Of a stretch of DNA of 64,000 nt, positions 1-64,000 are shown piece after piece; position 1 is the first letter of the stretch; the number at the start of each line of letters is the position of its first letter. The notes under the pieces were generated by a model, which worked only from the letters and a program-made list of their open reading frames with translations, did no database searches and was not told where the DNA came from. A program made the position numbers and the translations under genes. This DNA comes from Bacteroidales bacterium (GTDB taxonomy: Bacteria; Bacteroidota; Bacteroidia; Bacteroidales; UBA1402): positions 62,001 through 126,000 of the forward strand of contig JAFODP010000018.1 in assembly GCA_017380635.1 (NCBI GenBank), read 5' to 3'.

Positions 1-2784
1 AGCAAGGTGTTGTACGTGGAATTGCTCTCGCCCGAAGGCGCGGTGCTGGAAACGAAAAAATATCCCATCGTGAACGGCGGCTGCCATGGCGAGTTTCATC
101 TGGATTCACTTTATCTGTCTGGTTATTACGAAGTTCGCGCCTACACGCGCTACATGCTCAACTTTGGCGACGATGCCGTTTTCTCGCGCGTTTTCCCGGT
201 GTATAAAAACGTTCCCGAAGGGAACTATCATCAGAAAACCATCCTCGATAGAGACCTGAGCCGAAGAAAACAAGTGAAAGAACATCACGTATGGGGCGAG
301 CAATCAGTGCTTTGGCGTTTTGTCAATCCGGGCAAGACCGCGCAAGAGAAATATTATTTCGAACCCGTAAAGCCTCGAGACCCGAAAGACAGGCTTAAAC
401 GCATCAGTTCCAATCGGGCTTTCGATGAACAGTTTTACGAAAAAGAGAAAGAGATTTCCATCGATTTTTATCCCGAAGGAGGAGCTCTGATTGAGGGCGT
501 GCAGCAGAACATCGCCTTCTGTATCAAGGACAAAGAGGGCAAAGGCGTGCATGCCACCGGCAGAGTCTGTAATGCCAGGAATGAACAGATAACGGCCATT
601 GCGCCTATTTTGGATGGTAAGGGCGTGTTTTCTATCATCGTCGACGACCAACCTTGTCATGTGCAGCTATACTACAACGACGGACTGTATCGTTTTCCCT
701 TGCCCGAAGCGCAGGATGGCGGATGCGTGCTTAGCCTGCGACATCATTTCGACAATAATCTTGTGGAAATCACCACGGACTACCGTCACAACGAAGTATT
801 CAACGATAGTATTGTGGCGGTGGCGCTGAGTCATGGCGGCAATATTTATCGCTTCGAATTGGTGGAGACGGACAACATGCAGCGTCTGCTCATTCCCTCA
901 AATGCGATGCCCGAAGGAGTGAACATAGTGAGTGTATTCGATAGAGAAGGTCGTACGCTGGCCGAAAGACTTTATTTTGTGCGACACGAAAACTTAAAAC
1001 CCACCAGCCTGAGTATCAAGGACAACAGCCGAGGCAATGCCTTCGATCCTTATGAAAAAATAAAACTGAAGCTGCAGGCCAAAGATGCAGATGATAAAGC
1101 CTTGCCGGGACAGATTTCGATATCGGTACGCGATGCCGAAAGCGACGATCTAAGTTTCAATACGGACAATTTCTATACTTGGCTTTTGCTTTCTTCCGAA
1201 CTGAAAGGTTACATCAAGCAGGCTTCGTATTATTTCGAGAAGAACGACCGCGTACATCAATTGCATCTGGATTTGTTGATGCTCATACAAGGTTGGTGCC
1301 GCTACAACTGGCAGGAAATGAGGCCGGAACAAATTCCGCATTGGAAACAACCTTTGGAACGTGCCTTGATGGCCGATGGCGCCATCTACAATACCGACCG
1401 ACTGCGGAATCCGCGCCTAAAGAATGCGGTCATGAACATGAGTTTCATGCTGAACGACAGTGTCCATTACTACGGAGAAGTGAAAACCAACGATCTGGGT
1501 TTGTTCGCTTTGCAGTTTCCCGACTTTTATGGACAAAGTGAGTTGCGGCTTTTCATGCAAGACTGGAATCTGCACAAGAATCATCTGGTGGGTATCAATA
1601 AATGGTTCAGTCCTGCGCCAAAGAAGATATCCTATTACGAACTGAGCATTCCCGAACCGGAGTCATTGATGGGCGACCAGACAAGCAATTACCGCATCGA
1701 TGACAACTTGCGGCGCATCGATTTGAATGAAGTGGGCATATCGCGCAAGCAACTTACAAGAAATATACAGAAACATTATTCCTTGCGTCATTACAACATT
1801 GCCGAGGAATTGGAATACATGTTCGACACTTATCATTTTGGTACAGAAATGTATATCGAAGATCCTAATCTTTTGGTAATGAGTATCATGGATAGATATA
1901 ATTTCCCGCCGAACCAGTTTTCCTCGGTTTTTGCTAAAGCCTATTATTCAGATACGCAACTGCCGGAGGGTAATCTGTTTTGGCAAACCTACAAACGTCG
2001 CAATCGTTCGGTGATGTTCGAAAGTTTGGTTATCCGTTCTGATTCTGCCATTATTGAGAAATATAGTTTGCCTATTTTAGCGGCTTCCATGTGTTGTGTG
2101 GACGATCAGTTTTTCCGCCCCGGAGAACAATGGTTTATCAATCAGAATATTCCTGCCGTATATGCCAATTGGTTGATGCAATATGCTTCTTTGGTAGAAA
2201 CTGCAGAAGATCGGAAACAAAAGGAGAATGATTTCACCATCGAAGTCGAATTGGAATTTCCAGAAAAATTTATCTATAAAGGTGAAGAGCAATCAAGCCT
2301 TTCGGAAGATATTGAATATCCCAGCGAAATTGAATTTCCCGAAGAAAGAGATTTAACCGAGGATGTTGGACAAAGTAGAGAAATCGACTGTTCCAAATAT
2401 ACAGACATCAAAATGCCCAAGCGCTTCAACCTGTCTTCATACGAAAGTTTTCTTGGTAATCCCGAACTGGACTGCGTGGTAGTGTTCATTCCGCCAGCCG
2501 ACAGCACTTTCGTGCCAGAATTCCCCGTGGTGATGGGCCAACGCAAGACCAAGATTCAGGGTTACAGCTATAGCAAGGATTTTGTGCATCCCGATTACAC
2601 GGGCGTGCCGGTGCAAGACTTGCCGCGCGATTATCGCCGCACGCTTTACTGGAATCCCAATGTGACGCTCGATGAAAACGGACGTGCTGAGATTGAGTTT
2701 TTCAACAACAGCACTTGCCGCCACCTCTCCATCAGTGCCGAGGGCCTCAGCCACGACGGAAAACCGCTGGTGTATAAGCGATAA
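1..2784 (+). CDS. Large envelope protein, C-terminal 927 residues (5' end outside window)
   Basis: The reading frame is open from base 1, so the N-terminus and any signal peptide lie outside the window; the GTG at 7 is only the first start-like codon. The opening segment (VELLSPEG, then SGYYEVRAYTRYMLNFG) resembles the MG2/alpha-2-macroglobulin-like beta domains found in large Bacteroidales exported proteins of unknown function. The end (LYWNPNVTLDENGRAEIEFF) is a beta-rich module also common in that group. Residues near 760-800 are very acidic. I see no enzyme motif. It probably acts at the cell surface or in the periplasm, but I infer this only from family resemblance. The stop is TAA at 2782. 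About 195 bases separate it from rplM, which has its own promoter. Confidence 0.75.
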   Translation, partial: SKVLYVELLSPEGAVLETKKYPIVNGGCHGEFHLDSLYLSGYYEVRAYTRYMLNFGDDAVFSRVFPVYKNVPEGNYHQKTILDRDLSRRKQVKEHHVWGEQSVLWRFVNPGKTAQEKYYFEPVKPRDPKDRLKRISSNRAFDEQFYEKEKEISIDFYPEGGALIEGVQQNIAFCIKDKEGKGVHATGRVCNARNEQITAIAPILDGKGVFSIIVDDQPCHVQLYYNDGLYRFPLPEAQDGGCVLSLRHHFDNNLVEITTDYRHNEVFNDSIVAVALSHGGNIYRFELVETDNMQRLLIPSNAMPEGVNIVSVFDREGRTLAERLYFVRHENLKPTSLSIKDNSRGNAFDPYEKIKLKLQAKDADDKALPGQISISVRDAESDDLSFNTDNFYTWLLLSSELKGYIKQASYYFEKNDRVHQLHLDLLMLIQGWCRYNWQEMRPEQIPHWKQPLERALMADGAIYNTDRLRNPRLKNAVMNMSFMLNDSVHYYGEVKTNDLGLFALQFPDFYGQSELRLFMQDWNLHKNHLVGINKWFSPAPKKISYYELSIPEPESLMGDQTSNYRIDDNLRRIDLNEVGISRKQLTRNIQKHYSLRHYNIAEELEYMFDTYHFGTEMYIEDPNLLVMSIMDRYNFPPNQFSSVFAKAYYSDTQLPEGNLFWQTYKRRNRSVMFESLVIRSDSAIIEKYSLPILAASMCCVDDQFFRPGEQWFINQNIPAVYANWLMQYASLVETAEDRKQKENDFTIEVELEFPEKFIYKGEEQSSLSEDIEYPSEIEFPEERDLTEDVGQSREIDCSKYTDIKMPKRFNLSSYESFLGNPELDCVVVFIPPADSTFVPEFPVVMGQRKTKIQGYSYSKDFVHPDYTGVPVQDLPRDYRRTLYWNPNVTLDENGRAEIEFFNNSTCRHLSISAEGLSHDGKPLVYKR

Positions 2785-2829
2785 GAGCGCTTGCCCGCAG
2801 ACTGCGAGCAAAGAAAATCACCAACATCT

Positions 2830-2860
2830 TTTGCTGATTCGGAAAATTTCCGTACCTTTG
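2830..2860 (+). promoter_or_regulatory. Promoter of the rplM operon (-33 TTTG, -7 TACCTTTG)
   Basis: TTTG at 2830-2833 and TACCTTTG at 2853-2860 are 19 bases apart, an exact fit to the Bacteroidetes -33/-7 consensus. Transcription would start near 2868, leaving a leader of about 110 nt before rplM. The leader holds a TCAAGT/ACTTGA inverted repeat (2886-2918) that could be part of an autoregulatory structure. Confidence 0.75.
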
Positions 2861-2979
2861 CAGCCCGATTTCGGATTTTTTGAAATCAAGTATCTAATTC
2901 TTAAAGTTTTAGCACTTGAAGCGAATTTCCGAACGGACTTTAATTATCATTTTTTATTAACATTTAAACTTAAAAAGCA

Positions 2980-3435
2980 GTGGACAGTTTGAGTTACAAA
3001 ACCATTTCTGTGAACAAGGCAACAGCACAAAAAGAATGGGTTGTAGTTGATGCAACCGATCAAGTGCTCGGTCGTTTGGGGACGAAAGTGGCCAAGTTGC
3101 TGAGAGGTAAGTACAAACCCAGCTTTACTCCTCATGTTGATTGTGGTGACAACGTTATCATCATCAATGCTGAAAAAGCTAAACTTACCGGTTCAAAATG
3201 GAACGATCGCATTTATTTGAGACACACTGGTTACCCCGGTGGTCAACGCGAAACAACCCCCGCCCGTTTGTTGGCAAAGAACCCCGAAGACCTTTATCGT
3301 AAAGTAGTTAAAGGTATGCTTCCTAAGAACCGTTTGGGTGATGCTATCCTGAACAACATGCACGTTTATGTTGGCAGCGAACATCCTCATCAGGCACAAA
3401 ACCCTAAAGTTATTGATTTAAACAAACTTAGCTAA
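2980..3435 (+). CDS. rplM: 50S ribosomal protein L13
   Basis: The 151-residue product has the full L13 length and signature segments (EWVVVDATDQVLGRL, LRGKYKPSFTPHVDCGDNV, GMLPKNRLG, SEHPHQAQNP). L13 binds 23S rRNA early in assembly of the large subunit. Translation starts at GTG 2980; the next in-frame residues (DSLSYKTIS) match the conserved N-terminus of Bacteroidales L13, and no in-frame ATG lies nearby. It is followed two bases later by rpsI, the usual L13-S9 pair. It is the first gene after the promoter at 2830-2860, so it is probably the site of feedback control if the leader is regulatory. Confidence 0.97.
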   Translation: MDSLSYKTISVNKATAQKEWVVVDATDQVLGRLGTKVAKLLRGKYKPSFTPHVDCGDNVIIINAEKAKLTGSKWNDRIYLRHTGYPGGQRETTPARLLAKNPEDLYRKVVKGMLPKNRLGDAILNNMHVYVGSEHPHQAQNPKVIDLNKLS

Positions 3436-3437
3436 TT

Positions 3438-3824
3438 ATGGAAGTAGTAAACGCAGTAGGTAGAAGAAAAGCAGCAGTTGCTCGCGTTTTCGTAAAGCAA
3501 GGTGAAGGCAACATCACCATCAACAAGAGAGACTTGAAGGTTTATTTCCCCTCTCCCCTGTTGCAATATGTTGTACTGCAACCTCTTAACAAATTGGGCG
3601 TTGTATCTAACTATGACATCAACATCAATTTGAATGGTGGTGGTTACAATGGTCAGGCCGAAGCTGCCCGTTTGGGTATCGCTCGCGCATTGGTCAAGAT
3701 TAATCCTGAAGACAAGTCGGCTCTCCGTGCAGAAGGCTTCATGACACGTGACTCACGTATCGTTGAACGTAAGAAACCCGGACGTCCGAAAGCTCGTAAG
3801 CGTTTCCAGTTCAGCAAGCGTTAA
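3438..3824 (+). CDS. rpsI: 30S ribosomal protein S9
   Basis: The 128-residue product carries the S9 hallmarks: N-terminal VGRRKAAVARV, the central GGGYNGQAEAARLGIARAL, and the basic tail ending RKRFQFSKR, which reaches towards the P-site tRNA. It starts at ATG 3438, two bases after the rplM stop, so the two are co-transcribed and probably translationally coupled. No convincing terminator follows; the 158-base gap to rpsB contains a small perfect hairpin, so transcription may continue into rpsB-tsf. Confidence 0.97.
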   Translation: MEVVNAVGRRKAAVARVFVKQGEGNITINKRDLKVYFPSPLLQYVVLQPLNKLGVVSNYDININLNGGGYNGQAEAARLGIARALVKINPEDKSALRAEGFMTRDSRIVERKKPGRPKARKRFQFSKR

Positions 3825-3881
3825 GATTTATTTTCTTGCTGTTTAAGAAACTTATTAACACACTGCTCATAAAATAGAGAC

Positions 3882-3896
3882 GTTTAGTATCTAAAC
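3882..3896 (+). promoter_or_regulatory. Small perfect hairpin in the rpsI-rpsB gap
   Basis: GTTTAG at 3882-3887 and CTAAAC at 3891-3896 form a six-base-pair stem with a three-base loop about 87 bases before the rpsB ATG. There is no U-tract, so it is not an intrinsic terminator. The gap has no good -33/-7 promoter; a TATAAT-like string at 3914-3919 lacks the Bacteroidetes form. A role as part of an rpsB leader is inference only. Confidence 0.3.
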
Positions 3897-3982
3897 ATTC
3901 GGGACTTCTCCTTATATAATAGAGAGCTACCTGAGTGTTGAATGAGCCCCAAAAGAATGTAAACGAAATAAATACAAGCATT

Positions 3983-4795
3983 ATGTCAAGAACAAATTTT
4001 GATCAATTATTGGAAGCCGGCGTACATTTCGGACACCTCAAGAGAAAATGGAATCCCGCCATGGCTCCTTATATCTTCATGGAACGTAACGGTATCCATA
4101 TCATAGATTTGCACAAGACGATCGCTAGCATCGACGAAGCTGCTGAAGCTATGAAGAATATCGCCAAGGCCGGCAAGAAGGTTCTTTTTGTTGCTACCAA
4201 AAAGCAAGCTAAGGACGTTGTTGCTGAAAAAGCCGCTTCTGTTGGTATGCCTTACGTTATCGAACGTTGGCCCGGTGGTATGTTGACCAACTTCCCCACC
4301 ATCCGCAAAGCCGTTAAGAAAATGGCTACCATCGACAAGATGGAAGCTGACGGTACTTTCAAAAACCTTTCTAAGAGAGAACGTCTGCAGATTTCTCGTC
4401 AACGCGCTAAATTGGAAAAGAACTTGGGTAGCATCGCCGATTTGAACCGTTTGCCCTCAGCTCTTTTCGTAGTTGACGTATTGAAAGAAGCTATCGCCAT
4501 CCACGAAGCCAACCGTTTGGGTATCCCCGTATTCGCTATGGTTGATACCAACTCTAACCCTGGCAACGTAGATTACGTTATCCCTGCCAACGACGACGCT
4601 ACCAAGTCTATCGAAGTAGTTTTGGACGCTATCTGCGCCGCTATCAACGAAGGTTTGGAAGAACGCAAAGTTGAAAAGGCTGATGCCGATGCAGCTGCTG
4701 CACAGGCTCAAGCTGAAGCAGAACCCAAAAAGGAACGTCGTCAGCGCGGTCGCAAGAAAGCTGCTGAAGAAGCTCCCGTAGAAAACGCTGAATAA
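3983..4795 (+). CDS. rpsB: 30S ribosomal protein S2
   Basis: The 270-residue product shows the S2 core: LLEAGVHFGH, KRKWNPAMAPYIF, LFVATKKQAKDVV, RWPGGMLTNFPTIRK and a conserved FAMVDTNSNP region. S2 joins late in 30S assembly. I start it at ATG 3983 (MSRTNF) because this is the conserved Bacteroidales N-terminus; the frame is open back to a GTG at 3935 but those 16 residues match nothing in S2. The tail from about residue 235 is low-complexity, rich in Ala, Glu, Lys and Arg, and is expected to be disordered. Leucine is strongly biased to TTG and alanine to GCT/GCC, as in the other highly expressed genes here. tsf follows after 27 bases. Confidence 0.97.
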   Translation: MSRTNFDQLLEAGVHFGHLKRKWNPAMAPYIFMERNGIHIIDLHKTIASIDEAAEAMKNIAKAGKKVLFVATKKQAKDVVAEKAASVGMPYVIERWPGGMLTNFPTIRKAVKKMATIDKMEADGTFKNLSKRERLQISRQRAKLEKNLGSIADLNRLPSALFVVDVLKEAIAIHEANRLGIPVFAMVDTNSNPGNVDYVIPANDDATKSIEVVLDAICAAINEGLEERKVEKADADAAAAQAQAEAEPKKERRQRGRKKAAEEAPVENAE

Positions 4796-4822
4796 TTTTA
4801 ACCTCTAAAACACATTACTATT

Positions 4823-5821
4823 ATGGCAGTTACAATGGCTGATATCCAGCATTTGCGCAAAATGACCGGTGCTGGTATGATGGATTGCAAAAACGCATTG
4901 ACCGAGGCTAACAACGATATGGAAAAGGCAATTGAATTGATCCGCAAAAGAGGTCAGGCAATTGCTGCAAAACGTAGCGACCGTGATGCTTCTGAAGGTT
5001 GTGTTTTGGCTGGTACCAACAACGACTTCGCCGCTATCGTGGCTGTGGCTTGCGAAACCGACTTCGTAGCCAAGAACGCTGATTTCATCGCTTTGACCAA
5101 GTCTATCCTTGATTTGGCTTTGACTCAGCAACCCGAAAGCAAAGAAGCTTTGTTGGCTTTGGATATGGATGGCCTGACCGTTGCCGATCGTATTACCGAC
5201 CGTAGCGGTGTAACCGGCGAAAAAATGGAATTGGCTGAGTACTCATTCGTTAAGGGTGGTACCGTTACTTCTTACATTCACCCCGGTAACAAATTGGCTA
5301 CCATCGTTGCTTTTGCTGAAGAAAATGCTGAATACGAAACCATCCACGGTGTTGCTATGCACATTGCTGCTATGGCTCCTATCGCTATCGATGCTGACGG
5401 TATTTCTCAAGAAGTAAAAGACAAAGAATTGGCAGTAGCTATCGAAAAGACCAAAGCTGAACAAGTAGCTAAGGCTGTTGAAGCCGCTATCAGAAAAGCT
5501 GGTATCAATCCTGCTCACGTTGACAGCGACGATCATATCGAATCTAACATGGCTAAGGGTTGGATCACTCCTGAACAAGCTGCTCAGGCTCGTGAAATCA
5601 AGAAGACCGTTGGCGAAGAAAAGGCTAACAACTTGCCCGAACAAATGATTCAGAACATTGCTGCCGGTCGTATGGCTAAGTTCTTCAAGGAATGCACCTT
5701 GGTTGAACAGAAATACGAAGGTGGTGGTGACAACACCGGTAAGGCTACCGTGAAAGAAGTATTGGCTCAGAAACACCTGACCTGTACCGCTTTCAAGCAC
5801 TTCACTTTGAACCAAGAATAA
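4823..5821 (+). CDS. tsf: Translation elongation factor Ts
   Basis: EF-Ts recycles EF-Tu by catalysing GDP release. The N-terminal UBA-like domain (ADIQHLRKMTGAGMMDCKNA) and the TDFVAKN motif, whose Asp-Phe contact EF-Tu, are both present. The 332-residue length is longer than the roughly 280 of E. coli but similar to other Bacteroidales forms, which have the two-repeat dimerisation core. It is the last gene of the r-protein operon; a strong intrinsic terminator begins 22 bases after the stop. Codon use (TTG-Leu, GCT-Ala) is that of a highly expressed gene. Confidence 0.97.
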   Translation: MAVTMADIQHLRKMTGAGMMDCKNALTEANNDMEKAIELIRKRGQAIAAKRSDRDASEGCVLAGTNNDFAAIVAVACETDFVAKNADFIALTKSILDLALTQQPESKEALLALDMDGLTVADRITDRSGVTGEKMELAEYSFVKGGTVTSYIHPGNKLATIVAFAEENAEYETIHGVAMHIAAMAPIAIDADGISQEVKDKELAVAIEKTKAEQVAKAVEAAIRKAGINPAHVDSDDHIESNMAKGWITPEQAAQAREIKKTVGEEKANNLPEQMIQNIAAGRMAKFFKECTLVEQKYEGGGDNTGKATVKEVLAQKHLTCTAFKHFTLNQE

Positions 5822-5843
5822 TTCTTGCTATTCAATACAGAAA

Positions 5844-5875
5844 AAGGAACTCGAATTTTCGGGTTCCTTTTTTTT
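5844..5875 (+). terminator. Intrinsic terminator after tsf
   Basis: An 11-base-pair stem (AAGGAACTCGA paired to 5859-5869, one G-U pair) with a four-base loop is followed by a run of Ts. It closes the rplM-rpsI-rpsB-tsf unit. Confidence 0.92.
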
Positions 5876-5882
5876 ATCAAAA

Positions 5883-5965
5883 TTTTTTTTTTTTTGGGGG
5901 GGGACAGATTGCCAAATTTCGGGCAAGCAACTTGTGGCCGATTTTCAGGGAAGCAACTTGTGGCC
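5883..5965. repeat. T13-G8 homopolymer tract and a 26-bp direct repeat
   Basis: Thirteen Ts (5883-5895) run directly into eight Gs (5896-5903). Next, AAGCAACTTGTGGCC occurs at 5925-5939 and again at 5951-5965, a 26-base period. The tract lies between the tsf terminator and the 3' end of the minus-strand SUI1 gene, so it is in a convergent, probably untranslated gap. Confidence 0.7.
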
Positions 5966-5983
5966 TGTTTCCAAGCGGGGCAA

Positions 5984-6325
5984 CTATCGAACTTCGCCTT
6001 TCAGTTTATAGCCATCCTTGCGCAAAAATTCTGAAACTTTGGCACGAACATCGCCCTGCAAAAGTATCTCGTCGTCTTTGGCCGAACCACCGATACCGAG
6101 GGTCGATTTAAGGCGCTTGGCCAGTTCTTTCAATTCACTTTCCGTTCCCTGGAATTCACTTACTATCGTGGCCGGCTTGCCATTGCGCTTTTCGTAACGA
6201 ATATAGAGCGTCTGTTTCTTGGCCGAGGCCTGAGGTTTAGGCTCTTCTTGCGCGTTTGTTTCCTGATTATCAGGTTCATCTTGTTGTAATGCCGACAAAG
6301 CAGCCAATTTATCTTTCCAATCCAT
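5984..6325 (-). CDS. SUI1/eIF1-family translation factor (YciH-like)
   Basis: The 113-residue product has a variable, charged N-terminal third (residues 1-35, many Gln, Glu, Asp) and then the SUI1 fold: LYIRYEKRNGKPATIV, then GTESELKELAKRLKSTLGIG and DEILLQGDVRAKVSEFL. The glycine-rich GIGGSAKDDEI turn and QGD motif are diagnostic. Bacterial SUI1 proteins resemble archaeal aIF1 and are thought to act in start-site discrimination; their cellular role is poorly settled. The start at 6325 is the conserved MDWKDKL. It is divergent from the FAH gene and has a minus-strand -7 element at 6356-6363. Confidence 0.9.
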   Translation of the reverse strand: MDWKDKLAALSALQQDEPDNQETNAQEEPKPQASAKKQTLYIRYEKRNGKPATIVSEFQGTESELKELAKRLKSTLGIGGSAKDDEILLQGDVRAKVSEFLRKDGYKLKGEVR

Positions 6326-6355
6326 AGGGCTATCAAATTAACAATTTATTGGGGG

Positions 6356-6384
6356 CAAAAGTACAATAATTTGCATTATCTTCG
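6356..6384. promoter_or_regulatory. Divergent -7 elements for SUI1 gene (minus) and FAH gene (plus)
   Basis: On the minus strand TACTTTTG (plus 6356-6363) lies 31 bases before the SUI1 start. On the plus strand TATCTTCG (6377-6384) lies 27 bases before the FAH start. The -33 elements are weak for both, so confidence rests on the -7 boxes and their positions. Confidence 0.5.
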
Positions 6385-6410
6385 CAGTCGATTGTGAAAG
6401 AAATAGCTAT

Positions 6411-7019
6411 ATGAAAATAATCTGCGTGGGCATGAATTACCGCCCGCATTGCATCGAACTGAATACGCCCATTCCCGAAGAGCCGGTGCTTTTCCTGAAA
6501 CCCGACTCGGCTTACGCCACCGACAAGAATCCTTTCTTCTTGCCCGATTTTTCGCAAGAAATACATTACGAAACGGAGTTAGTGGTGAAGATTTCCAAAT
6601 TGGGCAAAAACATCGCCGAAAAGTTTGCGCATCGTTACTACGAAGAATTCACTTTGGGATTGGACATGACGGCCCGCGACATTCAGCGTCATGCGCGCGA
6701 AAACGGTTTACCATGGACCACCAGCAAGGCTTTCGACCAATCGGCCATCGTGGGAAAATTCTTGGCGAAAGATTGTTTCAATTTGCAAGCGCTTCATTTT
6801 CATCTGAATATCAACGGCGAACGTCGACAAGAAGGCTATACCGGCGACATGATTTTCAGCATCGATCAGTTGGTGGCTTACGCCAGTAAGTTTTTCACCT
6901 TGAAAACCGGCGACCTTATCTTTACGGGAACGCCGCTGGGCGTCGGACCGGTGGCCATCAACGACACTTTGGAAGCCTATGTAGGCGAACGAAAATTGTT
7001 GGAATTGCGCATAAAATAA
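6411..7019 (+). CDS. Fumarylacetoacetate hydrolase family protein
   Basis: The 202-residue product is a single FAH-fold domain, the short version typical of acylpyruvate hydrolases and oxaloacetate-type decarboxylases. Likely metal ligands are E54 and E56 in HYETEL and D85 in GLDMTARD; KAFDQSA and the C-terminal GDLIFTGTPLGVG are family signatures. The substrate cannot be read from sequence; small acylpyruvates or oxaloacetate are plausible from the family. The N-terminus MKIICVGMNY is the normal one. porU starts seven bases later, so this gene is probably the first of the transcript that includes porU, although no functional link is evident. Confidence 0.9.
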   Translation: MKIICVGMNYRPHCIELNTPIPEEPVLFLKPDSAYATDKNPFFLPDFSQEIHYETELVVKISKLGKNIAEKFAHRYYEEFTLGLDMTARDIQRHARENGLPWTTSKAFDQSAIVGKFLAKDCFNLQALHFHLNINGERRQEGYTGDMIFSIDQLVAYASKFFTLKTGDLIFTGTPLGVGPVAINDTLEAYVGERKLLELRIK

Positions 7020-7026
7020 TAAACTC

Positions 7027-10000
7027 ATGAAAAAACTGCTCGGATACATATTGCTCATGCTCAGTGCTTTCACTGCTTCGGCGGTGGAACTGACTTGGTA
7101 TGTGGACGCGCAGCATATCTGGCATTTCGAAGAAGGCAGTCTCGACGAAGGCGGTTTGTCGATGTATTACGAACAATTTCAAGACGCGGACAAGATTTCG
7201 GGCATCGGCATACAGTTTCCTGTCTTCGAGGAAATCAAGGGGAACGAACTTCGCGCCATGTTGCCATTGCTGAAAAATCTGCCTCTGAGCGACAGTTTGC
7301 AATTGCAAGTGAAACAAAGCCGCTACCGCAAACAAAAGCATTGGGACGTTGGTTTTTATCCCTATATCTGCCGCGACAAAAAATATTATCGTCTTAGTTC
7401 TTTCGAATGGAAAATTCAACAAGAAAGTCCATTGCTTTGGCAAAGAGACGATTACGCCAGCCGAGCCAGTTTTATTGCCGAAAATGAAAGCGCTCAAAGG
7501 GAGGCAGCTTCGCGTTATGCATCGCAATCGGTGATGCGCGAGGGCAAATGGCAAAAGATTTCCGTGACGAAAAATGGCATCTATCGTCTCAGTTACAAAG
7601 ACTTAGAGAAGATGGGCTTCGATCCGGACAAGGTGCAAGTGTATGGTTATGGTGGTCATTTGTTGGAAGAAAATTTTGGCAAAACAGAACGTCCTTATTT
7701 CGACGATTTACCCAAAGTGGCCATGTATCGCAACGACAAACAAGGCTATTTGCTGTTTTACGCCAAAGGCTTGCAGCGCTGGGTGTACGATGCTGCGCTG
7801 GGAATGTTTGTCCGCGAACTGAATCATTACAGCAACGAGGCTTTTTACTTTTTGGGCGAAACCAGCGACGCTCAATGTCTGATGCAGCACGCGCCTGAGG
7901 CCGGAGAGGCCGACAAAATAAGCCGTCATTATACCGAATTTATACTGCACGAAAACGATTGGACCAATCTGGGATTGACCGGAAGAGAATGTTATGGCGA
8001 GAGTTTTGTGTCTGCAGCGCAGCAAACTTTCAGTTTCGATTTAGGTCCGCATTACGTCAAGGAAGAAAATGCCAGTTTGCTGGTGGAATTCGTGGCACGA
8101 AACACGGCGAGTAGCACCTGCGTCATCAACCTGAACAACAAGCACATCGGCAACCTGAACTTCAACGGCATTCCCTTGAGCGACAACTACACCTACGGAA
8201 CATTGCAACGTTTGCATAAAAAATTCAACAACGAAGAGGCCCAACTGAACATCAACTTGCAGTACCGAAATGGCGGCAGCACGCCCAAAGCGGCATATCT
8301 GGACAAAATCACCTTGAATGTGCGCAAAAAGTTGAACGGCGATGCGGCGGTGCTTTTGTTTCGCGATCCGCAGAGCGTGACGCCCGGCAGCTGCGTGGAA
8401 TACCGCATTGCCAATGCCTCCGATGAAGCTATCGTACTCGATTTGAGCAACGACCAATATCCGCAAATCGTCCCCACTTATTGGCAAGAAGGCGAACTTT
8501 GTTTCCGAGCCTCGGCCGAAAGTTTGAAGGAATTTGCACTGGTGGATTTGACAGCGAATCTGCCTTCTCCGAAAAAACAGGGCAAAGTAGCCAACCAAAA
8601 CCTGCACGGCTTAGGCGCTCAAGATCTGGTGATTATCGCGCACAGCGACTTTATGCAAGAAGCCGAAAGCTTGGCCCAGGCACATCGTCAGTACAGCCAT
8701 TTGCGTTGCGTGGTGTTGGATGCCGAACAGGTGTATAACGAATTTTCTTCGGGAACGCCCGATGCCACTGCCTATCGTCGTTTGATGAAAATGTTTTACG
8801 ATCGCGCCGCCACGGACGAAGACTTGCCCAAATCTTTGTTGCTTTTTGGCGATGCTGTTTTTGACAATCGTTTGAAGACCAATGGTTTGAATTATAATTC
8901 CTCGCGCCCGAACAAATTGCTCTGCTATCAATCGAAAGAAAGTTTGATAGGCACGCAATCTTATGTCAGCGACGATTATTTTGCTTTTTTGGACGATAAC
9001 GAAGGAGCTATTTTACCGCAAGACAAGATGGATATCGGCGTGGGACGTTTTCCCGTCAGGACGAAACAGGAAGCGCAAACAGCCATCAACAAGAGCATCA
9101 ACTATCTGAAAAACAAAGACAAAGGCCCGTGGAAAAATGCGGTTTGCTTCTTGGGCGACGACCTCGACAACAATACCCATACGGAACATGCCGACGCTTT
9201 GGCCGACATTGTGCGTCTGAGTCATCCGGAATTTACCATCAACAAGATTTACGTGGACGCTTTCAACCGCGAGAACGCAGCTTCCGGCAGCAAAACGCCC
9301 GATGCCAATCGTCGTTTCAAACAGTTGCTGAGCCAAGGTTTGCTGATGCTCAATTACAGTGGTCATGGTTCTACCACGGCTTGGACAGAAGAAGGCTTGC
9401 TAAGCATCACCGATATCAAGGAAATGAAAAACACGCGCTTACCGCTTTGGGTAACAGCTACTTGCGATTTCTGTCGTTACGATGATATTTCCACCAGCGG
9501 CGGCGAACAGGTTTTCTTGAACGAAAACGGCGGCGCCATTGCCATGGTCACCACTTCGCGCGTGGTATATTCGGAGCCCAACTTCAGACTGAACAAAGCT
9601 TTTATCCAGGAGGTCTTCAAGAAAGAAAAGGGAGAAAGACTGAGCTTGGGCGAAATTATGTGTCACACCAAACAGTCGTCGTCCTTGTACAACGATAGAA
9701 ACAAACTCAATTTTGCTTTGATCGGCGACCCGGCGCTTAAGCTCTGTTATCCTGATTATCAGATAGAAATCACCTCTATCGATAGTATTCCCGTGGACGC
9801 AGCCAAGCCCGATACGCTGAAAGCTTTGAGCTTGGTAAGTATGCAAGGCCGTATTCTCGACAGCCAAGGAAATCTGGCCGAAGACTTCGATGGCATCATC
9901 TATCCCAGCGTTTACGACTGCGAAGAAACGGCTTACACTTTGGGCAACAACGGCAACGACGTCTTTCCTTACAGCGAACGCAACAAGATTCTTTATTCGG

Positions 10001-10833
10001 GCAAGGCTTCGGTGAAGCAGGGTTATTTCGATTTCAGTTTCATCATGCCCAAGGATTTGAGTTATTCCAACAAGAGCGGATTAGTGAATCTGTATGCGCA
10101 TAGTTTGGACGGAAACACCGAAGCGCAGGGCGTTTTCGAAGATTTCATCGTGGGCGGCAGCAACAACGAAGCGGCAAAAGACAGCATCGGGCCGAGCATC
10201 AGGCTTTTCCTCAACGACACGCTTTTCTGCGATGGCGGCAACACCAACCTAAACCCGACTTTGATTGCTTTCCTGCAAGATTCCAGCGGCTTGAACACCA
10301 GCGGCAACAGCATCGGTCACGACTTGATGCTGAGCATCGACGGCGAACAGAAATTCAACCTGAACCAATATTACGAATCGGATATCGACAGTTATGTTTC
10401 GGGAAAACTGAGCTTCAATCTGCCCGAACTGACGGAAGGTTATCATCAACTGACACTGAAAGCTTGGGACATGCAGAACAATTCCAACCAGGCCAGCCTG
10501 TCGTTTTACGTAAAAAAGAACGAGCCTTCGAAGCTTTTCGACATCGTTTTTGAACAGAACCAAGAAAGCGCTGCCTTTATTTTCACGCACAATCGTCCGC
10601 AAGTGTGGATGAATGCCGAGCTGCGCGTCTACGACCTGAGCGGCCGCTTGCAATGGCAGAGCAATCAATCGATGATAAACAAAGACAACCATGGCGAAAG
10701 AATAGAATGGAATTATATCGGATTGAATGGTTTGCGCATTGAAAACGGCTTGTATATCTGCCACTTGATCGTGCAAACCAACGGAAAGGAAGAGGCCGTC
10801 ATTTCCAGAAAAATTGTGGTGGGCGCCAAATAA
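7027..10833 (+). CDS. porU: Type IX secretion system C-terminal signal peptidase PorU
   Basis: PorU is a gingipain-like (peptidase C25) sortase that removes the C-terminal signal from T9SS cargo at the outer membrane and attaches the cargo to A-LPS. The 1268-residue protein starts with a signal peptide (MKKLLGYILLMLSAFTASA). The C25 domain spans roughly residues 530-910: VGRFPVRTKQEA precedes the catalytic pair, H780 in NYSGHGST and C813 in TATCDFCRYDD. Ig-like beta domains follow, and the protein ends in its own type A C-terminal domain (ENGLYICHLIV ... SRKIVVGAK). The length is close to known PorU proteins. porV follows after 73 bases, the arrangement expected for partners of one attachment complex. 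No other T9SS cargo signal is obvious in the window. Confidence 0.95.
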   Translation: MKKLLGYILLMLSAFTASAVELTWYVDAQHIWHFEEGSLDEGGLSMYYEQFQDADKISGIGIQFPVFEEIKGNELRAMLPLLKNLPLSDSLQLQVKQSRYRKQKHWDVGFYPYICRDKKYYRLSSFEWKIQQESPLLWQRDDYASRASFIAENESAQREAASRYASQSVMREGKWQKISVTKNGIYRLSYKDLEKMGFDPDKVQVYGYGGHLLEENFGKTERPYFDDLPKVAMYRNDKQGYLLFYAKGLQRWVYDAALGMFVRELNHYSNEAFYFLGETSDAQCLMQHAPEAGEADKISRHYTEFILHENDWTNLGLTGRECYGESFVSAAQQTFSFDLGPHYVKEENASLLVEFVARNTASSTCVINLNNKHIGNLNFNGIPLSDNYTYGTLQRLHKKFNNEEAQLNINLQYRNGGSTPKAAYLDKITLNVRKKLNGDAAVLLFRDPQSVTPGSCVEYRIANASDEAIVLDLSNDQYPQIVPTYWQEGELCFRASAESLKEFALVDLTANLPSPKKQGKVANQNLHGLGAQDLVIIAHSDFMQEAESLAQAHRQYSHLRCVVLDAEQVYNEFSSGTPDATAYRRLMKMFYDRAATDEDLPKSLLLFGDAVFDNRLKTNGLNYNSSRPNKLLCYQSKESLIGTQSYVSDDYFAFLDDNEGAILPQDKMDIGVGRFPVRTKQEAQTAINKSINYLKNKDKGPWKNAVCFLGDDLDNNTHTEHADALADIVRLSHPEFTINKIYVDAFNRENAASGSKTPDANRRFKQLLSQGLLMLNYSGHGSTTAWTEEGLLSITDIKEMKNTRLPLWVTATCDFCRYDDISTSGGEQVFLNENGGAIAMVTTSRVVYSEPNFRLNKAFIQEVFKKEKGERLSLGEIMCHTKQSSSLYNDRNKLNFALIGDPALKLCYPDYQIEITSIDSIPVDAAKPDTLKALSLVSMQGRILDSQGNLAEDFDGIIYPSVYDCEETAYTLGNNGNDVFPYSERNKILYSGKASVKQGYFDFSFIMPKDLSYSNKSGLVNLYAHSLDGNTEAQGVFEDFIVGGSNNEAAKDSIGPSIRLFLNDTLFCDGGNTNLNPTLIAFLQDSSGLNTSGNSIGHDLMLSIDGEQKFNLNQYYESDIDSYVSGKLSFNLPELTEGYHQLTLKAWDMQNNSNQASLSFYVKKNEPSKLFDIVFEQNQESAAFIFTHNRPQVWMNAELRVYDLSGRLQWQSNQSMINKDNHGERIEWNYIGLNGLRIENGLYICHLIVQTNGKEEAVISRKIVVGAK

Positions 10834-10906
10834 TCGCGCGCGTGCACAATAAACAAGCTTTATTTCCGTTAGTTTAATCCATGCAATTTGAATAATACGT
10901 ACAACT

Positions 10907-12037
10907 ATGAAAATAAAACATCTTACTTTAGCGCTCTGTCTGTTGACAGGCTTTACGTTTGCTTCGGCTCAAAGCACTGACGCGCCGGGCAAGGATTATA
11001 ATCCCATCATCACTTCGGTGCCTTCGTTGAGCATTGCTCCCGATGCCGCCGCTACCGGTATGGGCGATGTAGGTGCCGCCACCAATGCCAGTGTTAATTC
11101 TCAGTATTGGAATCCGTCGAAATATGCCTTTATCGAAGACGAAGCCGGTTTTGCCATGTCGTACACGCCTTGGTTGAGCCAATTGGTTTCCGACATCGAC
11201 TTGGCCTATCTGACGGGTTACATGAAGCTGGACGATATGCAGGCTTTGAGTGCTTCTTTGCGTTATTTCTCTTTGGGCGAAGTGATTCTGCGTGAAAGCT
11301 TGGGCGATGTGGGTTATGCCATCCAGCCTTACGAAATGGCCATCGATATGGCTTACTCTCGTTTGCTGTCGCGCAATCTGTCCATGTCTGTTGCCTTGCG
11401 TTACATCTACTCCGACCTGATGAGCGCCGACGATCCTGCCGGTCAGGCTTTTGCTGCCGACATCAGCGCTTATTACAAGAAGCCGGTTTACTTTGGTCGT
11501 GAACGTGGTTTTTGGGCCATCGGGGTGAATGCTTCCAACATCGGTACCAAGATTTCGTACGATGCCGGCAACAATTACTACTTCATTCCCACCGACTTGC
11601 GCATCGGTACCAGTTTGAACTATCCTTTCAACGCTTACAACGCCATCACCATTGCGGCCGACGTTAACAAGTTGATGGTGCCCACGCCTCAAAGCAAAGA
11701 CGAAATTTACAGCGACATTTCTTCCATCGCCGGTATTTTCCGTTCGTTCTACGATGCACCCGGCGGCTTTGCCGAAGAATTGAGCGAAATCAATGCTTCG
11801 CTGGGTATGGAATACGCTTACGACGATCAATTTTTTGTTCGTGCCGGTTATCATTACGAAAACAAATACAAAGGCAACCGTAGCTATTACACTTTCGGTG
11901 CCGGTTTTAAAATGTCCATGTTCAGCATCGATGTTTCCTATCTGATTTCACAAGCCCAGAGCAACCCGCTCGACCAAACCTTGCGTTTCACCTTGGGCTT
12001 CGACATCGAAGGTCTGCGTCAAATTATTGGAAGATAA
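10907..12037 (+). CDS. porV: Type IX secretion system outer-membrane shuttle protein PorV
   Basis: PorV (LptO) is an outer-membrane beta-barrel that carries cargo from the SprA/Sov channel to PorU. The 376-residue product has a signal peptide cleaved near FASAQ, the conserved segment SLSIAPDAAATGMGDVGAAT, then NSQYWNPSKYAF and a series of alternating beta strands ending in TLRFTLGFDIEGLRQIIGR, as in known PorV proteins. The start at 10907 gives a proper signal peptide. Its TAA stop overlaps the ispF ATG by one base (TAATG), so ispF is translationally coupled to it. Confidence 0.95.
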   Translation: MKIKHLTLALCLLTGFTFASAQSTDAPGKDYNPIITSVPSLSIAPDAAATGMGDVGAATNASVNSQYWNPSKYAFIEDEAGFAMSYTPWLSQLVSDIDLAYLTGYMKLDDMQALSASLRYFSLGEVILRESLGDVGYAIQPYEMAIDMAYSRLLSRNLSMSVALRYIYSDLMSADDPAGQAFAADISAYYKKPVYFGRERGFWAIGVNASNIGTKISYDAGNNYYFIPTDLRIGTSLNYPFNAYNAITIAADVNKLMVPTPQSKDEIYSDISSIAGIFRSFYDAPGGFAEELSEINASLGMEYAYDDQFFVRAGYHYENKYKGNRSYYTFGAGFKMSMFSIDVSYLISQAQSNPLDQTLRFTLGFDIEGLRQIIGR

Positions 12038-12516
12038 TGAACATTCGCGTAGGACAAGGTTACGACGTGCACCGTCTGGTAGAAGGGCGGGCACTGTTTT
12101 TAGGAGGCATTGAGATTCCTCATGAAAAAGGCTTGCTGGGTCATTCCGATGCCGATGTATTGATCCATGCTATCTGCGACGCTCTTTTGGGTGCCGCAGC
12201 CTTGCGTGATATAGGGTACCATTTCCCAGACACTTCGGCCCAGTTTAAAGGCATCGACAGTAAGATTCTGCTGCAGAAAACCATCGACTTGCTGGCCGAA
12301 AAAGGCTGGCACTTGGTGAATGTAGACGCTACCATCTGCGCCGAACGTCCAAAAATCAATCCGCATATTCCGGCCATGAAGGCTTGCCTGGCTCCGCTGA
12401 TGAAGGTGGACGAAGATGACGTTTCCATCAAGGCAACCACCACCGAAAAACTCAGTTTCGTAGGTCGCGAAGAAGGCATGGCTGCTTTGGCCGTCGTATT
12501 AATCGAAAAAGATTGA
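12037..12516 (+). CDS. ispF: 2-C-methyl-D-erythritol 2,4-cyclodiphosphate synthase
   Basis: IspF cyclises CDP-ME-2-phosphate to MEcPP with release of CMP in the non-mevalonate isoprenoid pathway. The 159-residue length is standard. Zinc ligands D10 and H12 (GYDVH) and H44 (VLIHAICDALLGA) are present, as are HSDADVLIH and the CMP-site region ATTTEKLSFVGR. The ATG shares a base with the porV stop. The nitroreductase gene follows with its ATG six bases after the ispF stop. Confidence 0.97.
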   Translation: MNIRVGQGYDVHRLVEGRALFLGGIEIPHEKGLLGHSDADVLIHAICDALLGAAALRDIGYHFPDTSAQFKGIDSKILLQKTIDLLAEKGWHLVNVDATICAERPKINPHIPAMKACLAPLMKVDEDDVSIKATTTEKLSFVGREEGMAALAVVLIEKD

Positions 12517-12521
12517 ACGCT

Positions 12522-13160
12522 ATGGCAGACAACTATTTAGGCAACAAGATGGAAGAACATCTGGCCAAGCAACAACATAGCAAAGCTGCCAAAAGCGGAC
12601 GCAGTTTCAATCAGTTGGTGGCAGAAAACCGCAGTTACCGTGGCTTTGACAGAAGTTTCGAAGTGAAGGAACATCATTTGCGTCGTATGCTGGAAATCTG
12701 CAACAAACTGCCTTCGGCCCGCAATCAGCAAGTTTTGCGCTATCGCATGGTCTGGGGCGAAGAAGCCGACAAACTGAATCGTTATATCCGTCTGGGTGGC
12801 GCCTTGCCCGAATTGCATCTGCCCTATCCCGGCACAGAACCCGGCGCCTACATCGTTATTTGCAGCACGGTGGAAGAAAGTCGTTATGTCAGTGTAGATC
12901 TGGGCATTGCGGCGCAAAGCATTCTGCTCAAAGCGGTAGATATGGGCTTGCATGGCATTTGCATCGGTGCATTCAACAAAGAAGCTGTGAAAGAAGATTT
13001 GCAACTGCCGTTGGAACCGCTGCTCTTGCTCGGCATAGGAAAAGGCGCTGAAAAAATCGTCCTCAAAGAAGTGAACGAAGGCGACTCGCTCAGTTATTAT
13101 CGTCAGGATGGCCTGCATATCGTTCCCAAAATCAGTGTAGAAAATTTATTGATTCATTAA
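12522..13160 (+). CDS. Nitroreductase family protein
   Basis: The 212-residue product has the nitroreductase (FMN-dependent, NADH/NADPH) fold: ENRSYRGF near residue 30 followed by PSARNQQ, both FMN-contacting regions, and DLGIAAQSILLKAVDMGLHGICIGAF, the helix and strand near the flavin. The C-terminal LLLGIGKGAEKIV is typical. The physiological acceptor is unknown. I use ATG 12522; a TTG at 12513 is in frame but lies inside the ispF end. The gene follows ispF closely and precedes a GH28 gene by 12 bases, suggesting one transcript, though the functions are unrelated. Confidence 0.9.
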   Translation: MADNYLGNKMEEHLAKQQHSKAAKSGRSFNQLVAENRSYRGFDRSFEVKEHHLRRMLEICNKLPSARNQQVLRYRMVWGEEADKLNRYIRLGGALPELHLPYPGTEPGAYIVICSTVEESRYVSVDLGIAAQSILLKAVDMGLHGICIGAFNKEAVKEDLQLPLEPLLLLGIGKGAEKIVLKEVNEGDSLSYYRQDGLHIVPKISVENLLIH

Positions 13161-13172
13161 ACATAAGTCCTT

Positions 13173-14594
13173 ATGAAAAAAATTACACCTGTTTTCATTG
13201 TTCTGATAGTGATAGTTGGCAGCTTCGGTATCGGTTATGGTATCGGACATCTGATTCACAAAGTGCTCCAACCCAAGGCTTTTTATAAAGTTATCGACGA
13301 AAGAGCCGAAGCTTTGGTGCCCGCTGCCACCTTCGATTATGTGGAAGGCGAAACTTTCCCCGATGGCAGTGTTATTCCCGCATGGTTTCACGATTATACC
13401 CGCGTTGAACATGATGCTTCGTTGAAGCAATACAACATTCGCAAATATGGTGTCAAGAACGATAGTACTTTGTTGCAAACCGAAGCCATTCAGGCCGTTA
13501 TCGACTCGGCAGCCAACAACGGCGGCGGTGTTATTTATGTTCCCAAAGGCACTTATCTGACGGCCTCTTTGTTTTTCAAACAAGGTACGCATCTGTATCT
13601 GGCCAAAGGTGCCGTGCTGAAAGCCAGCGACAACATCGGCGATTATCCCGTTATCGATACCCGCATGGAAGGTCAGATTCTGAAATATTTCCCCGGCATT
13701 GTCAATGCTGACGGCGTGGATGGTTTTACTATCAGCGGCGAAGGTATCATCAACGGAAATGGTCTGCAATTCTGGCGTTCCTTCTGGCAAAGACGAAAAG
13801 TGAACCGCAATTGTACCAACTTGGAAGAGCTGCGTCCGCGTCTTATTTATATTTCCAACAGTAAGAACGTACAGATTCAAGGCATCAAGTTGTTGAACTC
13901 GCCTTTCTGGAATTCACATTTCTATCGTTGTGAAAATGTGAAGATGTTCGACCTCTATATTTTTGCGCCCGTCAAGCCGGTGAAAGCGCCTAGCTCAGAT
14001 GCCATCGACATCGATGTTTGCACCAATTTCCTGGTGAAGAATTGTTACATGGAAGTGAACGACGATGCCGTAGCCTTGAAAGGCGGCAAAGGTCCTTGGG
14101 CCGATACCGACCCCAACAATGGTTCCAACATCAACATCATCATCGAAGACTGTACCTATGGTTTCTGCCACGGCGCCATCACTTTCGGTAGTGAATCGGT
14201 GCACGACAGAAACATCGTATTGCGTCGCTGTCAACTGGATCATTGCAACCGTCTGCTTTGGCTGAAGATGCGTCCCGACACGCCTCAAAAATACGAATAC
14301 ATCACGGTGGAAAACATCAGCGGACATGCCAATCACTTCCTCTACATCCGTCCTTGGACGCAATTTTTCGATTTGAAAGACCGCAAAGACATTCCCATTT
14401 CGTACGGACAACACATCACCATGCGCAATATCGACTTGGAATGCCAGCATTTCTTCAACGTAAAATCGAGCGACCAATATGTGCTGAGCGATTTCACTTT
14501 CGAAAACATCAAGGTAAAGGCCACCGCCAACGGCGACATCGACAAGAGCCTGATAGAAAACTTCGTCATCAACAACGTCAGCATCAATCAGTAA
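13173..14594 (+). CDS. Glycoside hydrolase family 28 (polygalacturonase-like)
   Basis: GH28 enzymes hydrolyse galacturonic acid linkages in pectin with a parallel beta-helix. The 473-residue product begins with an uncleaved-looking membrane anchor (residues 4-28) and then NIRKYGVKND and the beta-helix. Active-site regions are SSDAIDID (first Asp), NDDAVALKGG (the Asp pair) and FCHGAITFGSE (His). The usual RIK substrate motif is replaced by WLKMRP, seen in exo-acting or rhamnogalacturonan-type relatives, so the exact substrate is uncertain. There is no SusCD pair or other pectin gene adjacent, so it stands outside a classical polysaccharide utilisation locus. CpXC gene follows after 3 bases. 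Confidence 0.88.
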   Translation: MKKITPVFIVLIVIVGSFGIGYGIGHLIHKVLQPKAFYKVIDERAEALVPAATFDYVEGETFPDGSVIPAWFHDYTRVEHDASLKQYNIRKYGVKNDSTLLQTEAIQAVIDSAANNGGGVIYVPKGTYLTASLFFKQGTHLYLAKGAVLKASDNIGDYPVIDTRMEGQILKYFPGIVNADGVDGFTISGEGIINGNGLQFWRSFWQRRKVNRNCTNLEELRPRLIYISNSKNVQIQGIKLLNSPFWNSHFYRCENVKMFDLYIFAPVKPVKAPSSDAIDIDVCTNFLVKNCYMEVNDDAVALKGGKGPWADTDPNNGSNINIIIEDCTYGFCHGAITFGSESVHDRNIVLRRCQLDHCNRLLWLKMRPDTPQKYEYITVENISGHANHFLYIRPWTQFFDLKDRKDIPISYGQHITMRNIDLECQHFFNVKSSDQYVLSDFTFENIKVKATANGDIDKSLIENFVINNVSINQ

Positions 14595-14597
14595 GCC

Positions 14598-15275
14598 ATG
14601 TCTCAACATCATATACAGAAAATTGTCTGCCCGAAATGCGCAGCCCAAGGCGAGATGACCATTTGGGACAGCATCAACGTGCAGCTCAATCCCGAACTGA
14701 AAGACAAAGTGATGGACGAAAGCCTTTTCACCTGGACTTGCCCTTCTTGCGGACATCAGGTGTACATCACTTTCGGAACGCTTTATCACGACCTGGCCGG
14801 ACAGTTCATGCTTTTCTTCGATCATAAAGCGGAAGACAACGACCTGAGCGAAGATGCTTTTCCCGACAACGAAGCTTTTGCGCAATTCAACAAAAATTAC
14901 CGTCTGCGTTATGTGCACGGCATCCATGCGCTGAAAGAAAAAATCTTCATCTTCGACGAAGGCTTGTCGGATGTGGTGGTGGAATTGCTGAAATATTTCG
15001 TGCGCAACCAAGTAATCCGCATCAACGAAAGCGATCCGAATTTTCTTATCGGCAAGGCCATCTACTTTACCAACATGAGCGACGACGGCGAACAACTGAT
15101 TTTTGCCTTGGTGTCGCCGCGCAAAGGTGTGGTGGCGCACTTCGGCCTCAGCATCGATCTCTACGAACAATGTCTGCAGAAATCCATCCTCGACGAGCGT
15201 TTCAAACAGGAAAAGAACTGCATTATGAATGTCTGCTACGAATGGATTGACGCCAAATTGAAATCGTCCAAGTAG
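14598..15275 (+). CDS. CpXC domain protein
   Basis: The 225-residue product opens with KIVCPKCAAQGEMTIWDSIN, a CxxC pair, and a second pair in TWTCPSCGHQVYI; together these form the CpXC zinc-ribbon-like domain. The remainder is a conserved alpha/beta region with no recognised catalytic motif (NYRLRYVHG, VIRINESDPNFLIG). Function is unknown in the family; zinc binding is inferred from the four cysteines. It is the last gene before a 401-base repeat-rich gap. Confidence 0.85.
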   Translation: MSQHHIQKIVCPKCAAQGEMTIWDSINVQLNPELKDKVMDESLFTWTCPSCGHQVYITFGTLYHDLAGQFMLFFDHKAEDNDLSEDAFPDNEAFAQFNKNYRLRYVHGIHALKEKIFIFDEGLSDVVVELLKYFVRNQVIRINESDPNFLIGKAIYFTNMSDDGEQLIFALVSPRKGVVAHFGLSIDLYEQCLQKSILDERFKQEKNCIMNVCYEWIDAKLKSSK

Positions 15276-15357
15276 TTTTTTTCGGATATTTCGCCCCGTA
15301 TAAAGGAAAAATCCACCCAAAAGCAAGAATTTTAATCCCATCTACAGCCTCCGTTGT

Positions 15358-15397
15358 CCCCTTTTTTCCGGGAAACGGGGGCTTTGCTCTACTTTTG
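15358..15397 (+). promoter_or_regulatory. Hairpin and candidate fabH promoter
   Basis: CCCC (15358-15361) and a run of Gs at 15377-15381, with TTTCC/GGAAA inside, form a strong hairpin without a U-tract. Directly downstream, TACTTTTG at 15390-15397 matches the -7 box; the -33 box is weak. If used, it would give fabH a leader of about 270 nt containing the repeat array at 15424-15622. Confidence 0.45.
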
Positions 15398-15423
15398 TCG
15401 CGCCTTTCGAAAGCTTTTCCCGC

Positions 15424-15622
15424 TTCGGAGAATGTCTTCGCTTCGAGGAAGAATTTGTTTCGGAGAATGATTTCGCTTCGAGGAAACGTTTTTCATTTCG
15501 GAGAATGATTTTGCTTCGAGTAAACGTTTTTCATTTCGGAGAATGATTTCGCTTCGAGCGAGAATTTGTTTCGGAGAATGATTTTGTTTCGGTTTCGGAG
15601 AATGTTTTCAATTCGGAGAATG
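15424..15622. repeat. Seven copies of TTCGGAGAATG in composite 35-38-bp units
   Basis: The 11-mer TTCGGAGAATG is found at 15424, 15459, 15497, 15535, 15570, 15594 and 15612 (spacings 35, 38, 38, 35, 24, 18). A second word, GCTTCGAG, sits at 15440, 15475, 15513 and 15551, at a fixed 16 bases after the first four copies. The rest of the 15276-15676 gap has no gene; a short minus-strand frame across the array encodes only repetitive Ser/Glu/Lys-rich sequence. Confidence 0.9.
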
Positions 15623-15676
15623 TTTTCGTTTCGAGTAAGCTTTCTGAAGGCAAAGGATTTTTAAATTTATAGAGGA

Positions 15677-16627
15677 ATGAAAATTTTAGGAACGGGCTCG
15701 GCTCTGCCCAAGATGACCTTGACCAACGACATGCTGACGCAGTATTTCGACACCAGCGACGCATGGATTTCGTCGCGCACAGGCATCAAGCAACGACAAG
15801 TGATGTCGGACGAGCATTTGGAAGATTTGGCCGCCAAGGCCTGCCAACAAGCTTTGGAAAACGCAGGATTGAAAGCAAGCGATCTGGATTTTATCATCTG
15901 TTCGAATGTTTTGGACGAATTTATCAGCCCCAATTTAGCTTGCCGCGTGCAAGGACTGATAAACACAGATTGTCCTTGTATACATGTGAATGGCGCTTGC
16001 GCGGGTTTCATCTTCGCACTCAGCATGGCCGAAGCATATCTCAACAGCCACATGGCCAAACATATTCTGGTAGTAGCCGCCGAAATGCCTTCGCGCATGG
16101 TGGATTGGACCGAACGAGGAACGGCCGTACTTTTTGGCGATGGCGCCGGAGCGGTGGTCGTGGGCGAAGGTTCTCAACTGAAAGCCATGCGATTGTCTAC
16201 CAAGAGTGCCATCGATTGTCTGTATCAGAAGCAATACATCAACTCAACACCTTTCGATACGCAAGAGGCAAATAAGACAAGCAGCCTGCAAATGGATGGC
16301 CGGGAAGTGTTCAAACTGGCCGTTTCCGCGTCGATGAAAGACATCAAGGAATTGTTGGCCGATTGTCAGCTGAAACAGGAAGACATCAAGCATTATTTGC
16401 TGCACCAAGCCAATACGCGCATTCTCGACAGCATTTGTCTGCATTTGAAAGAAGATAAAAGCAAATTTCACCAAAACATTCAGCGCACCGGCAACACTTC
16501 GTCGGCCAGTATTCCCATCTTGTTGGACGAACTGCATCGCGAAGGAAAACTACAGCAAGGCGATTACCTGATTCTCAGCGCATTCGGCGCAGGCTTCTCT
16601 ACCGGATCTTGTCTCCTGCAGTGGTAA
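15677..16627 (+). CDS. fabH: Beta-ketoacyl-ACP synthase III
   Basis: FabH starts fatty acid synthesis by condensing acetyl-CoA (or a branched starter) with malonyl-ACP. The 316-residue product has the full thiolase fold with the catalytic triad C108 (GACAGF), H243 (LLHQANTR) and N273 (TGNTSSAS), plus the N-terminal ILGTGSALP and RTGIKQR motifs. An AGAGGA sequence sits just before the ATG, stronger than most ribosome binding sites here. It is separated from fabK by 63 bases containing a separate promoter, so starter synthesis and elongation may be set independently. Confidence 0.95.
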   Translation: MKILGTGSALPKMTLTNDMLTQYFDTSDAWISSRTGIKQRQVMSDEHLEDLAAKACQQALENAGLKASDLDFIICSNVLDEFISPNLACRVQGLINTDCPCIHVNGACAGFIFALSMAEAYLNSHMAKHILVVAAEMPSRMVDWTERGTAVLFGDGAGAVVVGEGSQLKAMRLSTKSAIDCLYQKQYINSTPFDTQEANKTSSLQMDGREVFKLAVSASMKDIKELLADCQLKQEDIKHYLLHQANTRILDSICLHLKEDKSKFHQNIQRTGNTSSASIPILLDELHREGKLQQGDYLILSAFGAGFSTGSCLLQW

Positions 16628-16629
16628 AA

Positions 16630-16659
16630 TTTGGCTCTTTAAAAAAAATGTTACCTTTG
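16630..16659 (+). promoter_or_regulatory. Promoter of the fabK-fabF-fabZ-fabG unit
   Basis: TTTG at 16630-16633 and TACCTTTG at 16652-16659 are separated by 18 bases. The start site would fall near 16667, about 24 bases before the fabK ATG. The -33 element begins two bases after the fabH stop. Confidence 0.7.
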
Positions 16660-16690
16660 TCGGCCTATTAATTCTTAAAAAAACACAAGT

Positions 16691-17629
16691 ATGAAAACTA
16701 GAATCACAGACATTTTAAATATTAAGTATCCTATTATTCAAGGTGGTATGGCTTGGGTGGCAGATGCCAGTCTGGCAGCAGCTGTTTCCAATGCCGGCGG
16801 TTTGGGTATCATCACCTCTATCTTTGGTGGTCCGGAAGCTGTTCGCGCAGAAATTCAAAAATGCAAACAACTCACCAATAAGCCTTTCGGTGTAAACCTG
16901 ATGTTGCAAGACCCCAACACCGAAATCATCGCCCAAATCGTTATTGAAGAAAAAGTGCCCGTAGTGACCACCGGTGCCGGTTCGCCTGCCAAATACATGC
17001 CCGCCTGGTTGGAAGCCGGTATCAAAGTTATTCCCGTGTTGGCCGCACCCGCGCATGCCATCCGTATGGAACGCATCGGCGCTTGTGCCGTCATTGCCGA
17101 AGGTGGCGAATCGGGCGGACATATCGGCGAAATGAACACTATGGCCCTGGTGCCGCAAATTTGTGATGCCGTGTCTATTCCGGTGATTGCTGCCGGAGGC
17201 ATCGCCGACGGCAGAGGTCTTGCAGCCGCCTTTATGTTGGGCGCAGAAGGCGTTCAATGCGGCACTTGTTTCCTCGTGGCCGAAGAATGCACCATCCACG
17301 ACAATTACAAGCAGAAAGTAGTGAAAGCTGCCGGCACCGACACGGCTGTTACCGGAAAAACGTTGGGTCATCCGGTGCGCGCCATCAAGAGTCCCTTCAC
17401 CCGCAATTTTGCCGAAATGGAAAAGAATCCCAACAGCACGCCCGAGGAAATCATGGCATTCGGCGCAGGTTCTTTGCGTAAAGCTGCCCGCGAAGGCAAC
17501 GAAGCCGAAGGTAGCTTCATGGCCGGTCAGAGTGCCGGTTTGGCCAACGAAATCAGACCCGCTAAGGATATTATTGAAAGCATGGTAAAACAGGCCGAAG
17601 AAGTAATGGCCCAACAACATGTTCGTTAA
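16691..17629 (+). CDS. fabK: Enoyl-ACP reductase FabK (FMN-dependent; 2-nitropropane dioxygenase fold)
   Basis: The 312-residue product is a TIM barrel with the FMN-binding pattern of the NMO/FabK family: PIIQGGMAWVADASLAAAVS, SNAGGLGII, VIAEGGESGGHIG and PVIAAGGIADGRG. H144 in ESGGHIG sits where FabK has its active-site histidine. Sequence alone does not fully separate FabK from nitronate monooxygenase, but position directly before fabF, fabZ and fabG makes enoyl-ACP reduction the likely role. FabK enzymes are unrelated to FabI and are insensitive to triclosan. The frame is uninterrupted and the length typical. Confidence 0.88.
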   Translation: MKTRITDILNIKYPIIQGGMAWVADASLAAAVSNAGGLGIITSIFGGPEAVRAEIQKCKQLTNKPFGVNLMLQDPNTEIIAQIVIEEKVPVVTTGAGSPAKYMPAWLEAGIKVIPVLAAPAHAIRMERIGACAVIAEGGESGGHIGEMNTMALVPQICDAVSIPVIAAGGIADGRGLAAAFMLGAEGVQCGTCFLVAEECTIHDNYKQKVVKAAGTDTAVTGKTLGHPVRAIKSPFTRNFAEMEKNPNSTPEEIMAFGAGSLRKAAREGNEAEGSFMAGQSAGLANEIRPAKDIIESMVKQAEEVMAQQHVR

Positions 17630-17660
17630 TCCATCGAAAAATAAACATTACAGAAGAAAC

Positions 17661-18896
17661 ATGAAAAGAGTAGTTATTACCGGTATGGGAGCCATCACTC
17701 CCGTCGGAAACAATATTGAAAATTTTTGGAACAATCTGATTGCCGGCACTTGCGGCATCGACTTCATCTCTGCTTTTTCCACCGACGAACTGCCGGTAAA
17801 AGTAGCCGGCGAAGTAAAGAATTTCAATCCGGCCGATCATGGTATGGATGCAGGTTCCGCTCGTCGTAGCGACCGTTATGCTCAATTTGCCATGTGCGCT
17901 GCCAATCAAGCTGTTGCCGATAGCGATATCCAAGGAAAAATCGATCCAGAACGCTTTGGCGTGTATGTTGGTTCGGGCATTGGCGGTATGCACACTTTCG
18001 TGAATGAAACGGAAAAAATGCTGAGCAAAGGTCCTAAGATGATTTCGCCCCTTTTTGTTCCGATGATGATTTCCAACATTGCTTCGGGCAACATCGCCAT
18101 TGCGCACAATGCCCAAGGTCCTTGTCTGCCAGTGGTGACAGCTTGTGCCACCGGTTCGCACGCCATCGGTGAAGCTTATCGTTGTATTGCCGGCGGTTTT
18201 GCCGACGCTATCATTGCCGGAGGCGCAGAAGCCAGTATCCATCCTTTGGCCGTGGGCGGATTCATGAACAGTAAAGCTTTGAGCCGCAGCGAAGATCCCA
18301 AAACAGCTTCCACGCCTTTCGACATCAATCGTAGCGGTTTCGTTATGGCCGAAGGTGCCGGCGTCATTGTACTGGAAGAATACGAACATGCCATGGCTCG
18401 TGGTGCCAAGATCTATGCAGAAGTTTGCGGTTACGGCAACACTTGCGATGCGCATCATTATACCGCGCCTCGTCCCGACGGAGCCTGCGCCGCCCGCGCC
18501 ATCAAACAAGCCTTGACCGAAGCCAAGTTCGATGCCGAAAAAGATGTACTGCATATCAATGCGCATGGCACCAGCACACCGCTCAACGACAAATCGGAAA
18601 CCATGGCCTTCAAATTGGCTCTTGGCGAAGAAGCCGCTCACAAAGCGCATATCTGTTCTACCAAATCGATGACCGGACACATGTTGGGTGCTGCCGGCGC
18701 AGTAGAAATCATTGCCGCTACCTTGGCGTTGAAAAACGGTATCGTGCCGCCCACCATCGGTTTGCAAAACCCCGATCCGGAATGCGATTTGAATTACACA
18801 CCCAATCAGGCTCAAAAGGCCGATCTCAGCCTAGCCATTTCCACTTCGCTTGGTTTCGGTGGACACAATGCCTGCGTTGCCATGAGAAAAATCTAA
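17661..18896 (+). CDS. fabF: Beta-ketoacyl-ACP synthase II
   Basis: FabF carries out the elongation condensation of acyl-ACP with malonyl-ACP. The 411-residue product has C162 (TACATGSH), H302 (NAHGTSTPLND) and H340 (SMTGHMLGAAG), the Cys-His-His triad of KAS I/II enzymes, and the KRVVITGMG N-terminus. I use ATG 17661; the frame is open upstream into the fabK end but those residues are not conserved. Acyl carrier protein and fabD are not in this cluster. Confidence 0.96.
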   Translation: MKRVVITGMGAITPVGNNIENFWNNLIAGTCGIDFISAFSTDELPVKVAGEVKNFNPADHGMDAGSARRSDRYAQFAMCAANQAVADSDIQGKIDPERFGVYVGSGIGGMHTFVNETEKMLSKGPKMISPLFVPMMISNIASGNIAIAHNAQGPCLPVVTACATGSHAIGEAYRCIAGGFADAIIAGGAEASIHPLAVGGFMNSKALSRSEDPKTASTPFDINRSGFVMAEGAGVIVLEEYEHAMARGAKIYAEVCGYGNTCDAHHYTAPRPDGACAARAIKQALTEAKFDAEKDVLHINAHGTSTPLNDKSETMAFKLALGEEAAHKAHICSTKSMTGHMLGAAGAVEIIAATLALKNGIVPPTIGLQNPDPECDLNYTPNQAQKADLSLAISTSLGFGGHNACVAMRKI

Positions 18897-18917
18897 GACC
18901 TTCAAACATATATAGTC

Positions 18918-19367
18918 ATGAAAAGAGAGGAAATTAAACAGTTTTTAGCGCATCGCGAACCTATGTTGTTGGTAGATGAAATCGACATCGACGAAAACAA
19001 GATTGCGCATGGAAAATACACCGTCAAAGGTGATGAACATTTCTTGCAAGGCCATTTTCCCGGCCATCCGGTGGTGCCCGGCGTGATACTTTGCGAAATT
19101 ATGGGACAATGCTGTGCCCTTCTGGTGAAAGAACATCTGGTAGGAAAAACGCCTTTCTTCACCGGCATGGACAAAGTGCGTTTCCCCGCCTCGGTTTATC
19201 CCGGCGATACCATCGAAGTAACCGGCAGTGTTGCCATGCAGCGAGGCATGTTCTTTTTCATCGATGCCAAAGCTGAAGTAAGAGGAAAAGTATGTTCAGA
19301 GGCTCGTCTGTCTTTCGCCTTAGTAGATAACGAAAAATTGGACGAAAGAGAAGCCGCAGCCAAATAA
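18918..19367 (+). CDS. fabZ: 3-hydroxyacyl-ACP dehydratase
   Basis: FabZ removes water from 3-hydroxyacyl-ACP to give trans-2-enoyl-ACP. The 149-residue product has the hot-dog fold motif GHFPGHPVVPGVILCE, in which H46 and E60 are the expected catalytic pair, and the later DKVRFPASVYPGD strand. It is a stand-alone FabZ, not the LpxC-FabZ fusion found in many Bacteroidetes, so a second copy may exist elsewhere. It lies 21 bases after fabF and 12 before fabG. Confidence 0.92.
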   Translation: MKREEIKQFLAHREPMLLVDEIDIDENKIAHGKYTVKGDEHFLQGHFPGHPVVPGVILCEIMGQCCALLVKEHLVGKTPFFTGMDKVRFPASVYPGDTIEVTGSVAMQRGMFFFIDAKAEVRGKVCSEARLSFALVDNEKLDEREAAAK

Positions 19368-19379
19368 AGAGTATTGATT

Positions 19380-20120
19380 ATGAAACTTTTAGAGAACAAA
19401 GTAGCGCTGATTACCGGCGCAGCCAGAGGCATCGGCAAAGCCGTCGCTTTGAAATTTGCCTCGGAAGGTGCAAACATTGCTTTCACCGACATCAGAGAAG
19501 ACGAGAATTTCAACAAGACCTTGAGCGAATTGCAAGCTTTTGGCATTCAAGCAAAAGGCTATGTATCGAACGCAGCCAGTTTTGAAGAGAGTCATGAAGT
19601 GGTGAAGCAGATTGTGGCCGATTTCGGTCGCATCGATGTGTTGGTAAACAATGCCGGCATCACTCGCGACGGATTGTTGCTGCGCATGAGCGAAGAACAA
19701 TGGGACGCTGTTATCACGGTCAATCTGAAATCGGCTTTCAACTTCAGTCACGCCGTAGTGCCTGTGATGATGCGTCAAAAAGGCGGCAGCATCATCAATA
19801 TGTCGTCGGTAGTGGGTGTTGGCGGTAATGCCGGTCAATGCAACTATTCTGCTTCGAAAGCGGGCATGATTGGTTTGGCAAAATCTATCGCCAAGGAAAT
19901 GGGCGCCAAAGGTATTCGTGCCAATGCTATTGCACCGGGTTTCATCATTACCGAAATGACCGGTCAGCTGAGCGAAGAAGTGAAAGAAAACTGGCTGAAA
20001 ACCATTCCGCTTCGTCGTGGTGGCACGCCCGAAGACATCGCCAATGTGGCCACTTTCCTGGCCAGCGATTTGTCGAGCTACGTTACCGGACAAGTAATCC
20101 AAGTGGACGGTGGCATGTAA
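19380..20120 (+). CDS. fabG: 3-oxoacyl-ACP reductase
   Basis: FabG reduces 3-ketoacyl-ACP with NADPH. The 246-residue short-chain dehydrogenase has the nucleotide-binding TGAARGIG (residues 12-19), NNAG (90-93), and the catalytic S143, Y156 and K160 in SSVVGVGG and NYSASKAG. I start at ATG 19380; a TTG six bases upstream is also in frame but gives only two extra residues. It completes the elongation cycle encoded by fabK, fabF and fabZ. A clear terminator begins 29 bases after its stop. Confidence 0.96.
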   Translation: MKLLENKVALITGAARGIGKAVALKFASEGANIAFTDIREDENFNKTLSELQAFGIQAKGYVSNAASFEESHEVVKQIVADFGRIDVLVNNAGITRDGLLLRMSEEQWDAVITVNLKSAFNFSHAVVPVMMRQKGGSIINMSSVVGVGGNAGQCNYSASKAGMIGLAKSIAKEMGAKGIRANAIAPGFIITEMTGQLSEEVKENWLKTIPLRRGGTPEDIANVATFLASDLSSYVTGQVIQVDGGM

Positions 20121-20149
20121 GCCAAAGTTTGGAGCCAATCAAAGAAAAG

Positions 20150-20178
20150 AGGAAGTTGCTTCACGGCAGCTTCCTTTT
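20150..20178 (+). terminator. Intrinsic terminator after fabG
   Basis: AGGAAGTTGC at 20150-20159 pairs with GCAGCTTCCT at 20166-20175 (one G-U pair), loop of six bases, followed by TTT. It ends the fab unit just before the palindromic elements. Confidence 0.85.
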
Positions 20179-20193
20179 CCATTTATTCCAAAC

Positions 20194-20492
20194 AACGCAG
20201 ACGGCGCCGTAGTTCGCCGATTATCACGAATCGAAAAGATTTGTCAGAATTGGTGAAATGGCGTGGCATTGAGATTTGGGGCGAAGGGAGTTTACTGAAG
20301 TAAATGACCGAGTCCCAATATCGAAAAGGGCGCGTCAGTTCGCCAATTATCACCCCAACGCATGAAAGATTTGTCAGAATTGGTGAAATATGGTGGCGGC
20401 AAGTTGCGAGGCGAAGGGAGCGTACTCGAAGTACGTGACCGAGCCGAGCAACGCAGCCGGCGCCATAGTTCGCCGATTATCACAAATCTTTC
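20194..20492. repeat. Tandem large imperfect palindromes (one complete 129-bp element, one diverged, one half)
   Basis: Element B (20364-20492) is an imperfect palindrome whose ends GAAAGATTTGT and ACAAATCTTTC are symmetric about 20428, exactly the middle of a perfect inner hairpin CGTACT-CGA-AGTACG (20421-20435). Element A (20235-20360) has the same arms and a centre TTTACT-GA-AGTAAA, so the inner stem is kept although the outer base pairs differ. A half element (20194-20230) matches the right arm of B. The gap has no credible gene. The right end of B overlaps the last codons of the minus-strand acyltransferase. The form resembles a REP- or MITE-type element; no transposase is nearby. Confidence 0.85.
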
Positions 20493-21349
20493 CTCCAGCG
20501 ATTGTGCGTCCAAAGCCAAGCCTCAGGCGCCGCCATCAAATCCTGCTCCAGCCTACGTGCATATTTTTCGGTAATCTCGCCGGGAGAAGTGAGGGTGGGT
20601 TCGTCGCAAAGCATTTCCAAATGACAATGGTAACGGCCACGGCCTAGTTTAGACATGCGCGCATAAAGAACGGCATAATCGTATTTGCGCGCCAAAAATT
20701 CGGTACCGGTAAGGAAAGGCGTATCCTGATGAAGGAAGGTGGTCCAATGCCAATGTTGCGGATTTTTACGCGAAGGTTTCTGATCGGCAATCATGCCATA
20801 AAATCCGGTGACGCCATTATTATGATTTTCATCGAGTTTGCGCATTAAATCGTGCATTTCGATATTGACATTGTGTCTGCGTTGACGCACATCCATCATC
20901 ACTTTATCGAAATGTTTGTTGGACAAAGCGCGGTAAATGGTAAAGTAGTTGTAGTCTTTCTCGAAAGATAATTTAGCGCCGGTAAGCCATTCGTAATTGC
21001 CATTGTGCGCGGTCATGATAAAGGCAGCCTGCTTCTTGGCCAAAGCTTCGTCCAGCACTTCTTTGCCGCTATAGGTAAGGCGACGCTTGATTTCTTTTTT
21101 CGACATGTGAATACTGTACATCGATTCTATCATCACGTCCACAAAGTTGCGATAGACGCGCCATTCCAATCGCTTGATTTCCTTCAGGGATTTTTCGGGG
21201 AAAGACTGTGTCAGATTGCGACGCACCAACTTACGACGATAGCGCAGCACGTGATACATCAATAACGCACAGAAATCAGACAAAGGATAAAGCAATGGCA
21301 GCGGCAACCACATCAACAGCCAAAGAAAAGCATAAAATATCCAGAACAT
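20480..21349 (-). CDS. Lipid A biosynthesis-type acyltransferase (HtrB/LpxL family)
   Basis: This 289-residue protein has an N-terminal hydrophobic segment (residues 2-32) and the LpxL acyltransferase motifs: TAHNGNYEW with H115 and E120 as the HX4E catalytic pair, MIADQKPSRKN, and the C-terminal WLWTHNRWRKDL typical of the family. It should transfer an acyl chain from acyl-ACP to lipid A or a related lysophospholipid at the inner membrane. The last codons and the stop (AAAGATTTGTGA on the minus strand) lie inside the right arm of the palindromic element at 20364-20492. The -7 box TACCTTTG (plus 21385-21392) lies 35 bases upstream. Confidence 0.9.
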   Translation of the reverse strand: MFWIFYAFLWLLMWLPLPLLYPLSDFCALLMYHVLRYRRKLVRRNLTQSFPEKSLKEIKRLEWRVYRNFVDVMIESMYSIHMSKKEIKRRLTYSGKEVLDEALAKKQAAFIMTAHNGNYEWLTGAKLSFEKDYNYFTIYRALSNKHFDKVMMDVRQRRHNVNIEMHDLMRKLDENHNNGVTGFYGMIADQKPSRKNPQHWHWTTFLHQDTPFLTGTEFLARKYDYAVLYARMSKLGRGRYHCHLEMLCDEPTLTSPGEITEKYARRLEQDLMAAPEAWLWTHNRWRKDL

Positions 21350-21384
21350 TGTTTTTACGATTAATCAGATAACATTTTCGGAGA

Positions 21385-21392
21385 CAAAGGTA
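21385..21392 (-). promoter_or_regulatory. -7 box for the acyltransferase gene
   Basis: TACCTTTG on the minus strand matches TAnnTTTG and is correctly placed in the 65-base gap behind the helicase gene; no convincing -33 element is visible. Confidence 0.45.
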
Positions 21393-21414
21393 ACATTTGA
21401 CACAAGACTTGGCA

Positions 21415-22833
21415 TCATCCTTGTGCGATAAAATCGTCCTGAAAATTGACCAGATAAATTTTCTCGGTGGCACGCGTAATGGCCGTGTACAACCAGCGAT
21501 AATAATCGAGGCCCATCCAATCTTCCTGCACGTAACCCTGATCGAGAAAAATATGTTTCCATTGTCCACCCTGCGATTTATGACAAGTCATGGCATAGCC
21601 GTATTTCACTTGCAAAGCATTGAGCCAAGGATCTTTACGCAAATTTTCGAACAATTCTTTCTTGTTGTGACAATAGGCATAATCTTCCAAAACAGCCTGA
21701 TACAGACGCTCTTGCGAAGCCGCATCCAAAGCCGGCGCCTCGGCCGTCAACGTATCGAGCAGCACGCGTACCGAAATTTCCCAATCGCTATCCATGAAAC
21801 GCACATCCAAATCGGCAAAACGGAAGCCGTACATTTCCATGGTCCGACGCACACGCAACACTTCGAGCAAATCGCCGTTGGCAATGAAAGGAATCTCCTT
21901 GTAAGCTTGCGACCAGAAATAATTGTTCTTGGCCACCATCAACAAATCGCCCGACGAAAGTTCGTCTTCTTTGTACAACACTCGCGCGCGTATGCCTTGG
22001 TTGAAGAGCACCGCTCTTTTGTTGGAACGACAGATAATCTTGCATTCGTCCATGCCCACCTGATGATACGACGCGCTGATGGTGTCCACCAAATCTTCGC
22101 CCTGCAAACGCAGCACATCGAGTTTGTTTACCCTGATTTGCGGCAAATCGAAAACATCGTATTCGGTGATGGATTCTCGCAGCGCGCTGGCATTTTCCAA
22201 CAACAAGGAATCGCCCTGCTGACGCAGTACCTGACGCAATTCCACCATGCGTACCTGAAAACCCAAAGATTGCAGATGATCCTTGTCGAGTGCAGGACTC
22301 ACATCCTTGCCCACCGGCGGCAACTGCGCCGTATCGCCCATCAACACCAACTTGCAATGTCGGCCGCAATAGACATATTTGAGCAAATCTTCCAACAAAC
22401 GTCCGCTGCCAAACATGGAGGCATCCTCGCTGGAATTGCCAATCATCGAAGCTTCATCGACAAAGAAGATGCAATGGTCGTGCAAATTTTCGCCCAAACA
22501 AAAACCACCATAATCGCCCGTCACCACTTTCTGACGATAAATTTTCTTGTGAATGGTGGTGGCCTGATGCTGGCTGTAGGAAGCAAAGACTTTGGCCGCT
22601 CTGCCGGTAGGCGCCATCAACACCGAAGGCACTTTCATCTTGTCGAAAAGCTTGATGAGCGCCGACACCAAGGTGGTTTTTCCCGTACCTGCATAGCCTT
22701 TCAGCACGAAAACCTCGTCGTCTTCGCGGCTCAACAGGAATTGCAAAATCTCGTCGATAGCCCGATTCTGATCGCTAGTTGGCTCAAAACCAAAAAATTG
22801 CAACACTTGTGCCTTGATTTGTTCAAAATTCAT
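21415..22833 (-). CDS. RecD-like superfamily 1 DNA helicase
   Basis: The 472-residue product has all main SF1B helicase motifs: GYAGTGKTTL (Walker A, residues 46-55), APTGRAAK (motif Ia), FFVDEASM (Walker B, 123-130), LMGDTAQLPPVG (motif III), and TCHKSQGGQWKHI with YTAITRATEKIYLV (motifs V and VI). It is shorter than RecD2 (about 740) because it lacks the N-terminal helix-hairpin-helix region, and there are no RecB or RecC genes nearby. A role in DNA repair or replication-associated unwinding is inferred from the family. The long open frame on the opposite strand is a shadow. Confidence 0.9.
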   Translation of the reverse strand: MNFEQIKAQVLQFFGFEPTSDQNRAIDEILQFLLSREDDEVFVLKGYAGTGKTTLVSALIKLFDKMKVPSVLMAPTGRAAKVFASYSQHQATTIHKKIYRQKVVTGDYGGFCLGENLHDHCIFFVDEASMIGNSSEDASMFGSGRLLEDLLKYVYCGRHCKLVLMGDTAQLPPVGKDVSPALDKDHLQSLGFQVRMVELRQVLRQQGDSLLLENASALRESITEYDVFDLPQIRVNKLDVLRLQGEDLVDTISASYHQVGMDECKIICRSNKRAVLFNQGIRARVLYKEDELSSGDLLMVAKNNYFWSQAYKEIPFIANGDLLEVLRVRRTMEMYGFRFADLDVRFMDSDWEISVRVLLDTLTAEAPALDAASQERLYQAVLEDYAYCHNKKELFENLRKDPWLNALQVKYGYAMTCHKSQGGQWKHIFLDQGYVQEDWMGLDYYRWLYTAITRATEKIYLVNFQDDFIAQG

Positions 22834-22885
22834 CTTTGCTCAACATTTTTCGGCCATAAAAGTAGTTATATTAAAATTCTTGTGC

Positions 22886-22893
22886 TATTTTTG
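22886..22893 (+). promoter_or_regulatory. -7 box upstream of the conserved hypothetical at 22965
   Basis: TATTTTTG matches TAnnTTTG and would start transcription near 22900, some 65 bases before the ATG. The -33 region (around 22865) is a weak match. Confidence 0.45.
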
Positions 22894-22964
22894 CCCGTTA
22901 GTTCTTGAAAACTTTTTTCGAGACACTTTTTTCATTGAAATAATCAATAAAAAACAAAGATATT

Positions 22965-23642
22965 ATGAAACTTTTCTTCCGAGCATTACTCATCTGCGCC
23001 ATCTGCTTGATGGGCTATCTGTGTATTGACAGTATTATGCGTCCTATCCGTTTCGACCAGGAAAAGGCTATTCGTGACAGAGCTGTTATTGAACGTCTTA
23101 TCGATATCCGTACCGCTCAGGTTGCCTTCAAGAACGCCCACGGTATGTATGCCAACGAATTCGACACCTTGATTGGTTATGTTAAGTACGGCCAAATGCC
23201 TTTCGTATTGAAAGAAGGTGAATTGACCGACCAACAATTGGAAAATGGTTTGACCGAACGCGACGCTGCCGAAATCGTAGCACGCGGTAGAGCTTGGGAA
23301 ATCAAGAAATGGGGTTTGGAAGGCTTCCGTCGTGAAACCACTTACGTAAGCGTTCTGGATACTTTGTTCGGCGCCAGCTTCCCCATCGATTCTATCCGTT
23401 ATGTACCTTATGCTGCCAATGGCGAACAATTCGAATTGCAAGCCGGTGACGTTAGCACGGGTGCTTCTGGTTTGGTAGTTCGTGTATTCCAGGCCAACAC
23501 TCCGCTGGAAACCTACTTGGTAGGCATGGACAAGCAAGAAGTATTGAACCTTCGTCTTACCGCAGAAAAATTGGGTAAATATCCTGGTTTGATGGTAGGT
23601 AACATCTTCGAAGCCAACAACAACGCCGGTAACTGGGAATAA
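22965..23642 (+). CDS. Conserved Bacteroidetes protein with one membrane segment, function unknown
   Basis: The 225-residue product has an N-terminal hydrophobic helix (residues 4-20) and a soluble, probably periplasmic remainder. The segment RTAQVAFKNAHGMYANEFDTL resembles the region after the first helix of pseudopilin-like proteins, in which a long helix is followed by a Tyr/Phe-Asp-Thr-Leu turn; this is a resemblance, not proof. Codon use (TTG-Leu, GCT-Ala, GGT-Gly) is that of a well-expressed gene. A perfect 10-bp terminator follows, so it appears to be monocistronic. Confidence 0.7.
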   Translation: MKLFFRALLICAICLMGYLCIDSIMRPIRFDQEKAIRDRAVIERLIDIRTAQVAFKNAHGMYANEFDTLIGYVKYGQMPFVLKEGELTDQQLENGLTERDAAEIVARGRAWEIKKWGLEGFRRETTYVSVLDTLFGASFPIDSIRYVPYAANGEQFELQAGDVSTGASGLVVRVFQANTPLETYLVGMDKQEVLNLRLTAEKLGKYPGLMVGNIFEANNNAGNWE

Positions 23643-23675
23643 TTTTCCGAATCAATTTTTTACCAATAATAAGCC

Positions 23676-23713
23676 AAGAAGCTGCTAAGATTATTTGGCA
23701 GCTTCTTTTTTTT
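23676..23713 (+). terminator. Intrinsic terminator ending five bases before the next start
   Basis: AAGAAGCTGC (23676-23685) pairs perfectly with GCAGCTTCTT (23698-23707) and runs into Ts to 23713. The next gene's ATG is at 23719. Confidence 0.92.
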
Positions 23714-23718
23714 CAGAC

Positions 23719-24387
23719 ATGAAAAGCCTGGTATTACTTTTTCAGCAAGGCCAATTTGCCAGCCCGAAGCGTCCCGAACAAAGTTTCTCTATCGAGACTT
23801 TTCGGGAAGAATGTCGACGCCAAGAAATTGCCGGCAGCCAAGAAGTGTATCTGCAAGTGGTGTATCATGTTCCGCACTTTATCGTTTTGCCCAAAGATAT
23901 TGATGCATGCGCCGTGTATCAGCATCATTTTCCGGAGATTAAAAACGAAGACATTGCTTGCGCACAACTATCGGACAAACTGCAGAAATTGGCTTACCCC
24001 AAAGAGGCCGCATTGGAAGAGGTTGCCGAAGAAATGTTGCCGCATCATCAGTTGTTGGCAGACGCTTATCTTTTGCTCAACTACGCCATCAAGAAAAGCC
24101 GCAAGCAGAAATTGTTGCTCCTGCATCGCGTAGCCGACGATTTGCAGGTGATACTTGCCCAGAACGGACAATTGCTTTTTGCCAATAGTTTCAAAGCCGC
24201 TAATAATATTGAAGCCCAGTATTTTATCGCAGCCGTTGCACAAGAATACGGTCCCGTCGAAAATGTATTGTTTGGCGGAGATCCGGCGCTGGAAGATGTA
24301 ATAAAAGAGCATTTCAAACATATCAGTCGTTTTTCTATTCCTGAAGAAATTCAAGAATTCTTACACTGTCAAAGTCAATTGTTATGA
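23719..24387 (+). CDS. DUF3822 family protein
   Basis: The 222-residue product belongs to the DUF3822 family by its place directly before rsmD and by its general pattern (strand-rich N-terminal half; HRVADDLQVILAQNGQLLFANSF then AQYFIAAVAQEYG). This fold is thought to resemble actin/HSP70-type ATPase domains, though I see no clear phosphate-binding motif. I use ATG 23719; an upstream in-frame TTG at 23695 lies inside the terminator stem and is unlikely. Only five bases separate the U-tract from the ATG, so there is no room for a conventional promoter and leader. Its TGA overlaps the rsmD ATG (ATGA), so the two are translationally coupled. Confidence 0.75.
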   Translation: MKSLVLLFQQGQFASPKRPEQSFSIETFREECRRQEIAGSQEVYLQVVYHVPHFIVLPKDIDACAVYQHHFPEIKNEDIACAQLSDKLQKLAYPKEAALEEVAEEMLPHHQLLADAYLLLNYAIKKSRKQKLLLLHRVADDLQVILAQNGQLLFANSFKAANNIEAQYFIAAVAQEYGPVENVLFGGDPALEDVIKEHFKHISRFSIPEEIQEFLHCQSQLL

Positions 24388-24920
24388 GAATCATCAGCGG
24401 AAGTTTCAAAGGACGTCGTTTTCAGTTGCCCAACAACCTGAAAGCCCGACCCACCACCGATTTCGCCAAAGAAAGTCTGTTCAATATCTTGCAGAATATC
24501 ACCGAGATAGAAGATTGCACCGCGCTCGATTTGTTTGCCGGAACGGGCAGCATCGGACTGGAATTCATCTCGCGCGGCGCCAAACAAGTGACCTGCGTGG
24601 AACAATACACGCCGCATGTTTCTTTTATCCGCAGCGTGGCCGAAAAGTTGAAAGTAGACAATCTGCTCTTGGTAAAAGGCGATGTGTATCAATATATTAA
24701 CAAATGCGGCCGTCAGTTCGACATCGTGTTTGCCGATGCGCCTTACGCCGATCCTCGTCTGAGCGAGATTCCCGCATTGGTGTTCCAAGCCGGCTTGCTG
24801 AAAAGCGGTGCCTGGTTGGTAGTGGAACATTCGCATCACAACGATTTCAGTGAAGAACCTCATTTCAAAGAACTTAGAAAATACGGAAGTGTACATTTCA
24901 GCTTTTTCCAAGCCGAATAA
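24384..24920 (+). CDS. rsmD: 16S rRNA (guanine966-N2)-methyltransferase
   Basis: RsmD methylates G966 of 16S rRNA in the 30S subunit using SAM. The 178-residue product starts with the signature MRIISGSFKGRRF and RPTTDFAKESLFN, has the SAM-binding LDLFAGTGSIGLE, and the catalytic motif appears as DAPY rather than the usual DPPY or NPPY. That single change is tolerated in some homologues, but is worth noting. It is coupled to the DUF3822 gene by a four-base overlap. Confidence 0.94.
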   Translation: MRIISGSFKGRRFQLPNNLKARPTTDFAKESLFNILQNITEIEDCTALDLFAGTGSIGLEFISRGAKQVTCVEQYTPHVSFIRSVAEKLKVDNLLLVKGDVYQYINKCGRQFDIVFADAPYADPRLSEIPALVFQAGLLKSGAWLVVEHSHHNDFSEEPHFKELRKYGSVHFSFFQAE

Positions 24921-24948
24921 TCAACACTAGCTGCATCCTTTTTCCGCC

Positions 24949-26022
24949 ATGTCAAGCCTGCGAATATTAGCCCAAGACCAAGCCTCACTGCAAGAACATC
25001 TGCATAGCCTGCTGAACGATTACGACAGCGCCCAAATTTTTGTCCTCTGCGACGAAAACAGCCGTCAACATTGTTTGCCGACATTGGCCAATTTACATCC
25101 GGCATTCTGTCAGGAAGCGCGAATGGTTTGCTTGCCCGCCGGCGACGAACACAAAAACATCGCCTCGTTGAGTCGGGTTTGGCAAGCATTGAGCGAAGGC
25201 GGCGCGACACGCAAAGCATTGTTAATCAATGTGGGCGGCGGCATGATAAGCGATTTGGGCGGATTTGCGGCAGCCACTTTCAAACGAGGCATCGATTTCA
25301 TCAATATACCCACCACCCTGCTTTCGTGCGTGGACGCAGCCTTAGGCGGCAAAACCGGCATCAACTTCAACGGCTTGAAAAACGAAGTGGGCGCTTTCTA
25401 TCCGGCCAAAGCCGTCGTCATTCACACGCCCTTCTTTCAAACGCTCGATTATGCCAACCGTTGTTCGGGTTATGGCGAGATGCTGAAACATGGCTTGTTA
25501 TCGTCGGCAGAACATTGGAACGAAGTCTTGTCTTTAGACGTAAACGATTGTCAATCTGAGGCTTTCGGAAAAGCCGTACTTCATTCGATGATGGTAAAAG
25601 AACAGATTGTGCAAGAAGATCCCAAAGAACAAGGCCTACGCAAAGCGCTCAATGTAGGTCATACTTTTGCCCACGCCTTCGAAAGTTTGTCGCATCGTCG
25701 CAAGGAGCCGGTATTGCATGGACATGCGGTGGCTTGGGGTTTGATTTGCGAACTCTATCTTTCGGCCAAACGTCTGCACTTCCCTCACGCGCGTTTGCAA
25801 GAGGCAATCTACTGTATCAAAGAACTTTACAGCGCTTTTCACTTCACTTGCGACGACTATCCTTTCTTGATAGAAGCCATGCATCACGACAAGAAAAACA
25901 GCGACCACAACATTCGCTTCGCCCTGCTTTCTGATGTCGGCGAAATCCATCTCGATGAAAGTGCCGACGAAAAACTCATCGAGGAAAGTCTGGATTTCTA
26001 TCGCGATGTATTTGGTATTTGA
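24949..26022 (+). CDS. aroB: 3-dehydroquinate synthase
   Basis: AroB converts DAHP to 3-dehydroquinate, the second step of the shikimate pathway, using NAD and a divalent metal. The 357-residue product contains GGGMISDLGGFAAATFKRG, the NAD and phosphate-binding core, IPTTLLSCVDAALGGKTG, and the metal-site regions GEMLKHG, NVGHTFAHAFE and LHGHAVAWG. No other shikimate gene is adjacent. The promoter of typA overlaps the aroB stop codon. Confidence 0.96.
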   Translation: MSSLRILAQDQASLQEHLHSLLNDYDSAQIFVLCDENSRQHCLPTLANLHPAFCQEARMVCLPAGDEHKNIASLSRVWQALSEGGATRKALLINVGGGMISDLGGFAAATFKRGIDFINIPTTLLSCVDAALGGKTGINFNGLKNEVGAFYPAKAVVIHTPFFQTLDYANRCSGYGEMLKHGLLSSAEHWNEVLSLDVNDCQSEAFGKAVLHSMMVKEQIVQEDPKEQGLRKALNVGHTFAHAFESLSHRRKEPVLHGHAVAWGLICELYLSAKRLHFPHARLQEAIYCIKELYSAFHFTCDDYPFLIEAMHHDKKNSDHNIRFALLSDVGEIHLDESADEKLIEESLDFYRDVFGI

Positions 26023-26041
26023 TGCAAAAGCAGTAATTTTG
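26011..26041 (+). promoter_or_regulatory. Promoter of typA
   Basis: TTTG at 26011-26014 and TAATTTTG at 26034-26041 are 19 bases apart. The -33 box lies inside the aroB 3' end. The predicted leader is about 70 nt. Confidence 0.75.
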
Positions 26042-26117
26042 CGCCCTCGAAGCGAGAGCTAAAAAATTATTATCAACTTATTTATTTTCAGAGATTTAAT
26101 ACAATCTCACCATCAGA

Positions 26118-27944
26118 ATGAAAGAGCAAGCCATCAGAAACATTGCCATCATTGCGCACGTCGACCACGGTAAAACCACCTTGGTGGACAAAATGTTGTT
26201 AGCCGGACAGTTGTTTCGTGAGAACGAAGCCAGCGGCGAATTGATGTTGGACAACAACGAATTGGAACGCGAAAGAGGTATCACCATCCTTTCGAAAAAT
26301 GTTTCCATCAATTATAAAGGTGTCAAAATCAATATTATCGACACTCCGGGTCACGCCGACTTTGGCGGTGAAGTGGAACGCGTGCTGAACATGGCCGACG
26401 GCGTATTGCTTTTGGTGGATGCCTTCGAAGGCCCGATGCCTCAGACTCGTTTCGTGTTGCAGAAAGCTTTGGAAATCGGATTGAAGCCCATCGTAGTTAT
26501 TAATAAGGTAGACAAGCCCAACTGTCGTCCTATCGAAGTACAGGAAGCCGTGTTCGATTTGATGTTCAACTTGGACGCCACCGAAGAGCAGCTCGATTTT
26601 CAAACGGTGTATGGTTCGGCCAAACGTGGCTGGATGTCAGACGATTGGCAGCACGAAACCAGCGATATCACTTATTTGCTCGATCAGATTATCAAACATA
26701 TTCCCGCGCCTGAAATAAAGGAAGGTGCTTCGCAAATGTTGGTTACCTCGCTCGATTATTCTTCTTACGTGGGTCGTATTGCCATTGGTCGCGTACATCG
26801 CGGTAGCTTCCGTGAAAATCAGGACATTATGTTGATTAAGCGCGACGGCACTCAGCAAAAAGCACGCATCAAGGAATTGCACGAATTTGTAGGTTTTGGA
26901 CGCAAACATTGCGACGAAATCGGTTCGGGCGACATTTGCGCCATGGTGGGTATTGAAAATTTCGAAATCGGCGACACCATTGCCGACATCAACACGCCCG
27001 AAGCCTTGCCGCCCATCGCCATCGACGAACCTACCATGAGCATGGTTTTCACCATCAACAACTCGCCCTTCTTTGGTAAAGACGGTAAATTCGTCACCTC
27101 GCGCCACATCCACGAACGCTTGGTTCGCGAATTGGATAAAAACTTGGCGCTCAGAGTGGAAAAAGATCCCAACTCGGATGTTTGGACGGTTTTCGGTCGT
27201 GGCGTACTGCATCTTTCCGTGCTGATTGAAACCATGCGTCGCGAAGGTTACGAGCTGCAAGTGGGTCAGCCGCGCGTTATCATCAAAGAAATTGACGGCG
27301 TAGTGTGCGAACCCATCGAAGAGCTCACCATCAACGTTACCGAAGAGGCCGCCAGCAAAATGATCGACCAAGTGACGCGTCGCAAAGGCGAACTCACCAA
27401 AATGGAAACCAAGAACGATCGTGTCTATCTGGAATTCAACATTCCTTCGCGCGGTATCATCGGTTTGCGCAGTACTTTGCTGACACTTTCGGCCGGCGAA
27501 GCGGTGATTGCCCATCGTTTCATCGAGTTCCAACCCTACAAAGGCGACATCGAACGTCGCGAAAACGGTTCTATGATTGCCATCGAAACCGGAACGGCGG
27601 TTGCCTACGGTATGGACAAACTGCAAGATCGTGGTCGTTTCTTCATCAGTCCGGGCGAAGAAGTGTATGCCGGCCAGGTGGTGGGCGAACATGCCAAGGA
27701 AGGCGATTTGGTGATTAACGTAAACAAATCCAAGAAGTTGACCAACGTGCGCGCTTCCGGCACCGACGAAAAAGTAACTTTGCCGCCGCCTGTCATTTTC
27801 TCTTTGGAAGAAGCTTTGGAATACATCAAAGAAGACGAATACGTGGAAATTACGCCCAAGCACATGCGTATGCGCAAAATTATCCTCGACGAAATTGAAC
27901 GCAAACGTCAGGCCAACCGCGCTGCCGCAGCCGCAAAAGCTTGA
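26118..27944 (+). CDS. typA: Ribosome-associated GTPase TypA/BipA
   Basis: TypA is a translational GTPase that binds the ribosome and assists 50S maturation, mostly under stress or cold. The 608-residue product has the G1 motif AHVDHGKTT, the switch ERERGITI, DTPGHADFGGEVERVL, NKVDKP, and the EF-G-like domains III and V plus a BipA-specific C-terminal domain (KLTNVRASGTDEKVTLPPP). The length is the family norm. It has a good promoter of its own and is followed by 177 bases without a gene before tRNA-Pro. Confidence 0.97.
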   Translation: MKEQAIRNIAIIAHVDHGKTTLVDKMLLAGQLFRENEASGELMLDNNELERERGITILSKNVSINYKGVKINIIDTPGHADFGGEVERVLNMADGVLLLVDAFEGPMPQTRFVLQKALEIGLKPIVVINKVDKPNCRPIEVQEAVFDLMFNLDATEEQLDFQTVYGSAKRGWMSDDWQHETSDITYLLDQIIKHIPAPEIKEGASQMLVTSLDYSSYVGRIAIGRVHRGSFRENQDIMLIKRDGTQQKARIKELHEFVGFGRKHCDEIGSGDICAMVGIENFEIGDTIADINTPEALPPIAIDEPTMSMVFTINNSPFFGKDGKFVTSRHIHERLVRELDKNLALRVEKDPNSDVWTVFGRGVLHLSVLIETMRREGYELQVGQPRVIIKEIDGVVCEPIEELTINVTEEAASKMIDQVTRRKGELTKMETKNDRVYLEFNIPSRGIIGLRSTLLTLSAGEAVIAHRFIEFQPYKGDIERRENGSMIAIETGTAVAYGMDKLQDRGRFFISPGEEVYAGQVVGEHAKEGDLVINVNKSKKLTNVRASGTDEKVTLPPPVIFSLEEALEYIKEDEYVEITPKHMRMRKIILDEIERKRQANRAAAAAKA

Positions 27945-28079
27945 TTTTCGCATTGATAGGATTTTTATTTTCCGTTGAGAACGCATTCAACTTTCAGTTT
28001 GAAAAGGCCTGATTCTCAGCTGGGGAAGCCTAATTTATCAGAATAAAACAAGAGCGCGAAGATTTTTTCCGCTAAAGCG

Positions 28080-28110
28080 TTTGCAAAATAAAAAATTAGC
28101 ATTACCTTTG
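28080..28110 (+). promoter_or_regulatory. Promoter of tRNA-Pro
   Basis: TTTG at 28080-28083 and TACCTTTG at 28103-28110, with a 19-base spacer, place the start site a few bases before the mature tRNA 5' end. Confidence 0.75.
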
Positions 28111-28121
28111 CGCTCGCAATT

Positions 28122-28197
28122 CGGGATGTAGCTCAGTCCGGTTTAGAGTACGCGTCTGGGGGGCGTGTGGTCGCTGGTTCGAATCCAGTCATCCCGA
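28122..28197 (+). tRNA. tRNA-Pro (anticodon GGG)
   Basis: The 76-base sequence folds into a standard cloverleaf: acceptor stem CGGGATG/CATCCCG with discriminator A, anticodon loop CTGGGGG with GGG at 28158-28160, and T-arm GCTGGTTCGAATCCAGT. The 3' CCA is not encoded. GGG reads the Pro codons CCC and CCT. Confidence 0.95.
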
Positions 28198-28205
28198 CTT
28201 CAACC

Positions 28206-28243
28206 AAAGCATCGATAATCGCAAGATTCTCGATGCTTTTTTG
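28206..28243 (+). terminator. Terminator of tRNA-Pro, copy 1 of a duplicated hairpin
   Basis: AAAGCATCGA pairs with TCGATGCTTT (28230-28239); inside, AATC and GATT pair around a GCAA tetraloop. It is followed by Ts. An almost identical copy lies at 29061-29096. Confidence 0.9.
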
Positions 28244-28339
28244 TTTGCGCACAGATCAAGATGCACTTTCATATTCATTAGGATCTGATCGAACAGCAGC
28301 CGTCATTAAAAAATTCTTCAAAAAAATATGGAAAACATG

Positions 28340-28371
28340 TTTGTGGTCTCAAAATTTAGACCCATATTTGT
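28340..28371 (+). promoter_or_regulatory. Possible promoter/operator of the DUF4160-DUF2442 pair
   Basis: TTTG at 28340-28343 is followed after 21 bases by TATTTGTG, an imperfect -7 box. Between them, GGTCT (28345-28349) and AGACC (28358-28362) form an inverted repeat, a plausible binding site for the HTH of the DUF2442 protein. Weak evidence. The rest of 28244-28391 holds no recognisable gene. Confidence 0.3.
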
Positions 28372-28391
28372 GCGCCTTAAAATTATCATCT

Positions 28392-28628
28392 ATGCCAACA
28401 ATATTAACCATCTTTGGATTACGTTTCTTTTTTTACGCCGACGAGCATTTACCTATTCATATACACCTGGAGAATGCAGACGGATTAGCAAAAATAGAAT
28501 TAGAGCCCTGCATTAAATTAATTGAAAACAAAGGAATTAAACCCCGCGATATAAAAAGAGCTATAACTATTGTTGAGCATTACAGAGAAGAATTTATAGA
28601 ACAGTGGAAGAAATTTCACGACGAATAA
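28392..28628 (+). CDS. DUF4160 domain protein
   Basis: The 78-residue product (MPTILTIFGLRFFFYADEHL start) matches the DUF4160 pattern: a short beta-rich N-terminus, the histidine-containing HLPIHIHLE segment and a C-terminal helix HYREEFIEQWKKFH. DUF4160 genes are commonly found next to DUF2442 genes and the pair is suspected, not proven, to act as a toxin-antitoxin-like module. I choose ATG 28392 because the upstream open frame runs into the tRNA and its terminator. The region is more AT-rich than its neighbours. Confidence 0.72.
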   Translation: MPTILTIFGLRFFFYADEHLPIHIHLENADGLAKIELEPCIKLIENKGIKPRDIKRAITIVEHYREEFIEQWKKFHDE

Positions 28629-28638
28629 CAAAACAATT

Positions 28639-29055
28639 ATGGCCACAATTGAAAAACTATGGTTTGAAGCAGAAAGGATCTGGATCACAACCAACGAAGG
28701 ACAAACATTGAGCCGCCCGCTGGAGGCATTTCCCAACTTGAAAGATGCCAGTGCATCGCAACGCGCCGCATTTAAAATAAATCGTTTTGGCGACGCCATC
28801 CGTTGGGACGAAATAGATGAAGACATTCATATCAGTAGCTTTTTCGACAACAACGAGCCAGACCTCAACAACGAAATCGCCGAAATTTTTCGCAAGTTTC
28901 CACAACTGAACGTTTCCGAGCTAGCCCGAAGTATGGGCATACACAAAAGCCTGCTTGCCAAATATATTTATGGTATAAAGCGCCCCAGCGAAGAACGCAA
29001 GGAACAAATAAAACAAACCCTTCGAGACCTCGGCAAAGAGCTGATGGCCGTGTAG
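28639..29055 (+). CDS. DUF2442 domain protein with C-terminal helix-turn-helix
   Basis: The 138-residue product has an N-terminal DUF2442 region (residues 3-65: LWFEAERIWITTNEGQTLS, then NRFGDAIRWDEIDEDI) and a C-terminal helix-turn-helix (residues about 88-125: NVSELARSMGIHKSLLAKYI). A DNA-binding partner of this sort would fit the antitoxin or regulator half of the pair with the DUF4160 gene 10 bases upstream. Function is inferred from arrangement only. Confidence 0.75.
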   Translation: MATIEKLWFEAERIWITTNEGQTLSRPLEAFPNLKDASASQRAAFKINRFGDAIRWDEIDEDIHISSFFDNNEPDLNNEIAEIFRKFPQLNVSELARSMGIHKSLLAKYIYGIKRPSEERKEQIKQTLRDLGKELMAV

Positions 29056-29060
29056 AAAGC

Positions 29061-29096
29061 AAAGCATTGATAATCGCAAGATTGTCGATGCTTTTT
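29061..29096 (+). terminator. Terminator after the DUF2442 gene, copy 2 of the tRNA-Pro hairpin
   Basis: AAAGCATTGA and TCGATGCTTT (29085-29094) flank the same AATC-GCAA-GATT inner hairpin as copy 1. Only two bases differ over the 34-base hairpin, and the change in the outer stem leaves a G-U pair. Confidence 0.88.
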
Positions 29097-29131
29097 ATCT
29101 ATTGAGATTCTTTAGTAAGGAATAATCATTG

Positions 29132-29139
29132 TAGCTTTG
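29132..29139 (+). promoter_or_regulatory. -7 box for the GH127 gene
   Basis: TAGCTTTG matches TAnnTTTG; TTTA at 29111-29114 is a possible degenerate -33 at 17 bases. The start would be about 20 bases before the ATG. Confidence 0.5.
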
Positions 29140-29164
29140 CCGTCGGAAAATAATTGACACAACT

Positions 29165-31204
29165 ATGAGAAATTTTGCTTTCAGTTTGCTGATTTGTGCG
29201 TTAACCATAAACCTTTCTACAGTTGCCGCCCAGGCCAACACAGGCAGTTATCCTTACACGCAAGTGCCGTTTACGGCGGTGCAGATGGTCGAGAATTCCT
29301 TTTGGGGCGAACGTCTGAAGGCCGCGCGTGAGGTGACGGTACCATTGGCATTCAGCAAATGCGAAAGCGAAGGTCGCTACGAAAATTTCGTGAAGGCGGC
29401 GCATCCCAGCCCGCAATACGATGTGTCGAGTTTTATGGGTTTTTCCTTCGATGATACCGATGTGTACAAAACCATCGAGGGTGCCAGCTATATTTTGCAA
29501 ACTTATCCCGATGCCGCGCTCGAGGCTTACATAGACAGCGTGCTCAACTTGGTGGCCGCCGCGCAAGAGCCTGACGGATATCTATATACGGCGCGAACCA
29601 TCAATCCCGAAAAACCGCATCGCTGGGCGGGAAGCAAGCGCTGGGAAAAGGTGGAAGATCTGAGTCACGAATTCTACAACCTCGGTCACATGGTAGATGC
29701 TGCTTGTGCGCATTATCAGGCCACCGGCTCAACAAAATTTCTCGACATTGCCCGTCGTTATGCCGATTGCGTGGTGCGCGAAGTGGGTCCGAAAGAGGGT
29801 CAGGCTTGCGTGGTGCCGGGACATCAGATTGCCGAAATGGCGCTGGCCAGGCTTTATGTGCTACTCAACTCGGAAGATTATGTGAAGAAACATGGCATCG
29901 TGGCCGATAGTCGCCGTTATCTGGATCAGGCAAAATTTTTCCTCGATATGCGTGGAAAAACCTCGTTCAAAACTTCGTACAGCCAAAGTCATCAGCCGGT
30001 AACCGAACAGAAAGAAGCCGTGGGACACGCCGTCAGAGCCGGTTACATGTATGCCGGCATGGCCGATGTGGCTGCCTTGACGGGCGATACGGCCTACATC
30101 AAAGCCATCGACCACATTTGGGAAAACATCGTCGGTAAAAAATATTACATCACCGGAGGTGTGGGCGCCACCAATCACGGAGAAGCCTTTGGCAGAAATT
30201 ACGAATTGCCCAACCTGACGGCCTACAACGAAACTTGCGCTGCCATTGCCATGGTGTACCTGAACGAGCGAATGTTCCTGATGCGTGGCGATGCCAAATA
30301 TATCGATTGTCTGGAGCGCACGCTCTATAACGGTGTTATCAGCGGGATGTCGATGGACGGAGGTAAATTCTTCTATCCCAATCCTTTGGAAAGCCGCGGC
30401 AACTACGAGAGAAAAGATTGGTTCGGATGCGCATGTTGTCCGAGCAATATCAGCCGCTTTATTCCGTCCTTGCCGGGATATATGTATGCCGTCAAAGATA
30501 ACAGCCTGTATATCAATCTTTATGCTGCCAATACCGCCGAGATTTCATTACAAGGAAAAAAGATTGTGCTGGAAGAATCGACGCAATATCCTTGGGAAGG
30601 CGACATTGCCATCAAAATTCTGGAAAATAAGGCCAAATCGTTTCGTATGATGTTGCGTATTCCCGGCTGGCTGCGCAATAGACCTGTGCCAAGTAATCTT
30701 TATCATTACGCCGACAACAAGCAACTTGGCTATCAGATTTCGGTGAATGGCGAAGCCGTGCAGGGCGAATTGGAAAAAGGTTATTTAGCCATTGAGCGTA
30801 AATGGAAAAAGGGCGATGTGCTGCGCATTCATTTCGACATGGAGCCTCGATTGGTGCAGGCGCATCAGCAAGTGGCTGCCGATCGTGGACGTCTGGCCAT
30901 TGAGCGCGGACCTATCGTGTATTGTGCCGAGTGGCCCGACAACGATTTCAATTTCTTCCATTTTATCCTGAACCGCGATCCCAAGTTGAAAGTGATTGAA
31001 AACCACTCGCTTTTCACCGAAGCGGAAAGCAAAATGATGCAGTCTCTCAAGTGTATTTCGGCTGAAGGTCGCGCATTATCTTTCGACGCAAACGGACGCC
31101 TGCAAAGCCAAGACGCCGCCCTGAAGCTTATCCCCTACTTCGCTTGGGCGCACCGCGGCACCGGCAACATGCTCGTCTGGATTCCCAACGAGATTGAACA
31201 TTGA
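29165..31204 (+). CDS. Glycoside hydrolase family 127, beta-L-arabinofuranosidase-like
   Basis: The 679-residue exported protein (signal peptide cleaved near VAAQA) has the (alpha/alpha)6 barrel of GH127 and C-terminal beta-jelly-roll domains. The zinc-cysteine catalytic site is visible: E356 and C358 in YNETCAA, and C424-C425 in CACCPSN, matching the Glu-Cys-Cys-Cys set of characterised HypBA1. C424 corresponds to the nucleophile. HYDVSSFMGFSFDDTDVYKT-type N-terminal features and the EFYNLGHMVDA segment also fit. It likely cleaves beta-L-arabinofuranose from plant glycans. There is no adjacent susCD pair. A 62-base diverged copy of its 3' end lies at 32888-32949. Confidence 0.9.
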   Translation: MRNFAFSLLICALTINLSTVAAQANTGSYPYTQVPFTAVQMVENSFWGERLKAAREVTVPLAFSKCESEGRYENFVKAAHPSPQYDVSSFMGFSFDDTDVYKTIEGASYILQTYPDAALEAYIDSVLNLVAAAQEPDGYLYTARTINPEKPHRWAGSKRWEKVEDLSHEFYNLGHMVDAACAHYQATGSTKFLDIARRYADCVVREVGPKEGQACVVPGHQIAEMALARLYVLLNSEDYVKKHGIVADSRRYLDQAKFFLDMRGKTSFKTSYSQSHQPVTEQKEAVGHAVRAGYMYAGMADVAALTGDTAYIKAIDHIWENIVGKKYYITGGVGATNHGEAFGRNYELPNLTAYNETCAAIAMVYLNERMFLMRGDAKYIDCLERTLYNGVISGMSMDGGKFFYPNPLESRGNYERKDWFGCACCPSNISRFIPSLPGYMYAVKDNSLYINLYAANTAEISLQGKKIVLEESTQYPWEGDIAIKILENKAKSFRMMLRIPGWLRNRPVPSNLYHYADNKQLGYQISVNGEAVQGELEKGYLAIERKWKKGDVLRIHFDMEPRLVQAHQQVAADRGRLAIERGPIVYCAEWPDNDFNFFHFILNRDPKLKVIENHSLFTEAESKMMQSLKCISAEGRALSFDANGRLQSQDAALKLIPYFAWAHRGTGNMLVWIPNEIEH

Positions 31205-31333
31205 GCGATAGCGCATTAACACAGCTGTATTTTAATACCGACTTTCACTAGTATCCAATTTATATAAAATCCCCTTGGCGTTCACTAATGAAAATGCAAC
31301 ATTTGCAATCATAAACTTTGATACCTCAAGCCC

Positions 31334-32320
31334 CTACAAAGCTTTCAGGGAGAAGGCGGCGGTGTAGTCGATGAGGGCGGAGGCATCTTTGAAGCGAAGC
31401 CAGGCATCTTCCTGATGGCTCATTTCGGATAGTTGATTGGCCGTTTTGGAGCCAAGTTTATGTATCACCTCGTCCATAATTGCCATTTCTTCTTGGGAAA
31501 AGAGGCTCATATCAGGAGAGTGTTTCGACACCAAAAGTTCGCCCGAATGCCCCGATGCAAAAGGAACGATTTCCGGTTCGACGGCATCCATGCTGCCATA
31601 AAGCATATCCCAACGTTCAGGCACCGGGCCATATTGTATAGCCTTGTAAGCCAAACCCGTTATGCCCACTGCTCGCCTTTTATAGCTACAGAAATCGGTG
31701 AAAAACAACAACTTATTCATTTTAGTGGGAAACACGCCACCAAGTTTCTCAATAAAATAAAGCACAACATTTTGCAGCTTAGATTGCGATTGAGGCGCAT
31801 AGCCATTGATAGCGCTACGCTTAGCCATCGTATATATATTATTTTCCGCAGAAATCACTTCATCTAGATGCTTGGTAGCACGCGCAAGTTTATCGCACAA
31901 CTTGGCAAATTCCTGAGGCTGGAACTGATTCTCGGCATTGCGCACATACATGGAAAAAACAGCCGGATTCATGATACTTTTCAAGGTTTTTCCAATCACT
32001 TCACTCGGCACCTCGCCCATTTCATACAATCTGTATTGATTCGCGCCAAGGCCCAGAATTTCAGACATTTTAGAAGCCGACAATCCGTACAACTCTCTCA
32101 AATCCTTAATTTCGTCCGGAAAGGGAATACCATATTTCACCCGGTACTGATTATACACCTGGCCTACATTCATTTCGTCGAGCTGAGTGGTAGTGAATTG
32201 TTCTTTTGTATCGACACATTCATAAAAATGAGCCACATACACAAAATTTTCCTTACGAAAACAAAGTTCCCTTTGCTCTTTCCTCAGCCTCGCTTCACCT
32301 CCGGTAAATGGACTCTTCAT
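31334..32320 (-). CDS. MqsA-like antitoxin fused to a Panacea (DUF4065/SocA) domain
   Basis: The 328-residue protein has three parts. Residues 1-60 resemble the MqsA N-terminal domain but the expected first CxxC is lost (KSPFTGG) and only one Cys remains in FYECVDTKEQF, so zinc binding is doubtful. Residues 65-110 form an HTH (LRELYGLSASKMSEILGLG). Residues 183-305 match Panacea: YFIEKLGGVFPTKMNKLLFF, ITGLAYKAIQYGPVPERW. In the Panacea family this domain neutralises diverse toxins. I start at ATG 32320 because it is one base after the toxin stop; the frame is open further upstream within the toxin gene. The gap 31205-31333 holds no gene. Confidence 0.82.
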   Translation of the reverse strand: MKSPFTGGEARLRKEQRELCFRKENFVYVAHFYECVDTKEQFTTTQLDEMNVGQVYNQYRVKYGIPFPDEIKDLRELYGLSASKMSEILGLGANQYRLYEMGEVPSEVIGKTLKSIMNPAVFSMYVRNAENQFQPQEFAKLCDKLARATKHLDEVISAENNIYTMAKRSAINGYAPQSQSKLQNVVLYFIEKLGGVFPTKMNKLLFFTDFCSYKRRAVGITGLAYKAIQYGPVPERWDMLYGSMDAVEPEIVPFASGHSGELLVSKHSPDMSLFSQEEMAIMDEVIHKLGSKTANQLSEMSHQEDAWLRFKDASALIDYTAAFSLKAL

Positions 32321-32321
32321 A

Positions 32322-32675
32322 TTACTGGTTTTTAAATGGATACTGCATTTTATATTCCGCCTTATGAAACGATATACAAATGGTTCTATTATTCGGCTGC
32401 CCCAAAGAAATCTTGATATACACTTCGTTTCCCTTGATGTCCTTTCCAAAGACCCACATATCGCCATATTTATTAAGCGCATCGACTATTGGCCCTTCGG
32501 AATAATCCTCCACCTTAATCGACTTGATGACAGTTAGTCTGTAATTGGCCGTAATTCCCAATTCGGCCAAGGCTTGAAGATTTTTTCCGCGATCGTCCCG
32601 AAAGACAATATCATACACTTGGCATTTTTCATGAAATTGATATAAAAATTTTTGCACTTCTTGCTTTGATGTCAT
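32322..32675 (-). CDS. MqsR family toxin
   Basis: The 117-residue product has the pattern of MqsR-type RNase toxins: KQEVQKFLYQFHEKC, then SIKVEDYSEGPI, MWVFGKDIKGNEVYIKISL and ISFHKAEYKMQYPF at the C-terminus. MqsR of E. coli is a RelE-fold mRNA interferase cutting at GCU. The gene is first in the operon and overlaps nothing; its stop is one base from the antitoxin ATG, which fits the toxin-first order of mqsRA. I start at ATG 32675; an in-frame extension to 32735 would cross the promoter. Confidence 0.82.
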   Translation of the reverse strand: MTSKQEVQKFLYQFHEKCQVYDIVFRDDRGKNLQALAELGITANYRLTVIKSIKVEDYSEGPIVDALNKYGDMWVFGKDIKGNEVYIKISLGQPNNRTICISFHKAEYKMQYPFKNQ

Positions 32676-32691
32676 TGTATTAGATTTTTCG

Positions 32692-32724
32692 CAAAGATAA
32701 TATCCAAACACGGGCATTGTCAAG
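32692..32724 (-). promoter_or_regulatory. Promoter of the mqsR-like operon with palindromic operator candidates
   Basis: On the minus strand CTTG (plus 32721-32724) and TATCTTTG (plus 32692-32699) are 21 bases apart. GATAATATC (32696-32704) is a palindrome overlapping the -7 box. Farther upstream, TATCATTGGATA (32750-32761) and TATCAATGATA (32792-32802, within CTCTAT/ATAGAG at 32789-32807) repeat the same TATC/GATA half sites, suggesting autoregulatory binding sites. Confidence 0.5.
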
Positions 32725-32816
32725 CATTTTAACAATTATTTTTCAACTTTATCATTGGATATAAATGCTGATTCAGACAGATTTTAAACTCTATCAATGA
32801 TATAGAGAACATCTAT

Positions 32817-32856
32817 AGAAACACAAAATCAATAACAGAAACACAAAATATGCCCA
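32817..32856. repeat. Two 20-bp direct repeats containing AGAAACACAAAAT
   Basis: AGAAACACAAAAT starts at 32817 and 32837, a 20-base period like that of the array at 32943. The surroundings are AT-rich and without a gene. Confidence 0.6.
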
Positions 32857-32887
32857 AATAAGCGGGGAAATCCGACGGAGCAACGAT

Positions 32888-32949
32888 TTCGCTTGCGCAC
32901 AGCGCAGCCTAGGTAACACGCTCGTCAGGATTCCCAACGAGATTGAACA
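32888..32949 (+). pseudogene. Remnant of a GH127 gene 3' end
   Basis: These 62 bases align without gaps to the last 62 bases before the final codon of the GH127 gene at 31139-31200, with 52 identities; the last 26 bases are nearly unchanged. In frame it reads FACAQRSLGNTLVRIPNEIE against FAWAHRGTGNMLVWIPNEIE. It has no matching sequence upstream and no stop; the frame runs into the repeat array. It is a fragment, not a gene. Confidence 0.85.
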
Positions 32950-33023
32950 CGCCAAACAAAAGTTGAAGACGCCAAGTAAAAAACCGAACACGCCAAACAG
33001 AAGTTGAACACGCCAAGTAGAAA
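32943..33023. repeat. Four tandem 20-21-bp units (TTGAACACGCCAAACAAAAG type)
   Basis: Units start at 32943, 32963, 32984 and 33004; the conserved core is GAACACGCCAA. The first unit's TTGAACA is shared with the end of the GH127 remnant, so the array appears to have grown from that edge. It ends exactly at the stop codon of the minus-strand transporter gene. Confidence 0.88.
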
Positions 33024-33998
33024 TTAAGTGCGGTTTTTCGATTGTCGATAGAGTTGGTAGGAATTGTAGAGGTTGTGCCAGATGCTGTAGAGGCCGCCGG
33101 CCAGCGAGGTGACGGGATCGAGGAAAGTGTAGCCCAGCCAAATGATGAAGACGGTGTTTTTCTGTCCGAGCGATTGTCCGCAAGCAATTTTGTCGTCATG
33201 CGGCGCACCGATTTTCTTGCCGAGATAGAATTGCAAAGCGCAAGCCAAGATGGAAACCATCGTGATGCCCGCCACCAAAGAAATAGCCACTTGGCTTTGC
33301 ATCAAACCGCGCGTAGTGACAGCAATGGCCAAAGCCAAAGCTACCGCCCAAAGATAAAAGGCCAAATCGCTCTGCTTCAATATTTTCTGCAAAAGCCTCG
33401 GACAATATGCGCGCACCAGCCAAGCCAGAATCAAGGGCAAAAGCAGCAAGGGAAAAACTTTCAACAATATCGACAGAAAGGCGCTGAAAAAACCGATGCC
33501 GGCGGTGGGATTCACCAAGGGCAGAAAAATGGGCACAACGATGGCCACGCAGAGATTCACCAAAATCAGGTAGGAAGTGATGGATGCCGTGCTGCCGCCC
33601 AACTTGGCTGTAATAACGGGCGATGCCGTAGCGGTGGGACAAATCATACAAAGCATGGCGGCTTGCAACACCACAGCGCAATCATGATCGGAGTATCGCA
33701 TCGAAGCCAAAGCCAGCAGCACAAAGGCCGACAATTGCACGGCCAACAACTTGAAATGCCAAGGTCGCCAACGCAGGTCTTTCGGACTCAACTTGCAGCT
33801 ACTCAGAAACATCATGGCAAAAAGCAAGGCCGGCTGAACAATCTCCACCGCGCGACTGCAAGTAAGCCTCAGCGCATCGGGCAACTGGCAAGCGTCGTAT
33901 ATAATGTAGCCAAGTGCACCCATCGTCATTGCGATGGGCAAAGTCCAGGTTTTCAGAAATTTAATAAGAGAGTTCAGCATCATTTCGGCCTTCGCCAC
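33024..33998 (-). CDS. Bile acid:sodium symporter (BASS) family transporter
   Basis: The 324-residue protein is hydrophobic throughout with roughly ten predicted membrane segments, and has the BASS family features SHD-rich loop, CPTATASPVITAKLGGSTA after helix 4, and NTVFIIWLGYTFLDPVTS near the end. Such transporters carry organic anions (bile acids, pantothenate, pyruvate or 2-oxo acids) with sodium; the substrate here is unknown. Starts at 33983 or 33980 (MMLNSLIKF) are equally plausible to the ATG at 33998. A minus-strand -7 box (TATCTTTG, plus 34033-34040) lies 35 bases upstream. Confidence 0.82.
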   Translation of the reverse strand: MAKAEMMLNSLIKFLKTWTLPIAMTMGALGYIIYDACQLPDALRLTCSRAVEIVQPALLFAMMFLSSCKLSPKDLRWRPWHFKLLAVQLSAFVLLALASMRYSDHDCAVVLQAAMLCMICPTATASPVITAKLGGSTASITSYLILVNLCVAIVVPIFLPLVNPTAGIGFFSAFLSILLKVFPLLLLPLILAWLVRAYCPRLLQKILKQSDLAFYLWAVALALAIAVTTRGLMQSQVAISLVAGITMVSILACALQFYLGKKIGAPHDDKIACGQSLGQKNTVFIIWLGYTFLDPVTSLAGGLYSIWHNLYNSYQLYRQSKNRT

Positions 33999-34032
33999 GC
34001 ATTTTCAAAAAAGCTCGAGGATAAAATTGTGG

Positions 34033-34069
34033 CAAAGATACGACAAATCCGAAATTATCCTTATCTTTG
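34033..34069. promoter_or_regulatory. Divergent -7 boxes for the BASS gene (minus) and tRNA-Leu (plus)
   Basis: TATCTTTG occurs on the minus strand at 34033-34040 and on the plus strand at 34062-34069. The plus-strand box lies 16 bases before the tRNA 5' end. Neither has a clear -33 element. Confidence 0.5.
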
Positions 34070-34085
34070 CGGCCGTTTTAAGGCT

Positions 34086-34169
34086 GCCCGAATGGTGGAA
34101 TGGTAGACACGAAGGACTTAAAATCCTTTGGCCATAGCGGCTGTACGGGTTCGAGTCCCGTTTCGGGTA
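34086..34169 (+). tRNA. tRNA-Leu (anticodon UAA)
   Basis: The 84-base sequence is a class II tRNA: acceptor stem GCCCGAA/TTCGGGT, anticodon stem AAGGA/TCCTT with loop CTTAAAA (anticodon TAA at 34119-34121), a long variable arm and T-arm ACGGGTTCGAGTCCCGT. CCA is not encoded. It reads TTA and TTG; TTG is the leucine codon strongly preferred by highly expressed genes in this window. Confidence 0.95.
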
Positions 34170-34176
34170 CAGAAAG

Positions 34177-34212
34177 AAGACTTTTCGACGAAAGCATCGA
34201 GAAGTCTTTTTT
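34177..34212 (+). terminator. Terminator of tRNA-Leu
   Basis: AAGACTT and AAGTCTT (34202-34208) plus TCGA/TCGA form a near-continuous stem with an eight-base loop, followed by Ts. Confidence 0.88.
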
Positions 34213-34222
34213 ATTTGTCCGC

Positions 34223-35089
34223 TTATTTCGTGCGCCACAAAAGGTAGTTTTCGTTTTGGAAGGCATCGCCGGGATGTGGATAGATTATGTGCAAAGCCTG
34301 CTGATAGTCGCGATAAAAACCGAAAGACTTAGTGCCCACCAGGTAAATGGCGTTGTCTATCTGCATATCGGCCAAAGCTTGCGCAAAATCGTGAAAAGAT
34401 TCCTGCGTGCGGCTCATCACCACCATCACTTCGCCATTCCTTTCGCAAAGCGCCTTTCTGATAGCCTTTCCCTTCGGTTCGTTTTCAATCATCACACCAT
34501 TGTCTACCAAAGGATACTGACGAAAGAAATAACCTTCTTTTTCGGTAGCTTCTTCGAATAATGGCGAATTTTCTGCCACACCTATATTCAATTTTCCGTC
34601 GATAATGCCGGCATAACCCTTCTTCGACAATCCCCAAGACAAAGGCCTGCCTTTCAACACAAAAGCCCCAACAATCTTGCCATTATCGGCTCGCACATCG
34701 GCAGCTCGGGTAGCAAAAACAATACTTTCGTCCTGTTCATCGGGAACGCCCATATACAACTCGGGCAGCGCATGATGAGGAATGTAAATATCCAAAGGAA
34801 TATCGTTTATGCTGTCTTGCAGATGTTCCACATAAGCTTTCTCGACAAGCGTATCGGTGTAATGTCCCAATGGAGGCAAAGTATCTTGTTTATCAGATTC
34901 ATAAACAGGAGACGACACAGGTTGGTTCAAGCAGAACAAAGCCGCCAAGACAAGCGCAAGCACGGCCAACACAAGCACAGCTATCCAGGTGTATTTCCGA
35001 GACTTAGGCTTCTTGCTTGCCGAAAGCAGCGTCTTCTGTCCGACTATTCTCAATTCGTCGTCGTGTATGTCGAAGTTATTTTTGCCCAT
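34223..35089 (-). CDS. Phosphodiester glycosidase (NAGPA)-like membrane-anchored protein
   Basis: The 288-residue protein has a cytoplasmic N-terminus (residues 1-31), one membrane helix (about 34-55) and an outside domain. The C-terminal half, with ENSPLFEEATEKEGYFFRQY, PLVDNGVMIENEPKGKAIR, GEVMVVMSRTQESFHDFAQAL and the final NAIYLVGTKSFGFYRD, follows the pattern of the NAGPA/DUF2233 domain, which in animals uncovers phosphodiester-linked GlcNAc. I am moderately sure of the family and cannot name a substrate. Its 5' end overlaps the 3' end of the LytTR gene by 14 bases, so the two are one operon. Confidence 0.65.
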   Translation of the reverse strand: MGKNNFDIHDDELRIVGQKTLLSASKKPKSRKYTWIAVLVLAVLALVLAALFCLNQPVSSPVYESDKQDTLPPLGHYTDTLVEKAYVEHLQDSINDIPLDIYIPHHALPELYMGVPDEQDESIVFATRAADVRADNGKIVGAFVLKGRPLSWGLSKKGYAGIIDGKLNIGVAENSPLFEEATEKEGYFFRQYPLVDNGVMIENEPKGKAIRKALCERNGEVMVVMSRTQESFHDFAQALADMQIDNAIYLVGTKSFGFYRDYQQALHIIYPHPGDAFQNENYLLWRTK

Positions 35090-35453
35090 CGTCGTAATTT
35101 CTTAATGATTCTATATAGGCCTTCAGCTTGATTAAGACTTCGCGCGAAGCAGAAAGTTCGTGATAACAAGTGGCGCAGTCCGAGAGAATCAGTTGTTGTT
35201 TTGCAATATCTATTACATAAATATATTCCGTGTTGATAATCAATCCCCTACCCAGCCTGAGAAACTGAGAACCATCATCGCCCAACTGGTTGCCAATCAG
35301 ATCTTCCAATTGACCCAATTGAAAAGAAACCAAGCGACGGCGGTTGTCGAGCGTAACAACATTGGAATAATTACCTTCGGAAGAGATATACACAAGCTTC
35401 TCCTGCGGTATTCGCAAGAGTTCTGTGCCTTTTGATATAACGATAGCGCTCAT
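35076..35453 (-). CDS. Stand-alone LytTR DNA-binding regulator
   Basis: The 125-residue protein is only a LytTR domain, without a receiver: RIPQEKLVYISSEGNYSNV (strand and turn), RRRLVSFQLGQLEDLIG, and FLRLGRGLIINTEYIYVID. LytTR proteins bind paired short direct repeats. I start at ATG 35453 because the upstream open frame is not conserved LytTR sequence and contains the promoter. It probably controls the NAGPA-like gene that it overlaps. The signal it senses is unknown. Confidence 0.88.
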   Translation of the reverse strand: MSAIVISKGTELLRIPQEKLVYISSEGNYSNVVTLDNRRRLVSFQLGQLEDLIGNQLGDDGSQFLRLGRGLIINTEYIYVIDIAKQQLILSDCATCYHELSASREVLIKLKAYIESLRNYDDGQK

Positions 35454-35472
35454 CCGAGAAGTTGAATTTGCG

Positions 35473-35480
35473 CAAAAGTA
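35473..35480 (-). promoter_or_regulatory. -7 box for the LytTR gene
   Basis: TACTTTTG on the minus strand, 20 bases upstream of the ATG; -33 element not clear. Confidence 0.45.
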
Positions 35481-35609
35481 CAAATTATTTCCCAAGAAAT
35501 GGGCGCAAGCGGCACGTAGGTACGAAATGAAAATATAGTGTACGAACAGACATTGGCCTAGCGCTTTCGTAAGACAGAATTGCAAGTCGTACATTACAGA
35601 CAAAATGCG

Positions 35610-35640
35610 CTTGTAATCAAACAATTAAACACGATTTTTG
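35610..35640 (+). promoter_or_regulatory. Promoter of the WG-repeat gene
   Basis: CTTG at 35610-35613 and GATTTTTG at 35633-35640 with a 19-base spacer. The box covers an in-frame TTG at 35638, which excludes that codon as a start. Confidence 0.55.
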
Positions 35641-35676
35641 CGGAAAATTCTTATCAAACATTTCATCAAAAAAATT

Positions 35677-36606
35677 ATGAACACGAAAACTAAACGCATC
35701 ATCGGCATTTCTGCCTGGAGTCTGTTGGCCGCCATTCTCGTTGTTGGCATCATTTTCATTTGCGGCTACGAAAAACCCATTGCTGAAAATGTATCGGAAG
35801 ACGGCCTACTTCTCAACGACGACCTGATTGCCATCAGAGAAAACGATGGAAAAATCACCATCAAGAATGAAAAAACCGGGAAAATCACCGCCGAAAACAT
35901 CAAGCTGGACTGGGGCATTCCTTCGCCCAACGATTCGCTCGGCGTATTCAGTACCGACGGAAAAAGAGGTTATTACAATTCGTACACGGGAGAAATTGTT
36001 GTCGAAGCGCAATACCGTCGCGCCTGGGTATTTTCGGAAGGCTTGGCAGCCGTGCAGAAAAACGGAAACATTGGCTTTATCAACCGAAAAGGAGAAGTGG
36101 TGATTCCTTTTGTTTATCCTTATCATGGCAATCCGCTTCACGAATTTATTTTCAAAAACGGACATTGCATCGTGGCCGACACTAACGGAAAATGCGGCAT
36201 CATCAACACAAAAGGCGAATGGATTATCCAACCCCGATACGACAACATCGAAGCCTACGAAGAATATATCATTGCCTCCAGTGCAGGCATCCGAAAACAA
36301 CTCACTTACAACGAAGAAATAATCAATGCTTTTGTGGTGGATCATATCAGCGTCTTGTCTTACACCGAGTCGGAGCGCTACGAAAACAAAGATGGCGAAA
36401 TTGTGTATCTCGACAAAAAAGTACCCACCGGATTGTTTTCTTATCGAGTGGGCGGACGCTGCGGCTTGATGGACGCCAATTGCAAACGTCTCACCGATCC
36501 ATTGTACGAAAGCATCATTGCCGTAAACAAAAACATGTATCGCGCCACTTTGTTGGACAGCTATTCCGAAGTCATTCTCAACGCCAAGGGCGAAATCATG
36601 CAGTAA
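35677..36606 (+). CDS. WG-repeat protein with N-terminal membrane anchor
   Basis: The 309-residue product has a short N-terminal positive stretch, a membrane helix (about residues 8-29), and then WG (KWG-type) beta repeats: GYYNSYTGEIVVEAQY, GFINRKGEVVIPFVY, CGIINTKGEWIIQPRYD and CGLMDANCKRLTDPLY. WG repeats form beta-propeller-like structures of unknown function. I use ATG 35677; the frame extends upstream but only into the promoter. The stop is immediately followed by the mtgA ATG, so the two genes are translationally coupled and may be functionally linked to the cell wall. Confidence 0.85.
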   Translation: MNTKTKRIIGISAWSLLAAILVVGIIFICGYEKPIAENVSEDGLLLNDDLIAIRENDGKITIKNEKTGKITAENIKLDWGIPSPNDSLGVFSTDGKRGYYNSYTGEIVVEAQYRRAWVFSEGLAAVQKNGNIGFINRKGEVVIPFVYPYHGNPLHEFIFKNGHCIVADTNGKCGIINTKGEWIIQPRYDNIEAYEEYIIASSAGIRKQLTYNEEIINAFVVDHISVLSYTESERYENKDGEIVYLDKKVPTGLFSYRVGGRCGLMDANCKRLTDPLYESIIAVNKNMYRATLLDSYSEVILNAKGEIMQ

Positions 36607-37287
36607 ATGAAATCCTTACGCGACATAGTACTGATTTATCTTCCTTGCTTATTCCTGGTGGGAAGTTTCTCTTGGGTAATGGCCTATAAATTCTTGCCCG
36701 TGCGCTGGACGCCCTTGATGCTGAAAAGACAGATAGAAAACGCTTCTCAGGATGATTATCGTCGGCAGCAAATCTGGGTGAGCAAGGAAGATATCAGTCC
36801 GCTGTTGATTGATGCCGTTTTACTGGCCGAAGATCAACGTTTCTATCAACATAAAGGTTTTGACCTTATCGAACTCAGAAGCATGACGCAGGCTTATCAG
36901 CAGGGCGAATGCAGTCTTCGAGGTTGCAGCACCATTTCTCAGCAGGTGGCCAAAAATTGCTTCACCTTCGGCGGTCGTAGCTGGTGGCGCAAAGCCGTTG
37001 AAAGTTATTACACCATTTTGATAGAGCTACTATGGAGCAAAGACAGAATCTTGGAAATTTATCTGAACATTGCCGAAACGGGGCCGGGCTTATTCGGAAT
37101 GGAAGCGGCTTGCCAACAATATTTTCACCTGAGCTCGGCCGACATTTCCATTTCCGATGCGGCCGCTCTGGCTTGCGTCCTACCCCAGCCGCTAGTGCGA
37201 ACACCGCAGAACATTTTCCATTCTTTCGCTCACAAACATGCCCAACTTGCCAAAAGCCTTGGGAGGAATCATTCCATGCTCAACTGA
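36607..37287 (+). CDS. mtgA: Monofunctional peptidoglycan transglycosylase
   Basis: MtgA polymerises lipid II into glycan strands at the inner membrane. The 226-residue product has one membrane anchor (residues 8-27) and the GT51 motifs AEDQRFYQHKGFD (with the catalytic Glu), RGCSTISQQVAKN, RKAVE and EIYLNIAETG. There is no transpeptidase domain. It directly abuts the WG-repeat gene (TAA followed by ATG). Confidence 0.93.
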   Translation: MKSLRDIVLIYLPCLFLVGSFSWVMAYKFLPVRWTPLMLKRQIENASQDDYRRQQIWVSKEDISPLLIDAVLLAEDQRFYQHKGFDLIELRSMTQAYQQGECSLRGCSTISQQVAKNCFTFGGRSWWRKAVESYYTILIELLWSKDRILEIYLNIAETGPGLFGMEAACQQYFHLSSADISISDAAALACVLPQPLVRTPQNIFHSFAHKHAQLAKSLGRNHSMLN

Positions 37288-37318
37288 GCCACTTTAATAG
37301 CTTCCGACTGATCCAATA

Positions 37319-37414
37319 TTTTCAGTCCACTTTTCAGTCCACTTTCGAGTCCACTTTTCAGTCCACTTTTCAGTCCACTTTCGAGTGCAGTTTCTGGTGC
37401 AGTTTCTGGTGCAC
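37319..37414. repeat. Eight exact-length tandem 12-bp units (TTTTCAGTCCAC type)
   Basis: Units 1, 2, 4 and 5 are identical (TTTTCAGTCCAC); unit 3 is TTTCGAGTCCAC; units 6-8 drift to TTTCTGGTGCAC. The 96-base array sits between the convergent 3' ends of mtgA and the Rieske-like gene. A minus-strand frame through it would encode repeats of Ser-Gly-Leu-Lys, but it has no supporting start or homology. Confidence 0.92.
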
Positions 37415-37422
37415 TTTGTAAT

Positions 37423-37860
37423 TTACCTATGCACCGTGATGTTGCCGTCGGGGGAGAGGGTGCAGCGATAGCGGCGGAGAGGTTCATCGCAGATGCCAAG
37501 CGAGGGCGTGCCAAGTCCGAAAGAGAGGTTGTAGACTTCGCCACAGTGCGGACAAGTGGCATTCAGGCTTTCGTCGGGCAAATCGATGCGCTTGGAAGGC
37601 TGGGCTTCGTGGGGACAAGCCATATCGAAAGCATAATACTGACCATCGAAAGCACAAACCAACAGAATACCTGCATAACCGCAAGCATCGGAAGCCAAAC
37701 GCGGTGAGGTGATAGACCAAACATTTCCCGGAAACAAACAGTTGATGGTAGCCAGATTGCGCTGCACATAGACGGGCACATCGGGAATGGACGAACGATA
37801 ATTGCCACAAGCCGACAGCATAACAAAGAGAATCAACAAGAAAGTGGTCTTGGTTTTCAT
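37423..37860 (-). CDS. Rieske-like lipoprotein with an incomplete second cluster motif
   Basis: The 145-residue product begins with a lipoprotein signal (FVMLSACG, acylated Cys18). The Rieske-like domain has the first motif ACPHE (Cys-x-His), but the second reads ATCPHCGEVYNL rather than the canonical Cys-x-x-His, so the fourth [2Fe-2S] ligand is in doubt. A GLGTPSLGICDEPLRRYRC segment closes the fold. It may be a redox or structural envelope protein; the electron partner is unknown. The -7 box TACTTTTG (plus 37889-37896) is 29 bases upstream. Confidence 0.78.
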   Translation of the reverse strand: MKTKTTFLLILFVMLSACGNYRSSIPDVPVYVQRNLATINCLFPGNVWSITSPRLASDACGYAGILLVCAFDGQYYAFDMACPHEAQPSKRIDLPDESLNATCPHCGEVYNLSFGLGTPSLGICDEPLRRYRCTLSPDGNITVHR

Positions 37861-37888
37861 TTCAATGACTTAACGGGATATTTCATGG

Positions 37889-37896
37889 CAAAAGTA
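37889..37896 (-). promoter_or_regulatory. -7 box for the Rieske-like gene
   Basis: TACTTTTG on the minus strand matches TAnnTTTG; no clear -33 element. Confidence 0.45.
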
Positions 37897-37905
37897 AAAA
37901 GTTAA

Positions 37906-37936
37906 TTTGAAATCTCCGAGCCTTTCACTATCTTCG
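37906..37936 (+). promoter_or_regulatory. Promoter of the M3 peptidase gene
   Basis: TTTG at 37906-37909 and TATCTTCG at 37929-37936 with a 19-base spacer; the leader would be about 35 nt. Confidence 0.7.
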
Positions 37937-37980
37937 CGCGTTTTTGTAAAATCTTAAAAATCACATAAACAATTACATAT

Positions 37981-40068
37981 ATGAAGAAAATTTTGTCTCT
38001 TTGCTTGCTCAGTATCATGATGATGTCTTGCAATCAATCTAAAAATCCATTTTTCGAGGAATACAGCACGCCTTACGGCTCTGTTCCTTTTGATGAAATC
38101 AAGGTAGAACATTTCATGCCCGCTTTCCAGGAAGGTATGAAACAACAAACCGCTGAAATTGAAGCTATTGTAAACAATCCCGAAGCGCCCACTTTTGAAA
38201 ACACCATCGAAGCGATGGAAAACAGCGGCCAATTGTTGAGCAAGGTTTCTTATGTTTTCTCTTGCCTTACCGGCGCCGAAACCAACGACGAACTCACAGC
38301 TTTGTCGATGGAAATCTCTCCCCTGCTCTCGGCTCATGGCGACAATATTTCGTTGAACGATGGTCTGTTCCAACGTGTTAAGGCCGTTTACGAACAAAAA
38401 GATCAGCTGAATCTGAATCAGGAACAAGCTCGTTTGCTGGAAATTACTTACAAAGATTTTATCCGTTCGGGTGCTGCTTTGAACGAAGCCGACAAAAATC
38501 GTCTGCGCGAAATCAATATGGAATTGTCCAAGTTGGCTTTGCAATTTTCCGACAATGTATTGAAAGAAACTAATCAGTATATGTTGGTGATTGACAAGGA
38601 AGAAGACTTGGCCGGCTTGCCCGAAAGCGTGATTGCCGCCGCTGCCACCACCGCCAAGAATAAAGGTTTGGAAGGCAAATGGGTCTTCACTTTGCACAAC
38701 CCCAGTCGTTTGCCTTTCTTGCAATATAGCGAACGTCGCGAATTGCGCGAAGCCTTGCTGAAAGCTTATATCAATCGTGGCGACAACGACAACGAATTCG
38801 ACAACAAGGCCATCATCAACAAGATGGTAAACTATCGTATCGAACGTTCTAATTTGTTAGGATACAACACTTTTGCAGATTATGCTTTGGAAAACAAAAT
38901 GGCTCAGACTCCCGAAGCTGTTTTCGATTTGATGGCTAAAATCTGGGAACGTGCTTTACCTCAGGCTAAAAAAGAAGCCAAAGAATTGCAAGCCTATATC
39001 AACAAGGAAGGTGGCAAGTTCAAATTGGAAGCTTGGGACTGGTGGTATTACACCGAAAAAGTGCGCAAGGAAAAATTCGACCTCGACGAAGCCGAACTCA
39101 AGCCTTATTTCAAGATGGAAAACGTGCGCGAAGGCATCTTCATGGTGGCCAACCGTTTGTATGGTTTGAACTTCAAACAACTTGACAATGTGGACGTTTA
39201 CCATCCCGAAGTAGAAGTTTTCGAAGTGAGCGATGCCGATGGTTCACTCATTGGCTTGTTCTACACCGACTATTACCCCAGAGAAGGCAAGAGAAGCGGT
39301 GCCTGGATGAGCAGCTTGCGTAAACAACAGGTGCTCAACGGCCAACACGTTCATCCTCATATTTATAATGTAGGTAACTTTACCCGTCCCGTGGGTGACA
39401 CCCCTGCTCTGCTCAGCATCGACGAAGTGGAAACCATGTTCCACGAATTCGGACACGCTTTGCATGGTTTGTTGAGCAAATGTACCTACAACAGCCTGAG
39501 TGGCACCAGCGTTAGCCGCGACTTTGTGGAATTGCCTTCGCAAATCATGGAAAACTGGTGTATGCATCCCGAAGTGTTGAAACTCTATGCCAAGCATTAT
39601 GAAACCGGCGAAATCATTCCCGACGAACTGATTGCCAAGATCCAGGCTTCCAACACGTTCAACCAAGGTTTCACCACCGTCGAGTTGGTTTCGGCCGCTT
39701 ATCTGGATATGTTCTGGCACGTCCTCGACAAGTCGCAGGATTTCGACGTTCGCGCTTTCGAAACCGAGCAACTGACCAAACTCGGTCTGATTCCCGAAAT
39801 CATCGTTCGCTATCGCAGCACCAACTTCATCCACATTTTCAAGAACAATTACAGCGCCGGTTACTACTCTTACTTGTGGTCGGAAGTGCTTGATGCCGAT
39901 GGTTTCGGTTTGTTCGAAGAAAAAGGAATTTTCGATCAGGCCTCGGCTACTTCGTTCAGAAAGAACGTGTTAGAAAGAGGCAACACCGACGAGCCCATGA
40001 ACTTGTATCGTGCGTTCCGCGGTGCCGATCCCAATCCCGAAGCGCTGCTTTTGCGCAGAGGCTTGTAA
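37981..40068 (+). CDS. dcp: M3 family peptidyl-dipeptidase, lipoprotein (Dcp-like)
   Basis: The 695-residue product has a lipoprotein signal (MMMSCNQS) and the full M3 zinc peptidase domain. The zinc motif HEFGH lies at H488-H492 with E489 as the base, and DFVELPSQIMENW supplies the third ligand. This is the thimet-oligopeptidase-like fold of bacterial peptidyl-dipeptidase Dcp, which releases dipeptides from C-termini of short peptides. The lipoprotein signal suggests a periplasmic or outer-membrane face location, in contrast to the cytoplasmic E. coli enzyme. It is transcribed alone. Confidence 0.92.
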   Translation: MKKILSLCLLSIMMMSCNQSKNPFFEEYSTPYGSVPFDEIKVEHFMPAFQEGMKQQTAEIEAIVNNPEAPTFENTIEAMENSGQLLSKVSYVFSCLTGAETNDELTALSMEISPLLSAHGDNISLNDGLFQRVKAVYEQKDQLNLNQEQARLLEITYKDFIRSGAALNEADKNRLREINMELSKLALQFSDNVLKETNQYMLVIDKEEDLAGLPESVIAAAATTAKNKGLEGKWVFTLHNPSRLPFLQYSERRELREALLKAYINRGDNDNEFDNKAIINKMVNYRIERSNLLGYNTFADYALENKMAQTPEAVFDLMAKIWERALPQAKKEAKELQAYINKEGGKFKLEAWDWWYYTEKVRKEKFDLDEAELKPYFKMENVREGIFMVANRLYGLNFKQLDNVDVYHPEVEVFEVSDADGSLIGLFYTDYYPREGKRSGAWMSSLRKQQVLNGQHVHPHIYNVGNFTRPVGDTPALLSIDEVETMFHEFGHALHGLLSKCTYNSLSGTSVSRDFVELPSQIMENWCMHPEVLKLYAKHYETGEIIPDELIAKIQASNTFNQGFTTVELVSAAYLDMFWHVLDKSQDFDVRAFETEQLTKLGLIPEIIVRYRSTNFIHIFKNNYSAGYYSYLWSEVLDADGFGLFEEKGIFDQASATSFRKNVLERGNTDEPMNLYRAFRGADPNPEALLLRRGL

Positions 40069-40126
40069 GATGCCCATGCAGCCGCATTTTTATGTCTGTT
40101 TTAATGAATATTTTCAAAAAATAAAC

Positions 40127-40134
40127 TATCTTTG
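40127..40134 (+). promoter_or_regulatory. -7 box for secDF
   Basis: TATCTTTG; the -33 region is weak. Transcription from here gives a leader of about 160 nt before the secDF ATG. Confidence 0.5.
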
Positions 40135-40174
40135 CGGCTCGCTTTTCTTTAAATAGCAATAAAAGCGATTGATT

Positions 40175-40228
40175 ATCAAGCATTTGACTACAATTCTCTT
40201 TCAAAAAAGGAGTTGTCGGGTGCTTGGT
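40175..40228 (+). promoter_or_regulatory. Structured element in the secDF leader
   Basis: ATCAAGCA (40175-40182) pairs with TGCTTGGT (40221-40228), and inside it ACAATTCT pairs with GGAGTTGT (40209-40216, two G-U). The two-stem hairpin has no U-tract. An adjoining short frame at 40229-40267 could encode 12 residues. A role in secDF control is inference. Confidence 0.5.
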
Positions 40229-40267
40229 ATGGGTCGTTTTGAAGCTGTTTGGACTAAGCAATTGTGA
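40229..40267 (+). other. Possible leader peptide frame (12 codons)
   Basis: ATG at 40229 begins MGRFEAVWTKQL, ending in TGA at 40265; it starts one base after the hairpin. No similarity to known arrest peptides is evident; it may be chance. Confidence 0.2.
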
Positions 40268-40301
40268 AATTTTTAATGAAACAATAATAAATTTAAACAC
40301 A

Positions 40302-43286
40302 ATGCAACAAAAAGGATTTGTAAGACTGTTCGCCATTCTGCTTGTCTTGGTTTGTGCTTTCTACCTTTCATTTACTTTCGTAACTTCTAAGGTAAGCAAA
40401 GACGCCAAGGAATATGCACAAGGCGATGTACAGATGGAACGCAACTACTTGGATTCCATCGCCCTGGAAAAAATCTATCTGGGCAACACCTACAAAGATT
40501 GCCAATCGAAGGAATTGAACCTCGGTTTGGACTTGAAGGGTGGTATGAACGTTATTTTGGAGCTTTCTATCTCCGATGTTTTGAAGAGTCTGTCTGGTAA
40601 TAACCCCGACCCCAACTTCAACAAGGCTTTGGCTGCCGCTTCTGTTCGTCAGACGGAAACCAACCGCGATTATATCGACCTTTTCGTAGAAGAATACAAG
40701 GCTTTGGACGAAGGCGCTCGTTTGTCGGCTGTATTCAGCACTTTCGAAATGAAAGGCCGCATCGACCCCACCACTTCTGACGAAGATGTTATCAAGGTGT
40801 TGAGAGAAGATGTTCAGAGCGCTATCGACAACTCATTCAACGTATTGCGTACCCGTATCGACCGCTTCGGTGTGGTTCAACCCAACATCCAACGTCTCGA
40901 AAACAACGGCCGTATTTTGGTTGAACTTCCCGGTATCAAAGAACCCGAACGTGTTCGTAAATTGCTGCAAGGTTCTGCCAACTTGGAATTCTGGGAAACC
41001 TACGATTTGGCTGAAATCTACGAAAGCTTGATTGCTGCCAACACTATCGTTCGCGATATCAATGCCGCAGCTGCTCCCGTTGTTGAAGCTGAAGTTGAAA
41101 CCAAGAAAGAAGAAGTTAAGGCCGATTCTGAAGAAGCTGCTTTGTTGGAAGGCATGGAAGATGCCAATCAAAATACCGACGATACTCAGGCTTTCGAAGA
41201 ATGGAAGAAAGAATATCCTTTGTTTGCTGTTCTGCAAATCAACCAAACCGAACAAGGTGTTGGCCGTGGTCCTTGCGTAGGTTATGCTTTGGGTAGAGAT
41301 ACTGCTCAAGTAAATACTTACCTGAACCTTGCCAAGGTGCGCGAAACTTTGCCCCACGACTTGAAATTCGTTTGGTCTGTAAAGGCTATTTCTGAAGAAA
41401 GCAACTTGTTCGAACTCATCGCTGTGAAGGCTGGCAACCGTGATGGTAGCGCTTCTTTGGCCGGTGACGTTATCACCGATGCTCGCGACAACTTCGAACA
41501 GGCTAACGGCCGCGTAGTTGTTGACATGGAAATGAACGCAGAAGGTGCCAAGACTTGGGCTCGTCTTACCAAAGATAATATCGGTAAGAGCATCGCCATC
41601 GTTTTGGACAACTATGTATATTCTTATCCTACCGTTCAAACTGAAATTACCGGTGGTCGTTCACAAATCTCTGGTAACTTCACCGTAAACGAAGCCAAGG
41701 ACTTGGCTAACGTATTGAAATCTGGTAAGATGCCCGCTCCTGCCCGCATCGTTCAAGAAGACATCGTTGGTCCTTCTTTGGGTAAGGAAGCCATCCAATC
41801 TGGTTTGATTTCATTCATCATCGCTTTCTGCCTGATTTTGGTTTACATGGTATTCTTCTTCGGCTGGAAGGCCGGTTTGATTGCCGACTTGTGCCTCTGC
41901 TGCAACATCTTCTTCATCTTCGGTATTTTGGCTTCGTTCCAGGCAGTATTGACCTTGCCCGGTATCGCCGGTATCGTATTGACTTTGGGTATGGCCGTGG
42001 ATACCAACATCCTTATCTACGAACGTATCAAAGAAGAATTGGCTTCTGGTAAGAACATCAAGAAAGCTATCAACGAAGGTTACAAGAACGCATTCTCTGC
42101 TATCTTCGACGCCAACTTGACCACCTTGCTCACCGGTATTGTATTGTTCGTATTTGGTACCGGTCCTATCAAGGGTTTTGCTACTACCTTGATTATCGGT
42201 ATCCTTACCTCTTTCTTCTGCGGTGTATTCTTGAGCCGTTTGATCTACACCAGCTTCCTGGACAAAGACAAACTTTTGGATCTCACCTTCACCACCAAGA
42301 TTTCTGCAGGTTTCTTGAGAAATCCTCATTTCGATTTCATTGGCAAACGCAAAGTTGGTTACTATATTTCATTGGCATTCGTTGTCATCGCTATCGTTTC
42401 TTTGGGCTTCCGTGGCATGAGCCAAGGTATCGACTTCTCAGGTGGTCGCAACTATGTAGTTCGTTTCGAACAAGCTGTTAATACCGAAGACGTTAGACAA
42501 TCTTTGGAAAATGCTTTCGAAGGCGCTTCATTGTCAGTTATCACCATCGGTAATGAAAATCAGGTTCGTATCTCTACCAACTACAAGATCAACGAAACCA
42601 GCGACACGCTCGACGGCGAAATCGAAGCAACTTTGTTCAACAACTTGCAGAAATTCTTGCCCGAAGGCACCAGCATCGAAGACTTTACTGCCAACCATAT
42701 CGTATCTTCACAGAAAGTTGGTCCTACCATCGCTTCTGACATCAAGATTTCGGCTATTTGGGCAGTAAGCATCGCTTTGATCATGATTGCTTTGTACATC
42801 TTGTTGAGATTCCGCAACTTGGCTTTCAGTGCAGGTGTAGTTGCCTCTTTGTGCTTCACCGTATTGTTCATCTTCGGCGCATTCTCTTTGCTCTACGGCA
42901 TCATGCCTTTCAGCTTGGAAATCGACCAAACCTTCATCGCTGCTATCTTGACAGTTATTGGTTACGCCGTGAACGATACCGTGGTTGTGTTCGACCGTGT
43001 TCGTGAAACCATCGGTTTGTATCCCAACCGTCACAAAAAGATCACCATGAACATTTCTATGAACTCAACCTTGCTGCGTACCTTCAGTACTTCATTGAGT
43101 ACCTTGATCGTATTGATCGCCATCCTTCTTTTCGGTGGTGACAGCATTCGCGGTTTTGCATTCGCTATGGCTCTTGGTGTAATTGTAGGTACTTTCGGCA
43201 CCTTGTTCGTGGCTTGTCCCATCGCTTACGATATTCAACGCAAGCAATTGGGTTTCAGCGAAGAAGTAAAAGAAATTGAAAAATAA
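40302..43286 (+). CDS. secDF: Protein translocase SecDF fusion
   Basis: SecD and SecF use the proton gradient to pull proteins through SecYEG; here they are one 994-residue protein, as is common in Bacteroidetes. The SecD half (to about residue 640) has LGLDLKGGMNV, the large periplasmic region, and the transmembrane segment LGMAVDTNILIYERIKEE. The SecF half has GIDFSGGRNYVVRF and VNDTVVVFDRVRETIGLYPN. I use ATG 40302 (MQQKGFVRLFAI); the frame is open upstream to 40224 but not conserved. Codon use is that of a highly expressed gene. Residues near 270-300 are Glu/Lys-rich and probably an insertion. Confidence 0.96.
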   Translation: MQQKGFVRLFAILLVLVCAFYLSFTFVTSKVSKDAKEYAQGDVQMERNYLDSIALEKIYLGNTYKDCQSKELNLGLDLKGGMNVILELSISDVLKSLSGNNPDPNFNKALAAASVRQTETNRDYIDLFVEEYKALDEGARLSAVFSTFEMKGRIDPTTSDEDVIKVLREDVQSAIDNSFNVLRTRIDRFGVVQPNIQRLENNGRILVELPGIKEPERVRKLLQGSANLEFWETYDLAEIYESLIAANTIVRDINAAAAPVVEAEVETKKEEVKADSEEAALLEGMEDANQNTDDTQAFEEWKKEYPLFAVLQINQTEQGVGRGPCVGYALGRDTAQVNTYLNLAKVRETLPHDLKFVWSVKAISEESNLFELIAVKAGNRDGSASLAGDVITDARDNFEQANGRVVVDMEMNAEGAKTWARLTKDNIGKSIAIVLDNYVYSYPTVQTEITGGRSQISGNFTVNEAKDLANVLKSGKMPAPARIVQEDIVGPSLGKEAIQSGLISFIIAFCLILVYMVFFFGWKAGLIADLCLCCNIFFIFGILASFQAVLTLPGIAGIVLTLGMAVDTNILIYERIKEELASGKNIKKAINEGYKNAFSAIFDANLTTLLTGIVLFVFGTGPIKGFATTLIIGILTSFFCGVFLSRLIYTSFLDKDKLLDLTFTTKISAGFLRNPHFDFIGKRKVGYYISLAFVVIAIVSLGFRGMSQGIDFSGGRNYVVRFEQAVNTEDVRQSLENAFEGASLSVITIGNENQVRISTNYKINETSDTLDGEIEATLFNNLQKFLPEGTSIEDFTANHIVSSQKVGPTIASDIKISAIWAVSIALIMIALYILLRFRNLAFSAGVVASLCFTVLFIFGAFSLLYGIMPFSLEIDQTFIAAILTVIGYAVNDTVVVFDRVRETIGLYPNRHKKITMNISMNSTLLRTFSTSLSTLIVLIAILLFGGDSIRGFAFAMALGVIVGTFGTLFVACPIAYDIQRKQLGFSEEVKEIEK

Positions 43287-43308
43287 TTTGTAGAAACTAT
43301 TTATAGTA

Positions 43309-43356
43309 AGAGGGTGGCTAAAACACTGATAATTTTAGTTACCCTCTTCTTTTTTG
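43309..43356 (+). terminator. Intrinsic terminator between secDF and trpS
   Basis: AAGAGGGT pairs with ACCCTCTT (43342-43349), and CTAAAA with TTTTAG (43334-43339), followed by six Ts. The trpS ATG is nine bases after the end. Confidence 0.92.
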
Positions 43357-43365
43357 AATTAGACT

Positions 43366-44355
43366 ATGGATACAGTAGTTAGCGGCATCCGTTCTACGGG
43401 TCATCTGCATTTGGGTAATTATTTCGGAGCCTTGCGCAATTTTGTCAGAATGCAAGAAGAAAACAATTGTTACTTCTTCATTGCCGATTATCACTCTCTC
43501 ACCACGCATCCCGACCCCAGCATTCTGCACGACAATGTAAAAAACATTCTCTGCGAATATTTGGCCAGCGGCATCGATCCGGAAAAGGCAACCATTTATG
43601 TACAGAGCGACGTGCCTGAAACAGTGGAATTATACCTGCTGCTCAACATGCATGCTTATCTGGGCGAATTGTCGAAGACGGTCTCTTTCAAGGAAAAGGC
43701 ACGCAAACAACCGGAAAACGTCAATGCCGGTCTGCTCACCTATCCCACGCTGATGGCCGCCGACATTCTGATTCACAATGCCGACAAAGTGCCCGTAGGC
43801 AAAGACCAGGAACAACATCTGGAATTGACGCGTCGTTTTGCCCGTCGTTTCAACGGTATGTATGGTCAGGAATATTTCAAGGAAGCTGCCGCTTACAATT
43901 TCGGCGAAGACTTGATTAAGATTCCCGGTTTGGATGGTAGCGGAAAAATGGGCAAATCGGAAGGCAACTGCGTTTATCTTTGCGAAGATCCCAAGTTGAT
44001 TCAGAAGAAGGTGATGCGTGCGCTCACCGACCAAGGTCCTACCGAACCCAACAGCGTGAAACCCGATTATATCGAAAACCTTTTCACACTGATGAAAGTG
44101 GTTTCTACGCCCGACACCCTCGAATATTTCAATGAAAAATGGAATACTTGCGAAATTCGTTATGGTGACATGAAAAAGCAGCTGGCTGCCGATATCATCA
44201 ACTTCACCACGCCTATCCGAGAACGTTATTTGGATATTTGCAACAACGAAGAATATTTGCGCAAAGTTACCAAAATGGGTGCTGAAAAAGCACGCGAAAG
44301 CGCTGCCAAAACCATCAAGGATGTACGATTGTTGATGGGCATCAGACCTTTCTGA
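43366..44355 (+). CDS. trpS: Tryptophanyl-tRNA synthetase
   Basis: TrpRS charges tRNA-Trp with tryptophan. The 329-residue class I synthetase has the HIGH-type motif TGHLHLGNYFGA, the tryptophan-site AADILIHNADKVPVG, and KMSKS as KMGKSEG (K194-K197), with the usual short C-terminal helical domain. The length fits the bacterial form. It begins just after a strong terminator, so its expression depends on read-through or an unrecognised promoter. A glycosyltransferase gene follows after 17 bases. Confidence 0.96.
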   Translation: MDTVVSGIRSTGHLHLGNYFGALRNFVRMQEENNCYFFIADYHSLTTHPDPSILHDNVKNILCEYLASGIDPEKATIYVQSDVPETVELYLLLNMHAYLGELSKTVSFKEKARKQPENVNAGLLTYPTLMAADILIHNADKVPVGKDQEQHLELTRRFARRFNGMYGQEYFKEAAAYNFGEDLIKIPGLDGSGKMGKSEGNCVYLCEDPKLIQKKVMRALTDQGPTEPNSVKPDYIENLFTLMKVVSTPDTLEYFNEKWNTCEIRYGDMKKQLAADIINFTTPIRERYLDICNNEEYLRKVTKMGAEKARESAAKTIKDVRLLMGIRPF

Positions 44356-44372
44356 AATTTCCCGACGGAACG

Positions 44373-45581
44373 ATGAAGCCATGTCTTCATATTGCCATAC
44401 CTGCCATGGCCGAAGCAGATTTTCTGCCTTCGGCCATGGCAGCCTTGTTACAGCAACAAAGCGCTTACCCTTACCATATCTACATCTGCGTCAATCAGCC
44501 GGAAAGCTATTGGGAAAGCAAGCCTGACATCTGCCAGAACAACCAAGCCAGCATCGCGTATTTGCAAAGCCTGAAGGCTGACATTCAGATCATCGACAAG
44601 AGCAGTCGCGGACAAGGCTGGGTGGGCAAACACAGCGGCGTGGGCTGGGCACGAAAAACGCTCTTCGACCACATTATGCGCATCGCCGCGCCTTCGGACA
44701 TCATCCTTAGTCTCGATGCCGACACCTTAGTAGACAAGCATTATTGCCAGGCCGTAGGCGATTATTTCTCGCAGCATCCAAAATCGCAGGCTTTGGCCTT
44801 GCCTTATTATCATCCTCTGCTTGAAAACAATAACGAGCAGGCAAACAACGAAGCCATCAACCGGGCCATTCTGCGCTACGAAATTTACATGAGGCTTTAT
44901 CATCTGAATATGCAAGCCATCGCGTCGCCTTTTGCTTTTACGGCGATAGGATCGGCCATGGCGTTTCGCGTAGACTTCCTGCAAAAAATCGGTGGCATCA
45001 AACCTTTGCCCAGCGGCGAAGATTTCTATCTGTTGCAGAAATGCTGCAAAATCGGCCAAGTGGGACACGATTGCGCCACGATAGTGATGCCGGCCACGCG
45101 CTTTTCCGAAAGAGTGAATTTCGGCACGGGCCCCGCTTTGATAAAAGCCTGCCAGGGCGATGTGAAATCTTATCCTTTCTATCCGCCTTCGTTCTTCGAA
45201 AGTATCGCGCAAGCCTATGGGCTGATTCCCGACATCTTCGAAAACAAGCCGATGGAAACGAACGATTTCCTTGATTTTCTGGAAACGCAATTCAAGGACA
45301 AGCAGCTTTGGCAACCGCTGCGTGACAACCTGAAAGACCTGCCACATTTCCGTCAAGGATTTCACGAAAAGGCCGACGGACTGCGCATTCTGCAATTCCT
45401 GAAACAGCGATATGCGCTTGGCGATTTAAACGAAAAAGAGTGTCTGCAAGCCAATTTGCAAAAGCACCTGCAGGAAGATTTTCCTTACCAAAATCTGCAG
45501 GAAACGCCTTTTGACTATTTAGCTTCGCTTAGAGAAAAATTGTTTGAAAGAGAACTGGCTGTCAGAAAGATGCAAGGCTAA
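44373..45581 (+). CDS. Family 2 glycosyltransferase
   Basis: The 402-residue protein has the GT-A fold: a nucleotide-binding start (HIAIPAMAEADFLPSAMAALLQQ), and SLDADTLVDKHYC with the metal-binding Asp-x-Asp at the expected distance, followed by GSAMAFRVDFLQKIGG and GEDFYLLQKC. No membrane segment is apparent. The sugar and acceptor cannot be named. Its 3' end overlaps the convergent CPBP gene by 63 bases. Confidence 0.85.
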   Translation: MKPCLHIAIPAMAEADFLPSAMAALLQQQSAYPYHIYICVNQPESYWESKPDICQNNQASIAYLQSLKADIQIIDKSSRGQGWVGKHSGVGWARKTLFDHIMRIAAPSDIILSLDADTLVDKHYCQAVGDYFSQHPKSQALALPYYHPLLENNNEQANNEAINRAILRYEIYMRLYHLNMQAIASPFAFTAIGSAMAFRVDFLQKIGGIKPLPSGEDFYLLQKCCKIGQVGHDCATIVMPATRFSERVNFGTGPALIKACQGDVKSYPFYPPSFFESIAQAYGLIPDIFENKPMETNDFLDFLETQFKDKQLWQPLRDNLKDLPHFRQGFHEKADGLRILQFLKQRYALGDLNEKECLQANLQKHLQEDFPYQNLQETPFDYLASLREKLFERELAVRKMQG

Positions 45582-46421
45582 AACCAGCATCGACAAAGCC
45601 GAAACTACTGCCAGATACCAAGTGTTGCCCGTGCCTATGGTTTCGCCGAAATTTTCCGGAATCCATTGTTTGTCAAGAGCGTAATAACTAAACACCACCA
45701 TCGCATTATTGAAAGCATGGGCCGCAACCGGCACCCACAAACTGCCGGTCCAACAGAGCAGATAACCCAACCAGGCGCCCATCAACAGCCGTGGGAAAAA
45801 GCCATAAAACTGCAAATGTATCGCACTGAAAATGAAAGCTGTCACCCAAATGGCAAGATGTGGCATTTTGTCAGTTTCCGTCTTTAACATCGTCTGCAAA
45901 GTGCCGCGAAAGAAACATTCTTCGGCAAATGCCGTCATCAGCGCCATCACCAACAAATTGAGCACCAAACCGCGCCAACTGACATCGGACATCATCAATT
46001 CGGTGAGTTGAGTGGCCGCCATTTCCTGCCGACGCATCCAAGCCTCGATAGAAGCCCATGACTGCGGTAGATGCATCTGTTCGTTCCACGAGATAATCAC
46101 GTTCATCAGCGGCACCATCAACAAAATGCTGAGCATGGCCAAAAGCAGCTTATTTACAGGCACTTTCCGCAAAGAAAGATACTGACAACTATCTTGCTTG
46201 AAAATTCTGAGCATCAAAAAAACTGGCAAAACAAAAAGAAAAACTGTTTGCAAAGCTTGCAAGAAACGCACTCCGCCTGCCTGCGACAAATACACCATCG
46301 CTCTATCGAAAGTGCAGGCGTGAACCAACATCAGCGAGGCTATGGCAAAAACATACATCAATATCGCACCGGCCAGCATTGCGGTGAGAAGAACGATCAA
46401 TTGCAAGAGTTTCTTTATCAT
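45519..46421 (-). CDS. CPBP family intramembrane metalloprotease
   Basis: The 300-residue protein has about eight hydrophobic segments and the CPBP (CAAX protease and bacteriocin-processing) motifs EECFFRG, HLQFYGFFPRLL and HAFNNAMV, which hold the Glu and His metal ligands. The family includes processing enzymes and immunity proteins; the substrate is unknown. I start at ATG 46421 (MIKKLLQL); the frame is open further upstream but crosses the promoter. Its end overlaps the glycosyltransferase 3' end. The -7 box TACCTTCG (plus 46444-46451) is 23 bases upstream. Confidence 0.86.
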   Translation of the reverse strand: MIKKLLQLIVLLTAMLAGAILMYVFAIASLMLVHACTFDRAMVYLSQAGGVRFLQALQTVFLFVLPVFLMLRIFKQDSCQYLSLRKVPVNKLLLAMLSILLMVPLMNVIISWNEQMHLPQSWASIEAWMRRQEMAATQLTELMMSDVSWRGLVLNLLVMALMTAFAEECFFRGTLQTMLKTETDKMPHLAIWVTAFIFSAIHLQFYGFFPRLLMGAWLGYLLCWTGSLWVPVAAHAFNNAMVVFSYYALDKQWIPENFGETIGTGNTWYLAVVSALSMLVLALHLSDSQFSFKQFFSKRS

Positions 46422-46443
46422 TTTGGCATAGTATTTGCAGCCG

Positions 46444-46500
46444 CGAAGGTACAACAACAAAAAATTAGTTTGCCCAATTGAGAATAAAAAATTAATTTTG
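46444..46500. promoter_or_regulatory. Divergent promoters for the CPBP gene (minus) and tig (plus)
   Basis: Plus strand: TTTG at 46469-46472, 20 bases, TAATTTTG at 46493-46500, an excellent match 23 bases before the tig ATG. Minus strand: TACCTTCG (plus 46444-46451) with a TTG 23 bases before it. Confidence 0.72.
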
Positions 46501-46523
46501 CGCTCCAAAAAATTTTTCCGATT

Positions 46524-47870
46524 ATGAACGTAGAAAAAGTCATTATTGATGCTGTTAATGCACAGATTAAAATCACTTTAGAAAAAGCTGATTATCAAGA
46601 GAGTGTAAACAAGACACTGAGAAGCTATCGCCAAAAGGCCCAAATTCCCGGTTTCCGTCCCGGTATGGCTCCCATGAGCTTGATTAAGAAGATGTACGAA
46701 AAAGGCGTAACCGCCGACGAATTGAACAAGACATTGTCTGATTCTTTGTTCAACTACATCAAAGACAACAACTTGAACATTTTGGGCGAACCTCTTCCCA
46801 GCGAATCACAGGAAGCTCAAGATTTGGACGGCGAAGGTCCTTTCGAATTTATCTTCGACATCGCTTTGGCTCCCGAATTGAACTACACCCTCAACAAGAA
46901 GGACAGCATTCCTTATTATAATATCACCGTTACCGAAGAAATGGTTGATTCTCAGGTAAAAGCTTATGCTTCACGCGGTGGCCGCTACGAAAAAGTTGAT
47001 GCTTTCCAAATGCGCGACTCTATCAAGGGCAACTTGGTAGAAATCAGCGAAGCAGAAGATGCCATTAAGGTAGAAGACGCTTTGATGTTGCCTTCTTTCT
47101 TCAAGAACGACGAAGAAAAAGCTAAATTCGAAGGCGCAAAAGTAGGTGACGTTATCACTTACAATCCTCACAAGGCCAACGATGGTAACGAAGCTGAATT
47201 GGCTTCATTGTTGCGCTTGCCTAAGGAAGTTGCCAAGGATGTTACCAGCGATTTCACTTTCGAAATCAAGGAAATCAACCGTTTCGTTGAAGGGGAACTC
47301 AACCAAGAATTGTTCGACCAAATTTATGGCGAAGGTGCTGTTGACAGCTTGGAAGCCTTCCGCGCAAAAGTTAAAGAAGACATTGCCAGCCAATTTGTTC
47401 CCGAAAGCGACTATCGTTTCATGGTAGATGCCGAAGAAAAATTGGTGAACAAATTGAAAGACGTGGTATTCCCCGAAGCTTTCTTGAAACGTTGGTTGCT
47501 CATTGCCGACAACAAGAAGACCGCCGAAGGCATCGATGCCGATATGCCTAAGATGATCGAAGAACTGAAGTGGCACCTGATGAAGGAAGACATCATCAAG
47601 AAAAACGACATCAAGATTGAAAATGCCGACGTTTTGGCTATGGCTAAGACCATCACCAAGGCTCAGTTTGCTCAATATGGCATGGCTAACGTTCCCGAAG
47701 AATTGTTGGAACAATATGCCGGCGAAATGTTGAAGAAACCCGAACAGGCTCGCAACTTGCAAGACCAGGCTATGAGCCAGAAGGTTGCTGAATTCTTGAA
47801 AGGCGCTGTAAAACTGACCGTTAAGGAAGTTACCACCGAAGAATTCAACAAACTTTACGAAAAGAAATAA
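46524..47870 (+). CDS. tig: Trigger factor
   Basis: Trigger factor binds near the ribosome exit tunnel and holds nascent chains. The 448-residue product has the ribosome-binding signature IPGFRPGMAP (residues 41-50) at the tip of the N-terminal domain, and a long, mainly helical C-terminal chaperone region. I see no clear FKBP-type PPIase domain in the middle; Bacteroidetes trigger factors are strongly diverged there. Co-location with clpP and clpX, as in many bacteria, supports the assignment. Codon bias is that of a highly expressed gene. Confidence 0.93.
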   Translation: MNVEKVIIDAVNAQIKITLEKADYQESVNKTLRSYRQKAQIPGFRPGMAPMSLIKKMYEKGVTADELNKTLSDSLFNYIKDNNLNILGEPLPSESQEAQDLDGEGPFEFIFDIALAPELNYTLNKKDSIPYYNITVTEEMVDSQVKAYASRGGRYEKVDAFQMRDSIKGNLVEISEAEDAIKVEDALMLPSFFKNDEEKAKFEGAKVGDVITYNPHKANDGNEAELASLLRLPKEVAKDVTSDFTFEIKEINRFVEGELNQELFDQIYGEGAVDSLEAFRAKVKEDIASQFVPESDYRFMVDAEEKLVNKLKDVVFPEAFLKRWLLIADNKKTAEGIDADMPKMIEELKWHLMKEDIIKKNDIKIENADVLAMAKTITKAQFAQYGMANVPEELLEQYAGEMLKKPEQARNLQDQAMSQKVAEFLKGAVKLTVKEVTTEEFNKLYEKK

Positions 47871-47886
47871 TTAAACAACTCTGACC

Positions 47887-48555
47887 ATGAACAACGACTT
47901 TAGAAAATTCGCCGTTGGTCACTTGGGTATGAATGGTTTGGCTTTAGACCAATACGCCAAAGTTACCAGCAGTTACATCAACCCTACCATCATTGAGGAG
48001 CGTCCTTTGAACGTTGCTCAGATGGATGTATTCTCGCGTCTGATGATGGACCGTATCATTTTCTTGGGTACGCAGGTAGACGATTATACTGCCAACGTGG
48101 TGCAAGCCCAATTGCTCTACTTGGATTCTGCCGATCCCGGAAAAGATATCTCGCTCTACATCAACTCGCCCGGTGGCAGCGTGTATGCCGGCTTAGGCAT
48201 CTACGACACCATGCAGTTTGTTTCGAGCGATGTTTCCACCATTTGCACCGGCATGGCCGCATCGATGGCAGCAGTGCTGTTGGTAGCCGGCACGCAAGGC
48301 AAGCGTTTCGCACTGAAACATTCCCGCGTGATGATACATCAACCGATGGGTGGTATGCAAGGTCAGGCTTCCGATATGGAAATCACCTTCCGCGAAATTC
48401 AGAAGTTGAAAAACGAGTTGTACCAGATTATTGCCGATCATTCCGGCCAAAGCTTCGAACAGGTGGAAAAAGACTCCGATCGCGACCATTGGATGACCGC
48501 CCAGGAAGCTAAAGCCTATGGAATGATAGACGAAGTGATGCTGAAAAGCAAATAA
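47887..48555 (+). CDS. clpP: ATP-dependent Clp protease proteolytic subunit
   Basis: ClpP forms the tetradecameric serine protease chamber. The 222-residue product has S126 in GMAASMAAVLL and H151 in HSRVMIHQPMGG, with INSPGGSVYAGL before them. The N-terminal region is longer than mature E. coli ClpP and may be a propeptide removed on assembly. clpX starts three bases after the stop, so the two subunits are made in step. Confidence 0.97.
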   Translation: MNNDFRKFAVGHLGMNGLALDQYAKVTSSYINPTIIEERPLNVAQMDVFSRLMMDRIIFLGTQVDDYTANVVQAQLLYLDSADPGKDISLYINSPGGSVYAGLGIYDTMQFVSSDVSTICTGMAASMAAVLLVAGTQGKRFALKHSRVMIHQPMGGMQGQASDMEITFREIQKLKNELYQIIADHSGQSFEQVEKDSDRDHWMTAQEAKAYGMIDEVMLKSK

Positions 48556-48557
48556 CT

Positions 48558-49805
48558 ATGACTAAAAAATCGGAAGATAGATGCAGCTTTTGTGGCTGCG
48601 CTCGTTCAGAAGTGCCCTTGCTAATCTCGGGCATTTCTGGTAATATATGCTCTGATTGTGCCGAACGCGCCAAGGAAATGGCCGACGAAATCCTGGCAAA
48701 AAGTTCCAACAAAAAGGGCAACAAACACAACGATATCAAAAAGGAAGATTTGCCTACGCCTCAGCAAATCAAGGAGTTTCTCGATTTGTATGTAATTGGT
48801 CAGGACGAAGCCAAGAAGTTTCTTTCCGTTTCGGTGTACAACCATTACAAGCGCCTGTTGCAGGAAAAAAGCGACGATGGCATCGAAATTGAAAAATCGA
48901 ACATCATCATGGTGGGTTCTACCGGTACGGGTAAGACCTTGCTGGCCAGAACCATTGCCAAATTGCTGAAGGTGCCTTTCACCATCGTTGACGCCACCGT
49001 GCTGACCGAAGCCGGTTATGTGGGCGAAGATGTGGAAAGCTTGCTTACCCGTCTGCTCCAAGTGGCCGATTACGACGTGGCTGCCGCCGAAAGAGGTATC
49101 GTTTTCATCGATGAAATCGACAAAATTGCCCGCAAGAGCGACAATCCTTCCATCACGCGCGACGTGAGCGGCGAAGGGGTGCAACAGGGCTTGCTGAAAC
49201 TCTTGGAAGGATCTATCGTGAATGTCCCCCCGCAAGGTGGACGCAAACATCCCGAACAGAAGATGATTGCGGTGAATACCAACAACATTCTCTTTATCTG
49301 CGGCGGTGCTTTCGACGGTATCGAAAAGAAGATTGCTTCGCGTATGAACACCACCACCGTGGGTTATAGTGCCAGCAAGGACAGTAGTCATATCGACAAG
49401 GATAATCTTTTGCAATACATTGCGCCTCAAGACCTTAAAGCTTTCGGTCTGATTCCGGAAATTATTGGTCGTATGCCGGTGCTCACCTATCTCGAACCGC
49501 TCGACAGAACGGCCCTGCGCTCTATTCTCACCGAGCCGAAAAATGCCATCATCAAGCAGTATATCAAGCTCTTCGCGATGGATGATGTTGCCTTGTCGTT
49601 CGAAGAAGAAGTATTTGAGTACATCATCGACAAAGCCATCGAGTTTAAACTGGGCGCACGCGGCTTGCGTTCCATCACCGAAGCCATCATGATGGACGTG
49701 ATGTACGAAACGCCTTCGTCCGAACGCAAAGAGCTCTGCATCACCTTGGAATATGCCAAATCGAAGATGGAAAACAGCAAGGAAGCGCGGCTCAGAAACG
49801 CCTAA
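48558..49805 (+). CDS. clpX: ATP-dependent Clp protease ATPase subunit
   Basis: ClpX unfolds substrates and feeds them to ClpP. The 415-residue product has the N-terminal zinc-binding domain (C9, C12, C31, C34), the Walker [12 protein letters not shown], Walker [11 protein letters not shown], and [13 protein letters not shown]; the [19 protein letters not shown] region is the RKH-type pore area. It closes the tig-clpP-clpX unit and is followed by a terminator. Confidence 0.97.
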
Positions 49806-49835
49806 GTGTACCAAAGTGTTATCGTATCGTTAATT

Positions 49836-49866
49836 AGGGATTTTTTTCACGAAAATCCCTTTTTTT
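49836..49866 (+). terminator. Intrinsic terminator after clpX
   Basis: AGGGATTTT pairs with AAAATCCCT (49852-49860), seven-base loop, followed by six Ts. Confidence 0.9.
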
Positions 49867-49877
49867 CAACCAAAACG

Positions 49878-49910
49878 TTTGTATTTCTGTATGTTTTGTT
49901 TATAAATTTG
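49878..49910 (+). promoter_or_regulatory. Promoter of the recQ-rnr operon
   Basis: TTTG at 49878-49881 and TAAATTTG at 49903-49910, spacer 21 bases; start near 49917, about 20 bases before the recQ ATG. Confidence 0.68.
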
Positions 49911-49935
49911 CTATTTGATAGAAAAAATCACAACT

Positions 49936-52113
49936 ATGTCAAAATCAGACAACTTGGTTGAAAAACTAAAAGAGTATTTTGGATTCGACACCTTCAAAGG
50001 TAATCAGGAAGCCATTATCCGTAACGTACTTGACGGCAAAGACACTTTCGTATTGATGCCGACCGGTGGCGGTAAATCTTTATGTTACCAGTTGCCGGCA
50101 TTGATGATGGAAGGAACTGCCATTGTCATTTCTCCGCTTATCGCCTTGATGAAAAATCAGGTGGATGCCATGCGCAATTTCAGCGAAGAAGACGGGGTGG
50201 CTCATTTCATCAATTCTTCTCTCAACAAAGCATCTATCGATCAGGTGCGTAGTGATATTCTGAGCGGTAAAACGAAAATGCTGTATGTAGCACCCGAGTC
50301 ACTTACCAAAGTGGAGAATATCGAGTTTCTCCGCAATATCAAAATATCGCTGTTTGCGGTGGACGAAGCGCATTGTATCTCGGAATGGGGACATGATTTC
50401 CGCCCCGAGTATCGTCGTATTCGCCCGCTCATCAATGAAATTGGTCGTACACCGATTATTGCGCTTACTGCAACGGCCACGCCCAAAGTTCAGCACGACA
50501 TTCAAAAAAACCTCGGCATGACCGACGCGACGGTGTTCAAATCGTCGTTCAATCGAGCCAACCTTTACTACGAAGTGCGTCCCAAGACCAACGACGTAGA
50601 CAAAGATATCATCAAATTCATCCGCGCACACGAAGGCAAGTCGGGTATCATCTACTGTCTGAGCAGAAAGAAAGTAGAAAAACTCGCTGAAACACTTTGT
50701 GTTAACGGCATCAAAGCTTTACCCTATCACGCAGGTATGGATCCCGCCACCCGCTCGCAAAACCAGGACGACTTCCTGATGGAAAGAGTGGATGTAATCG
50801 TGGCCACCATCGCTTTCGGTATGGGTATCGACAAATCGGATGTGCGTTATGTTATTCATTACGACATCCCCAAGAGTCTGGAAGGTTATTATCAGGAAAC
50901 CGGACGTGCCGGCCGCGACGACGGCGAAGGTATCTGTCTGGCGTTCTATACCAACAAAGACCTGGAAAAATTAGAAAAATTCATGCAGGGCAAGCCTGTG
51001 GCTGAGCAGGAAATCGGCAAGGAACTTTTGCTGGAAACCGCTGCTTATGCCGAATCGGCCGATTGCCGCCGCAAATTGTTGTTGCATTATTTTGGTGAAA
51101 CCTACCAACAAGACAACTGCGGAAATTGTGACAATTGTTTAAATCCTAAGAAAAAAGTGGATGCTACGGAGTTGTTGACTACAGTGATTGAAACCATTGC
51201 TGCAGTCAAAGAAAAATTCAAGACCGATCATATCGTGGATATTCTGATCGGAAAAACCTCTGCTGATGTGGAATCTTATCAGCACGACGATTTAGAAACC
51301 TTTGGATCTTGCAAGGAAGACGGCGAAGACGTACTGAACAATGTTATTCGCAAAGCACTTATTGAAGGCTATTTGGACAAGGAAATCGAAAACTACGGCG
51401 TATTGAAAATTACGGCTGCCGGTAAAGCTTTCCTGAAAAAACCGAAGCCCTTCCAGATTGTCATGCAAGACGATTTTGATAACGAAGACGAAGAAATACA
51501 ATTGGCCGGTGGAGGCACCAGTGCCGTCGATCCTGCCATGTATTCGATGCTGAAAAACTTGCGCAAGCAAATGTCGAAACAGCTGAATCTGCCGCCATAC
51601 GTTATTTTCCAGGATCCTTCTCTGGAAGCCATGGCCACCACCTATCCCATCACCATCGAAGAACTGCAAAACATTCCCGGTGTAGGTCAAGGCAAAGCCA
51701 AACGCTATGGCGACGAATTTATCGCCCTCATCAAACGCCATGTGGAAGAAAACGAGATTGAACGTCCTGAAGATTTGCGCGTGCGCACCGTTGCCAACAA
51801 ATCGAAGGTGAAAATCTCTATCATCCAAGCCATCGACCGTAAAGTGGCACTCGACGATTTGGCACAATCGAAAGGCATGTCTTTCGGCGAACTGCTCGAC
51901 GAAATCGAAGCCATCGTTTATTCCGGCACCAAAATCAACATCACCTACTTCCTGGAAGAAGTTATCGACGAAGACAAAATTTACGACTTGCTCGAATACT
52001 TCAAAGAATCGGATAGCGACAGTGTTGACCAAGCCATGGAAGAAATGGGCGACTGCACGGAAGAAGAAGTTCGCTTGGTTCGTATCAAATTTTTATCAGA
52101 ATTCGGAAATTAA
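49936..52113 (+). CDS. recQ: ATP-dependent DNA helicase RecQ
   Basis: RecQ is a 3'-5' helicase acting in recombination repair. The 725-residue product has MPTGGGKSLCYQLPAL (K47), the DEAH box D143-H146, HDFRPEYR, the QETGRAGRD motif VI, the zinc cluster near residues 375-400 (DNCGNCDNC), RQC winged helix, an HRDC-like domain (ELQNIPGVGQGKAKRYG) and a C-terminal extension. I start at ATG 49936; an upstream TTG at 49915 is in frame but overlaps the start-site region. guaB follows after 21 bases. Confidence 0.96.
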   Translation: MSKSDNLVEKLKEYFGFDTFKGNQEAIIRNVLDGKDTFVLMPTGGGKSLCYQLPALMMEGTAIVISPLIALMKNQVDAMRNFSEEDGVAHFINSSLNKASIDQVRSDILSGKTKMLYVAPESLTKVENIEFLRNIKISLFAVDEAHCISEWGHDFRPEYRRIRPLINEIGRTPIIALTATATPKVQHDIQKNLGMTDATVFKSSFNRANLYYEVRPKTNDVDKDIIKFIRAHEGKSGIIYCLSRKKVEKLAETLCVNGIKALPYHAGMDPATRSQNQDDFLMERVDVIVATIAFGMGIDKSDVRYVIHYDIPKSLEGYYQETGRAGRDDGEGICLAFYTNKDLEKLEKFMQGKPVAEQEIGKELLLETAAYAESADCRRKLLLHYFGETYQQDNCGNCDNCLNPKKKVDATELLTTVIETIAAVKEKFKTDHIVDILIGKTSADVESYQHDDLETFGSCKEDGEDVLNNVIRKALIEGYLDKEIENYGVLKITAAGKAFLKKPKPFQIVMQDDFDNEDEEIQLAGGGTSAVDPAMYSMLKNLRKQMSKQLNLPPYVIFQDPSLEAMATTYPITIEELQNIPGVGQGKAKRYGDEFIALIKRHVEENEIERPEDLRVRTVANKSKVKISIIQAIDRKVALDDLAQSKGMSFGELLDEIEAIVYSGTKINITYFLEEVIDEDKIYDLLEYFKESDSDSVDQAMEEMGDCTEEEVRLVRIKFLSEFGN

Positions 52114-52134
52114 TCACTACAAAATATTATCACT

Positions 52135-53613
52135 ATGTCCTTTATTGAAGATAAAATCGCCTATGATGGCCTGACTTTCGACGATGTATTGTTGATTCCC
52201 GCTTACTCGGAAGTAACTCCTCGTGATGTCAATTTGTCAACCCGTTTTTCTAGAAATATCGAGTTGAAAATTCCGGTAGTTTCGGCTGCTATGGATACTG
52301 TTACCGAATCGAAATTGGCTATCGCTATCGCCCGCGAAGGTGGTATCGGCGTGATTCACAAGAATATGAGCATCGAAGAACAAGCCAAACAGGTTCAGAT
52401 AGTAAAACGCGCCGAAAACGGTATGATTTACGACCCCATCACCATTCAATCTGGTTCTACCGTTCGTCAGGCGCTCAACTTGATGTCTGAATATCGTATC
52501 GGCGGTATTCCCGTGGTAGATCAGAATCGTCTGCTCATCGGTATCGTTACCAACCGCGACCTCCGTTTCGAAAAAGACATGAACCGTTTGGTTGACGAAG
52601 TGATGACCAAGAAAGAAAATCTTATCACCACCCAACAATCTACCAACTTGGAAGCTGCAGCAGAAATCCTGCAACGTCATAAAATCGAAAAATTGCCCGT
52701 AGTTGACAGCGAAGGCCGTTTGGTTGGTTTGGTTACTTACAAAGACATCACCAAGGCTAAAGATAAACCTTCTGCTTGTAAAGACAGCTTGGGCCGTTTG
52801 CGCGTAGCTGCCGGTGTAGGCGTTACCCACGATACCCTCGACCGTATCCACGCTTTGAAAGAAGCCGGTGTTGATGCCGTTGTTATCGATACCGCTCATG
52901 GTCACTCTCGCAACGTTATCGAAACTTTGAAGAAAGTTAAATCTGTTTATCCCGACTTGGAAGTGGTTGTTGGTAACATCGCTACAGGCGAAGCTGCTAA
53001 GGCTTTGGTGGAAGCCGGTGCTGACGGTATCAAGGTAGGTATCGGTCCGGGTTCTATCTGTACCACCCGTATCATTGCCGGTATCGGCGTGCCTCAATTG
53101 TCGGCCATCTACAATGTTTACAGCGCTTTGAAAGGTACCGGTGTGCCCATTATCGCAGACGGTGGTATCCGTTATTCAGGCGACATCGTGAAAGCTTTGG
53201 CTGCCGGCGGTAGCTGTATCATGATGGGTTCACTTTTGGCCGGCGTGGAAGAATCTCCCGGCGACACTATCATCTTCAACGGACGTAAATTCAAATCATA
53301 TCGTGGTATGGGTTCTATCGAAGCCATGGAAAAAGGTTCGAAAGACCGTTACTTCCAGAGCGACGAAAGCGACTCAAGAAAATTGGTTCCCGAAGGTATC
53401 GTGGCTCGCGTTCCTTACAAGGGTTCTCTCTACGAAGTGGTTTATCAGATGATTGGTGGTTTGCGCTCAGGTATGGGTTATTGTGGCGCCAAGAACATCG
53501 AAGCTTTGCACGATGCCAAGTTTACCCGCATCACCTCTGCCGGTGTTTCTGAAAACCATCCCCACGATGTAACCATCACCGCTGAAGCTCCCAACTATTC
53601 ACGTATGGGTTAA
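52135..53613 (+). CDS. guaB: Inosine-5'-monophosphate dehydrogenase
   Basis: IMPDH oxidises IMP to XMP with NAD, the committed step to GMP. The 492-residue product has the TIM barrel interrupted by two CBS domains (about residues 95-205), the catalytic C309 in [11 protein letters not shown], and the flap region with [11 protein letters not shown]. Length and order are standard. It is the second gene of the long operon; the link to its DNA-repair and envelope neighbours is organisational, not obvious in function. Confidence 0.97.
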
Positions 53614-53642
53614 TCCCTTTTCACTTTAAGTTTGATATCATC

Positions 53643-55544
53643 ATGTTTAGAAAGATTCTTTTATCCTCACTGTTTTGCTTCACCTTGGGCCATCTTTTCG
53701 CCCAAGATCCGATTATCATGACCATCAACGGAGAAGATGTCTCCTTGTCTGAATTCGAATATATCTGGAATAAAAACAACAGTAATCAGACCGCCGACAG
53801 CACTTCTTTGGACGAATACATCGATATGTTCGTTACTTTCAAGTTGAAAGTGGCGGCCGGAAAAGAAGCCGGATTGGACACCATGGAATCTTTCAAAAAC
53901 GAGTTGGCAGGCTACCGCGCACAGCTGACACCGCAGTATCTGAAAGACGATCAGATGGAAAAAGCCTTGCAGGAAGAAGCCTACCAACTGATGCAAACTT
54001 ACGTGGACGCAAGTCATATCCTCTTGCCCGTCAAGGACGACGAAAAGGCTGTTTACCAACAGGCTATGGAAATTCGTCAGGCCATATTGAATGGTGCTTC
54101 TTTCGAAGAAATGGCCAAGGAACATTCTGCCGACAACAGCCGCAACCAGGGCGGATATCTGGGCAACACCTTGTCTTCGCGTTATATTTATCCTTTCGCG
54201 AAAGCCGCTGTACAACTGAAAGATGGAGAAATCAGCATGCCGGTGCGTACGCAGTTCGGTTATCATCTTATCAAGTTGCACGGCAAAAAGCAAGCTTACG
54301 GACAATATCTTTCCGGTCATATTCTGAAAGCCGCAAATGCCTCGGCCACCGAAGACGCCAAGGCCAAGGCTAAAGAAGAAATCTTTGATATCTACCGTGA
54401 ATTGCAGGCTGGCAGAAGCTTCGAGGAAATGGCCAACGGCTATCGCAACGACGACCGTTATGTAGTAGGCAAAGATGGCAAATATCCTTTGTTGCGCGGC
54501 GGCTCTCTGCCCATCGAATACGAAGATGCCGTATTTGCCTTGAAAGACGGTGAATATTCAAGACCTTTCCAGACAGCTTACGGCTGGCACATCGTGAAAC
54601 GTTACGAAACCCTGGCTTTTCCGGCTATCGAAGAAGTGCAACAGGAAATCAATCAGATGATTCAGCGCGACGAACGTCGTGAGATGCCCTTCAAAAGTTT
54701 CAGCGAAAAACTGAAAAAAGATTATCATTATCAACTGGACGAACACGCCTTGCAATTGCTCATCATCACTTTGAGCGAACGTAAAAATCTGGATGCCTCC
54801 AGCATGCGCGTTTTGTCGAAATTCCCCATTATCGCCTCTTTCGACAACAACGAACTGACGGCCGTAAAATTTGTGGAATTCCTTCAAAAGAACGAAGCCG
54901 CCAAACAAGATTTGAATAAAGCTTGGGCCGATTTCGTACACGAAAGTCTGATTGCTTACGAAGACAGCCAGTTGGAAAGCAAATATCCGGCCTTTGGTCT
55001 GTTGATGAAAGAATACCACGATGGTATGTTGTTATTCGAAATCAGCAATGCCAATGTTTGGAACAAAGCCTCGACCGACACGCTTGGATTGGAAAAATAT
55101 TTCAAGAAGCACAAGAAAGATTTCCGTTGGGAAGAACCTCGTTTCAAAGGTGTTGTGGTTGGTTGTCACGAAGAAAGCATGGTGAAGGAAGTGAAAAAAC
55201 TGGCCAATTCTTTGCCGATTGATTCTATTGCTCCCGTGCTGAAGCGCACCTACAACAACGACTCTACGTCGAATGTACGTGTGGATAAAGGTACATGGTT
55301 CAGAGGCGGCAGCAATCCGATGGTAAACAAAGTGGTATTTAACACCGGCGATTGGAATCCTAATGGTCATTATCCCTATTTCTTCTACGTGGGCGAAATA
55401 CAGAAACAACCCAAGAGCGCTGACGATGTTCGCGGCAAGGCCACGGCTCAGTACCAAGATTATCTGGAAGCCGAATGGATAGCCGACCTGAAAGAAAAAT
55501 ATCCTGTAGTCATCAACCAAGAAGTTGTCAAACTATTGAAATAA
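53643..55544 (+). CDS. Periplasmic peptidyl-prolyl isomerase, two parvulin domains
   Basis: The 633-residue protein has a signal peptide (cleaved near HLFAQ) and two PpiC/parvulin domains: one near residues 120-220 (DASHILLPV ... YLGNTLSSRYIYPFAKAAV ... FGYHLIKLHG) and a second at 220-320 (LSGHILKAAN ... LPIEYEDAVFALKDGE ... YGWHIVKRYE). The N-terminal 110 residues resemble the SurA chaperone region. The C-terminal half is conserved only in Bacteroidetes. It probably helps fold outer-membrane proteins. It ends one base before the next SurA-like gene. Confidence 0.9.
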   Translation: MFRKILLSSLFCFTLGHLFAQDPIIMTINGEDVSLSEFEYIWNKNNSNQTADSTSLDEYIDMFVTFKLKVAAGKEAGLDTMESFKNELAGYRAQLTPQYLKDDQMEKALQEEAYQLMQTYVDASHILLPVKDDEKAVYQQAMEIRQAILNGASFEEMAKEHSADNSRNQGGYLGNTLSSRYIYPFAKAAVQLKDGEISMPVRTQFGYHLIKLHGKKQAYGQYLSGHILKAANASATEDAKAKAKEEIFDIYRELQAGRSFEEMANGYRNDDRYVVGKDGKYPLLRGGSLPIEYEDAVFALKDGEYSRPFQTAYGWHIVKRYETLAFPAIEEVQQEINQMIQRDERREMPFKSFSEKLKKDYHYQLDEHALQLLIITLSERKNLDASSMRVLSKFPIIASFDNNELTAVKFVEFLQKNEAAKQDLNKAWADFVHESLIAYEDSQLESKYPAFGLLMKEYHDGMLLFEISNANVWNKASTDTLGLEKYFKKHKKDFRWEEPRFKGVVVGCHEESMVKEVKKLANSLPIDSIAPVLKRTYNNDSTSNVRVDKGTWFRGGSNPMVNKVVFNTGDWNPNGHYPYFFYVGEIQKQPKSADDVRGKATAQYQDYLEAEWIADLKEKYPVVINQEVVKLLK

Positions 55545-55545
55545 G

Positions 55546-56391
55546 ATGAAAGGCTTTGTTTGCATTCTATTGATGAGCATTCCTCTATTCTTGCAAGAAT
55601 GTCAAAGGAATCAGAGTGATAGCAACCGCACACCCGTGGTTGCTACTGCTGGTCATATACTGTATCTGGATGAAATTCAGGCAGCCATGCCGCTTTATCT
55701 GAGCAAAGAAGACAGTATCCGAGCCGCAGAAGCCTTTATCGATCAATGGATTAAACAAAACCTTCTTTACGAAGCTGCCGAAAAGAACCTGCAGGAAAGC
55801 AGCGATATTCAAAAAATGGTGGAAGACTACCGCCAGGCGCTGATGGTGTACGAATACCAAGAACAAGTATTGCTCGAAAAACTGAAAACCGAAGTGAGCG
55901 ACCAAGACATTGCCGATTATTACGAAGCCAACAAGCAGCGCTTTCTTTCTTCGCGCAATCTAATTAAAGGAATCTTCATCAAGGTGCCCGTTCATTCAAG
56001 CAACCTGAAGAGTATCAAGAATTTGTATCGCAAAAAAGACGAAGCCTCTTTGGAACAACTTGATTTGCTCTGCCTGCAACACGCCGAGATTTATGAAAAT
56101 TTCAGTAGCGATTGGATGAGTTTCGACGATGTTATGGATCATATTCCCAGCAAAATCGATCAGAGTAAATTGTTGAAAAGCAAAGACTTTCTGGAAGTAG
56201 AAGACGAACATTACTGCTATTTGCTGAGAATTGACGAATACCTTTTGTCGGGCAATCCTGAGCCTTTGGAATTTGTGAACCATCGTATCAAGAACATTAT
56301 CATCAACAGCCATAAAACCAGTTTTCTTCATCAATTGGAAGACGAAATGAAGACTGAAGCCGAAAAGAAAGGCCAAATCAGATATTATTGA
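55546..56391 (+). CDS. SurA-like periplasmic lipoprotein without a clear isomerase domain
   Basis: The 281-residue product begins with MKGFVCILLMSIPLFLQEC, a lipoprotein-like signal whose lipobox LQEC is slightly atypical. Residues 30-140 are SurA N-like helices (HILYLDEIQAAMPLYLSKED ... YEYQEQVLLEKLK, then VSDQDIADYYEANKQRF). The following region corresponds in position to a parvulin domain but lacks its GGxLG signature, so it is probably a chaperone rather than an isomerase. It sits between two clear parvulin proteins. Confidence 0.78.
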   Translation: MKGFVCILLMSIPLFLQECQRNQSDSNRTPVVATAGHILYLDEIQAAMPLYLSKEDSIRAAEAFIDQWIKQNLLYEAAEKNLQESSDIQKMVEDYRQALMVYEYQEQVLLEKLKTEVSDQDIADYYEANKQRFLSSRNLIKGIFIKVPVHSSNLKSIKNLYRKKDEASLEQLDLLCLQHAEIYENFSSDWMSFDDVMDHIPSKIDQSKLLKSKDFLEVEDEHYCYLLRIDEYLLSGNPEPLEFVNHRIKNIIINSHKTSFLHQLEDEMKTEAEKKGQIRYY

Positions 56392-56392
56392 C

Positions 56393-57748
56393 ATGAAAAA
56401 GAGAATCTTACACCTTATTGTAGTTTTATTGGCCGCATGGTCGCTGCAAGCACAAAACAACATCATCGACGAGGTGGTGTGGGTGGTGGGCGACGAAGCC
56501 ATCCTTAAATCGGAAGTAGAAGCACAACGTCTGCAAGCTTTGTACCAAGGTCAGAAGTTCAATGGCGACCCTTATTGCGTCATTCCCGAACAGATAGCTG
56601 TACAAAAACTGTTCTTGCATCAAGCCGAATTGGATAGTATCGTGGTGACCGACAACGACATCATTGCCACCGTCGATCGTCAGATCAACTATATGATTGC
56701 GCAGTTGGGCTCGAAAGAAAAACTGGAAGAATATTTCGGCATGCCGCTTTCGAAAATCCGCGAACAACAACGCGAAAATGCCCGCGAAGAACGCACCATC
56801 GACATGATGAAAGAATCGCTTCTGGAAAATGTGAGCGTTACGCCGGCCGAAGTGCGTGCCTATTTCAAAAATATGCCTGCCGACAGCATGACCATGATTC
56901 CTGCCGAAGTGGAAATTGAAATCATCACCATCGAACCGCAATACGATCCGGCCGAAATCGAAGACATCAAAGCGCGTCTGAGAGATTTTACCGAACGCGT
57001 TCAAAAGGGCGAACGTTTCTCTACTTTGGCGGTGCTTTATTCGGATTGTCCCTCGGCAAAAGACGGCGGTGAACTGGGTTTCAAGGGAAAAGGTGAATAT
57101 GTGCCCGAATTTGCCAACGTGGCGTTCAATCTTACCGACCCCAACAAAGTGTCGCGCATCGTGGAAACGCAATATGGTTTTCACATTATTCAGCTGATTG
57201 AAAAGCGCGGCGACCGCATCAACTGCCGTCATATTCTGTTGCGTCCGGAGATTTCCGCCACCGAAAAGAACAATGCCTTGCAACGTCTGGACAGCATCGC
57301 CGATGCCATCCGCAACGAAAAAATCACCTTCAAACAAGCGGTTCAATATTATTCGCAAGACAAAGACACCCGCAACAACAATGGTTTGCTCATCAACAAC
57401 GATTACACCGGCACTTCGCGTTTCCAAATGGAACAATTGCCACAGGAAATCGGAAAGTTGGTGTACAACATGAATGTGGGCGAAGTTTCCAAGCCTTTCG
57501 TGATGATGGATACGCGCGAAGGTCGCAACCGTGAAATCTGCGCCATCGTCAGAGTTAAAAGCAAAACCAAGGCTCATCCGGCCTCTGTGACCGAAGATTT
57601 CTTGAAGCTGAAAGAAATTGTGTTGCAACGCAAAAAAGAACAAATCATCGAAGACTGGATTCGTCAGAAACAACAGGAAACCTATGTTCGTATCAACGAA
57701 AATTGGCGCAACTGCGAGTTTCAGTATCCGGGTTGGATTAAATTTTAA
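56393..57748 (+). CDS. surA: SurA-type periplasmic chaperone/peptidyl-prolyl isomerase
   Basis: The 451-residue product has a signal peptide (cleaved near SLQAQ), then a SurA N-domain (NNIIDEVVWVVGDEAILKSE, a segment typical of SurA), and two parvulin regions: CPSAKDGGELGFKGKGEYVP ... YGFHIIQLIEKRGD, and RHILLRPEIS followed by DTRNNNGLLINN. SurA escorts unfolded outer-membrane proteins through the periplasm. The ATG is one base after the previous stop. Confidence 0.92.
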   Translation: MKKRILHLIVVLLAAWSLQAQNNIIDEVVWVVGDEAILKSEVEAQRLQALYQGQKFNGDPYCVIPEQIAVQKLFLHQAELDSIVVTDNDIIATVDRQINYMIAQLGSKEKLEEYFGMPLSKIREQQRENAREERTIDMMKESLLENVSVTPAEVRAYFKNMPADSMTMIPAEVEIEIITIEPQYDPAEIEDIKARLRDFTERVQKGERFSTLAVLYSDCPSAKDGGELGFKGKGEYVPEFANVAFNLTDPNKVSRIVETQYGFHIIQLIEKRGDRINCRHILLRPEISATEKNNALQRLDSIADAIRNEKITFKQAVQYYSQDKDTRNNNGLLINNDYTGTSRFQMEQLPQEIGKLVYNMNVGEVSKPFVMMDTREGRNREICAIVRVKSKTKAHPASVTEDFLKLKEIVLQRKKEQIIEDWIRQKQQETYVRINENWRNCEFQYPGWIKF

Positions 57749-57750
57749 GC

Positions 57751-59343
57751 ATGCGTCACCTCCCGATTGTCCTACTCACGCTGCTGTCTGTTTTCTGTGT
57801 GCAAGCGCAGAACATGATTCACATTGAGCATGCCAACACCTTGGAATTTGACGAAGCTGTCAATGCGGAATTCCAGATGCTGATTGGCGATGTGCAATTT
57901 CGTCACGACAGTGTGTGGATGTTTTGCGACACGGCACATTTCTTCAAAGCCAGCAACACCTTGTACGCCTACGGGCACGTGCACATCAAACAAGGCGACA
58001 CCCTGACCCTCGACGGCAAAACGCTTTATTACGACGGCAACCGCAAAATTGCACAGATTCGCACCGATGTGGTGATGACCAACAAGGATGTTCAGCTTTT
58101 TACCGACCATCTGGATTACGACCGCGTGGCCAATATCGGCTATTTCTTCTTTGGCGGAAAAATCGTCGACCCAACCAACGTGCTAGAATCGAGCTACGGA
58201 CGCTATAGTCCCGATACGAAAATGGCCTTCTTCAAAGACGAGGTCGTGCTGACGCATCCCGATTTTGTGATGAACACCGACACGCTCAACTACAACACCG
58301 ACACGCGCGTGGCTTCCATTGTTTCGCCCACCCAAATCTTGGGCGACAGTGCGACGATATTTGCTTTTCGTGGTTGGTACAATACGCTCAGCGGTGAAAG
58401 CGAGCTCTACGACCGTTCTTATGTGTTGAGCAGTCCGTACTACATGATTGGCGACACGGTGAGTTACGACCAAAGCCGCGGTTTCGGACATGCACGAAGC
58501 AATGTACAACTGGTAGATTCGTCCAAAGCAATGATACTCAGTTCGAATTATGCTTATTATCACGAAGAGCAAGAAATGGCCTTCCTCACCAACAAAACCT
58601 TGCTGAGAGAATATTCGCAAAAAGACGACACGCTGTATCTGCACGCCGACACGCTGATGACGCGCAAGGATTCCATTTACGACACTTTCCAAGCTTATCA
58701 TCATGTGCGCGTGTATCGCAGCAACCTGCAAGCCGTTTGCGACTCGCTCTTTTATTCCAACCGCGATTCCATCCTCGATATCAACGGACAACCCATCATT
58801 TGGTCGGACAATCAGCAAGTACGCGGCAACCACATGAAAATGTTCATGAAAGACAATACAGCCGATTATCTGCACGTAGAACGCAATGCCAGCGTCATTT
58901 CGCAAGAAACGGCCGACACTTCGTACTACAACCAATCTTCCGGCGACGACCTAAAAGCCTATTTTCTGAACAACAAGGTGCATCGTGTCACCATCGAAGG
59001 AAATGCGCGTTCCATCTATATTCCTCACAACGAGGATGATGAGATGATTGGCATGGTCAGTTTGGAACAAGGCGACATAGAAATGTTCATGGATAGCGCC
59101 GGACAAATGGAAAGGATTAAAGTAGCGCCGCAGCCCAAAGGAAAATTTTTCCCGCTTTCCTTGGTGAAAGACAGCGACAAACGCATTCCGCTTTTCTCTT
59201 GGCCGATAGAATTGCGTCCCACTGGGCCCGAAGATGTCTTCCGCCGCAACGAGATAAAAGACAATCGTTTTGCCGAAGAAACGCGCAAAAAAGGCCAAAG
59301 CGCCAAACGTTCTACACGCAACAACAGACGAACCATTAAATAA
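57751..59343 (+). CDS. LptA/OstA-like LPS transport protein
   Basis: The 530-residue product has a signal peptide (cleaved near CVQAQ) and a long beta-jelly-roll made of repeated strands typical of OstA/LptA domains: GDVQFRHDSVWMFCDTAHF, GHVHIKQGDTLTLDGKTLYY, QIRTDVVMTNKDVQLFTDHL. In E. coli LptA and the LptD N-terminus form the periplasmic bridge for LPS. This Bacteroidetes protein is longer, with more repeats and a Lys/Arg-rich tail. It follows surA, which fits an outer-membrane assembly unit. Confidence 0.85.
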   Translation: MRHLPIVLLTLLSVFCVQAQNMIHIEHANTLEFDEAVNAEFQMLIGDVQFRHDSVWMFCDTAHFFKASNTLYAYGHVHIKQGDTLTLDGKTLYYDGNRKIAQIRTDVVMTNKDVQLFTDHLDYDRVANIGYFFFGGKIVDPTNVLESSYGRYSPDTKMAFFKDEVVLTHPDFVMNTDTLNYNTDTRVASIVSPTQILGDSATIFAFRGWYNTLSGESELYDRSYVLSSPYYMIGDTVSYDQSRGFGHARSNVQLVDSSKAMILSSNYAYYHEEQEMAFLTNKTLLREYSQKDDTLYLHADTLMTRKDSIYDTFQAYHHVRVYRSNLQAVCDSLFYSNRDSILDINGQPIIWSDNQQVRGNHMKMFMKDNTADYLHVERNASVISQETADTSYYNQSSGDDLKAYFLNNKVHRVTIEGNARSIYIPHNEDDEMIGMVSLEQGDIEMFMDSAGQMERIKVAPQPKGKFFPLSLVKDSDKRIPLFSWPIELRPTGPEDVFRRNEIKDNRFAEETRKKGQSAKRSTRNNRRTIK

Positions 59344-59349
59344 TTCAAT

Positions 59350-59658
59350 ATGAGCTTCTTATTTCCTATCTTGAAACAACCTCGGGCGCGACAGTTCAAT
59401 CATCAGCCCATTTATTATGATAAACAGAAAGAAGAACGCGAACAACGTTACGAACGCATCAGAAAAGAAATGAATATGGAAAGCAATCCCGAAGAAAAAC
59501 CCATCCGTCGCGATTTCGAAAAAGACATCCGCGGAAGTTTCCGTCAGCAAGTGCCCGGCGGAAGCAAGATTGAAAAAGCAGCCAAAACCAGTCGTATCAT
59601 TTCTATCGTCTGTATGGTTTTGCTCATTGCCGTGCTGATTGTTTACGCATTATTGTAA
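59350..59658 (+). CDS. Small conserved membrane protein, function unknown
   Basis: The 102-residue product starts with SFLFPILKQPRARQFNHQP, continues with a highly charged stretch (KQKEEREQRYERIRKEM, probably coiled coil), and ends in one membrane helix (about residues 83-102) at the very C-terminus, so it is a tail-anchored type. Bacteroidetes carry this small gene in front of mutL; no function is known. Spacing of 16 bases to mutL supports one transcript. Confidence 0.72.
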   Translation: MSFLFPILKQPRARQFNHQPIYYDKQKEEREQRYERIRKEMNMESNPEEKPIRRDFEKDIRGSFRQQVPGGSKIEKAAKTSRIISIVCMVLLIAVLIVYALL

Positions 59659-59674
59659 TATCAATTTATTGAAA

Positions 59675-61588
59675 ATGAGCCGAATTATTGCCGTTTTACC
59701 CGAACATGTAGCCAATCAGATTGCTGCCGGCGAAGTGGTGCAACAAGCCTCTTCGGTGGTGAAAGAGTTGATGGAAAACGCCATCGACGCAAACGCTACG
59801 CAAATAGACGTTCTTATCAAGGATGCCGGCAAGACGCTCATTCAAATCAACGACAACGGCAAAGGCATGTCGGCAGAGGATGCGGCTCTTTGCTTTGAAC
59901 GACACGCCACTTCCAAACTGAAACAAGCCAGCGATCTTTTCAGTCTGCAAACCAAAGGTTTCCGCGGAGAAGCCTTGGCTTCGATTGCCGCTATCGCCCA
60001 AGTGGAACTGCACACACGCCGTCCAGAAGATGAATTGGGCAGCAAGGTGACCATTGCCGCTTCGCAGATTGAAAGCCAGGACGAAATAGTGATGCCTGCG
60101 CCGGGAACTCGTTTCATGGTGCGCAATCTTTTCTACAACGTCCCTGCCCGACGCAAATTCCTGGGCAGCAATGCCAAACAATTCTTGGCCATCCGCAACG
60201 AGTTCATCCATTTAGCCTTGGCGCATCCCGATTTGGGCATGAAACTCTGCCACAACGGCGAAACACTTTACGATTTGCATAGCAGCAGTCTGCGTCAGCG
60301 CATCATCGCACTTTTCGGCGCCACCTTCAACAAGAAGCTCTACCCCATCGATGTGGAAACCGATTTTGTGCGTATCAGCGGATTCATCGGCGATCCCTCG
60401 GCGGCCAACAAACGCAGCAGCGAACAATTCCTGTTTGCCAACCAACGTTTCATTCGTCATCCTTATTTGCGCAAAGCCATATTGGATGTTTACGAAAACC
60501 TGATTCCCAACGGTTTGCAACCGGCTTATTTCCTGTTTCTGGATGTTCCCGCCGATAATATCGACGTCAATATCAGTCCCACCAAAACCGAAGTTAAATT
60601 CGAACACGAACAAGTGATTTGGCCCATCCTGAATGCGGCTGTGCGCGAATGTTTAGGCAAATTCAACGCAGTGCCTTCCATCGATTTCGACCGAGAAGAT
60701 GCCCCCGAAATAAATGTTTTTCCGGACGATAAGGAATTGCTTGCGCCACGACTTGATTTCGACAAACATTACAATCCTTTTGCTTCGGCCAACAACAGCA
60801 CCCATTTTGCGCCAAGCCACAACAGAAGCTACGCCGGCGATGTTCCCAAAAAACAGAACTGGGAAAGTTTGATCGACACTTTCGAAAGCGCCCGCGACTA
60901 TAAGGATGTTTTCCAAGAAGATACGCAAGCCTATGGTTTCCATCTTGATACGCCCATCAATGCCGACATCGTAGAAACGCCGAAAGAAGTGCTGGAAACT
61001 TTGTTCAACGACGAGTCATCCTGGGAACTTTTCCAAGAACGTATCTGTCAGCTTTTCGGACGTTATCTGATGCTGCCCATGGGCGATAGCTTGTTGTTTA
61101 TCGACCAACATCGGGCCAGTGTGCGGATTCTCTTCGAACAATATGTGCGACAGTTGTCGGCCCATCAGTCGGTATCGCAGAGTTTGCTGTTTCCCGAAGA
61201 TATTGATTTGCCGCAACATCTTTTGCCCGAATTTGAAAGCATCATCGAAGAGTTGAACGATTTGGGTTTCCGCTTCGAAAAAACAGACGCGCATTATACG
61301 CTTTGCGGCATCCCCGAACAACTCGGCGGCAAAGACGCGCACGCGGTATTGCAAGAACTGCTGGATGCAAAAATGGAAGAACGTCCCAACATCGAGCAAG
61401 TGCTGAGCGAAAGACTTGCCTTGCAGATGGCCAAATCGACAGCCTTACCATACGGACAGACACTGAGCGACAATGAACAGATTGCTTTGTGCCGTCAGTT
61501 GTTTGCTTCGGCTATCCAGAACTTCACTCCCGACGGCAAACGCATCATCGTCAGCATGAGCCAGGAAGAATTGATAAAGAAATTCTAA
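59675..61588 (+). CDS. mutL: DNA mismatch repair protein MutL
   Basis: MutL couples MutS mismatch recognition to strand removal. The 637-residue product has the GHKL ATPase motifs ELMENAIDANAT, DNGKGM, and GFRGEALASI, and a C-terminal dimerisation domain. The region corresponding to the endonuclease motif reads DQHRASVRILFE, in which the expected first Glu is Val, so endonuclease activity is uncertain. I start at ATG 59675 (MSRIIAVLPEHVANQIAAGE); the frame is open into the previous gene but unconserved. Six bases separate it from rnr. Confidence 0.95.
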   Translation: MSRIIAVLPEHVANQIAAGEVVQQASSVVKELMENAIDANATQIDVLIKDAGKTLIQINDNGKGMSAEDAALCFERHATSKLKQASDLFSLQTKGFRGEALASIAAIAQVELHTRRPEDELGSKVTIAASQIESQDEIVMPAPGTRFMVRNLFYNVPARRKFLGSNAKQFLAIRNEFIHLALAHPDLGMKLCHNGETLYDLHSSSLRQRIIALFGATFNKKLYPIDVETDFVRISGFIGDPSAANKRSSEQFLFANQRFIRHPYLRKAILDVYENLIPNGLQPAYFLFLDVPADNIDVNISPTKTEVKFEHEQVIWPILNAAVRECLGKFNAVPSIDFDREDAPEINVFPDDKELLAPRLDFDKHYNPFASANNSTHFAPSHNRSYAGDVPKKQNWESLIDTFESARDYKDVFQEDTQAYGFHLDTPINADIVETPKEVLETLFNDESSWELFQERICQLFGRYLMLPMGDSLLFIDQHRASVRILFEQYVRQLSAHQSVSQSLLFPEDIDLPQHLLPEFESIIEELNDLGFRFEKTDAHYTLCGIPEQLGGKDAHAVLQELLDAKMEERPNIEQVLSERLALQMAKSTALPYGQTLSDNEQIALCRQLFASAIQNFTPDGKRIIVSMSQEELIKKF

Positions 61589-61594
61589 AGCCTT

Positions 61595-63337
61595 ATGAAA
61601 CACAAGAAAACGAAAATAGCCCGTCTTACCAAGGGCGACCTGAAACAACGCATCATGGATTATTTCCGCCGCAACGCGCGAAATAGTTACAATTATAAAC
61701 AAGTGGCTGCAGCTTTGGGCATTACTCGCGCCGCTACCAAAACGATGGTGGACGAATTGCTCCGCAGTCTGCATCAGCAGCATTTCCTGAAAATGGAAAG
61801 AGAAGGCCGCTACATGCTGGCCCAACAACTGCGCAAAGAACGCAAATGTTTGGGTGACGATATTATGGGTGAATTCGAATTGCCGGAAACTTATCCCGCC
61901 GAAGCCGAAAAAGAAGCCTCGACATTTACCGAAGAAATCCAGCCGCAGGAATACAGCTATCGCGAAGATTTTCGCCATGTCACCACTTTCACCATCGACC
62001 CGCTCGAAGCCAAAGACTTTGACGACGCGCTTTCTATCCGCCAACTGAGCAATGGTCATTGGGAAATCGGGGTGCATATTGCCGACGTCACATTCTACGT
62101 AAAGCCGAAATCCTTTATCGATTTGGAAGCCGAGAAGCGTGCCACTTCGGTGTATCTGGTAGACCGCGTCGTGCCGATGTTGCCCGAAGCGCTCTGCAAT
62201 CGCCTCTGCTCATTGCGTCCCGACGAAGAAAAACGCTGCTTCTCCTGCATTTTCGAAATCAACAGCAAGGCCGAAGTCATCAAATCGCGCATCAAGCGTA
62301 CGGTAATCAAATCGTGTCGTCGCATGACTTACGAAGAAGCGCAGGAGGTGATTGAAGGCCGTAGCGAAACGCTGAAAAACGAAATCATGACCTTGCACGC
62401 GCTGGCACAGTTGTTGCGTCGCAAACGCATGCAGGACGGCGCCATCCAATTCGAAGGAACAGAAGTGCGTTTCAAGTTGGACGAAAACGGCAAGGCCATC
62501 GAAGTTTATTTCAAAGAATCGAACGAATCGCATCAGCTGATTGAGGAATTTATGTTGCTGGCCAACAGAACCGTAGCCGAATTCGTCAACAAAAAAGGCA
62601 CGACGCCCAAAGCTTTCGTTTATCGTGTACACGACTTGCCCGACATGGAAAAACTGGCCGACTTGTCGAAATTCATCAAACGATTTGGTCACACGCTCAA
62701 CACTGATGGCGACCACAAACAAATGAGCCACAACATCAACAAAATGTTGGGAGAAGTGCATGGCACGGCCGAAGGAAACATGATTTCTGCGCTCACCATT
62801 CGAGCCATGGCAAAAGCTGTTTACAGCACCGACAACATTGGCCATTATGGTTTGGCTTTCAAGCATTATACGCATTTTACCTCGCCTATTCGCCGTTATC
62901 CGGATATGTTGGTGCATCGTTTGTTGGAACGCTATCTGAACGATGGAAAAAGTTTCGACCGCGAACGTCTGGAACGTCAATGCGAACATTGCTCGGCCAT
63001 GGAACAATTGGCAGCGCAAGCCGAAAGAGCTTCTATCAAAAGCAAGCAAGTGGAATTTATGGCCGAACAATTGGGCAAGACTTTCACAGGCACCATTTCG
63101 GGCGTGATGGAATTCGGGCTCTTCGTGGAATGCAACGACAACAAATGCGAAGGCTTGGTGCCCGTTCGCGACATGGACGACGACCACTATATTTTCGACG
63201 AAAAGAATTATTGCCTGATTGGCCGTTACACCAAAAAAGTGTATCGTTTGGGCGACACGGTAGAAGTGATGGTAGCTCGCGCCGATATGGACAAACGACA
63301 ATTGGATTTCGTGTTGGTAGAAAACGAGACTGTATAA
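61595..63337 (+). CDS. rnr: Ribonuclease R lacking cold-shock domains
   Basis: RNase R is a 3'-5' exoribonuclease able to degrade structured RNA. This 580-residue version has an N-terminal winged helix (about residues 10-65), the RNB domain with catalytic D135, D141, D143 and D144 in IDPLEAKDFDDALS, TSPIRRYPDMLVH, and a C-terminal S1 domain (GTISGVMEFGLFVE). In E. coli the equivalent Asp residues are 272-281, about 137 residues further on. The N-terminal linker goes from RYMLAQQLRKERK straight to GEFELPETYPAEAEKEA, with no room for the two cold-shock/OB domains. The frame is otherwise intact. It ends the recQ-rnr operon. Confidence 0.92.
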   Translation: MKHKKTKIARLTKGDLKQRIMDYFRRNARNSYNYKQVAAALGITRAATKTMVDELLRSLHQQHFLKMEREGRYMLAQQLRKERKCLGDDIMGEFELPETYPAEAEKEASTFTEEIQPQEYSYREDFRHVTTFTIDPLEAKDFDDALSIRQLSNGHWEIGVHIADVTFYVKPKSFIDLEAEKRATSVYLVDRVVPMLPEALCNRLCSLRPDEEKRCFSCIFEINSKAEVIKSRIKRTVIKSCRRMTYEEAQEVIEGRSETLKNEIMTLHALAQLLRRKRMQDGAIQFEGTEVRFKLDENGKAIEVYFKESNESHQLIEEFMLLANRTVAEFVNKKGTTPKAFVYRVHDLPDMEKLADLSKFIKRFGHTLNTDGDHKQMSHNINKMLGEVHGTAEGNMISALTIRAMAKAVYSTDNIGHYGLAFKHYTHFTSPIRRYPDMLVHRLLERYLNDGKSFDRERLERQCEHCSAMEQLAAQAERASIKSKQVEFMAEQLGKTFTGTISGVMEFGLFVECNDNKCEGLVPVRDMDDDHYIFDEKNYCLIGRYTKKVYRLGDTVEVMVARADMDKRQLDFVLVENETV

Positions 63338-63431
63338 AATGAGAAAAGGTGCCTCGGCTCACGCAGAAACACCTTCAAACATATATAGAGGAAATTAAAA
63401 AGAGTCGTTTTTTCGGGCCACAAAAATATAG

Positions 63432-63439
63432 TATTTTTG
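63432..63439 (+). promoter_or_regulatory. -7 box for ahcY
   Basis: TATTTTTG matches TAnnTTTG; upstream TTTTTC strings give a poor -33. The leader would be about 45 nt, too short for an SAH riboswitch. Confidence 0.5.
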
Positions 63440-63490
63440 CCACATTAGATGCAAGTATTTGAAATTCGTTACAAAAAAATTTAAAAAAAT

Positions 63491-64000
63491 ATGGATTTAA
63501 CATTATTTGACAAAATTCCTTACAAAGTAGCCGATATGTCCTTGGTTGATTTCGGTAGAAAAGAGATAGAAATTGCCGAAAAAGAGATGCCGGGCCTGAT
63601 GGCTATCCGTCAAAAGTATGGTCCACAAAAGCCGCTGAAAGGCGCTAGAATCATGGGATCGCTGCACATGACCATCCAAACGGCAGTGCTCATCGAAACA
63701 CTTACCGAACTGGGCGCCGAAGTGCGTTGGGCCAGTTGTAACATTTTCTCTACCCAAGACCATGCCGCTGCCGCAGTGGCCGAAAGAGGCGTGAATGTTT
63801 TTGCGTGGAAAGGCGAAAGCCTGGAAGAATATTGGTGGTGCACCCTGCAGGCGCTCACTTTCGAAGGCGGCAAAGGCCCCAACCTCATTGTGGACGACGG
63901 TGGTGATGCTACTTTGATGATACATTTGGGTGTACAGGCCGAAAAAGATGCCAGCATCTTGGAAACGCCTTCGCATGGCGAAGACGAAGCCGAACTGAAA
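63491..64000 (+). CDS. ahcY: S-adenosylhomocysteine hydrolase (N-terminal 170 residues)
   Basis: The product starts [18 protein letters not shown] and contains [54 protein letters not shown] and [20 protein letters not shown], all typical of SAHase, which splits SAH to adenosine and homocysteine. The gene runs off the right edge; the NAD-binding and C-terminal regions are not visible. It has its own -7 box and is separated from rnr by 153 bases. Confidence 0.95.

Follow-up and report, generated by a model that had tools for sequence, protein, structure and literature searches.

The palindromic array behind the acyltransferase gene

In the window, the 64,000-nucleotide stretch of Bacteroidales DNA analysed here (genome G000), an array of palindromes lies between a gene for a short-chain dehydrogenase and a convergent gene for a lipid A biosynthesis acyltransferase (Table 1). 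A sequence-only reading of this DNA had described a 129-bp palindrome centred on CGTACT-CGA-AGTACG, a diverged copy just upstream and a third half-copy. All three are present, the palindrome centre falls at 20421-20435, and the ends of the 129-bp element are GAAAGATTTGT/ACAAATCTTTC, as that reading gave them. As RNA, the + strand of the complete unit folds at -75.1 kcal/mol (z -11.2; 0 of 200 shuffles as good) versus -52.0 kcal/mol for the - strand; as DNA, the corresponding values are -39.9 and -25.4 kcal/mol. The upstream unit also folds far better than its shuffles (z -4.9). The core pattern of the element was found twice in the window versus 0.00 occurrences expected by chance. At its right arm, the foot of the hairpin, the element overlaps the acyltransferase stop codon (20480-20482) and the last codons of the gene (KDL*).

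Table 1. Features of the palindromic array and its flanking genes (window coordinates).
Feature	Position	Strand	Basis
Upstream short-chain dehydrogenase (FabG-like) gene, same direction as the folded strand	19374..20120	+	
Intrinsic-terminator-like stem AGGAAGTTGC...GCAGCTTCC-TTTT, beyond the element array viewed from the acyltransferase gene	20150..20179	.	read directly
Right half of a third, truncated unit	20192..20227	+	
Second, diverged tandem copy; inner stem TTTACT/AGTAAA; core 20283-20312	20235..20358 (about)	+	
Complete element, 129-bp imperfect palindrome	20364..20492	+	sequence, repeats, fold; covariance-model match 20384-20471
Distal basal arm GAAAGATTTGT, mirroring the arm on the gene side	20364..20374	+	
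Conserved apical module GAAGGGAG-CGTACT-CGA-AGTACG-TGACCGAG	20413..20443	+	pattern and cross-phylum comparison
Abutting convergent gene, lipid A biosynthesis acyltransferase (PF03279)	20480..21349	-	
Gene-side basal arm, containing the AAA GAT TTG (KDL) codons of the abutting gene	20482..20492	-	

A widespread hairpin family with a conserved apex

A first search of G000 returned 42 matches, and an iterated profile search of the sites resolved 47 units in 20 clusters, many of them arranged in tandem and repeating every 126-146 bp or so. With a covariance model built from 45 diverse sequences, we searched 60 genomes and found matches in 14, including about 49 copies in G000 and 37 in its congener G002, and no copies in the congeners G001, G003, G004, and G005 (assemblies 70-83% complete). 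Arrays expand or contract quickly: at the 3′ end of groEL, G000 carries four tandem units (L019) while G002 carries one (L035).

Copies of the apical module, GAMGGGAG-[covarying 5-bp stem]-TGACCGAG, also occur in Clostridia, Porphyromonas, Helicobacter, Gracilibacteria, and further lineages. Across 69 diverse sequences, T-A, C-G, and G-C pairs replace one another in the inner stem without loss of pairing, and the three pairs next outward vary freely with complementarity kept (Z about 7). The remainder of the stem is mostly variable in sequence, and the half-length from the apex to the end of pairing is fairly constant, with a median of 61 on either side. A reading of the apex as a kink-turn was rejected because the apex has no 3-nt bulge.

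The pattern CTCGGTCA-stem-CTCCC[GT]TC, which is the reverse complement of GAMGGGAG-stem-TGACCGAG and captures only copies with an intact core, occurs in at least 115 stretches of the species genome collection. The matches listed include the isolates Porphyromonas somerae DSM 23386 and Helicobacter bilis ATCC 51630, together with metagenome-assembled genomes (MAGs) of Clostridia, Gracilibacteria, Alistipes, Campylobacterota, and others; many of the genomes are MAGs and possibly misbinned, although isolates are also included. The distribution is patchy, with the exact pattern in only 3 of 295 Bacteroidales genomes. The palindromes are real members of a widespread repeated hairpin family found in very different bacteria, and this family is probably mobile. 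Four viral contigs (L190-L193) also contain the core, and in two of these the copies are Helicobacter-like; a plasmid search gave no match to the element.

In some relatives, the element resides within larger units. P. somerae (G287; L312-L341) harbors at least 40 copies of a miniature inverted-repeat element (MITE) of roughly 176 bp, with ends GAGACTGTTGCACGAAG / CTTCGTGCAACATTCTC, that contains the element. These copies are 94-100% alike over the probed end, which suggests that the MITE has probably been active recently. Several have short direct repeats (TTAAT at L049, ATGAG at L051), candidate target-site duplications, which are not uniform. In G006, G031, and G053, copies apparently lie between differing terminal-type inverted repeats. 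Terminal inverted repeats are shared among copies in P. somerae but not in Clostridia, where the arms are unique to the locus. Outside MITEs, we saw no clean empty allele that would mark a recent transposition. In Helicobacter rappini and H. bilis (L111:5222-6631(-), L120:451-2340(-)), the element lies in open frame inside two genes, one for a FabH-like protein of 470 aa, in which it falls between the two ACP_syn_III domains, and one for a protein of 630 aa matching thiamine-pyrophosphate enzymes.

The strand of the element that folds well is the template strand of the abutting gene. Isolated G.T/T.G wobbles within the stems number 80 on the GAMGGGAG strand versus 19 on the other (p 4e-10), and isolated G.A/A.G mismatches number 125 versus 11; kinship among copies is ignored in both comparisons and in the p value. 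We detected neither enrichment of a sigma-70-type promoter beside the hairpin for the folded strand nor T enrichment or a T-run after the distal arm. Given this strand asymmetry and the lack of promoter enrichment and T-runs, a folded DNA strand is somewhat more likely than a stand-alone RNA. The lack of promoter enrichment also led us to reject a stand-alone antisense RNA with a sigma-70-type promoter. The structured RNA that the sequence-only reading had offered as an alternative gained no support from promoters or Rfam and is a possible, somewhat less probable, reading.

Stop codons and the foot of the hairpin

Seventeen of the 20 element clusters in G000 abut the stop codon of an opposite-strand gene. 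In stop-anchored hairpins of both Clostridia and G000, the base sits at the stop and the apex about 60 nt past it. In a cross-phylum set of mostly Clostridia, with genes called by a simple open-reading-frame rule, 40 of 66 elements have the apex 45-70 nt after a stop codon in a fixed orientation, whereas uniform placement expects 19 and the maximum of 200,000 simulations was 31. The mirror arrangement occurs in two cases of this set, and a second cluster of stop-apex distances near 186-214 matches the second units of tandem arrays. In the held-out Bacteroidales G031, G040, G006, and G053, the element was not at stop codons and was often within MITE-like inverted repeats; anchoring is also weak in P. 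somerae, whose copies lie mostly elsewhere in intergenic DNA. Because the held-out test failed, we narrowed the claim: stop-codon anchoring holds in several lineages, not in all.

At the G002 orthologues of three G000 sites (L014, L016, and L017; empty sites L223, L224, and L225), neither the element nor any hairpin follows the stop, and inverted repeats of at least 10 bp occur at the stop in only 3% of gene ends free of the element. On these grounds, we rejected insertion into pre-existing terminator loops. The L011 orthologue in G002 has a short remnant, which suggests deletion. Direct reading of the window and several other G000 sites revealed terminator-like stems beyond the element, so the element fits in between the stop and the terminator and does not replace the latter.

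The basal arms differ among loci of one genome, yet remain complementary. This behavior is clearest at queA, in one clade of Clostridia, where the element begins at the queA stop in 15 genomes and the last four codons of the gene pair with the distal arm. The C-terminus of the protein is native, aligning flush to the end of QueA structure 1vky. Over the 12 pairs of the foot, 86.7% of cells are paired versus 62.7% in shuffles, and covariation is 0.619 versus 0.203 (sd 0.032) in shuffles and 0.08-0.16 in slid controls. Double changes occur in 41 cells of the foot and, over the consensus fold of the element, in 18 of 30 pairs. Whether a queA codon is CTC, CTG, TTG, or ATG, the distal arm matches it in most species; the foot at L242, with an unmatched distal arm, is apparently a transitional state. 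Close relatives mostly differ in their arms by single bases, a pattern that selection would produce as well. At L258 (about 2480-2550), the queA stop is directly followed by a perfect inverted copy, 19 bp long, of the last codons, and no element lies between the arms; this mirror copy may be an empty target, an excision scar, or a bare template switch.

Two further observations were made behind queA. At L235, L236, L238, and L254, direct partial copies of the queA end recur about 25-35 nt past the element, as though the gene end were part of the array units. Several of these Clostridia (L241, L242, and L251) carry another dispersed palindrome, (T)GTCATTTCGAGCG...GAGAAATCTC, which resembles CGTC/TGTC REPs.

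The mirrored flank in P. somerae is the left end of the MITE. Given the locus-specific complementary arms, the queA codons, and this MITE end, the flank on the 5′ side of CTCGGTCA, whether a gene or a transposon end, appears mirrored on the other side of the element in the cases read closely. The foot can thus be host coding sequence.

A structured element serving the host at gene 3′ ends, as RNA (antisense or 3′ UTR) or as DNA, might regulate termination of translation, mRNA stability, or convergent transcription. The stop position and the arm pairing would then be selected, and would not be by-products of insertion or template switching; selection for a long stem is likewise an alternative to template switching at the foot. 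Such a role would fit the sharp stop-to-apex distance, the strand-specific folding, and retention at queA in 15 genomes with double changes throughout the stem, but we consider it unlikely, as the element is often lost or truncated at queA (L239, L241, and L249), is patchy between congeners, occurs in MITEs and in frame inside Helicobacter genes, and has no promoter for the folded strand.

The element could also be the inner part of several insertion-sequence derivatives, that is, of ordinary MITEs whose terminal inverted repeats are the arms. The abundant P. somerae unit and the copies between different inverted repeats in G006, G053, and G031 have this form. The same inner part, however, is joined to unrelated arms in many lineages, and some arms are built of native queA codons; terminal repeats would not be expected to yield arms confined to one locus each. 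With stop anchoring added, this explanation is already hard to hold in Clostridia, and we regard it as improbable overall. A large intrinsic transcription terminator is very improbable: terminators that overlap the stop codon are indeed present at some gene ends without the element in these genomes, but the distal arm is not followed by T enrichment, separate terminator-like stems lie beyond the element, empty orthologous sites have no hairpin at the stop, and the gene-sense RNA is the poorer folder.

Machinery, known repeats and a proposed origin

We searched for enzymes that might accompany the element. No Y1 transposase is present in G000, and of 38 further element-bearing genomes that we searched, 25 lack one as well; the 17 Y1 loci detected in element-bearing genomes besides G000 all lack a nearby element. 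We found no reverse transcriptase (PF00078) in G000, in G002, or in most of the remaining element-bearing genomes, and TnpB (PF07282) gave one sub-threshold match among 27 genomes. Since none of these proteins tracks the element, we rejected a RAYT/REP partnership, a retron or group II intron product, and a TnpB/omega-RNA guide. An Rfam family was rejected on covariance models, which gave no match at E<=1 in the window stretch and none at gathering score in 18 other loci. The REP- or MITE-like family suggested by the sequence-only reading thus holds with respect to many copies, covarying stems, the lack of a transposase, and residence inside MITEs in some relatives, but not with respect to a RAYT-type partner.

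REP elements form GTAG- and CGTC-tagged super-families with units of 20-40 bp, and CGTC REPs, like our element, lack a transposase (PMC3733652). Both are dispersed, hairpin-based extragenic palindromes of several phyla. Unlike REPs, which end in an unpaired tag, the element has a unit of about 125 bp, a conserved apex, a locus-specific foot of host sequence with no terminal GTAG-type tag, and a position fixed to the stop codon. In the literature as far as searched, CGTC REPs are the nearest described relatives, and we found no description of this repeat family or of foot mirroring in any known repeat family.

Enterobacterial ERIC sequences are extragenic imperfect palindromes of about 127 bp without a transposase and are conserved over their whole length. 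By description, the element resembles them in size, extragenic palindromic form, and lack of a transposase, but it conserves only its apex and spans phyla. It resembles MITEs where copies lie between terminal-type inverted repeats (P. somerae, G006, G031, and G053), but elsewhere its arms are locus-unique and can be host codons. With integron attC sites, it shares a folded bottom strand, an imperfect palindrome, sequence-free stems, and an adjoining stop codon; unlike attC, it has a conserved apex, lacks R boxes (GTTRRRY / RYYYAAC) in the feet read directly, and lies behind housekeeping genes with no cassettes following at the sites read. The in-frame Helicobacter copies recall Rickettsia palindromic elements, which differ in sequence, size, and apical module. 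By the features tested, the family belongs neither to REP nor to attC nor to any Rfam family.

We favor, with a probability of roughly 0.55, a REP/MITE-like mobile hairpin that acts as a folded single strand and whose arms are re-copied from the flank by template switching. Recognition of a folded single strand is known for REP, IS200/IS605 ends, and attC, and a putative trans-acting factor would recognize the element in the same way. New copies would insert into, or persist in, the short gap that separates stop from terminator. The strong hairpin would make the replication fork switch template, so that, over and over, the distal arm would be overwritten with a mirrored version of the gene-side flank, be it codons or a MITE end. 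That hairpins arise and are maintained through template switching is known (PMC8794818), and this, together with the mirrored flank, underlies the last part of the proposal.

The mobile hairpin is suggested by copy number, arrays, patchiness, the cross-phylum apex, stop anchoring, strand asymmetry, fold energies, the covariation of the queA arms at a native C-terminus, the L258 mirror copy, the mirrored MITE end in P. somerae, and the hairpin-free empty sites. Against it stand the failure of Y1, reverse transcriptase, or TnpB to track the element, the absence of anchoring in the held-out Bacteroidales and its weakness in P. somerae, the lack of a clean empty allele outside MITEs, and the single-base arm changes. 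In the genomes examined, the element is non-autonomous. More tentatively, it might represent a new class of mobile single-strand hairpin, stop-anchored and with a foot that is mirror-copied from host codons while pairing is kept, served by a putative unrecognised enzyme; we regard this as possible but doubtful.

A repeat that conserves its apex and has a host-coding foot at a fixed distance from the stop in distant phyla falls outside the described REP, ERIC, MITE, and attC classes. It also carries a warning, in that strong covariation at gene ends need not imply a functional RNA. The element provides a natural setting in which to follow how hairpins of bacterial genomes are maintained by template switching, as well as a clear target for finding the putative single-strand-DNA enzyme.
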